A DNA stretch of 35,072 bases. Source: Methanobrevibacter sp. (GTDB taxonomy: Archaea; Methanobacteriota; Methanobacteria; Methanobacteriales; Methanobacteriaceae). Both the position numbers and the translations under genes were made by a program. Each line of letters starts with the position of its first letter. Positions within the stretch are counted from its first letter, which is position 1. The DNA lies in NCBI GenBank assembly GCA_024689425.1, contig JAILDN010000075.1, positions 1 to 35,072 on the forward strand, read 5' to 3'. Shown piece by piece: positions 1-35,072 of the stretch. Below the pieces are notes generated by a model. The model ran no database searches. It was given only the letters and a program-made list of their open reading frames with translations, and was not told the origin of the DNA.

Positions 1-220
1 ATTCCACATCGAAATCGATGACTTCACCATTATCCTTAACTATTTTTGCAATTGTATCTTCTGCATCTTTTAATTTATCATCACAAGCTTTAACTAAATC
101 CATAGCTTTTTTAAATTCTTCAATTGCATCATCCAGTGGAACATCACCTTTTTCTAGTTTTTCAACGATTTCTTCCAATTCTTTTAAATTTTCTTCGAAA
201 CTTACATTTTCTTCTACCAT
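1..220 (-). CDS. xseB: Exodeoxyribonuclease VII small subunit, partial
   Basis: Reading the minus strand from ATG at 220 gives an uninterrupted frame that runs off the left edge, so the C-terminus is missing. The protein begins MVEENVSFEENLKELEEIVE and continues with LEKGDVPLDDAIEEFKKAM, the SFEE..L..LE.IV..LE.G..PL..A...F..G-like helical signature of XseB. XseB subunits pack on XseA to form exonuclease VII, which degrades single-stranded DNA. The ATG follows directly on the xseA stop codon (221-223), and the xseA end carries GGGTGAT as the ribosome binding site, so the two are translationally coupled. About 73 residues are visible, close to the usual full length of this small subunit. Assignment is secure from motif plus neighbour. 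Confidence 0.9.
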   Translation of the reverse strand, partial: MVEENVSFEENLKELEEIVEKLEKGDVPLDDAIEEFKKAMDLVKACDDKLKDAEDTIAKIVKDNGEVIDFDVE

Positions 221-1471
221 TTAAATCACCCTAGTATTAACGTTACCATCATCAAATTCAACTTCCAATTCATCCCCACTTTTTACATCTTTGGAACTGG
301 AAATGACCTTTCCATTCCATTTAGCCAAAGCATAACCTCTTTTTAATGTATTTAATGGATTTAAAACATCCAATTTAGAAATTTGTAATAGATAATTCTC
401 TTTTTGGTTGTTAAGAATTGCTTCAGGGTTTTTAAAAATATTGGAATTCTTAACTATGTCCAATTTGGATTTATTAACGAGAATTATTGATTTAGAGGAA
501 TGCTCTAATCGGTTACATACATTATCCAATAACATTTCTTTAGGAGCATAAATTTCACGAGGATTAATAAATAATTTTTTTGAGACAATATAATCCAATT
601 TGGATTTATTTTCATCAAATCTCTTATTAACTGCCAGATTTATTCTTGTTTCCAATTGTTTTAAGGCATTTTTGATTTCGCCATAAGGTGGAACTGCAAT
701 TTCAGCAGCAGCAGTCGGTGTTGGAGCCCTTAAATCAGCCACCAAATCCGAAATGGTAAAATCAATTTCATGGCCAACCGCACTGATTACAGGTGTTGTG
801 CACTCATAAATTGCTCTTGCAACAATCTCTTCATTAAAAGACCATAAATCTTCAATGCTTCCTCCACCCCTCCCTACAATTAATGTATCTAAATTATAAT
901 TTTCACTTCTTTTAATCTGATAAACAATGTTTTCAGCTGCTTTTTCACCCTGCACCAATGAAGGAAACAGTATTACTTCACATAACGGCCAGCGTCTTTT
1001 AATAGTCGTTATGATATCACGAATGGCAGCACCATTCGCTGCAGTAACTACACCAATCCTATTTGGAAAATTAGGTATTCTCTTTTTATGAGATTCATCA
1101 AATAACCCTTCTTTATTGAGTTTTTCCTTTAATTCTTCAAAACGCCTGTGTAAATCACCAATACCGTCCTTAGAAATCTCACTAACATATAATTGATAAG
1201 TACCATAGTTTTTATAAACTTCAATTTTTCCTTCAATAAGTACGTTCATACCGTCTTTGGGCTTGAACTTAAGTTTATATTTAGCACCGAACATTACACC
1301 CCTAATTTGACTTTCATCATCTTTTAAAGTGAAATATAAGTGGCCGCTTCGATACAACTTTACATTTGATAGTTCTCCTTTAATAAAAATGTGTTTTAAG
1401 TTAGAATCACTACCAATAAGCTCACCAATATAGTCAGTGACTTTAGATACAGTGATATACTCCTCAACCAT
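221..1471 (-). CDS. xseA: Exodeoxyribonuclease VII large subunit
   Basis: 416 residues. Residues 1-100 look like the N-terminal OB-fold (ITVSKVTDYIGELI, RSGHLYFTLKD). The catalytic part shows GVVTAANGAAIRDI (about 140-153), VGRGGGSIEDLWSFNEE (about 199-215) and PVISAVGHEIDFTISDLVAD with LRAPTPTAAAE (about 227-257), all hallmarks of XseA. The end has the LKRGYALA...G motif typical of the family. With XseB it forms the metal-independent single-strand exonuclease VII of bacteria, used in mismatch and crosslink repair. The ATG at 1471 is preceded by AAGGTGAT, a good archaeal ribosome binding site. The length is slightly shorter than E. coli XseA. The family is mainly bacterial, so presence in an archaeon suggests ancient transfer (inference); base composition looks like the neighbours. 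Confidence 0.95.
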   Translation of the reverse strand: MVEEYITVSKVTDYIGELIGSDSNLKHIFIKGELSNVKLYRSGHLYFTLKDDESQIRGVMFGAKYKLKFKPKDGMNVLIEGKIEVYKNYGTYQLYVSEISKDGIGDLHRRFEELKEKLNKEGLFDESHKKRIPNFPNRIGVVTAANGAAIRDIITTIKRRWPLCEVILFPSLVQGEKAAENIVYQIKRSENYNLDTLIVGRGGGSIEDLWSFNEEIVARAIYECTTPVISAVGHEIDFTISDLVADLRAPTPTAAAEIAVPPYGEIKNALKQLETRINLAVNKRFDENKSKLDYIVSKKLFINPREIYAPKEMLLDNVCNRLEHSSKSIILVNKSKLDIVKNSNIFKNPEAILNNQKENYLLQISKLDVLNPLNTLKRGYALAKWNGKVISSSKDVKSGDELEVEFDDGNVNTRVI

Positions 1472-1530
1472 AAAATATCACCTTAGTTATTATTTTGATA
1501 ATAACAGGTAAATAATCTTTTGAAAAAAAT

Positions 1531-1540
1531 TTAAATATAT
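1531..1540 (+). promoter_or_regulatory. TATA box of the 1561 gene, leaderless layout
   Basis: TTAAATATAT preceded by an A-rich BRE-like stretch (GAAAAAAAT). Its centre lies about 26 bases before the ATG at 1561, the normal archaeal TATA-to-start distance, and there is no clear ribosome binding site, so the transcript is probably leaderless. Confidence 0.55.
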
Positions 1541-1560
1541 CACAGTAATTAAATGATAAT

Positions 1561-2211
1561 ATGGTAGATGAAGATTTGAAACTTGAAACAAAATGCTATG
1601 ATGCTAATGAATATGGATACTTATATGGCCTTAACAAAAAGATTCCAGATGAAGAATTTAAGAAAGTAAAACCATATATGAGAGACTTTAGAAGAAAGGA
1701 TTTCGTGGATGGAATAGTTAAAGTAACTGGAAGACCTGAAGGATACAGATGTCTTGAAAAAGATGTTGCAAAAGTAGAAAAAATTCTTGGAATTGAAAAT
1801 ACATTAGAAAAAAGACAAAACAAAATCAAAGAAGCATTTAAAGACCCGATTAAAAAAGCAAATCTTAAAGACAAAGCTTATGAATGGCTCAATACATTAT
1901 ACAAAAATGGCGGAACTAGACCAAAACAAAATTTAAGCAGATTAGCAATTCATTCTACTAAAATATACGACCCAGAAGATAGCTTTAAAAATGGTGCTGA
2001 AAAAGGAGAAGGAGTCTTATTTATCTACACCCCACACGGAATGTGGTATATTATAAATAATTGTGGTGAAAATAGCGATTTGTCCTTAAACAATGTTGAA
2101 ACAGACAAAGGCGGAGCTATCGGATATAGATTAATGTATGAAGATACTCTAGATAGATTAATAAGAATTTACACTGAAGAAAATGAATATAGTGGTGAAA
2201 AATTATATTAA
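1561..2211 (+). CDS. Hypothetical protein, 216 residues
   Basis: Not recognised. The frame is open for 216 codons with codon use like its neighbours, and a TATA box sits at the right distance for a leaderless transcript starting at this ATG. The protein is soluble-looking: lysine- and glutamate-rich, with no signal peptide or membrane segment. The first half has charged helical stretches (DEEFKKVKPYMRDFRRKDF, then LEKRQNKIKEAFKDPIKKA). The second half is richer in aromatic and glycine residues (GEGVLFIYTPHGMWYIINN, then GGAIGYRLMYEDTLDRLIRIY), suggesting a small folded beta-containing domain. No catalytic motif or cysteine cluster is visible. It converges on nifB, with 12 bases between the stop codons. 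It is alone in orientation between the xseAB and mmp/nifB blocks, so context gives little hint of function. Confidence 0.7.
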   Translation: MVDEDLKLETKCYDANEYGYLYGLNKKIPDEEFKKVKPYMRDFRRKDFVDGIVKVTGRPEGYRCLEKDVAKVEKILGIENTLEKRQNKIKEAFKDPIKKANLKDKAYEWLNTLYKNGGTRPKQNLSRLAIHSTKIYDPEDSFKNGAEKGEGVLFIYTPHGMWYIINNCGENSDLSLNNVETDKGGAIGYRLMYEDTLDRLIRIYTEENEYSGEKLY

Positions 2212-2223
2212 AAAAAAAGAAAT

Positions 2224-3090
2224 TTAGTAATGACTTTGTGGAGTCATTCCTAAATGATGATCTTCGCTCTTTTTACCTGGAATTCCAAAAGCATCCGCCC
2301 TGCATTGGGTACATGCTCTAAATACAGGTATTATCTCTTCAACTTCATCACGAACCTTTTCCATCATTGAACAGTCCGGACGAGGATAATGTTTCAATTT
2401 ACCTAATGGTATCAATGGTAAAACATTCATTAAAGCGGCTCCTCGTTTTTTGACTTCTTTTGCAATTTCAACAATGTGTTCGTCGTTTAATCCTGGAATT
2501 AAAACTGAATTTACTTTAACAACTATTCCATTAGCCGCTGCCTTTTCAACACCGTCTAATTGGTTTTTGATTAATATTTCAACAGCCTCATAATCTTTGT
2601 AAACTTTTCCTTCATATTTAATGAATGAATAAATATCTACTGCGATATCAGGATCAATTGCATTGATGGTCACAGTAACAGAGTTTACACCAAGTTCTGC
2701 AAGCCTATCAGCATATTTTGGAAGCAGTAATCCATTTGTACTCATACATTTAATTAAGTCCGGATGTTTATCAGCCATTTTTTCAAAGAATTCAAATGTT
2801 TCTTCATTAGCAAGAGAATCTCCAGGACCTGCTACTCCAACAACGGAAATTGGACCGTCTGCAGTAACATCATCTATATGAGCAATCGCATCGTCAGGTT
2901 TCATAATACAGCTAGTAACCCCCGGCCTATCTTCTTCATTGTTTATATCTCTTGTACAGAAGTTACAGAAGATATTACATTTTGGTGCGATAGGGACATG
3001 AGCTCTACCTACTTTATCATGCATTTTTTCATTAAAGCAAGGGTGTGCTCTAGTTATATGTGCAAATCTTGAACCTTTATGCTCATTCAT
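2224..3090 (-). CDS. nifB: NifB-type radical SAM FeMo-cofactor biosynthesis protein
   Basis: 288 residues from ATG 3090; a GTG nine bases upstream is possible, but GAGAGTGGT fits as a ribosome binding site for the ATG. NifB fuses two [4Fe-4S] clusters with carbide insertion into the 8Fe precursor (NifB-co) of nitrogenase cofactors. Visible features: HPCFNEKMHDKVGRAHVPIA (about 16-35), the radical SAM triad C38-C42-C45 in CNIFCNFC, ERPGVTSC-like RPGVTSC (C61), and the C-terminal CTQCRADAFGIPG. The length matches the short archaeal NifB without the NifX-like C-terminal domain. It is downstream of mmp17 with about 60 bases between and its own TATA box. No nifH, nifD, nifK, nifE or nifN is in the window, so the product may serve another enzyme. 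Family certain; role here open. Confidence 0.95.
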   Translation of the reverse strand: MNEHKGSRFAHITRAHPCFNEKMHDKVGRAHVPIAPKCNIFCNFCTRDINNEEDRPGVTSCIMKPDDAIAHIDDVTADGPISVVGVAGPGDSLANEETFEFFEKMADKHPDLIKCMSTNGLLLPKYADRLAELGVNSVTVTINAIDPDIAVDIYSFIKYEGKVYKDYEAVEILIKNQLDGVEKAAANGIVVKVNSVLIPGLNDEHIVEIAKEVKKRGAALMNVLPLIPLGKLKHYPRPDCSMMEKVRDEVEEIIPVFRACTQCRADAFGIPGKKSEDHHLGMTPQSHY

Positions 3091-3135
3091 AATAACCACT
3101 CTCTCTTTTTAATTTATAGTTATTTTATAACAAGT

Positions 3136-3146
3136 GTTATATATAC
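3136..3146 (-). promoter_or_regulatory. TATA box upstream of nifB
   Basis: On the minus strand AAAAGTATATATAAC lies between the mmp17 stop and nifB. The predicted start of transcription is near 3115, giving a leader of roughly 25 bases that holds the GAGAGTGG ribosome binding site. nifB can therefore be transcribed on its own as well as by read-through from the mmp cluster. Confidence 0.5.
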
Positions 3147-3150
3147 TTTT

Positions 3151-3714
3151 CTACATTCCATTATCTAATTCAGCTATATACTCATTAGCTTTTTCAATCC
3201 AAGAATCATAAATTAACTCATCAGTAGCTACAACAGCAACAATATCCTTAGTAGACATATCCTTAATTATCTTAAATCCTTCCGGCAAAATTCTGAATAT
3301 TGCATCGTAAATCCTTCTTTGAAGATTAGAATGAGGGTCATCAATAATCAAAGTTTCTAAATTCATTTGATTGCCCACCAATTCAATATTATATCTGGTT
3401 GGTTGATATATTTCATCTCTTGAATACATTCTCCATAATCTTTTTAAAATATTAGGAAGATAATTCTCATCTTCAATTAAAATACGAGTGACATCATCTG
3501 CCTTATCGTAATTAAAGCTAGCAACATCCTTAAATTGAACAGTGTTAGAAGTTTTTTTCATTTTAATAGCTAATATAAATACAGGATCATCAGGATTTAC
3601 AAAAGCTTTTAAATCATCAACAGAAGTACCTAACACTAAATCCTGAAAGATTTGTTTAATGATGATTTCATAAACCTCTGCACCTTTCTCATCATAGCAT
3701 TCAACTAACATCAA
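3151..3714 (-). CDS. mmp17: Methanogenesis marker protein 17
   Basis: 187 residues, beginning LVECYDEKGAEVYEIIIKQIFQDLVLG after the initiator. Recognised as the methanogenesis marker 17 family from its length, its overall sequence and its place at the end of the mmp3-6-5-15-17 run. Mmp17 has been reported as a component of the ATP-dependent methyl-coenzyme M reductase activation complex together with McrC, Mmp3, Mmp7 and the A2 ATPase (established knowledge, from memory). It is a soluble cytoplasmic protein with no cysteine cluster apart from one near the N-terminus; a region around LIIDDPHSNLQRRIYDAIFRILPEGFKII is rich in conserved-looking hydrophobics. Eleven bases separate it from mmp15, consistent with one operon. 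Two methionines open the frame; the second could also be the start. Confidence 0.85.
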   Translation of the reverse strand: MMLVECYDEKGAEVYEIIIKQIFQDLVLGTSVDDLKAFVNPDDPVFILAIKMKKTSNTVQFKDVASFNYDKADDVTRILIEDENYLPNILKRLWRMYSRDEIYQPTRYNIELVGNQMNLETLIIDDPHSNLQRRIYDAIFRILPEGFKIIKDMSTKDIVAVVATDELIYDSWIEKANEYIAELDNGM

Positions 3715-3725
3715 ACCAACTCTTC

Positions 3726-4967
3726 TTATTTGTTATCTTGTCTGTGTCCCATTCCTGATACAAGAAGAGCTGCACCAACAGCACCAATATGTTGAGAGTA
3801 TTCAGGAACGATAACTTCAATTCCACCTAAAGTTTCACTTACAGCTTCAACAAGACCTGAAATTAAACTAGTTCCTCCTACTTGTATCAATGGTTCACGA
3901 ATATCAATTTCCTGAAGTTGTTGTTCGTAAACTTGTTCAGAAACAGAGTGACATGCAGCCGCAGCCACATCAGCTTTAGATCCGCCTGCTGCAAGAGTAG
4001 TAACAAGGTCTTGAATACCAAATACAATACAGTATGAATTCAACATTGCTCTTCTCCAGTCACCTTGAACAGCTAAAGGACCAAGTTCAGTAATATCGAC
4101 ATCCAACCTGCGAGAAGTCATATCTAAAAATCTTCCAGACGCACCAGCACAGATACCACCCATAGTAAAGTTATCAGGAATACCATTATTAACAGTAATT
4201 ACCTTGTTATCCATACCACCAATATCTAATACAGTAGCTTCACCTTTTTGGCAGTCCGCCAAGTATACTGCACCTTTTGCATTAACAGACAATTCTTCCT
4301 GAATAAGTTCGGCTTTAAATTCTTCACCCATTGTGAACCTACCATAACCTGTAGTTCCAATACCGTCAACATCATCCCAACCATAATCAGTTTGAGAGAA
4401 TGCTTCAGCGGCCGCTGTTTTTGCAGATTCAATAATGTCTTTAGTAGAAGTCCAACCAGTTCCAATAACTTCGTTGTTTTCCATTAAAACAGCTTTTGTA
4501 GTTGTTGAACCTGAGTCTAAACCAAGAGTAAGACCTTCTTGTTTTTCACGAGCAAGAATGCTTCTACGAGTTACAGTAGTAGCTAATGCTTCCATACGGA
4601 TGAATAATTCATCAGCTTTTGTTCTTTCTGTAAATGAATAAGTAACAACAGGAATACGAGTATTATTCTGAATAAAACGTCTTACTTCATTTCTTACAAG
4701 TGCTGCTTCAGCACATCTAAAACAAGTAGCAATAAATACTGCATCAGGATTTGACCTACCTTCAACAATAGCCATCGCTCTTGCAATCATTAATTTTAAA
4801 CTTGAACTTTGAGCAGAAAACCCAAATTTCTCATAAGATTCGTCAATATAATCTAAATCAATTTCTGGAAGAATAATTTCTGCACCAAATTTATTAGCTG
4901 CTTTTTCAATTTCCTTTTGAATTCCACTATATTCAGTTCCACATGAAACTAAAGCAATTTTAACCAT
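3726..4967 (-). CDS. mmp15: Methanogenesis marker protein 15, HgdC/BadF-type ATPase
   Basis: 413 residues from ATG 4967, chosen because GAGGAGG sits 8-9 bases upstream; a longer frame from 4997 would start inside mmp5. Residues 1-135 form a separate N-terminal domain with C9, C82 and C85 (TCFRCAEA). From about 146 it is an acetate/sugar kinase-fold ATPase: [13 protein letters not shown] (phosphate 1), [12 protein letters not shown] (247-257, phosphate 2) and [10 protein letters not shown] (adenosine). C273 ([13 protein letters not shown]) and C313 (SYCIVFG) match the two cysteines that bridge a [4Fe-4S] cluster between subunits of HgdC-type dehydratase activators. By family analogy it could be an ATP-driven electron donor. 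It lies in the mmp3-6-5-15-17 operon. Exact role is not known to me. Confidence 0.9.
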
Positions 4968-4971
4968 ATTA

Positions 4972-5427
4972 TTATTCCTCCTCAGTAGCTTCTTCAAGTG
5001 AATCTACAAATTCATTTATTTTATTTACCATGACATATGTTTCATCTTGATTATCCGGATATTTAAGTTCTAAAACTGGAATACCCTTATTTCTAAGCAA
5101 GAAGATAGATAATTCATTAGTTCTTGCACAACCAATACATCCAAAACCATAAGGAGCACCATCAACAACAATAGCTGCTTCTGCTTCGTCTATTAACGGC
5201 CCAATAATTGACATTCTTCCACGAACCCCTGAAGGAACCTCAATAGCCGCATATTTAAGTCCTTTAATTGGGTCTTCTTCAGTGATATTCATTGGTGGAG
5301 AATCAATTTCTGGATCTTTGATTTTTTCCCTAATCTGTTTTTGAAGAACTAAAGGAGTGTGACCTTTTCTTTCAAGTAAATCTGCCAAAATTAATGAGTT
5401 TGGAGGATAAATAGCTATTTTAACCAT
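4972..5427 (-). CDS. mmp5: Methanogenesis marker protein 5
   Basis: 151 residues from ATG 5427. A GTG three codons upstream overlaps the ribosome binding site AGGTGA, so the ATG is preferred. The sequence [20 protein letters not shown] at the N-terminus and [20 protein letters not shown] in the middle, with a CxxC pair, fit the methanogenesis marker 5 family. The CxxC suggests metal or cluster binding (inference). The stop codon lies four bases before the mmp15 ATG and the mmp15 ribosome binding site is inside the mmp5 end, so translation is coupled. Function is unknown; occurrence is limited to methanogens and relatives that carry methyl-coenzyme M reductase. Confidence 0.85.
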
Positions 5428-5444
5428 ATTTTTCACCTATTTTT

Positions 5445-5909
5445 TTATTTTTCTAAACATTCATCCATAATTTTTTTGAATTCATCAACTTTAATTGGTT
5501 TTTTCTCTTCTACTGTTACTTCTTTAGGATTTTCTAAAGCTTCAGCAACATAACCAAGTATTGTGTACTCTTTTTCCATTTGATGGAATCCTTCCCTAGG
5601 CCCAAATCTATGACCCCTACATCTCCTTGGGTCACCTGGAGCAAAACCTCTTTCTTTAGTGAATATATGTGCAGGATCGAGTTTTCTAATCTCCTTAATA
5701 GCTTTGTAAACATCTTCCTTTTTTCCACTAATCATAGAACCATAACAAGTATTTTTAATTGTTAAAGGAAGACCAAGCATATGGAATTCACCTACAATCT
5801 CGCTTTCACTTACACGAGCTCCCGGTCCAAGAATAATCATGCGAGTAATTACATCCGGATCCCAATCTTCACTACTCATCTTTACTTTAGGACATAGATT
5901 CTCTGACAT
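5445..5909 (-). CDS. mmp6: Methanogenesis marker protein 6
   Basis: 154 residues. The core [20 protein letters not shown]...[16 protein letters not shown] and [22 protein letters not shown] are recognised as methanogenesis marker 6. The ATG at 5909 lies inside the last codons of mmp3, an overlap of 23 bases, with GGAG nine bases upstream; an internal methionine at 5879 would remove the overlap but has a weaker binding site. It is rich in arginine and histidine near residues 95-110. It is co-transcribed with mmp3 and mmp5. No enzymatic activity is established that I know of; association with methyl-coenzyme M reductase biology comes from phylogenetic distribution and operon context. Confidence 0.85.
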
Positions 5910-7428
5910 ATATTACAACTCCTTCTTTCATATCTTCGTAACCATTTGTATCTGAAACTATTTTACCAATAATATTTGTTGCTTTAAATGACTCGGCAGT
6001 TGGTCCAAATTCATGATGGGGTTCATATCTCACACCAATTAACCCGGCATTTTTTGCAGACATATTAGTAATACCAATTTCACACGCTTCTACAACATCA
6101 GTTGGGTTGTTTTCAGGTACAAGCCCTTTAGCAAGTTTTTTATCGCCTTCAAAAATAGTGATATGCATACCTGGCACTCCAAAATGAACTTTAATTTTAC
6201 CAACAGGATTTTCCAAAAGACCAGAAATAAATTTGAAATATTTAACTGACCTTGGTGCATTATCAACAAATTTGATTTCACACATTTCTTTAGGATTAAT
6301 GGCTTTTGTTACAACTTTTCCTTCTTTTAAAATATCAATAGTATGTATAGGAGACTGCTCAACAATTAATCCTTCATCATCAGTTACCCCTTCACGAACA
6401 TGCTCAACACCAGCTTCTGCCAATATCTTTTCGGCTTCTCCTTGGGAATGATTGAGTAAAAGCAATCTTTGTTGCTCAGATTTAACTGTTATGAAATCAT
6501 CCTTTTTAGCAATATCAATAATTTCCATTCCGGCAGTAATTTTTCCAACAGTAGTGTGATTTGGAGTTAAAACCCTATTTTCACGATAAACATACATTCT
6601 ACCTACGCCACTACCAGCATTTCTAATAGTAATGGTTCCTCTTACTCTCTGAGTAGTACTTTCTTTAGGTTTATCAATACCCTCTAATTCATAAAATCCT
6701 AAGAATGAATTTGAGTCAAAATTAACCTTTATTCTACTATCTTTAATTATTGAAAACAAGTGTTCAACACAGACAGGTGATGCATCATCAATTTCAAATG
6801 ATATGTAAGTATATAATTCATTACCTTCTTCTAGAACAGTGCTTAAATCTGAAATAGAAGCACTATCGGTTGTTGTACTTCTTTCAACGATTGGTTCAAT
6901 AGAAGTTACCACATCATCATCAGTTAATTTCGCTAAAGTCTTTTTACCACCAATTACGTGTGCAAAAATACCTTTATTGTATGGGGGTACACTGTACACA
7001 TTAGTGGTATTCTCTTTAAGGAGAATCAAGTGCGTTGACTCATTACTAAAACTAGATAAACTTAAAACAACATCCCCCTCATAATACTTGAATTCATCAG
7101 AGGTTGGTTCTAAATCCGTAACAATTGGCCCTATAGCGACTTCTGTGGAAGTAGACCATCTGATAGACAAATCAGCAAATTCCTCATATTGATTTTTCCA
7201 AACATCAACAATCGGTTGTGCCTCTTCATCTTCTGCTAATTCGATAATTATAGAACCTTTAGTTGTTTTTATTTTATATTTAGTAATATTCTTTTCCAGT
7301 TCCTTTTTACCTTTAATTAGACAAATAATACTACCAGGAGTATATGGGGCATTAGTTTCATCAATTACGTCTTGAATTGAAGAGCCTTCTGCCACATCAA
7401 TCTCTTTGCCATTAACTTTAATTAACAT
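5887..7428 (-). CDS. mmp3: Methanogenesis marker protein 3 (cyclophilin-like, UPF0288)
   Basis: 513 residues from ATG 7428, with GGGAGA six bases upstream; a TTG at 7440 is the only longer option. It begins [20 protein letters not shown], a small beta-grasp-like start, and continues through long beta-rich segments. [35 protein letters not shown] and [28 protein letters not shown] fit the UPF0288/Mmp3 family, annotated in places as peptidyl-prolyl isomerase-like. Mmp3 is reported in the methyl-coenzyme M reductase activation complex (from memory). It is the first gene of the minus-strand mmp cluster and has a TATA box about 45 bases upstream. No cysteine cluster is evident. Strong assignment from sequence and operon. 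Confidence 0.9.
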
Positions 7429-7470
7429 ACAATCTCCCAATATATTGTTTAATATGATAACTATATTCTT

Positions 7471-7479
7471 TAATATAAA
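7471..7479 (-). promoter_or_regulatory. TATA box of the mmp3-mmp17 operon
   Basis: On the minus strand TTTTTATATTAAAG gives a TATA element centred near 7475. The expected transcript start is about 7449, leaving a leader of about 20 bases with the GGGAGA ribosome binding site of mmp3. It is the only clear promoter upstream of the five mmp genes. Confidence 0.5.
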
Positions 7480-7544
7480 AATAGTTATTCATTTGAATAT
7501 GAAAAAGAGAAAAAAATAGAAAGTGGCTTGAATTAACCACTAAA

Positions 7545-8528
7545 TTATAACTTAAAAACAGGGTTTTTTTCTTGATTAAAAACTTCAACCCTTTTATCTT
7601 CGTAAGTTAAGTATAATGAATTAGTGTTGGTTACCTCCCCAACAACATTAGATTCAATAGAATATTTAGCCAAATATTCTTTAATAAACTCACATTTATC
7701 ATCTGAAGCAGTAAATACAAATCCGGAACCAGGATATGATTTTAACCAATCATTCCAAGGCATATTTTCATTGATAGGGATGTCTAAAAGATTAACCTCA
7801 GCACCTTTACCTGAAGTTTCTAAAAGCATTTCCAAAGTTCCGAGAATTCCAGGATTTGAAATATCCTTCCCCGATTTAATATAATCATGCTCCGCCAAAT
7901 ACTGAACAGCAGTAATTTGATCTTGAACTAATTGCGCATCCTTATCATATGTGGTGTCCCAATTAAGACTAAACATCTCATGAGGTTTTCCGTCCAAATC
8001 AATGGCTACGATAATCTTATCTCCAACTTCGGCACCGAAACTGGTAATTAATTTATCCTTTTGTGCAATCCCAACAATTGCTACACCTAAAGAGTCACAA
8101 TCGGCATCCGGATGCAAGTGTCCTCCAACCATCGGAACACCAAATTTTAAACATCCGTCTTTTATTCCAGTTAATAACTCTTCATAAATCTCATCATTGT
8201 TAATAGACATTATATTAACCATAGCCAAAGGTTTTCCGCCCATTGCAGCAATATCATTAACATTGACTAAAACAGAACAATAACCTGCCCAATATGGATT
8301 TACATTCATTATTTGACCCCATATTCCATCGGCAGCTACTAAAATAACTTGATTATTACCAATATCAACAGCTGATGCATCATCACCAATATCAATGACC
8401 ACATCGCCTGAAACATTATATGATTCACTTAAAAGGTTTATTACATTATCGATAGAGCTTTTACGTGAAACACCTTCAAACTCTTGTATTTCATGCACAA
8501 GATTTTCAAAATCTAAAATAAAACACAC
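7545..8528 (-). CDS. mmp2: Methanogenesis marker protein 2 (AIR synthase-related)
   Basis: 327 residues with the AIR synthase/HypE/ThiL fold. VVIDIGDDASAVDIG and ILVAADGIWG (about 42-70) resemble the ATP-binding N-terminal domain, followed by VNVNDIAAMGGKPLAMVNIMS (about 88-108) and GVPMVGGHLHPDAD (about 130-143). It lacks the C-terminal cysteine of HypE. The length and N-terminal EFEGVSRKSSI fit methanogenesis marker 2. Start is uncertain: the GTG at 8528 overlaps the best ribosome binding site (AAGGAAGTG), and no ATG lies nearby downstream. The upstream DUF2117-like gene ends four bases before, so coupling is likely. By fold it should bind ATP and activate a phosphate or carboxylate substrate; the true substrate is unknown. 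Confidence 0.85.
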   Translation of the reverse strand: MCFILDFENLVHEIQEFEGVSRKSSIDNVINLLSESYNVSGDVVIDIGDDASAVDIGNNQVILVAADGIWGQIMNVNPYWAGYCSVLVNVNDIAAMGGKPLAMVNIMSINNDEIYEELLTGIKDGCLKFGVPMVGGHLHPDADCDSLGVAIVGIAQKDKLITSFGAEVGDKIIVAIDLDGKPHEMFSLNWDTTYDKDAQLVQDQITAVQYLAEHDYIKSGKDISNPGILGTLEMLLETSGKGAEVNLLDIPINENMPWNDWLKSYPGSGFVFTASDDKCEFIKEYLAKYSIESNVVGEVTNTNSLYLTYEDKRVEVFNQEKNPVFKL

Positions 8529-8532
8529 TTCC

Positions 8533-9654
8533 TTAAATTTTGTTAATGTTATATTTACAATTCTTATTATTTATTATTTCAACAATTTTATTTTCTAAAT
8601 CGGTAATTGATTTATACTCATTTGAATCAATTAATTCCTCATCATTTTCAAAGATTATCTCATGAATCAAACCACCAATTACATCATCAAAACCACTTTC
8701 AAGTTCAAATAATACGGAATTTTTAGATTTAAATCCGCTTTCAACGACTTTATCCAAATCTCCATCAGTGATTCCTATTATGGGAATATTAAAACGATAT
8801 AAAATGTCTGATGCAACCAAAGTAGTATCATCCCCAATTGTTATTACAACCGAAAAATCTTTAAATTTGTAAACATCTTCACCAGCATGGTCTAAAAATC
8901 CAACTTTAAATTCATTTGATTTTTTATTTTCTAAAACTCTTGGTTTAACTTTAGATTTTCTTAAAAGGCCTGTTTTTACAATAGCTGAATTTAAATCAAC
9001 ATAGCCCAGTTTTTCAACACCATGTGGCTTTATAACTCCTCCAATTATCTCAACGATATGATTATCTTTTGAAACTAAAACTAATTTATCTGAAGTTGAT
9101 TTACCAATGACAACACCATTGACCATAATATTCTCATCTGGACTTACACCATGTATAATCCTTTGAGTTTCACTATCATTGTCGTTTTTAATATGGGTCT
9201 CATATACTTCCTCAGGAGTAACAATGTTTAAATTTAATTTACTGGCAAACTCCCCTGTTAACTCTGATTTAGAAGCCCAATTAATCACACTACCGTCATT
9301 TTCACCGGGCCTTTCAATTTGAATGATTGGAATATCGTTATTGGTTATTTTTTCTTTATAATGAGTATAAACTTTATATCCGAAAACTTGACCTGTCGTT
9401 GAGGACTTTCCATAATTTAAGAGAAAAATAATATCAACATTATCATCATGAAAAATTTTTAAAGAATCACTAGGGACCAGTTTCTTTGAGATATCTATAA
9501 TATCTTCTAGGGAATTGTCAATGACGGCAGTTCTACCCATTGTTCCGCCAAGCCTTACTGAAATATCCCCATATTCTTTAATTAAATTAATTAATTTTAA
9601 TGCATAACCGGAATCAATGATGTTTGGACCGTGAACCACTATTCCAATTTTCAT
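8533..9654 (-). CDS. DUF2117-like conserved archaeal protein
   Basis: 373 residues beginning MKIGIVVHGPNIIDSGYALK, which I associate with the DUF2117 family of methanogens; this is recognition from memory. The N-terminal third carries VRLGGTMGRTAVID and FLLNYGKSSTTGQVFG; the middle has IPIIQIERPGENDGSVINWA; the last third has FSVVITIGDDTTLVASDILYRFNIPIIGITDGD, which resembles nucleotide- or sugar-phosphate-binding Rossmann-type segments with a DD pair. No membrane segment or signal peptide. The ATG overlaps the nob1 stop by four bases (ATGA) and the stop is four bases before mmp2, so the three genes form one transcript. Function unknown; the shared operon suggests a core methanogen role. Confidence 0.7.
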   Translation of the reverse strand: MKIGIVVHGPNIIDSGYALKLINLIKEYGDISVRLGGTMGRTAVIDNSLEDIIDISKKLVPSDSLKIFHDDNVDIIFLLNYGKSSTTGQVFGYKVYTHYKEKITNNDIPIIQIERPGENDGSVINWASKSELTGEFASKLNLNIVTPEEVYETHIKNDNDSETQRIIHGVSPDENIMVNGVVIGKSTSDKLVLVSKDNHIVEIIGGVIKPHGVEKLGYVDLNSAIVKTGLLRKSKVKPRVLENKKSNEFKVGFLDHAGEDVYKFKDFSVVITIGDDTTLVASDILYRFNIPIIGITDGDLDKVVESGFKSKNSVLFELESGFDDVIGGLIHEIIFENDEELIDSNEYKSITDLENKIVEIINNKNCKYNINKI

Positions 9655-10157
9655 TCTTTCACCTTAATTCTTTTTTTAAATATCCTGGATCCACAAACAT
9701 CACAATCATCAAAAGGATAATTTTCCTCAAATTCTTTTTTGCAACCTTGACAAACTTTTTTCCAATTATATATTTCCTTGATTCCATCAGTTATAATACC
9801 AGAATAAGGAATATCCATTATTTTTAACGTATTTTGGATAGTATAATCATCACTAATTACCTTAACATCTTTTCCCTCATCTTTAAGCATTAATGCAAGA
9901 GCTATTATCTTTTTATCAGGCAGCGACAATCTTAAAATGTCACCAGATTTTGAGATGATTCTTTCAGTTTTTTCAAGGTATTCATCAGTTATATCCTGAA
10001 CTGTTAACTTTCCATCGTCAACTGCACTATCATATAACATTCTAGATTCGAAATCTTTTATTTCTGCAGTAATTTCTGGAACCGTATAGTTATTCTTTGA
10101 TGTTGGATGAAAACCGTTGATGAATGCTGATGCATCCAAAATATAAAAAATTTCCAT
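9651..10157 (-). CDS. nob1: Endoribonuclease Nob1 (PIN domain plus zinc ribbon)
   Basis: 168 residues. The PIN nuclease domain starts FYILDASAFINGF (D8) and has further acids at E28/E32, D81 and D103-D104 (VISDDYTIQN). A C-terminal zinc ribbon has C136-x2-C139 and C152-x2-C155. This arrangement is Nob1, which cuts the 3' end of pre-16S rRNA during small-subunit maturation. Length is typical of archaeal Nob1. It is the first gene of a minus-strand operon with the DUF2117-like gene and mmp2, overlapping the next gene by four bases. An AT-rich TATA-like stretch near 10185 would give a nearly leaderless transcript. Confidence 0.92.
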   Translation of the reverse strand: MEIFYILDASAFINGFHPTSKNNYTVPEITAEIKDFESRMLYDSAVDDGKLTVQDITDEYLEKTERIISKSGDILRLSLPDKKIIALALMLKDEGKDVKVISDDYTIQNTLKIMDIPYSGIITDGIKEIYNWKKVCQGCKKEFEENYPFDDCDVCGSRIFKKRIKVKE

Positions 10158-10383
10158 GAATCTATCTATGATTTAAAAATTAATAAAACTTTTTGAAAAA
10201 TTTCAGTGAAATTTCAATGAATATTAATTTAAATTGCACATAATTTTTATATAATATTAGATTAATGTTCAGATAATTTTCATAAATTTATTTAAATGTT
10301 AATAAAAATAATAATTATATGAAAATATTTCAATCATTAACAAAAACTTAGGAATATGTTAAAAACTAATGGCAGTGATGAAA
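10158..10383. promoter_or_regulatory. Divergent control region between nob1 and the regulator array, with overlapping palindromes
   Basis: About 225 bases without a gene. Minus strand: a TATA-like stretch centred near 10185 for nob1. Plus strand: TTTTTATATAAT (10246-10257) and a second AT-rich element near 10310-10320 for the regulators, implying a long leader. At 10200-10220 there are two tandem 11-base units, AAATTTCAGTG and AAATTTCAATG, which contain the palindromes ATTTCAGTGAAAT and TGAAATTTCA. This cluster sits next to the nob1 promoter and is a candidate operator. No RNA gene or small protein is apparent. Confidence 0.5.
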
Positions 10384-11175
10384 ATGATAATTGAAAGAAA
10401 CTATATTGATGAGGACATGATGTTTATTGTAAAATCAGAAATTAGGTTGAAAATACTAACTGAACTCAATAAACAACCCCAAAGTATTAAAGAAATTGTT
10501 AAAAAGACAAATATGGCTTATAGCAGCGTTTCAAATAATTTAAACAAAATGGAATATAAAAATCATGTAATTAAAGAAAACAGAATCTATGAATTGACAC
10601 CAATGACACAACTTTACTTCAACCAATTAATGGAATTCAAAAGAAGTGTCGATGTTGTAAAAAATTTTGATAAATTCTGGGACAAGCATGATTTAACATA
10701 CCTCAATGATGAATCAGTGAATAATATAACTGAATTGTATGGATCAGAACTGATAGAAACCAACCCTATTGATATTTACAAAACCCACAATAATGTAAAA
10801 AGTCAATTAAAAGCTTCTGAGAATGTTAAGGGAATATTACCCTATATTCATCCAGAATATCCGGAACTTTTCGAAAAAATTCTACAGAACAATGGGCGTA
10901 TAGAATTAATTATACAAAAAGATGTATACAAAATTATGTCAACACAAATTGATGCCAAGCTACGGCAAAAAAGTATAAAAAATGGTAATTTAAAAATACA
11001 TATTTTAACAAATAATGTTGATATATACTTACTAATTTGTGATAAAAAAATGAACTTAGGATTATTTAAAAACGACGGAAGTTATGACCAAAATAGAATA
11101 TTGAACTCAGACACCAAAGAATCATTACATTGGGCAAAAAATCTATTTGAAACAATAAAACAAAGCGTGATTTAA
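10384..11175 (+). CDS. Winged-helix regulator, FilR1/DUF1724 type (first of three)
   Basis: 263 residues if the ATG at 10384 is used; ATGs at 10369 and 10378 are also in frame. The 10384 start is chosen because AGTGAT lies four bases before it, the same spacing as at the next two genes. Residues about 15-75 form a winged helix: SEIRLKILTELNKQPQSIKEI, recognition segment AYSSVSNNLNKMEYKNHV, wing IKENRIYELT. The C-terminal part (YIHPEYPELFEKILQNNGRIELIIQKDVY, then LGLFKNDGSYDQNRILNSD...LHWAKNLFETI) fits the DUF1724/FilR1 effector domain of methanogen regulators. Effector unknown. It starts a run of three regulators with stop-start junctions. Confidence 0.88.
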   Translation: MIIERNYIDEDMMFIVKSEIRLKILTELNKQPQSIKEIVKKTNMAYSSVSNNLNKMEYKNHVIKENRIYELTPMTQLYFNQLMEFKRSVDVVKNFDKFWDKHDLTYLNDESVNNITELYGSELIETNPIDIYKTHNNVKSQLKASENVKGILPYIHPEYPELFEKILQNNGRIELIIQKDVYKIMSTQIDAKLRQKSIKNGNLKIHILTNNVDIYLLICDKKMNLGLFKNDGSYDQNRILNSDTKESLHWAKNLFETIKQSVI

Positions 11176-11973
11176 ATGACAACTGCAATAAAAGAGAACA
11201 ATGAATTCAAAAATGTGAAATATCTATTAACTTCCTCAATGCGAACTTTAATTCTTGTAGTACTTTATAATGAAAGAAAAAATCTAAATGAGATAAGAAA
11301 TGAATTAAAAAAACCTTCTGCAACAATATTACATGGTTTGAAAGAATTGGAAGACAATAATTTAATTAAAAAAGAAAGAAAGTACTATTCATTAACATCT
11401 AATGGTTATTTATTAGCTACTAATGTCATTAAATTGATAAATAACTGGTATTCGATCGAGACCAACAAAATTTTTTGGAATAACCACGAATTAAGTGGGA
11501 TACGAAAAGAATTTCTGAATAAGTTATATTTATTAAAAGATGTGGAATTCGTTTCTTCAACAACGAGCGACTTATCTAATGCTTTTAATACATATATGAC
11601 TTTAATTTCATCGGCAAAAAAACTGACAATAATACTGCCAATATACTCAGAAAACCATTTTAAATATTTTATTGACCTATTGAAATCCAATCATTTAAAA
11701 CATCTCCGAATACTAGTCAATACACAAATACTGAAATCAATGCAAGGAAGCAGATATATAAAAAAATCACTCCTCGAAAATGAGAAAGTTGAAATAATTG
11801 AAAGTGATGAAAATCTAAAATTATTTTTAACATACTCAGAAGATTTCATGACATTGACCTTATTTTTCAAAGATGGACATTATGATGATTCCCAGATTAT
11901 CATAGGTAAAAATAAAAATGCATTAAAATGGGCTGAAGAATTATTCAGAAGTTATAATGGATATGGTGATTAA
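11176..11973 (+). CDS. Winged-helix regulator, FilR1/DUF1724 type (second of three)
   Basis: 265 residues. N-terminal winged helix: SSMRTLILVVLYNERKNLNEI, then KPSATILHGLKELEDNNLIK and wing KKERKYYSLTSNGY (about 14-75). The C-terminal domain ends LTLFFKDGHYDDSQIIIGKNKNALKWAEELFRSY, parallel to the first regulator, which ends with the same G.FK.DG.YD..QI...N.....WA..LF pattern. The two are therefore paralogues of the FilR1/DUF1724 family, although quite diverged in between. The ATG directly follows the stop codon of the first gene, and the binding site GTGAT is inside the preceding coding end, so the genes are translationally coupled. DNA target and ligand unknown. Confidence 0.88.
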   Translation: MTTAIKENNEFKNVKYLLTSSMRTLILVVLYNERKNLNEIRNELKKPSATILHGLKELEDNNLIKKERKYYSLTSNGYLLATNVIKLINNWYSIETNKIFWNNHELSGIRKEFLNKLYLLKDVEFVSSTTSDLSNAFNTYMTLISSAKKLTIILPIYSENHFKYFIDLLKSNHLKHLRILVNTQILKSMQGSRYIKKSLLENEKVEIIESDENLKLFLTYSEDFMTLTLFFKDGHYDDSQIIIGKNKNALKWAEELFRSYNGYGD

Positions 11974-12264
11974 ATGAACAGTAATTTAACAAGCAATAAT
12001 GCACTGAAATATTTGCTTTTAGGAAAAAAAGGAGGAAAAACCAGTGCCAAAATCATAGAAAAAATACTTATAAGACCATATAACCCAAATCAATTAGCAA
12101 AAATATTAAATTTGAGTTACAATACGGTACAATACCATTTTAGAATAATGCAAAAATATGATTTAATTGAAAAGACCTCTAGTGGATATGGATCAATATA
12201 CGAAGCTACACCAAAGCTAATCAAAGAAAGTGAAAACTTCTATGAATTACAAAAATTAATATAA
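11974..12264 (+). CDS. Small winged-helix DNA-binding protein (third of three)
   Basis: 96 residues, a stand-alone ArsR-like winged helix. After a short N-terminus come GKTSAKIIEKILIRPYNPNQL, the recognition segment LAKILNLSYNTVQYHFRIMQKYDLIE and a wing SGYGSIYEATPKLI. It has no effector domain and no metal-binding cysteines, so it is not a classical metal sensor. The ATG follows directly after the stop of the second regulator, with GGTGAT in the coding end as ribosome binding site, so all three are one operon. It could act as a partner or antagonist of the two full-length regulators (inference). Confidence 0.85.
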   Translation: MNSNLTSNNALKYLLLGKKGGKTSAKIIEKILIRPYNPNQLAKILNLSYNTVQYHFRIMQKYDLIEKTSSGYGSIYEATPKLIKESENFYELQKLI

Positions 12265-12307
12265 AACTAAGTAAAATATTAATTTAGAAAGCAAATTTGG
12301 TGAACGT

Positions 12308-12811
12308 ATGGAAAGTCAAAGCACAAAAGAACATAAACAGGAATCTTCAGACAATATAAATTGTGGAATTATCACATTAAGTGACAGTAGAAGCAAAAAA
12401 GAAGATTTATCTGGAGATTTTCTTGAAAATGAGATAAAAAAAAGATATAACTTAACATCTAGAACAATTATAAAAGATGAAAAAAATGAGTTAATCAATG
12501 CAATTGAAGAAATGATTGAAGAAAATGTTGATGTTATCTTAACTACCGGTGGAACAGGCCTTGATGAAAGGGACATCACTGTTGAAACTGTTGAGGATTT
12601 ATTTGATAAAAAAATGGATGGTTTTGGAGAAATTTTCAGATATCAATCATTTTTAGAAATTGGATCAGGGGCCCTTATCTCACGTGCTACTGCTGGCGTT
12701 TATAAAAAATGTTGCATATTTTCCATGCCCGGTTCATTAAATGCTGTAAAAACCGCAGCTAACATAATAATTGATGAACTACCACATATTGTTCATCATG
12801 CACAAAAATAA
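12308..12811 (+). CDS. moaB: MoaB/MogA-type molybdopterin adenylyltransferase
   Basis: 167 residues. A charged, probably disordered N-terminus (about 1-16) precedes the MoCF domain. CGIITLSDSRSKKEDLSGDFL (about 19-39), VDVILTTGGTGLDERDITVE (about 74-93) and FSMPGSLNAVKTA (138-150) are the motifs of MoaB/MogA enzymes that adenylate molybdopterin before metal insertion. Methanogens need the tungsten or molybdenum pterin cofactor for formylmethanofuran dehydrogenase, which fits. The start ATG has GGTGA about five bases upstream. It follows the regulator array by 43 bases on the same strand and may be co-transcribed. A hairpin with a T-run follows the stop codon. Confidence 0.92.
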   Translation: MESQSTKEHKQESSDNINCGIITLSDSRSKKEDLSGDFLENEIKKRYNLTSRTIIKDEKNELINAIEEMIEENVDVILTTGGTGLDERDITVETVEDLFDKKMDGFGEIFRYQSFLEIGSGALISRATAGVYKKCCIFSMPGSLNAVKTAANIIIDELPHIVHHAQK

Positions 12812-12818
12812 AAATTAT

Positions 12819-12849
12819 TGATGGATTAATACCCATCATTCTTTTTTTT
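12819..12849 (+). terminator. Hairpin plus T-run after moaB
   Basis: Arms TGATGG (12819-12824) and CCATCA (12833-12838) are exactly complementary around an eight-base loop and are followed by TTCTTTTTTTT. It lies between the convergent ends of moaB and pyrE; the T-run serves the plus-strand gene. Confidence 0.65.
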
Positions 12850-13369
12850 AAAATTCATCTACAGAAATTAAAGGTTCTAAAGTAATACCTTCCTTATTAA
12901 ACTCATCAATAGCTCCTTCTTGCCTGTCAACGACAACAAAAGCCCTAGTTACATTACCCCCATTCTCTTTAATAGCTTTAATAGCTTTAATTAAAGATCC
13001 ACCAGTTGTAGTAACATCTTCGACAACAATTACATTATCGCCAGAGTTCAATTCACCTTCAATTAATTTAGAAGTACCATAACCTTTCTTTTCTTTTCTA
13101 ATCATTAATAATGGAATTTTACTTTCAAGAGAAACTGCTGTAGCAATTGGAACTGCACCTAAAGCAGGTCCCGCTACTTTATCAACACCATCATCAGCTA
13201 TTTTTTCAGTGATTAATTTAGCTATTGTGGATAGAATTTCAGGTTCTGTAATAGCCTTTTTCATATTAATATAATAATCACTTTTTTTACCTGAAGATAA
13301 TGTGAAATCCCCTTTAAGAAAAACTTCATTTTCTTTTAATAAGTCAATCAAATATTCTTTAGAAGTCAT
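12848..13369 (-). CDS. pyrE: Orotate phosphoribosyltransferase
   Basis: 173 residues. It joins orotate to PRPP to give orotidine 5'-phosphate in pyrimidine synthesis. The PRPP-binding loop is [18 protein letters not shown] (about 112-129). [18 protein letters not shown] (22-39), [16 protein letters not shown] (65-80) and the lysine-rich flexible loop [15 protein letters not shown] (91-105) are also typical. Length is normal for archaeal PyrE. Its ATG overlaps the stop codon of the PRC-barrel gene by one base (TAATG), indicating coupled translation. No strong ribosome binding site is visible, consistent with re-initiation. Confidence 0.95.
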
Positions 13370-13596
13370 TAAATATCATCATCGCTTTTAAGTAAAACTT
13401 TATCCCCGATAGTTTTTACGAGTTCCACTGGCACGACATTTTCGCTATCACGAATTTGTTCTGAGAATCCGGTTTTTTTAATTACTAAATCAGTGATTTC
13501 AAAAGTTTCTTCATCAAAGATTACTTCATAAACTTTACCGATGATTTTGACATCGCTACTAAGAACTTCTTTACCAACTAATTCTTTAACTCTCAT
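13369..13596 (-). CDS. PRC-barrel domain protein
   Basis: 75 residues from ATG 13596; an upstream GTG overlaps the ribosome binding site AGGTGA and is less likely. [39 protein letters not shown] is a PRC-barrel: a conserved K.L.GK.V....G..IG.V.D...D pattern with alternating beta strands. PRC-barrel proteins occur in photosystem reaction centres and in RNA-processing proteins; small archaeal ones are uncharacterised. It sits between the 880-residue ATP-grasp fusion and pyrE and overlaps pyrE by one base. A second PRC-barrel protein occurs at 32044-32313. Confidence 0.88.
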
Positions 13597-13640
13597 AATT
13601 GTCACCTTTGATTTAAATATATAATATTAGTTTTAACTCT

Positions 13641-16283
13641 TCAATTTAATATACATTTACTTTCGTCATTTTTCATGTCATGGAAAAATTCCAAATTCTT
13701 ATCATCGAAGTCAATTACATGAATCATATCATACAATTCGTCAGTTAAAGAATCATCAATTTCAAGCAACTTATTAGGATAATCCTTAATTAAATCTTTA
13801 TTAAACTCTAAACGATTATCATTTTCAAACAATGCCCCATAGTAAATGTCCGCTTCAACTAAATCTTGGAACATATGACTTCCAAAAGATAATTCCGGAA
13901 CATAACCCACTTCACTATAAGACTCCTCCAAAATAGCTGAAAATTGACTGATATCTGCAAAAACAACAGGAATTCCCAACTCAGGTGATGATGTACCTAT
14001 TCTTCCAGGGACAATTAACATTGATTTTTTGTTGTTCGCCTTACAATAAGCATTTATTTCTCCGATTATTCTAGCTACTGAACTTTTTTTATTATACGGA
14101 TATTCATAATACTTATGAGGGTTAACATAAACTAAAGTTTCTATATTTTCGCTTCTTGAACGACCCATTGAAGAATTTTTAATAAGGAAATAAGTTTCTC
14201 CCTTATCTTTTGGAATTTCAATGACTTCATTTGTTGTTGAAATTTGAAGTGGTCTGCATTGAAGTAAATTAATTACAAAAGATTTATCCGGACCCACATT
14301 AATTGTATATTCTACATCTACAGGATACTCATAAGCTTTTTCCAACGTTTTAAGCAAATCTTTCATCATTAAAGTGAACTCATCATTATTAACAATACCG
14401 TTACAATTTACAAAAACGACTTCCCTTCTTTGGCCCCTTTCACGCAATCTTCTTTCAGCTTCACGGTCATGCTCTATTACAAAACGCTTTGCGTATTTCG
14501 GAAGTACCTCCAAACCTTCATCAACGGGGATATCATGAATTGAAATATTTTTAAGGTCTAAAACATCTAATGAATGTTGTGAATATCTATGTCTATCTTT
14601 AACATTTTGCAAGGTATTTGCTTTTGGTCTATCCAAATTAATAATTCTCGGATAATCATTTTCAGTCCTGTCAACGGCTTTTGTTCCAAGGCCCATTACA
14701 AGTCTTAACATTCCTGCATCATGTTTCATGTCCGGTGAAGGCAAATAAGAACTGTATGAAAATCCAACACCAGCCATTGTTGGGAAGAAATAGTCTCCGC
14801 AATATGATCCTGAAACTCTTTGAACAAGCAACGCCATTTGTTCATCATTTTTATCTAAACCATTTAACAGCCTATATTCCAAAGCGGAAATATTCATCAT
14901 ACTTGAATAGACTGTTTTAACCGCTTCTTCAAAGGCTTCGAGCCTATCTTCCAGTGATCCCTGATTAACACAAAAAACTGACTCGTATTTTCCGGCAAAA
15001 GCATTACCAAAACCATCTTCCAAAAGACTACTAGAACGAACAATAATCGGACTTTGACCAAAATAATCTAAAACCCTTCTGAATTCATTTTTAATATCGT
15101 CTGGAAATACTCCATTCTTTAAACCTTCTTCTAACTCTTTACCTGCTTCATAATATCCTTCATCAGTTCTTTGTTTTACACGGATATTCCATAAGTCATT
15201 TGATACAATATATGTGTAAAATAAATCAGATCCAATATAAAAGGAATCGTCAGGTTCAAAGTAATTATGTATATCTGGACGGTCTTTTTCAATTATTTTA
15301 CGGGCCAAGAGCATACCACAGGCTTTTCCACCAATCATTCCACTTCCAACTAAACGATTGTAGATGCTAATGTAGTCATCATAATCAAAGTATTGTTTGA
15401 TTTTCTCGCTAACTTTTTCATCCTTTGCCATCATCATGCTGCACATTAAATCACATCTATCTGACACATCGACTCCATTTTGACGAAGCAACTCTGTAGC
15501 AGTGAAAAAGCGCTCCCAACTATCTGTATTTTGCTCGTTATTATAAGCAGATGCAGAATTAATTACTTGGTAAAATTTTGAAACTTCCATGCCGTCAGTT
15601 AATGTTGTGACATCACCAGTTTCCGGGTCATATTTATGGCCTAAAAACATTGTTTGTGAATATCTATTCCAAACTTTTAAAGGATGAATATATACCTCAT
15701 TTTTATTTGAGTAAACATCTAAAAACAGTTGTGTGGTCTCCCTAATTTTTGCAATTGATTCAAAAGAGTGTTTTCCACGAATAACTGGGAAAAATGCTAC
15801 AGTATCAAGTATAAATAAATAAGGACATGTAACTCTAAAGAAATTGCCCATCATTAAATCAGTTGCCCATGCAGATTGCAAATCAGAAAGGCAATCAAAA
15901 ACATAAAATGCATCGTAACCTTCTTTTGTAATAATGTTGTGAACTTCTAAAGTAAAAGATTCGAACTGTTCCATAGGATCTACTTTATAGATTTTGATTC
16001 CATTTCTCTCTATCATTGCAAATTCATTATCAGGATTATTCCTTTCAGCTTCAAGTTCTTCAAAATCCTCATCGCACATTGGAATTAATGGCTCATGTTG
16101 CCCAAAATTAATATAAATTAAATTTCTTCCATCTTCTAAAGCTTGTTTTACATAAGGATTAACAAAATAAGAAAATTCATCAAGATTAGAAACTTGCCAG
16201 ACCACATTATCTCCTAAACGGATATTATCTAAAGTTTCATCAAGTTGTTCTATACCGGATTTCACTCTTTCAAATGCAACCAT
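13641..16283 (-). CDS. Pseudo-KaiC plus PEP-synthase-type ATP-grasp fusion protein
   Basis: 880 residues, not a complete PEP synthase. Residues 1-230 resemble a KaiC/RecA-type domain (VKSGIEQLDETLDNIRLGDNVVWQVSN), but the Walker A GxxGxGKT is absent, so nucleotide binding there is unlikely. Residues about 315-680 are the PPDK/PEP-synthase N-terminal ATP-grasp domain: GSGMIGGKACGMLLARKI (314-330), PIIVRSSSLLEDGFGNAFAG (412-431), LVQRVSGS (486-493), and LLQCRPLQ (673-680). Residues 690-880 have SMLIVPGRIGTSSPELGIPV and SFGSHMFQDLVEADIYY, a C-terminal segment seen in other PEP-synthase-like proteins. The swivelling phosphohistidine domain (TSH motif) and PEP-binding barrel are missing. It may phosphorylate or adenylate another substrate. 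It lies upstream of a PRC-barrel gene and pyrE. Confidence 0.85.
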   Translation of the reverse strand: MVAFERVKSGIEQLDETLDNIRLGDNVVWQVSNLDEFSYFVNPYVKQALEDGRNLIYINFGQHEPLIPMCDEDFEELEAERNNPDNEFAMIERNGIKIYKVDPMEQFESFTLEVHNIITKEGYDAFYVFDCLSDLQSAWATDLMMGNFFRVTCPYLFILDTVAFFPVIRGKHSFESIAKIRETTQLFLDVYSNKNEVYIHPLKVWNRYSQTMFLGHKYDPETGDVTTLTDGMEVSKFYQVINSASAYNNEQNTDSWERFFTATELLRQNGVDVSDRCDLMCSMMMAKDEKVSEKIKQYFDYDDYISIYNRLVGSGMIGGKACGMLLARKIIEKDRPDIHNYFEPDDSFYIGSDLFYTYIVSNDLWNIRVKQRTDEGYYEAGKELEEGLKNGVFPDDIKNEFRRVLDYFGQSPIIVRSSSLLEDGFGNAFAGKYESVFCVNQGSLEDRLEAFEEAVKTVYSSMMNISALEYRLLNGLDKNDEQMALLVQRVSGSYCGDYFFPTMAGVGFSYSSYLPSPDMKHDAGMLRLVMGLGTKAVDRTENDYPRIINLDRPKANTLQNVKDRHRYSQHSLDVLDLKNISIHDIPVDEGLEVLPKYAKRFVIEHDREAERRLRERGQRREVVFVNCNGIVNNDEFTLMMKDLLKTLEKAYEYPVDVEYTINVGPDKSFVINLLQCRPLQISTTNEVIEIPKDKGETYFLIKNSSMGRSRSENIETLVYVNPHKYYEYPYNKKSSVARIIGEINAYCKANNKKSMLIVPGRIGTSSPELGIPVVFADISQFSAILEESYSEVGYVPELSFGSHMFQDLVEADIYYGALFENDNRLEFNKDLIKDYPNKLLEIDDSLTDELYDMIHVIDFDDKNLEFFHDMKNDESKCILN

Positions 16284-16522
16284 AAAAACACCATCATTCA
16301 GTTTTTAGTAAAAAACATTAGTTATTTTGCAGATTTGTTCAATATAATATTAAAAGTTAATTACCGTCGGAAAATGAACAGACAACTAAAAATATAAAAA
16401 AATTAATAATGAATATAATACATTAGTCATATTTGATTAAAAATATTAATCAAATTAAATTATTTGAAATAAATCACTGTTTAAAAAAATTTTGAATTCA
16501 GTCGGAAAAAGTGAACGAATTA
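16284..16522. promoter_or_regulatory. Intergenic region with promoter, perfect inverted repeat and a spaced direct repeat
   Basis: 239 bases without a gene. Minus-strand TATA for the 880-residue gene: CTTTTAATATTATATT (16341-16356), predicted start near 16323. Immediately upstream of it is GTCGGAAAATGAAC (16366-16379); a near copy, GTCGGAAAAAGTGAAC, occurs at 16501-16516, just beyond the cbiZ stop codon. Between them ATTTGATTAA (16431-16440) and TTAATCAAAT (16446-16455) form a perfect 10-base inverted repeat with a five-base loop. The GC-containing repeats stand out in very AT-rich DNA. They may be activator sites; I cannot name the protein. Confidence 0.5.
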
Positions 16523-17536
16523 TTATAATAAGAAATGATTGATCCAATATGCCAATAATTCTTTTACGACATCACCAACACAATAGTCCAAAAATGAATT
16601 TGCCAATTCAAACGCAATTTCTCTAGAAATTATTCCGTTTCCAACATCATCAATCAAGTTCAAAATTGAAGTGGTAACTGCAATATTTTCATGAATTTTT
16701 GAATCAAATTTTAGCTGATAAATGAAGGTATGTTTATCTTGATTTAAGCTATCATAAAATTCATTGATATCTAATTTGTATCTATTTAATAATACCAAAA
16801 CATTAGATTGTGAGTTGGGAGTAATCCAAACTTGTTTTTTAATTGCTACATGTATAGACTCAATGATAGTTTTGGCAATTAGTTCACCTAACTTAGAATG
16901 TTTACCCGCATTAGTCAACAAATTTGACGAATCCAAATTAGATGCGATTATTAATCCGTCAGTACCAGTTCCTGTAGCAAAACCATTGGAAAACTGAGAA
17001 GGTATTTTTAAATTATTTAATGCCACGGTCTTTGCTTCACTTGCAGTCATAAAAGCTTCAGCCAAAGTATTTTGGGATAATTTTGAGTTGATTAATAAAA
17101 TTGTATTGATAGTTCCTGCATGAAATTCACCATTTTCCTCCCAATATGATGAATCATCTCCTGCCCTAACTGCATTAACACGTACGCCTGCAGTTGTAAT
17201 GGCTGTAACTTCAAGATCATTATATTTTTTAGTTATAATAGAAAGATTCTTCATTAATGCAAGAGTAACAAGCCCACTGGATAAATCAGAATCAAATTTC
17301 AAATCATCACAATATTTAATCAGATATCCCTTTAAATCATGATTTTCCAAATAATTGATTGTTTCTTGGGATAAATGATGATTAAAAACATATCTTAAAC
17401 TATTATTAAAACCACCATTAAGAATAGAATTAGAAAGAGCATTCCTTTTAGAATTAAATTTAATAAAAATAGAGTCTTTTAAATAATATACTTCATCTAA
17501 TGAAGACGTTTTAAAAATAATACGATTATTATACAT
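16523..17536 (-). CDS. cbiZ: Adenosylcobinamide amidohydrolase
   Basis: 337 residues. CbiZ removes the aminopropanol side chain from adenosylcobinamide to give adenosylcobyric acid, which lets archaea salvage external corrinoids. Diagnostic stretch: VTAITTAGVRVNAVRAGD (110-127), GTINTILLINSKLS (141-154), AFMTASEAKTVAL (161-173) and GFATGTGTDGLIIAS (185-199). The protein has an extra C-terminal helical part (about 220-337) beyond the core domain. There is no ribosome binding site; the ATG directly follows a T-run, and a TATA-like stretch lies about 26 bases upstream, so the message is probably leaderless. It lies downstream of the thermosome gene. Another corrinoid gene, cbiD, is at 27360-28436. 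Confidence 0.92.
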   Translation of the reverse strand: MYNNRIIFKTSSLDEVYYLKDSIFIKFNSKRNALSNSILNGGFNNSLRYVFNHHLSQETINYLENHDLKGYLIKYCDDLKFDSDLSSGLVTLALMKNLSIITKKYNDLEVTAITTAGVRVNAVRAGDDSSYWEENGEFHAGTINTILLINSKLSQNTLAEAFMTASEAKTVALNNLKIPSQFSNGFATGTGTDGLIIASNLDSSNLLTNAGKHSKLGELIAKTIIESIHVAIKKQVWITPNSQSNVLVLLNRYKLDINEFYDSLNQDKHTFIYQLKFDSKIHENIAVTTSILNLIDDVGNGIISREIAFELANSFLDYCVGDVVKELLAYWINHFLL

Positions 17537-17572
17537 AAAAAAGAAAAAAAGAGATGTAAATAAATTTACATC
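17537..17572 (-). terminator. Thermosome terminator overlapping the cbiZ promoter
   Basis: On the minus strand GATGTAAA and TTTACATC form a perfect eight-base stem with a four-base loop (17572-17553), followed by TCTTTTTTTCTTTTTT (17552-17537). The stem includes the thermosome stop codon. The AT core of the same hairpin is centred about 26 bases before the cbiZ ATG at 17536 and could be its TATA box. Confidence 0.7.
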
Positions 17573-19176
17573 ATTGGAGGCATACCGCCCATACCAGGGT
17601 CCATAGGCATGTCTTCTGCTCCACCAGTGGATGCAATTACATCATCAATTCTTAAAATCATTTCAGCTGCTTCAGATGCAGATTGGATAGCTTGTTTTTT
17701 GACACGTTTAGGTTCAATTACACCAGCTTCTTTCATGTCTGCTACTTCACCAGAGAATACATCTAATCCCATGTAGAATGAGTCTTCTTGAGCAGCTCTT
17801 AAGTCTACTAAGGAGTCGATGCTGTCTAAACCTGCGTTTTCAGCTAAGGTTTTAGGTACAATTTCTAAAGCTTCTGCAAATGCATTTACAGCTAATTGTT
17901 CTCTACCAGAAATAGATTCTGCGTAATCTTTGAGTTTTTTAGCCATAGCGATTTCAGGTGCACCTCCACCAGCGACAACTTGGTCATCTTCAACAGTAGC
18001 TGCTACTACACCAATAGCATCTTCAATAGCTCTTACAATTTCATCAACGATGTGTTTTGTACTGCCTCTTACGAATAAGGTTACAGATTTAGCTGCACTA
18101 CATTCTTCGACGAAGATCATATCTTCACCAGAGATTTTTCTTTCTTCAACAATGCCTGCTTCACCTAAATCATCAGCAGATAAATCATCTAAGTTAGTAA
18201 TAACAGTAGCTCCAGTAGCTCTGGATAATTTTTCAATGTCTGATTTTTTAACTCTTCTTACAGCCATGATGCCTGCTTTAGATAAGTAGTGTTGTGCTAA
18301 GTCATCAATACCTTTTTGTGCGAATAAAACGTTAGCTCCAGAATCAGCAATTTTTTGAACCATTTCTTTAATCATGTTTTCTTCTTGTTCAATGAATGCT
18401 TGCATTTGAGCAGGATCAGTGATTCTGATTTCAGCATCAACTTCAGTTTCTTTAACTTCAATAGCTGAGTTAACGAGAGCGATTTTTGCATCTTTGATTT
18501 CAGATGGCATACCTGGGTGTACTTTTTCTTTGTCAATGATAACTCCTTCAACTAAGTTGGATTCTTCGACAACAGCACCGTCTTTTTTCTCGATTTTAAT
18601 ATTGTCTGTATCTACAACATTTCCATCAGCTACTTTTTGTACTGCTTCTACGATTAATTTTGCTAATGGTTCACGTGCTGCTTCGGTTCCTTTACCAGTC
18701 ATAGCAGTCATAGCTACTTTAGTTAAAGTTTCAGTATCCACTTTATCGATTGCAATTTCGTCTAAGATTTCTTGAGCTTTTTCTGCTGCTTTTCTGTATC
18801 CCATTGCAATGATAGTTGGGTGAATGTCAGAGTCTAATAAACTTTCAGATTTTTTTAATAATTCACCAGCAATAATTACTGCAGTAGTAGTTCCATCTCC
18901 AACTTCGTCTTCTTGGGTTTTAGCTACTTCTACGAGCATTTTTGCTGCAGGATGTTCAATATCCATTTCTTTTAAAATAGTTACTCCATCGTTAGTTACA
19001 ACAATGTCTCCGAGACCGTCTACTAACATTTTGTCCATTCCTTTAGGACCTAAAGTAGTTCTTACAGTTTCAGCTAATACTTTACCAGCTAAAATGTTGT
19101 TTCTTTGTGCATCTCTACCGATGGATCTGTTAGTTCCTTCAGGTAAGATAAAAATTGGTTGTCCACCTTGTGCCAT
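17566..19176 (-). CDS. thsA: Thermosome subunit (group II chaperonin)
   Basis: 536 residues. Chaperonin that folds proteins in an ATP-driven double ring. Motifs: [14 protein letters not shown] (40-53), [19 protein letters not shown] (60-78), [12 protein letters not shown] (90-101), [14 protein letters not shown], and the flexible glycine-methionine tail GGMPPMM. The start ATG at 19176 has GGTGA seven bases upstream. The leader is about 90 bases, with a TATA box and a 16-base palindrome upstream of it that may be a heat-shock operator. It is transcribed alone or with cbiZ. Only one subunit gene is in this window; the letter in the symbol is conventional. Confidence 0.96.
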
Positions 19177-19286
19177 TAATAATCACCTTTTTTAATTTTT
19201 AAATAATTAGATCAGTTTAATAGTCAACATGAAAAAAATAGTTATAGTGTTGAATAAACCTTTCTACATATAACATGAGTTTAAGG

Positions 19287-19314
19287 TTATATAAATACTT
19301 TACTATTTAGTAAA
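19287..19314 (-). promoter_or_regulatory. Thermosome promoter: TATA box with adjacent palindrome
   Basis: Minus-strand TATTTATATAA (19287-19297) is the TATA box, predicted start near 19266. Directly upstream lies TTTACTATTTAGTAAA (19299-19314), a perfect palindrome of seven-base arms around TT. Its position over the BRE fits a repressor or transcription-factor site. The rest of 19177-19398 shows no gene. Confidence 0.6.
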
Positions 19315-19398
19315 TTTTTGTAAGAAAAAGAATGTGGAATTAATATTTGCAGGACAAAAATGGAAATAATTAAAAAAAAATAAGAAAATAGATAGAAA

Positions 19399-20370
19399 TT
19401 ATCTACGTTCTCTTTTCTCTAATCTGAAAGGAGGTGTACTTTCAATAGTTTCATAAGAGTCTTGTTCCTCTTGAAGTTCATTGAAAAATGCATTGATTTC
19501 TTCTAATCTTTTAATCTTATCATTTTTACGGATTAACTCATTTTGAAGGTTAATATATTCTTCACGAGAGACAGTTTGTTCTCTTAAATATTTAAGTTCA
19601 TTATCTCTTGCAATAATTTCATTTTGAAGTTGATTTTGTAAATCAACATATTCAGATTTAGGGATAGTCTGTTCTTTTAAGAAATTAATTTCATTATCCA
19701 TTGCGGCAATTTCATTCTCAAATTGGGCTTGCAAGTTATCATAATCTTGTTTTGGGATAGATTGTTGTCTTAACAAGACTAATTGATTGTCAATAGCAGA
19801 AATTTCATTGTCTTTTTGCTGAAGTTCACTGTTCTTGAATTCAATTTGTTTTTCAAGCTCCATTATTTCTTGTTTGGCGCCAGCATCATTTTCTAATTTA
19901 ATAACTTGTATCTTATATTCATCGATAGTTCTTGAAAGATTATTTATTTGAGCATCTTTTTCTGCAATACTTCTATAAGATTCATTTAACCTTTCATTGA
20001 CTTCAGACAATTCATTCCTTTTATATTCTCTTAACTGTTCTGCAAAATAAGTTTTGATTTCATCTAAAGAATTATTAACATAATCAAGTTCATAAATCCT
20101 ATCTTCTTGGTTTTTAATTAATAAATCCCTTTCATCTATTTGACCTTGTAGTTGATTAATCTCTTCTTCAGCTTTAAATTTGATAACAGAAACTTCTTTT
20201 TCCTTATCAACAATGTCTTGCTCAAGTTCTCTAATTCTTGAGGCAGAGTTATCATTTGCTTTTTCTACTTCGAGCTCAGTTAATTCGAATTTAAGCTTAT
20301 TGAGCTCTAACAAGCAAGATCTGACTAAAGATTGCAAAGTCTCTTTTTCAGCATCTATACCGTTTTCCAT
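19399..20370 (-). CDS. Long coiled-coil protein with three 31-residue repeats
   Basis: 323 residues, almost wholly predicted coiled coil: glutamate-, lysine-, glutamine- and asparagine-rich with leucine/isoleucine heptads from about 10 to 300. No signal peptide, membrane segment or enzyme motif. Residues 188-218, 219-249 and 250-280 are three consecutive 31-residue repeats with the shared pattern NEI.A.DN......Q......Y..LQ, each ending near LQ.Q or LQNEL; the repeated DNA is 19531-19809. The end is basic (RLEKRERR). It starts at ATG 20370 with weak AAGGGATAG upstream. It could be a scaffold or a chromosome- or surface-associated structural protein; I cannot assign a family. It stands as a single gene between the thermosome and the lysine operon. 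Confidence 0.85.
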   Translation of the reverse strand: MENGIDAEKETLQSLVRSCLLELNKLKFELTELEVEKANDNSASRIRELEQDIVDKEKEVSVIKFKAEEEINQLQGQIDERDLLIKNQEDRIYELDYVNNSLDEIKTYFAEQLREYKRNELSEVNERLNESYRSIAEKDAQINNLSRTIDEYKIQVIKLENDAGAKQEIMELEKQIEFKNSELQQKDNEISAIDNQLVLLRQQSIPKQDYDNLQAQFENEIAAMDNEINFLKEQTIPKSEYVDLQNQLQNEIIARDNELKYLREQTVSREEYINLQNELIRKNDKIKRLEEINAFFNELQEEQDSYETIESTPPFRLEKRERR

Positions 20371-20601
20371 TTCTATCCCTTAACTTAAAATTTATCTCAA
20401 TATTCAAATTTAGATATGTTTAATATCCAAATTTAAAATTTATGTAATACTGTACAATATTATTACTTAATATTAAATATTGATGTCATACTATTTAAAT
20501 TAAACCCTTAAATTAACCAAAAATAGAAACTAAAAAGATATAGAAACCAGTTGAAAAATATAGAAAAAAATAGAAAAAATAAAAAAAATAAATGAGTTAA
20601 A
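20371..20601. promoter_or_regulatory. Gene-free region: coiled-coil gene promoter, near-palindrome, and U-rich 3' end of asd
   Basis: 231 bases. Nearest the coiled-coil gene are AT-rich TATA-like elements (about 20425-20437) and the near-palindrome TAATACTGTACAATATTA (20445-20462; eight of nine pairs match around TGTACA). Two similar units ATTCAAATTTA and ATCCAAATTTA occur at 20403-20435. The asd-proximal part, 20520-20600, read on the minus strand, contains repeated TTTCTAT and long T-runs, the usual look of archaeal U-tract termination after the lysine operon. Confidence 0.5.
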
Positions 20602-21651
20602 TTAGAGTATTCTCTCATTAATTAACTCAGCATTTAATACAGATGCACCTGCAGCACCACGAACAGTATTATGTCCAACAAGAACATATTTAAAACTGTT
20701 ATCAAAAGCTTGGTCTTTTCTTAACCTTCCAACAGTAACCGCCATACCATTACCGGCATTTCTATCCATTCTTGGCTGAGGCCTGTCTGATTCTTCTTTG
20801 ACAACAATTGGATTTTGTGGAGCGGAGAATAAATTTAATTCTTGAGGCAATCCTTTGAAATTTTGCATTTTTTCTTTAACATTATCAATATCGAAGTCAT
20901 CATCCAACTCAATAAATACTGCCTCTGTATGACCATCAATAACAGGTACCCTATGGCATGAAGCACTTAATTTGAAATTTGCATTAATTACTTCATTTCC
21001 ATCATAAGATCCCAACAAATGCAAAGTTTCGGATTCCATCTTTTCTTCTTCTCCACCGATATAAGGTACGAGATTATCAACAATAGCCATTGATGGAACA
21101 CCATTATAACCTGCACCAGACACAGCTTGCATGGTTGATACTCTAATTGAATTAATATTAAAATTATCAACAATAGGCTTTAATGTCAAAGTTAATGCTA
21201 TAGTGGAACAGTTTGGATTAGTTACAATGAAACCATCCCAATTATTTTCCTTCTGTTGGGCATCAATCATGTCTAAATACTCAGGATTGACTTCAGGAAT
21301 AACTAATGGAATATTTTTCTTCATTCTATGAGCACTAGCATTACTTGCAACAACATAATCCTTAGCAAAGTCTTTTTCTACTTTAGCTGCAAAATCTGCA
21401 GGAAGTGATGAAAATACAATATCTACATCATTGTCCATTGCTTCAGGACTTGTTTCACAGACAATTATATCTTTTACAGACTCAGGCATTTCTTCATTAA
21501 GATACCAGGTAGTAGCATCTTCATACCTTTTACCTGCGGAACGTGAAGAAGCTGCAAGAGCTTTAATTTCAAAATCTGGATGATTATCTAATAATTGGAT
21601 AAATCTTTGACCAACCATCCCAGTTGCACCAAGTACACCAACATTTACCAT
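20602..21651 (-). CDS. asd: Aspartate-semialdehyde dehydrogenase
   Basis: 349 residues from ATG 21651, with AGGTG six bases upstream; a GTG three codons earlier overlaps that site. It reduces aspartyl phosphate to aspartate semialdehyde with NADPH. N-terminal nucleotide site VNVGVLGATGMVGQRFIQLL, catalytic cysteine C148 in TNPNCSTIALTL, SGAGYNGVPSM, and SCHRVPVIDGHTEAV with the active-site histidine. Length and motifs match the archaeal/fungal branch of Asd. It is the last gene of lysC-dapA-dapB-asd; nine bases separate it from dapB. Product feeds lysine as well as threonine and methionine synthesis. Confidence 0.96.
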   Translation of the reverse strand: MVNVGVLGATGMVGQRFIQLLDNHPDFEIKALAASSRSAGKRYEDATTWYLNEEMPESVKDIIVCETSPEAMDNDVDIVFSSLPADFAAKVEKDFAKDYVVASNASAHRMKKNIPLVIPEVNPEYLDMIDAQQKENNWDGFIVTNPNCSTIALTLTLKPIVDNFNINSIRVSTMQAVSGAGYNGVPSMAIVDNLVPYIGGEEEKMESETLHLLGSYDGNEVINANFKLSASCHRVPVIDGHTEAVFIELDDDFDIDNVKEKMQNFKGLPQELNLFSAPQNPIVVKEESDRPQPRMDRNAGNGMAVTVGRLRKDQAFDNSFKYVLVGHNTVRGAAGASVLNAELINERIL

Positions 21652-21660
21652 AAAAAACAC

Positions 21661-22482
21661 CTATTCTAAACCTAAAACATCATTCATACTGCTGACAACA
21701 CCTTTTTCAGCAGAAGGAACAAATCTAATAGCCCTGATTACACCAGCTATGAAAACTTCCCTGGTATGAGCCTGATGTTTAACTTCTAATCTTTCACCAT
21801 CACCGACAAACAACACAGTGTGGTCACCAACAATGTCTCCACCACGGATAGCATGAACACCAATTTCTTCAGGAGTTCTTTTTCCAACTAATCCTTTTCT
21901 TCCAAATACTCCTACTTCTTCTGGATCACGTTCAAGTTCAGCCGCAATTACTTCAAATGCAGTCATTGCAGTTCCTGATGGAGCATCTTTTTTCTGATTG
22001 TGGTGAGCTTCTATTATTTCAATATCAAAATCATATAATAATGGAGCTAATTTCTTTAAAGTATTGAAGAATACATTTACTCCAATAGCCATATTGGATG
22101 AGATTACAGCACCAACATTATTTTCTTCCACATTTTTAATATTAGATGCCATTTGTTCTTCAGTGAATCCCGTAGTACCCACAACAATATTTACTCCACA
22201 TGATGTAGCTATTTTAATAGTTTCAACAGCTGCAGGAGCAATAGTAAAATCAACCAATACATCAGGATTGGATGCTTTTAAAGTTTCTTCCAACTTTTCA
22301 GCACCTACGATTTCAACACCTAACTCTTCAATACCTGCTTGAACACCAGCATCTCTGCCTGCTAAAGGAGTATTAGGTATTTCAATAGCTGCCACTACTT
22401 CCATATCATCTTGTTCAGTAATTTTTCTAATAATACCAGAGCCCATTCTTCCAGCAGCCCCAGTTACTGCTACTTTAATCAT
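21661..22482 (-). CDS. dapB: 4-hydroxy-tetrahydrodipicolinate reductase
   Basis: 273 residues. It reduces the DapA product with NAD(P)H on the lysine pathway. MIKVAVTGAAGRMGSGIIRKI is the glycine-rich nucleotide-binding start, VVGTTGFTEEQ (100-110) and SSNMAIGVNVFF (128-139) are family motifs, and EAHHNQKKDAPSGTA (158-172) holds the catalytic histidine and lysine. Length is standard. The start has AAGGTG upstream and is nine bases after the dapA stop. It is between dapA and asd in a compact operon. Confidence 0.97.
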   Translation of the reverse strand: MIKVAVTGAAGRMGSGIIRKITEQDDMEVVAAIEIPNTPLAGRDAGVQAGIEELGVEIVGAEKLEETLKASNPDVLVDFTIAPAAVETIKIATSCGVNIVVGTTGFTEEQMASNIKNVEENNVGAVISSNMAIGVNVFFNTLKKLAPLLYDFDIEIIEAHHNQKKDAPSGTAMTAFEVIAAELERDPEEVGVFGRKGLVGKRTPEEIGVHAIRGGDIVGDHTVLFVGDGERLEVKHQAHTREVFIAGVIRAIRFVPSAEKGVVSSMNDVLGLE

Positions 22483-22491
22483 TTAAACACC

Positions 22492-23385
22492 TTAAATTAA
22501 TTCTGAATTTTTTAAAGCTTTTTTAAGAACTTCTAAATTTTCTTCTTTCATCGGAGCTAATGGTTGTCTAAGCGGACCGGAAGGAAGGCCCATTAATCCC
22601 ATTGCAGTTTTAACAGGAACAGGATTACTTTCAACAAAACATGCTCTAATCAATTCTAACATTTCATAGTGGAGTTCCATAGCGCGGTCATAATCATCAT
22701 TTAAAATACTATCAACCATTAAAACCATTCTTCTAGCATCAATGTTTGCAGAAGCACTTATTACACCAGTACCTCCAACAGCCATAATAGGGAAAGTTAA
22801 AGAATCTTCACCTGACAATATATTAAAGTCATCTTCAAGCCCTTCATTTGAAAGGGCATTATATATATCTGATACTTTATCAACACTTCCACTAGCTTCT
22901 TTAATTGCATCCACATTATCAATTTTTGCTATTTCAACAACAGTGTCAACATCCATATTTATTCCAGTACGGGAAGGCACATTATATGCAATAATTGGAA
23001 TATCAGTTCCATCAGAAATTACCTGATAATGTTGAACTAAAGCATGTTGTTGTGGTTTATTATAATATGGAGTAATAATTAAAGCTGCATCAGCACCAGC
23101 ATCTTGAGCAAATTGTGTTAAATCCAAAGCTTCGGTTGTAGCGTTGCTACCCGTACCTGCAATAGTTTGAACTCTACCATCAACTTCATCAACCAAAATT
23201 TCTATTATTTTTCTGTGTTCATCATGAGAAATTGTAGCTGATTCACCAGTAGTACCCGCACCAACTAAACCAGAGACCCCTTTATCAATTAAATAATTAA
23301 TATTTGATCTAAAACCTTCCTCATCAATTTGCAAATTCTCATCTAATGGAGTTACCATTGCGACATAAGTTCCCTCAAAATTCAT
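22492..23385 (-). CDS. dapA: 4-hydroxy-tetrahydrodipicolinate synthase
   Basis: 297 residues. It condenses pyruvate with aspartate semialdehyde. [13 protein letters not shown] (41-53) is the pyruvate-carboxylate loop, Y134 lies in [11 protein letters not shown], and K162 in DAIKEASG is the Schiff-base lysine. Length matches the family. Its ATG overlaps the lysC stop codon by four bases (ATGA), with GAGGT in the lysC end as binding site, so the two enzymes are translationally coupled. The pathway leads to lysine; which downstream route is used cannot be seen here because the later genes are not in the window. Confidence 0.97.
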
Positions 23386-24605
23386 TCTAAAACCTCATTA
23401 ATCATTTTAACTGCTTTTTCAGCATCTTTTAAATCTACATAAACAACAATTGCAGTTTGAGATGAAGATATCTCAACTATATTAATATGATTTTTTCTAA
23501 GCGGTTCTGTAATGCTAGAAATAATGCCAGGCGTTTCATCAGCGAAGTCCGGGCTTACAATTGTTATCATACCTGTATCCTCACCTAGTGATAAGGAACT
23601 GAATATATCATCTTCAATTACTAAGTTATGTAATAAATGATATGACTTGTCAGAATCTTGTTTTTCTACAAAAACTGTCATAGAATTCTGACCTGCTGAA
23701 ATGCCAAATATATTAATATTATTTTCTGCCAGGCATGAAGTTACTTTAGCTAAAAGTCCAGATTTTTTTAGCATTCCATCTCCAACTAGTGCTATAATAG
23801 AAATAGGATTCTTGTATAATGAAACTGATTTCAACAAATCAGATTCATAAGGCCCTACAATACGGGTTCCGTTAACTGTTAAATCACCATACTCAAAGTT
23901 AATAATTTTTGCTGCTATTAATGGATCTTTATATTTTAATGCGTGCGGATGTAAAACTTGAGCACCATGTGTAGCCAAATCCCTTAATTCTTCTACTGTA
24001 ATTTCAGGTAATAATTCAGCATCTTCAATTTTATTTGGATCTGTTGACATTACGCCCTCTACATCTGTAACAATAATTACTTCACTAGCATCTAAACAAT
24101 GACCAATTAAAAATGCAGATATATCACTACCTCCTCTTCCAAGAGTTGTGATTTCTCCACTAGGACCTTTTCCTAAAAATCCACAAATAACAGGAATAAT
24201 TCCTTGATTTAAGAGTTCTTTGATTCCTTCAAAATTTTTATTTGTACTTGAAAAGTCAATTTTAGCTTCTAAAGCATTAGAATCAGTTACAATAGGCCAT
24301 AATTTATTATACGGATCTATAAATTCAGATTTTACGCCTAATGATTCAATAGTTGCTGAGAATAATCTAGAACTAGTTAATTCGCCCATAGCCATAATTT
24401 CTGCCTTCTGCTTATCAGTTAATCCTGATCCAATTGCATCGTTGGATAATCCGATTAAATCGTCAGTAGTCTTGTTAACTGCAGAAACTACTACTACAAT
24501 TTGATTGCCTTTCATATACTCATTTACTACGGACTGCGCCGCTTTTTTTATTCTGGCACCATCTCCTACCGATGTGCCGCCAAATTTTGCTACTATTAAA
24601 TCCAT
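23382..24605 (-). CDS. lysC: Aspartate kinase
   Basis: 407 residues from ATG 24605; AGGTG lies 8-9 bases upstream, and the GTG at 24617 overlaps it. It phosphorylates aspartate, the first step to lysine, threonine and methionine. Kinase domain: [16 protein letters not shown] at the N-terminus, then [23 protein letters not shown] and [13 protein letters not shown]-terminal tandem ACT domains (about 270-407, [17 protein letters not shown] and [19 protein letters not shown]) indicate feedback control by an amino acid. It begins the lysC-dapA-dapB-asd operon and has a TATA box about 80 bases upstream. Confidence 0.96.
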
Positions 24606-24627
24606 TAAAATACACACCTATTTCTTA

Positions 24628-24693
24628 GAAACTTTAAAAAAAGTTCCACATTATTTTTGATTAACAAAAATATCAGTTTATATATATATTTAA
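24628..24693 (-). promoter_or_regulatory. lysC promoter with leader hairpin
   Basis: The minus-strand TATA AAATATATATATAAA lies at about 24678-24693, predicted start near 24660. The approximately 55-base leader carries GGAACTTT and AAAGTTTC (24647-24640 and 24635-24628), which pair with one mismatch over a four-base loop. This could be a simple leader hairpin or a protein site. Between this and the S17e stop, T-rich minus-strand sequence (24716-24780) probably ends the S17e transcript. Confidence 0.4.
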
Positions 24694-24789
24694 ACATATT
24701 AATAAACTTTTTAAATAGAGAATTGAAAAAAAAGTTAAAGATATAATAAAAAAATAGTAGTTTAAAAAAAAGAATAAAATATGTAAAGC

Positions 24790-24987
24790 TTATTCTTGAG
24801 TTTGTTCTAACTTAACAAGCCTTGTAACATATCCAGCAATTTTATTTCTTAAATGTTTAGTACTTACAGTAGAATATTCTGATACTAATTTTTTGTTTTC
24901 TTCAAAATCAGTAGTAAAAACACCTTTATGAGTTTCTATAAGTTCTCTTGCTAAACGTTTAACAAATGATGTTCTAATATTACCCAT
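24790..24987 (-). CDS. rps17e: Ribosomal protein S17e
   Basis: 65 residues from ATG 24987: [20 protein letters not shown], then [19 protein letters not shown]. This is the archaeal/eukaryotic S17e of the small ribosomal subunit, at normal length. A second ATG at 24993 is too close to the strong ribosome binding site GAGGAGGA, so 24987 is preferred. The start lies inside the last codons of the chorismate mutase gene, an eight-base overlap. Confidence 0.95.
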
Positions 24988-25315
24988 CAACATTCCTCCT
25001 CAATATTTCATTCTGCTCATTTTTACTTAATATAGTTAGCATGTTAACGATTTGATCAATAATTTCTGAATCAATACCGTTTTTTTCAGATAACTCTTCA
25101 ATTTTTGCATGGACTGCCGCTTCCCTATTCTCATCGTAAACAGGCATGCCCAAATATTCTTTTGCAAGGGCAATGTCCTTTGCAAGAAAAGTTCTCTGGC
25201 AAATTAAATCAAATAACTCATTATCAATCTCATCAATGCGATTTCTAGATATTTTTAGAAGATTTTCGGCCTCTTCTTTATTTTTAAAAGAAACAACATC
25301 ATTTTCTTTACTCAA
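24980..25315 (-). CDS. Chorismate mutase (AroQ type)
   Basis: 111 residues. It converts chorismate to prephenate for phenylalanine and tyrosine. [32 protein letters not shown] and [23 protein letters not shown] are the three-helix AroQ pattern, with the usual arginines, lysine and the late helix [10 protein letters not shown]. There is no fused dehydrogenase or dehydratase domain. It starts at TTG 25315, four bases after GGTGAT; no in-frame ATG lies before the conserved core. A TATA-like TTTTATATAC (about 25368-25378, minus strand) precedes it. The 3' end overlaps S17e by eight bases. Confidence 0.92.
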
Positions 25316-25367
25316 AAAATCACCAAAATCTGATAATAATGATAATAATATAAGTTATAATTATCCT

Positions 25368-25378
25368 AGTATATAAAA
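25368..25378 (-). promoter_or_regulatory. TATA box of the chorismate mutase-S17e transcript
   Basis: Minus-strand ACTTTTATATACTAGG gives a TATA centred near 25373 and a start near 25347, leaving a leader of about 30 bases that ends in GGTGAT before the TTG codon. The leader contains two copies of GATAATAAT (plus-strand view, 25331-25349), probably just low complexity. Confidence 0.45.
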
Positions 25379-25426
25379 GTAATTATAATTTTAAATTAAT
25401 TTAATATTTTAGAATTTGAAAATTAA

Positions 25427-26293
25427 TTAGAATACTGAACAGCCATCATTATCCACGTTTGTTTCAATGACTCTGCCTTCCAAATGAGACCAAACATCCT
25501 TAATATTATCAATAGAATTTTCATCACATACTGCAACAAATGACGAACCTGTCCCTGAAAGGCCGGATGCAAATGCTCCTGCCTGAATTGCATCAATAGC
25601 TATTGAAGAATCAAAACCTAATGTGGATGCATAAATTAAACCATTTAAATTAAGAGCCTTGAAATATTCTTTATCCTTAGCAAAATCAAAAGCCGTTTCT
25701 ACTAATGGCGCTAAAACTTTCATGCGCCCAACATCACTATCTCCTGATTTTGCATGATAATTAGGCATGTAAACTAATATTTTATAATCATCCATCTTTT
25801 CTTTAATAATGAACTGCCTATTTTTATTATCAGTTACAACAACACCGCCAAAATAAGATGCAGTAGCATCATCAAATGACCCAGTTATGGTAACTCCAGC
25901 TTCAATTGATGCATCGATTGCTAAATTAATTATTTCCAAATCAGATAAAGGATTTAAATTAAATTCATTACTAACTATTTTTGATGAAATTGCAACAATC
26001 GCATTGGATGAAGCACTACTACTAGAAAGACCAGAAGCCATCGGAAGAGTTGATTCGGTTTTTATTTCTAAACCAAAATCCTCTTTATCAATATCATATC
26101 TTTCAAATACTTTATCAACACATAAATCCATTAAGTCCGTGCTTGCTCCAACATCATTAAAGCATTTTATCCCACTGTCAATTATTTTGGCCTGACATTT
26201 AATATCCAAACCAATACCAAAAGCGGATCCGAAACCTGTGGCAATAGCATTGATTATTGTGGCAGAACCTGGACATCTAACCTTTTGAATCAC
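25427..26293 (-). CDS. aroK: Archaeal shikimate kinase (GHMP type)
   Basis: 288 residues. It phosphorylates shikimate; archaea use this GHMP-kinase fold instead of the bacterial P-loop enzyme. PGSATIINAIATGFGSAFGIGLD at the N-terminus, LPMASGLSSSSASSNAIVA (83-101, the phosphate loop) and GAFASGLSGTGSSFVAV near the C-terminus are the three GHMP motifs. It starts at GTG 26293, overlapping the glycosyltransferase stop by one base (TAGTG), with GAGGTGA five bases upstream. Chorismate mutase follows downstream after a gap, so aromatic genes are grouped. Confidence 0.94.
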   Translation of the reverse strand: MIQKVRCPGSATIINAIATGFGSAFGIGLDIKCQAKIIDSGIKCFNDVGASTDLMDLCVDKVFERYDIDKEDFGLEIKTESTLPMASGLSSSSASSNAIVAISSKIVSNEFNLNPLSDLEIINLAIDASIEAGVTITGSFDDATASYFGGVVVTDNKNRQFIIKEKMDDYKILVYMPNYHAKSGDSDVGRMKVLAPLVETAFDFAKDKEYFKALNLNGLIYASTLGFDSSIAIDAIQAGAFASGLSGTGSSFVAVCDENSIDNIKDVWSHLEGRVIETNVDNDGCSVF

Positions 26294-27363
26294 TATTTCA
26301 CCTCATCATATGGAATTTCAACATTACTAAACTCAATAGCACGATTTCTTGCATTTGAAGCCAATTTATTTCTAAATTCCTCATCACCAATTATTCTATC
26401 AATAGCATCGGATAAAGTTGCAGAATCATTAGGATCAATTAATAAACCAACATCATCAGTGATTATTTCAGATATTCCCCCAACATTACTTCCAATAACC
26501 GGTTTTCCACAAGCTAAAGCTTCAATCAAAACCAGTCCAAAACTTTCAGAAAATGATGGTAAAACCAAAACTTCACATCCTGGAATAATATTTTCCACAT
26601 CAGTGCGTGAACCTAAAAAAGTAACATCAGGAATGTTTTCGTTTTTAACTTTTTCTTCCAAATCTTTTTTGAGAGGCCCATCACCGACAATCACTAATTC
26701 ATAATCCTCATTTGACTGTTTTTTAGCTTCAATAATCAAATTAACATTTTTACGTTTAATAATATTTCCTACAAATAAAACAATTGGTTTAGAATGACTT
26801 TCCAACAGATTTTTATTGTCACTGGAAAATTTTTTAATATCCACAGAATTCCAATATAATCTGGTTTTAGATTCTATATCTTCAACACCTGTTGCTAAAA
26901 TTTCTTGCTTTAAAGCATTGCTAACCGCAAAAACTACATCTGCCTTCTTTAATACTTTTTTAATAAATGGCCTCATGAAATATTGTTTTTTATACATTTC
27001 AAACATATCTGAACCGTGGGCAGTCACATAAGTTTTTATTTTATGTTTAGAACCTACTTCAACCGCAGCAGCACCTGCAGGGAACAAATAATGGCCATGG
27101 ATAATATCAATGTCAACTTCTTTTAATAATTTTTCCAAGGCCTTTTTTGCATTTATTTTAAACATTAACCCCCTAATTCCGGGGATATTAACACCTGATG
27201 TGCCGATGACATGAATTCCATCAATATCTTTTAAATCTGAATGGGGATAAGTAATTACATAAACTTCATGACCTTGCTTAACAAGTTCCTTTGATAATGT
27301 ATGAATATGGACACCCACTCCACCAAAATGCGGTGGAAATTGGCCTAACATTGCAATTTTCAT
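26293..27363 (-). CDS. GT4-family glycosyltransferase
   Basis: 356 residues with the GT-B fold. N-terminal MLGQFPPHFGGVGVHIHTLSKEL, HGHYLFPAGAAA and TAHGSDMFEMYKKQ; C-terminal FVGNIIKRKNV, VGDGPLKKDLE and the donor-site motif SFSESFGLVLIEALACGKPVIGSNVGG with the paired glutamates. It should transfer a sugar from a nucleotide-sugar donor, probably to a cell-envelope or glycolipid acceptor; the exact acceptor cannot be told. Cytoplasmic, no membrane segment. Its ATG overlaps the cbiD stop by four bases (ATGA), with GGAAGGAT as binding site. Confidence 0.9.
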   Translation of the reverse strand: MKIAMLGQFPPHFGGVGVHIHTLSKELVKQGHEVYVITYPHSDLKDIDGIHVIGTSGVNIPGIRGLMFKINAKKALEKLLKEVDIDIIHGHYLFPAGAAAVEVGSKHKIKTYVTAHGSDMFEMYKKQYFMRPFIKKVLKKADVVFAVSNALKQEILATGVEDIESKTRLYWNSVDIKKFSSDNKNLLESHSKPIVLFVGNIIKRKNVNLIIEAKKQSNEDYELVIVGDGPLKKDLEEKVKNENIPDVTFLGSRTDVENIIPGCEVLVLPSFSESFGLVLIEALACGKPVIGSNVGGISEIITDDVGLLIDPNDSATLSDAIDRIIGDEEFRNKLASNARNRAIEFSNVEIPYDEVK

Positions 27364-28436
27364 AAAAATCCTTCCATATTATTATTTAAATAATTCCCTT
27401 CCATATCAACTAAAATTACATCTAATTCTAATTCAAATCTCTGATTACAACGTTGTTTGATGGCCGTCGCAATACTATTTGCAACATCATTTTGAAGATT
27501 TATTTCATTTAAAATATCTAACATGTCATCAGTAGTGGCCGAATCATATAGTTGCTCTAAAATTTCTTTTTCGGCACCACAAATAGCTGCATGAGTAATC
27601 ATTATTTCACGCCTGCCGTCAGCTACAGCGTGTTTTGTATTGAATATTCCTCCAGCTACTTTAATTAATTTTCCAATATGGCCAAAGAAAGTAAATTTAT
27701 CAATCCCTCTTTTTTTAGCTTCTTCAAACATGAACCCGACATAATTACCTGTCTGAATAATTTGTTCTTTATTAACATTTAATCTTTTTAAAGCTAATTT
27801 TTCGCCAATATTACCTGGAACAAAGACCAAATCATCAATATTAGATGCTATAGCCACATCAATTTGCTTGACTATGGAATTTTTATAAGCTTCACTAGAC
27901 ATGGACCTTGCAATTCCGGTTGTTCCTAAAACAGAGATTCCATCAACAATTCCCAATTTAGGATTCATGGTTTTACGAGCAATTTCCCTGCCTTTTGGAA
28001 TAGAAATTGTGACTTTTGCACTTTTGCCTTCAGGAACTTTATCCTCTAAGTTTTTAACAATCATTTTGCGCGGAACCGGATTAATGGCATAATCTCCAAC
28101 AGGAATCTGTAAACCCGGTTTAGTTATTATGCCAACACCCTCGCCACCAGTAATAATAACTTTTTTCTCACTAAAATCAATTAACTCCACATTTGCAATA
28201 ATATCTAAATTAACCGTAACATCCGGGTCATTATATGGATTTTTATGGGCTACGGCAATTGCAGAGTTAGAAGATAATTTACGGCAATCATCAATAAGAA
28301 TATCCAACTCTTTTTTAGGGGTTTTTACTCTAACACAAACAATATCCTGTGAATCTAAAATAGCATCAATAGCAGCTAGTGAACAAGCGGTAGCAATGGT
28401 ACCTGTGGTAACACCAGTATAATTTTCATTAGACAT
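27360..28436 (-). CDS. cbiD: Cobalt-precorrin-5B C1-methyltransferase
   Basis: 358 residues. CbiD methylates C1 of cobalt-precorrin-5B in anaerobic cobalamin synthesis. YTGVTTGTIATACSLAA at the N-terminus, VGDYAINPVPRKMI, ISVLGTTGIARSMSSEAY, FVPGNIGE and KFTFFGHIGKLIKVAGGIFNTKH are family motifs. Length is standard. Thirty-four bases follow the thioredoxin-like gene, and there is no clear separate promoter, so co-transcription is likely. It overlaps the glycosyltransferase gene by four bases. Confidence 0.95.
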   Translation of the reverse strand: MSNENYTGVTTGTIATACSLAAIDAILDSQDIVCVRVKTPKKELDILIDDCRKLSSNSAIAVAHKNPYNDPDVTVNLDIIANVELIDFSEKKVIITGGEGVGIITKPGLQIPVGDYAINPVPRKMIVKNLEDKVPEGKSAKVTISIPKGREIARKTMNPKLGIVDGISVLGTTGIARSMSSEAYKNSIVKQIDVAIASNIDDLVFVPGNIGEKLALKRLNVNKEQIIQTGNYVGFMFEEAKKRGIDKFTFFGHIGKLIKVAGGIFNTKHAVADGRREIMITHAAICGAEKEILEQLYDSATTDDMLDILNEINLQNDVANSIATAIKQRCNQRFELELDVILVDMEGNYLNNNMEGFL

Positions 28437-28470
28437 TTTTACAACTATATAAAATAAAAAAAGAGAGAAT

Positions 28471-28731
28471 CTATAATAAAGATTCTAATTTTTGAATTAA
28501 TTCACTATCTGTAGGTGCGCCAATAAATTCAACATTACCATCAATAACAACAGTAGGCACTGCCATTATTTGGTATTGTCTTGCTCTATCAATGTTTTTA
28601 GGATCATTAGCATTGACAATTTCAACATCAATTTGATCGCCTAATTTAGCTTTGGCACTTTCAGCAGCACTTACTGCAGCAGGACAGTGCGGACATGAGT
28701 CAGTTTTGAATACTTCGATTTTAATTGCCAT
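28471..28731 (-). CDS. Thioredoxin/glutaredoxin-like protein
   Basis: 86 residues. A single thioredoxin-fold domain with the redox pair C13-PH-C16 in KTDSCPHCPAAV and the cis-proline motif MAVPTVVIDG. It resembles the small methanogen redoxins that lie between glutaredoxin and thioredoxin. It presumably reduces disulfides in the cytoplasm. It is first in a minus-strand run with cbiD, GT4 and shikimate kinase. The start has AAGGTG about ten bases upstream. Confidence 0.92.
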   Translation of the reverse strand: MAIKIEVFKTDSCPHCPAAVSAAESAKAKLGDQIDVEIVNANDPKNIDRARQYQIMAVPTVVIDGNVEFIGAPTDSELIQKLESLL

Positions 28732-28925
28732 TTTATCAAAACACCTTATAATTCGATTTTTAAAATTATTTTATTGATTATATTATATAATTGTTACTTT
28801 AAACTATTTTTTTATTAAATTTTTTATAAATTTATAAATACCTCAAGTTCAATCATGTGGTTTATCCGTATCTAATTGGCTAATCCCACAACAATTAATA
28901 TACTGATTTAAATATACATTTATTT
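28732..28925. promoter_or_regulatory. Divergent promoter region
   Basis: 194 bases between the redoxin gene (minus) and the acetyltransferase gene (plus). Plus-strand TATA candidates are TTTATAAATTTATAAATA (28822-28839; leader about 65 bases) and ATTAATATA (about 28893-28901; leaderless). TGTGG and CCACA flank a loop of about 25 bases at 28856-28890; this is too weak to call an RNA structure. No gene seen. Confidence 0.4.
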
Positions 28926-29498
28926 ATGTTGAGATTAGAGGAGCTTTTAAAGATTTTTAATGAAGGGTCAGAACTGGAAATGGATGAAGAGGCTACTGAA
29001 GCATGTAACTATTATTCCCAGGAGGCGCAAAAAATCACCTGTGAAATAAATTATGAATATCATAATCTTGATGAAATTAGACAACTGTTTTCCAAACTAA
29101 TAGATAAGGAAGTTAGTGAAGATTTCAGAGTTTTTCCACCGTTCACAACTGATTTTGGAAAAAATATTCACATTGGAAAAAATGTTTTCATCAATTCCGG
29201 ATGCAGATTTCAGGATCAGGGAGGAATTTACATTGGAGATAATGTTCTCATTGGCCATAATGTTATCCTGGCTACTTTAAATCATAATGAAAATCCTCAA
29301 AATAGAGGCAATCTAATTCCATCCCCAATCATCATCGGCAATGATGTGTGGATTGGTTCCAGCGTTACAGTAATTCCTGGCGTTACTATTGGTGACGGGG
29401 CGATTATTGCTGCAGGAGCAGTGGTTACAAAAGACGTTGCAAAAAACACAGTTGTCGGAGGAGTTCCCGCACGATACATTAGAGATGTGAAACTCTGA
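28926..29498 (+). CDS. Maltose/galactoside O-acetyltransferase-like hexapeptide transferase
   Basis: 190 residues. The N-terminal helical part (1-60) is followed by left-handed beta-helix hexapeptide repeats: [33 protein letters not shown], then [37 protein letters not shown] and [12 protein letters not shown] at the end. The catalytic histidine is in [12 protein letters not shown]. The family transfers acetyl from acetyl-CoA to sugars; substrate here is unknown. It is a single gene ahead of hel308. Such enzymes are often horizontally spread, but base use does not stand out. Confidence 0.9.
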
Positions 29499-29608
29499 AT
29501 CAGTTCATATTCATTAAAAAGAGTAATAATAGGTATTTTATTAAAATTATATCAAAGGATTCAAATAAATGATTTTCTATTACTTATCAAATGCTCTCCA
29601 AACAATTA

Positions 29609-29618
29609 AAATATATAA
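29609..29618 (+). promoter_or_regulatory. TATA box of hel308a, leaderless layout
   Basis: AAATATATAA lies with its centre about 29 bases before the ATG at 29642. The predicted start falls at about 29639, which supports the 29642 start codon and removes a 17-residue upstream extension from 29591. Confidence 0.55.
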
Positions 29619-29641
29619 AAAACAATATTAAATTGATTAAA

Positions 29642-31714
29642 ATGGAAAATTTACCTGATGATATTAAAAAAATAATAAACACTGCATATCCTTACATCAA
29701 AGAATTCAATCCTGCTCAAAAGGCAGTTATTGAATCAGGATACCTTGAGGATAAGTCCAATTATATCATTTGCATTCCAACTGCCAGTGGAAAAACCGTT
29801 TTGGGAGTATTGCCTGTACTTAAAACCATATTAAATAATGGAAAAGCAATATATGCCGCCCCCCTTTTATCCATCCAAAATGAAAAGGTTAAAGAGTTTA
29901 AAGCATTTGAAGAGCACGGCATTAGTGTTGGAAAACACCCATCAAGCTCCGATTTATCAGTTATGGTTTTTGAATCATTTGATGCCCTTACAAGATTTTC
30001 ATGGGATGCCCTTCGTGATGTCGATACGTTAATCATTGATGAATTCCATATGATTGGAGAGTATTCAAGAGGACCAACATTAGAAGCAGCCATCACAAGA
30101 GCTAAAATCATTAATCCATCAATGAGAATAATCGCATTATCTGCTACTTTAAGAAATATAGAAGAAATTGAAGGATGGCTTGAAGGAAAATGTGTAGAAC
30201 ATGATTACAGGCCAGTTCCATTGAATAAAGAAGTTTTAGATGCAGAAATGTTTAATACCAAAAATAAAAATGATGTAATTGTTAAAATCGTTGAAAAAGC
30301 CATTAAAGACAATTCACAGGCATTATCTTTTGTTTCAACAAGACGTTTTACTGAAAGTTTAGCTACTTTTGTTGCAAAAAAAATTAGAAATAAAATCAGT
30401 AAAGAACAAAAAATGAAATTTAAGGAAGTTAGCGAAAAATTGCTTGAAGTCCCCAAAAATAAAGGTTCCCTTCCGACAACCACCTGCCTTAAATTAGCCG
30501 AATCAGCCGAAAACGGTGTTGCCTTTCACCATGCAGGGCTTTTCAATGAACAAAAAGAGATTATTGAAGAAGAATTCAGAAAAGGCAATATTTTAATGAT
30601 ATCCGCAACTCCAAGTTTAATGTATGGTGTTAATTTACCATCCAAAACAGTTGCAATAAGAGATACAACACGCTGGACTTCAAACGGACCTCAGCCAATC
30701 CCTGTTTTTGATTATGAACAAATGTCAGGACGTGCCGGAAGACCACAATACGATGATATTGGATATTCATACCTTATAGCCAAAACAGATGATGAAGCAA
30801 TGAACCTGCAAGATTACTATATTCATGGAGAAATTGAATTAACCAACTCAAAATTAATTGAAAATAAAGATGCAATTTATAAACAGATTATAGCGCAAAT
30901 TGCATCCACATTATCAAAAGATTTGGATGAATTAGTGGATTTCTTTGAAAAAACATTGTACGGATACCAAATGAGCAACAATCCTTCAATGTCATTGTTT
31001 GCATCAGACAGTTTAAAATGGGAACTTGAAACAGCACTTCAGTTCTTACTCCAAAATGGAATAATACGGGCAACACCTGAAGGATTAAAAACAACAGACT
31101 TTGGGAATTTAATAGCCAAATCAAATTATGCTGTTGAAACTGCTGTTAAAATAAAAGAGTATATTACTTCTATAGACAAATTCAATGTTCCGGAATTTAT
31201 TTATGCTTTATCTGAAACACCTGATTTACCATTAATCACATTCAAAGGAAGAAAGAATAAGGATCCCGTTCGTGATAAAATGTCTGAAATGGGCCTATTT
31301 GCAGTGGACATTGGAAATTCAGAAGCCACAACAGTGTCTTTGATTGAATGGATTAATGAACGAAGTGAATTTGAAATAGAAAATAGATATGGTGTTTATT
31401 CCGCTTCAACAAGAAGATCCGCATACGAGGCATCCCGGCTTGTAAGATTCGCTAAAAACACTTCTGAAGTTTTAGGTGATTATTCTATGCTTAAAGACTA
31501 TGATTATCTATCAGCAAGATTATATTATGGTGTTAAAGAAGACATTATCCCACTTGTTGTAGGTGTCAAACGTTTAGGAAGAAAAAGAGCTAGAAATATT
31601 ACAGAAATCTTTGGAACTGATTTAAAAAATGTATCTGAAAAAGAATTACAGAAACTGGATGGTATCGGTGAAAAATTATCTAAAAAAATAAAAGAATTTG
31701 CAGATAGTTATTAG
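29642..31714 (+). CDS. hel308a: ATP-dependent DNA helicase Hel308a
   Basis: 690 residues from ATG 29642. Superfamily 2 Ski2-like helicase that unwinds lagging strands at stalled replication forks. Motifs: Q-like FNPAQKAVIESGY (22-34), Walker A PTASGKT (46-52), DEFH (133-136), LSAT motif III, FHHAGLFNEQKEIIEEEFR, and QMSGRAGRPQYDD (motif VI), followed by a winged-helix, ratchet region and a C-terminal helix-hairpin-helix DGIGEKLSKKIKEF. The sequence closely follows Methanothermobacter Hel308a as I remember it, including IPTASGKT and VDTLIIDEFHMIGEY. An upstream frame from 29591 lacks homology and is excluded. Confidence 0.95.
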   Translation: MENLPDDIKKIINTAYPYIKEFNPAQKAVIESGYLEDKSNYIICIPTASGKTVLGVLPVLKTILNNGKAIYAAPLLSIQNEKVKEFKAFEEHGISVGKHPSSSDLSVMVFESFDALTRFSWDALRDVDTLIIDEFHMIGEYSRGPTLEAAITRAKIINPSMRIIALSATLRNIEEIEGWLEGKCVEHDYRPVPLNKEVLDAEMFNTKNKNDVIVKIVEKAIKDNSQALSFVSTRRFTESLATFVAKKIRNKISKEQKMKFKEVSEKLLEVPKNKGSLPTTTCLKLAESAENGVAFHHAGLFNEQKEIIEEEFRKGNILMISATPSLMYGVNLPSKTVAIRDTTRWTSNGPQPIPVFDYEQMSGRAGRPQYDDIGYSYLIAKTDDEAMNLQDYYIHGEIELTNSKLIENKDAIYKQIIAQIASTLSKDLDELVDFFEKTLYGYQMSNNPSMSLFASDSLKWELETALQFLLQNGIIRATPEGLKTTDFGNLIAKSNYAVETAVKIKEYITSIDKFNVPEFIYALSETPDLPLITFKGRKNKDPVRDKMSEMGLFAVDIGNSEATTVSLIEWINERSEFEIENRYGVYSASTRRSAYEASRLVRFAKNTSEVLGDYSMLKDYDYLSARLYYGVKEDIIPLVVGVKRLGRKRARNITEIFGTDLKNVSEKELQKLDGIGEKLSKKIKEFADSY

Positions 31715-31729
31715 GGGAGAGTTATCCCC
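31714..31729. terminator. Hairpin between convergent hel308a and DUF2098 genes
   Basis: GGGGA (31714-31718) and TCCCC (31725-31729) pair perfectly over a six-base loop. The stem takes in the last base of the hel308a stop codon and flanks the stop codon of the minus-strand gene. There is no T-run, so termination strength is doubtful. Confidence 0.35.
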
Positions 31730-32027
31730 CGCCTTCTGCAACACTAGAATCCATTTCCATGTTTTCTAGTTTTGAAGCTTTTTCTTTAATAGCTTCGATA
31801 TCAACATCCTCATCGTTCCCATCTTTTGGTGTGAATTCAACGTTAATATCTTTTTCATCTAATAATTCAACTAACGCAGATTTATACCACAAATTAGTTT
31901 TATCAATTTTTACCCAATCGATTTCATCTTCAGTCTTAATACCAATTACTTTACCTACAGTACCGGTATCCACATAACGAACATGATCATCAACGGATAT
32001 TTCTTTATCACGAGCATCAACTGCCAT
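31722..32027 (-). CDS. DUF2098-like protein
   Basis: 101 residues. ISVDDHVRYVDTGTVGKVIGIKTEDEIDWVKIDKTNLWYKSALVEL resembles the methanogen DUF2098 family: a small SH3-like beta barrel (G.V..I....G..W.K.D.T.L.Y). The C-terminal 35 residues are acidic and probably disordered (KDGNDEDVDIEAIKEKA, end EGGG). The start has GAGGTAA upstream. It lies 16 bases downstream of the PRC-barrel gene on the same strand, so both are probably made from one message. Function unknown. Confidence 0.72.
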   Translation of the reverse strand: MAVDARDKEISVDDHVRYVDTGTVGKVIGIKTEDEIDWVKIDKTNLWYKSALVELLDEKDINVEFTPKDGNDEDVDIEAIKEKASKLENMEMDSSVAEGGG

Positions 32028-32043
32028 GATATTACCTCAAGAT

Positions 32044-32313
32044 TTATTCGTCTTCAACTTCAACTTCAACTTTGACGTCTTCAGCTTTTTCTTCTTTATC
32101 AATTTCAGTGCTTAAAAGAATGTAGTCACCAATAGTTGCGATATCTTCAAAGTTTACTTCGATTTCGTCGTTGGATAAAATACCTTTTTTCAAGGATACG
32201 ATGAGTGTAATGACTTTACCTGTTTCGGTGTCAATTTCAACATCATCAATTTTACCTACTTCTTTTACATTTTTATCTAAAACTGTTATTCCAAAAAATT
32301 TTTTTGCACGCAT
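32044..32313 (-). CDS. PRC-barrel domain protein, acidic tail
   Basis: 89 residues. MRAKKFFGITVLDKNVKEVGKIDDVEIDTETGKVITLIVSLKKG is a PRC-barrel with G..V.D....VGK.DDVEID..TG.V..L pattern, followed by a strongly acidic tail (VKVEVEVEDE). It is a paralogue of the protein at 13369-13596 but without an obvious link to it. The start has GAGGCGAT about five bases upstream. It shares its upstream region with the divergent elp3 gene and is followed by the DUF2098-like gene. Possible role in RNA processing or protein contacts, by fold only. Confidence 0.88.
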   Translation of the reverse strand: MRAKKFFGITVLDKNVKEVGKIDDVEIDTETGKVITLIVSLKKGILSNDEIEVNFEDIATIGDYILLSTEIDKEEKAEDVKVEVEVEDE

Positions 32314-32365
32314 TATATCGCCTCAAAATAATTAATTATAAAATATTTAATAATGTAAACAAACG

Positions 32366-32377
32366 AATATATAAAAT
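32366..32377 (+). promoter_or_regulatory. TATA box of elp3
   Basis: AATATATAAAAT, centre near 32371, predicted start about 32397. The short leader contains AGGTGA (32399-32404) before the ATG at 32411. The minus-strand PRC-barrel gene has its own TTTATAATT near 32336-32344. Confidence 0.5.
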
Positions 32378-32410
32378 TAACTATCATATAAATTTAATAG
32401 GTGAACATAA

Positions 32411-34066
32411 ATGGAAAATGCATGTCGAATTATTATTGATGATATTATAAATGGCAAAATAACTACTCGACGTGACTTAGAAGTTAGAAAAAGACAACTT
32501 TGCAGGGAATTAAAATTATCAAGATTTATGAGTAATGCAGACATTCTTGAATGTGCAACTGATGAAGAAAAAGAGCTTGTTTCAGATACTTTAAAGAAAA
32601 AACCAACTAGAACACGATCTGGTGTGGCAATTGTTGCTGTAATGTGTCATCCTCATAAATGCCCTCATGGAAGATGCTTATATTGTCCGGAAAGTGATAT
32701 TGCACCTCCAAGTTATACTGGTGAAGAACCCGCTGCTTTACGGGGAAGAATGTTTGAATATCATCCTTATGTCCAATGCTTTAATAGACTATCCCAACTT
32801 AAAAAAATAGGCCATCCTGTTGACAAAGTTGAATTAATAATAATGGGTGGAACATTCCCTTCAAGAGATTTATGTTATCAGGAATGGTTTGTATCCCAAT
32901 GTCTAAAAGCCATGACTGATTTTGGATTAGTATTAGAAAATAATATGGAATTTGAAATAAATAAAGAGAAAATTAGGGAATTTGAAAAGGGAATTCTTAA
33001 AACATATCCTCCGAGTGATTATGTGTTGATTGAGGATGCGCAATTTGCAAACGAAAATTCAAAAGTTAGATGCGTTGGAATGACCTTTGAAACACGCCCA
33101 GATTATTGTAAAAAAGAACATATTAATAGAATGCTTAATTTTGGAGTTACAAGAGTTGAATTAGGTGTTCAAACCTTATCTGACGAATTATATAAGAAAG
33201 TAAAAAGAGGCCATACCATAGCTGACGTAATTGAATCAAATCAACTCCTAAGGGATTCTGCAATTAAAGTGGCCATGCACATGATGCCAGGATTGTTTGT
33301 TCGTCAAAAAGAAGATTTGAAAATGTTTAAACAATTATTTACTGATGATAATTTCAAACCAGATATGCTTAAAATTTACCCCTGCCTTGTAACTGAAGGC
33401 AGTGAATTATACGACATATGGAAAGAAGGCACATATAGTCCATATACCGATGAGGAAGCTGCTGATTTAATTGTTGAAGTTAAAAAAATCCTTCCGAAAT
33501 GGGTAAGAACAATGCGAATCCAAAGAGATATTCCATCCACATTAATCGAGGCAGGTGTTCAAAAATCCAATCTCGGAGAAATTGTCTACAATAAATTAGA
33601 TGAAAATCACATTAATTGCCAATGTATAAGATGCCGCGAAATCGGCCATAAAAAAACAAGTCAAAATTATACATTAGATGATTTTAAATTATTTAAAGAA
33701 TCTTATATTGCTTGCGGCGGAGAAGAAACCTTTATTTCAATTGAAGATAAGAATGAAGAAAGTATTGCTGGATTTTTACGCTTTAGAATACCTTCAGAAA
33801 ATGCATACAGGCCAGAAATAACTGATAATACGGCACTTATACGCGAACTTCATGTTTATGGAAATATGATTCAAATCGGTGATAAAAATCCATCCATTGG
33901 CCAACACACCGGTTTTGGAGAAAAACTCCTTAAAGAAGCTGAAAATTTAGCTATTGACAATGGTAAAGATGAAATAGCCATAATAAGTGGTATTGGAACT
34001 AGAAATTATTACCGCAAATTTGGTTATGAAAGAAAAGGACCTTATATGGCAAAGAAATTAATCTAG
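32411..34066 (+). CDS. elp3: Elp3-type tRNA uridine modification enzyme (radical SAM plus GNAT)
   Basis: 551 residues. Elp3 makes the carboxymethyl group on wobble uridine of tRNA. The N-terminus (1-60) is a basic tRNA-binding part. The radical SAM domain has the C79-x9-C89-x2-C92 cluster in [15 protein letters not shown] and [45 protein letters not shown] and [24 protein letters not shown] are further Elp3 motifs. A zinc-like set ([11 protein letters not shown]) leads to the C-terminal GNAT acetyltransferase fold (about 440-551, with [15 protein letters not shown] and [16 protein letters not shown]). Archaeal Elp3 works without the other Elongator subunits. Confidence 0.95.
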
Positions 34067-34077
34067 AAAACAAGACA

Positions 34078-34088
34078 AAATATATAAA
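34078..34088 (+). promoter_or_regulatory. TATA box of the DeoC-like gene
   Basis: AAAATATATAAAT, centre near 34083, predicted transcript start about 34109. This gives a leader of 14 bases to ATG 34123 or 26 to ATG 34135; the latter has GTGGT directly before it. Confidence 0.5.
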
Positions 34089-34122
34089 TATGTTTATTCG
34101 TAAATTAACTAACAATTAAAAG

Positions 34123-34854
34123 ATGAGTGGTAATATGTATAAAATAAAAAATTCAAAAGATTTAGCTAGCCTTATTAACTATACAAATTTAAATAACATG
34201 ATTAGTGAAGCTGAAATGAAAGAATTCTTAAATAAAGCACTTGAATTAGAATTTAACTCAGTTACAATCAATCCTACCTATGTTCCATTAGCTAAAGAAG
34301 TATTGGCCGACAGTAATATTAAAGTGGGAAGTGTTATAGGATTTCCATTAGGGTGTGAGAATATCGAATCAAAAATTGCTGAGGCAACAACATTAATTGA
34401 CAAAGGAGTAGATGAAGTTAATGCTGTGATAAATTTAAATTATGTTGTTAATGAAAAATATGATTTAATTGAAGATGATGCAAAGCAATTAAAAGATGCT
34501 GTTGGAGATAAAACCCTAAAAATGATTATTGAAAGTAAAATACATGAAGATGATCAAAAAGCGAATATAGTTATGGGACTTGAAAAGGCTGGAGTAGACT
34601 ATATAAAAACTTCTACCGGATTTTTAACACCAAATCACATTTATGAAATTGTAAATGATATTAACATATTCCAGAAATATGCTCCAAAAACTAAAATTGA
34701 AGTATATGATGGAATTGACATTTGGAAAATGGCTCACCAAGTATTAACCGCAGGTGCAGATTTAATTGCATCAAATAACGGATATGAAATCGTTTCCAAA
34801 TATAAGGATTTAAGAGAAAACACTCAAGTAAAACCAAAACCTATTACATTATAG
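34123..34854 (+). CDS. DeoC-fold aldolase-like protein with altered active site
   Basis: 243 residues (239 if it starts at ATG 34135, which has GTGGT upstream). The DeoC/LacD TIM-barrel fold is clear: NSVTINPTYVPLAKEVL, IGFPLGCENIESKIAEATTLIDKGVDEVNAVINL and DYIKTSTGF, in which K162 is the Schiff-base lysine. Other catalytic positions differ from deoxyribose-phosphate aldolase: the aspartate equivalent to E. coli D102 is N100, the second lysine (E. coli K201) is replaced by E193 in TKIEVYDGI, and the N-terminal DHT segment is NYT. The phosphate end is ASNNGYEIV rather than G.SSG..I. So the usual reaction is doubtful. It stands alone after elp3. Confidence 0.8.
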   Translation: MSGNMYKIKNSKDLASLINYTNLNNMISEAEMKEFLNKALELEFNSVTINPTYVPLAKEVLADSNIKVGSVIGFPLGCENIESKIAEATTLIDKGVDEVNAVINLNYVVNEKYDLIEDDAKQLKDAVGDKTLKMIIESKIHEDDQKANIVMGLEKAGVDYIKTSTGFLTPNHIYEIVNDINIFQKYAPKTKIEVYDGIDIWKMAHQVLTAGADLIASNNGYEIVSKYKDLRENTQVKPKPITL

Positions 34855-34879
34855 TAATCTTAATCCATCACCATAAAAA

Positions 34880-34926
34880 CAACAAAAAAAAATACTTATT
34901 TTAATTGAAAATTTTAAAAAAAAAGA
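34880..34926 (-). terminator. T-rich tract after tRNA-Phe
   Basis: Read on the minus strand, the stretch between tRNA-Phe and the end of the DeoC-like gene has two T-runs of about nine and ten bases separated by AT-rich sequence. This is the expected archaeal termination signal for the tRNA transcript. Confidence 0.4.
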
Positions 34927-34934
34927 TATTGGGA

Positions 34935-35007
34935 TGCCATGGGCCGGACTTGAACCAGCGACATCTAGATCTTCAGTCTAGCGTTCTCCCATCTGAACTA
35001 CCATGGC
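34935..35007 (-). tRNA. trnF: tRNA-Phe (GAA)
   Basis: 73 bases with full cloverleaf: acceptor GCCATGG/CCATGGC, D-arm GTTC/GAAC, anticodon stem CTAGA/TCTAG with loop CTGAAGA giving anticodon GAA, T-arm GCTGG/CCGGC with loop TTCAAGT, discriminator A. The CCA end is not encoded (next bases on the minus strand are TCC). No intron. It is three bases downstream of tRNA-Val. Confidence 0.97.
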
Positions 35008-35010
35008 ATA

Positions 35011-35072
35011 TGGACCGAACGAGATTCGAACTCGTGATCTCCTCCACGTCAAAGAGGAATCATACCCCTAGA
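35011..35072 (-). tRNA. trnV: tRNA-Val (GAC), truncated by the window edge
   Basis: The 3' part is complete: T-arm ACGAG/CTCGT with loop TTCGAAT, acceptor strand TCGGTCC and discriminator A. The anticodon arm CCTCT/GGAGG with loop TTGACGT gives anticodon GAC. The D-arm sequence TCTAGGGGTATGATT is typical of tRNA-Val. The 5' acceptor strand lies outside. CCA not encoded. Confidence 0.9.

Follow-up and report, generated by a model that had tools for sequence, protein, structure and literature searches.

nifB and the marker genes at the locus

Six genes, nifB and the methanogenesis marker genes mmp3, mmp6, mmp5, mmp15 and mmp17, were verified on the minus strand of the window, the whole stretch of 35,072 bp analysed here, which is one entire contig of a 1.75-Mb genome (94.2% complete). 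The nearest relatives of this genome are gut Methanobrevibacter. A sixth marker gene, mmp2, directly upstream of mmp3, was absent from the preliminary description of the locus. The genes are transcribed in the order mmp2, mmp3, mmp6, mmp5, mmp15, mmp17, nifB, and every marker gene scores above the curated NCBIfam cut-off of its own family. The features are listed below.

2224..3090, minus strand: nifB, stand-alone radical-SAM NifB of 288 aa (ATG at 3090, coding 2227-3090, stop 2224-2226)
3091..3150, minus strand: mmp17-nifB spacer, with a TATA-like box (3138-3145) and a perfect dyad TATAAC-N4-GTTATA (3126-3141); probably nifB's own promoter/operator
3151..3714, minus strand: mmp17, MCR activation complex subunit (TIGR03291, 174 bits against a cut-off of 67, E=2e-51; PDB 8s7v chain G, E=1.5e-21)
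3726..4964, minus strand: mmp15, CoA-dehydratase-activase-like ATPase (TIGR03286, 719 bits, E=2e-216)
4972..5427, minus strand: mmp5 (TIGR03271, 243 bits, E=9e-73)
5445..5909, minus strand: mmp6, overlapping the end of mmp3 (TIGR03272, 159 bits, E=4e-47)
5887..7428, minus strand: mmp3, MCR activation complex subunit (TIGR03268, 589 bits, E=9e-177; PDB 8s7v chain J, E=2.8e-89)
7545..8528, minus strand: mmp2, AIR-synthase/SelD-like, just upstream of mmp3 (TIGR03267, 428 bits, E=3e-128)

In a profile search, NifB matched TIGR01290 with E=1.5e-90 (304 bits). The cut-off of this model, 343.65 bits, is reached neither by the window protein nor by any genome in the class Methanobacteria; the model spans a bacterial C-terminal extension absent from archaeal NifB. 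With phmmer, PDB entries 7bi7, 7jmb and 7jma were matched at E~1e-141 and 70% identity. Ligands of the SAM, K1 and K2 clusters were assigned after PMC7145814. The radical SAM CX3CX2C motif (C38, C42, C45) is invariant in 107/107 aligned NifB, and the ligands of the auxiliary clusters K1 and K2 (C18, H31, C115, C260, C263) are invariant in 106-107 of the 107 rows. H31, the K1 histidine, corresponds to the essential H43 of M. acetivorans. C63 and C264 of the M. acetivorans enzyme correspond to N51 and V250 in the window protein, and the C264 site is V also in the crystallised NifB of M. thermautotrophicus. The latter (PDB 7bi7, 7jmb), from the same class, is likewise a stand-alone radical SAM protein of 288 aa with the same cluster ligands. 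Judged from the alignment, the catalytic ligands of the window NifB are intact. A horizontal origin was rejected, as the protein falls inside the Methanobrevibacter relatives in the tree.

The preliminary description had reported a full-length short NifB with radical SAM cysteines behind five mmp genes on the same strand, and the profile matches and ligands bear this out. It had also seen no nitrogenase genes in view, which now extends to the entire 94.2%-complete genome: the search for nifH, nifD, nifK, nifE and nifN with PF00148 and PF00142 profiles found none of these genes and no nif operon. The sole PF00148 (NifD/K/E/N family) match is CfbD (TIGR03282, 520 bits), and the best, and sole full-length, PF00142 (NifH family) match is CfbC (NF033200, 427 bits); both are F430 synthesis proteins. 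The assembly may lack about 6% of the genome.

Linkage of mmp17 and nifB in the class Methanobacteria

The neighbourhood of nifB was surveyed in 115 genomes of the class, each at least 85% complete. nifB was detected in 112 and mmp17 in 113 of them. Wherever both genes lie on one contig (106/106 genomes, four families), nifB stands directly downstream of mmp17 on the same strand; since all 106 keep this order, chance is excluded as its cause. The adjacency is thus not limited to the one strain in which it was first noticed. Eight further genomes have at least one of the two genes; several of the matches in these lie at contig ends, and in three genomes of one genus, with nifB and mmp17 on different contigs, the separation may be real. 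An apparent co-loss of nifB, mmp17 and mmp15 in a complete 1.77-Mb Methanosphaera genome, the ninth outside the 106, was rejected as an artefact: shortly after mmp3, 11.9 kb of the sequence are masked as N.

The linkage is kept in many genomes with little or no sign of nitrogenase. Exactly one PF00148 gene is present in 69/115 genomes and none was found in 4 more; at most one occurs in 71 of the 106 genomes with the adjacency. Two additional PF00148 genes occur in some of the Methanobrevibacter-like relatives, and several in Methanothermobacter-like and other genomes. Methanothermobacter-like genomes resemble the window in having nifB after mmp17, in their case only a few bases away, but most of them carry several PF00148 genes where the window genome has cfbD only.

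In three Methanosphaera genomes, nitrogenase-like component I genes and a gene for a NifH-like protein are immediately followed by a second nifB. This copy groups with the mmp17-linked Methanosphaera copies (100/99 support), and because both share the Methanosphaera clade, the tree points to a duplication. The mmp17-linked NifB is retained alongside the copy in the nitrogenase-like operon, as would be expected of an old copy that serves a different client.

The distance between the two genes varies within the class. Gaps of 2-6 bp, which suggest translational coupling, are found in Methanothermobacter-like and Methanothermus-like genomes. Several Methanosphaera have 12-37 bp between the two genes, Methanobrevibacter-like genomes have 57-72 bp, and other genomes have 165-457 bp. 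The perfect dyad in the window spacer reads TATAACACTTGTTATA. Its arms are kept at the same place in nine close loci (the window and eight more), while its centre varies. Over 42 related loci with 57-72-bp spacers, the TATA box and the motif block that follows it are 0.889 identical, against 0.575 at nifB 4-fold sites. As the spacer block is more conserved than 4-fold degenerate sites, it is very probable that nifB is expressed from a regulated promoter of its own in the Methanobrevibacter relatives; given that promoter, co-transcription with mmp17 through 3091-3150 is doubtful in this genus. Consistent with a separate promoter, nifB of M. ruminantium was up by log2 2.58 under lauric acid, marker 12 being the only marker gene that a search found among the changed genes (PMC5816558). 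Both the promoter in the Methanobrevibacter relatives and this expression change count against a supply role of NifB in MCR activation.

No NrpR-type nitrogen operators were found in 105 mmp17-nifB spacers. A scan of 0.8 Mb of one relative with the nifB promoter motif gave a sole good intergenic match, upstream of a DUF2097 gene that comes after fwdA-fwdC-like genes. Equating this gene with DUF2098, an activation complex subunit, was rejected, as Pfam distinguishes the two.

NifB and Mmp2 in a second phylum

A second survey took in 391 genomes from the phylum to which a Methanofollis relative belongs. mmp17 was found in 242, NifB in 251, both in 237 and neither in 135. NifB is thus present in 237/242 mmp17-bearing genomes (Fisher p~4e-81, uncorrected for relatedness), and 64 of the 237 genomes with both carry at most one PF00148 gene. 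The other five mmp17-bearing genomes gave no NifB match, a point against the supply role. The expectation that nifB is always present holds nearly throughout, in 112/115 genomes of the class and 237/242 mmp17-bearing genomes here, with or without nitrogenase.

Adjacency of the two genes, by comparison, stands for the class (106/106) and not for the second phylum: in 81 genomes with both positions, 0/40 same-contig pairs of nifB and mmp17 lie within 50 kb. That the two are never close in this phylum is a counterpoint to a supply role of NifB. In Methanofollis the mmp3-6-5-15-17 cluster is followed by mmp7, at the place where the class Methanobacteria has nifB.

nifB has another marker gene as neighbour in this phylum. 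About 40 of 85 NifB neighbourhoods (39 by a strict rule) show nifB followed by mmp2 on the same strand, usually at less than 100 bp. Of one NifB clade, all 21 dereplicated rows that could be tested show the pairing, and of the other clade 0/28; mmp2 stands directly after nifB in Methanosarcina-type genomes. NifB, or an acceptor of its product, adjoins marker genes differently by lineage.

A direct partnership of Mmp2 with NifB would explain both nifB-mmp2 in one phylum and the shared mmp2-mmp3-6-5-15-17 cluster in another. We infer a part for Mmp2 in L-cluster supply. A more specific proposal is that the conserved neighbourhoods form a dedicated L-cluster supply module in which Mmp2, AIR-synthase/SelD-like and ATP-dependent, works directly with NifB, for example in sulfur activation for the ninth sulfide or in cluster loading onto McrC/Mmp7; this we put forward tentatively, as a rather unlikely possibility. 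The pairing is a first lead for Mmp2, an uncharacterised and widespread methanogen protein. The list of methanogen-specific genes by Kaster et al. 2011 (PMC3087415) already includes homologues of NifB and of SelD, the latter probably Mmp2; the passage with the list gives neither function nor linkage.

NifB and the activation of methyl-coenzyme M reductase

In M. maripaludis, ATP-dependent activation of MCR is carried out by a complex of McrC, Mmp7, Mmp17, Mmp3 and component A2. Three 8Fe clusters shaped like L-clusters sit in this complex where McrC and Mmp7, which ligate them, border on Mmp17 (PMC12176620). The preliminary description, which had placed Mmp3 and Mmp17 in an ATP-driven complex with nitrogenase-cofactor-like clusters, agrees with that report. 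Homologues of Mmp3 and Mmp17 are encoded directly upstream of the window nifB, whereas mcrC and mmp7 lie outside the window; the cluster ligands of their products are H49, H118, C12 and C55 in McrC and C143 and H84 in Mmp7. The same report (Nature 2025) calls NifB indispensable to methanogens, including those that have no nitrogenase, and holds that it probably takes part in forming the clusters of the complex, whose central carbide is short of spectroscopic proof; its passages on this subject do not mention nifB-mmp gene linkage.

It is highly likely that the window protein is an ordinary archaeal NifB, inherited vertically, whose main job is to make [8Fe-9S-C] L-clusters for the ATP-driven, Ni-F430-reducing complex that activates MCR. 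Two [4Fe-4S] clusters (K1, K2) on NifB, a SAM-derived carbide and a ninth sulfide would yield the L-cluster, a step with literature evidence from close relatives and, here, with ligands read from the sequence. The L-cluster would then be handed to McrC and Mmp7 by a presumed transfer for which no carrier is known. With Mmp17, Mmp3 and component A2, McrC and Mmp7 would carry very-low-potential electrons to F430; structure and ATP dependence of the complex are published and the electron path is proposed (PMC12176620). Membership in one supply chain would place nifB after mmp3-6-5-15-17. In genomes with nitrogenase, the same NifB, or the duplicated second copy in Methanosphaera, would feed that enzyme too, and NifB probably does serve nitrogenase where it is present. 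The claim that NifB here supplies the activation complex rather than nitrogenase is well supported by linkage and distribution; in those relatives that do have a nitrogenase, adjacency by itself leaves room for NifB to serve that enzyme as well.

NifB might instead be kept for a nitrogenase or nitrogenase-like reductase that is unseen in the window or in an incomplete assembly, the mmp neighbourhood being incidental. The assembly is indeed 94.2% complete, extra PF00148 genes occur in some Methanobrevibacter-like, Methanothermobacter-like and other genomes, and M. thermautotrophicus NifB yields a nitrogenase cofactor precursor in vitro (PMC5715403). Yet NifB is found in 112/115 class genomes though 69/115 have one PF00148 gene, the single such match of the window genome is CfbD, and the nitrogenase-like operon of three Methanosphaera genomes brings its own NifB, which makes this explanation improbable. 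Only a little less probable is that the adjacency is the frozen, functionally meaningless gene order of one old clade and that NifB does something else in methanogenesis. Such a reading would accommodate a mmp17-nifB linkage seen, of the two groups surveyed, only in the class Methanobacteria, the mmp17-mmp7 order of Methanofollis and the separate regulation of nifB in part of the class. It sits poorly with an order intact over four families, which would be unlikely without selection, with the independent linkage of NifB to the marker gene mmp2 in another phylum, and with an activation complex that contains exactly the cluster type of NifB (PMC12176620).

A NifB-family radical SAM enzyme could also modify MCR or a marker protein post-translationally without cluster synthesis, as the radical SAM marker Mmp10, to which the window NifB is weakly similar, modifies MCR according to its NCBIfam name. 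Here the NifB-specific ligands C18, H31, C115, C260 and C263 are retained, and the protein is 70% identical to the M. thermautotrophicus enzyme, for which carbide insertion in vitro is reported (Fay et al. 2015, as cited in PMC5715403); of the alternatives this one is by far the least probable.

Supply of the MCR activation complex by NifB is not a new interpretation, having been proposed in PMC12176620. Gene order, co-occurrence and duplication agree with that proposal, and the linkage provides independent genomic support for the role in methanogenesis put forward in 2025. The class-wide mmp17-nifB linkage and the NifB-Mmp2 pairing seem new: no report of either was found in the open-access literature, subscription papers being mostly outside the search, and priority is not claimed. 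Should NifB indeed supply MCR activation, almost all methane of biological origin relies on the carbide-cluster chemistry of nitrogen fixation, and this chemistry would predate nitrogenase. NifB would also be a possible target for methane inhibition in rumen methanogens, the group that the window resembles. The linkage offers test cases in non-diazotrophs with nifB as the only L-cluster gene, in species with mmp17 and nifB nearly touching, and in Methanosphaera with two specialised NifB copies.

Elsewhere among methanogens, nifB of Methanocaldococcus sp. FS406-22 lies outside the nif cluster, as the window nifB lies away from any, and its authors suggest an additional unknown function (PMC8809328). 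In Methanothermococcus fixing N2, nifB rose by log2 1.8 against 7.0-8.8 for nifI1I2HDKX (PMC9765008), a rise that fits expression without diazotrophy.

Gene order around nifB and mmp2

In the window, two genes lie directly upstream of mmp2, and an open frame faces nifB:
8533-10157, a DUF2117 protein (373 aa) and a PRK12496-family protein (168 aa)
1561-2211, a 216-aa open frame, convergent with nifB

Most relatives share this gene order. The 216-aa frame was assigned to no confident family; its weak match to EcoEI_R_C falls below the cut-off. In Methanofollis the marker cluster (L180:473-5657) reads mmp3-6-5-15-17-mmp7, and Mmp7, which binds the L-cluster, occupies the slot that is held by nifB in Methanobacteria. 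In one NifB clade of a second phylum, mmp2 is placed directly 3' of nifB on the same strand in all 21 of 21 testable dereplicated rows:
L184:4307-7282, nifB-mmp2 pair, same strand
L185:6800-8816, nifB-mmp2 pair, same strand
L187-L286, further nifB-mmp2 pairs among these loci, same strand
Putative queC/queD/queE-like (queuosine-synthesis) genes are found 5' of the pair in this clade.

NifB apart from mmp17 and nitrogenase-like operons

Six small genomes of 1.0-1.6 Mb (G123, G132, G141, G148, G154 and G160) carry a divergent NifB-like match (E 1e-57 to 1e-73) together with neither mmp17 nor a PF00148 protein. The match represents a NifB-like enzyme without a known client. Conversely, no NifB match was obtained in five genomes with mmp17 (G165, G293, G301, G390 and G414), which may be assembly gaps or real exceptions. 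Loss of mmp6 to nifB in G094, a complete Methanosphaera genome, is only imitated, as a masked N run (L171:1-11901) exactly covers that place. Nitrogenase-like operons are present in Methanosphaera genomes:
L173:7168-12176
L174:6313-11193
L175:943-5949
They encode two NifD/K-like proteins, a NifH-like protein and a second NifB; a PF00148 open frame from the genome search can span both NifD/K-like genes.

The probable nifB promoter and its motif

The mmp17-nifB spacer contains a probable nifB promoter conserved between the window (3091-3150) and the spacers of 45 relatives. Its operator-like motif takes the form TATAAC-N4-GTTATA in the group to which the window belongs and TTTGTTCGTATCAATACAAA in the others. 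In G036, a relative searched for the motif over 0.8 Mb, it also precedes a second DUF2097 gene (L318:3192-3548), located 3' of fwdA-fwdC-like genes, and a mixed form precedes a HEAT-repeat protein gene (G036:C1:691428). Lauric acid induces both nifB and a HEAT-repeat protein in M. ruminantium (PMC5816558).
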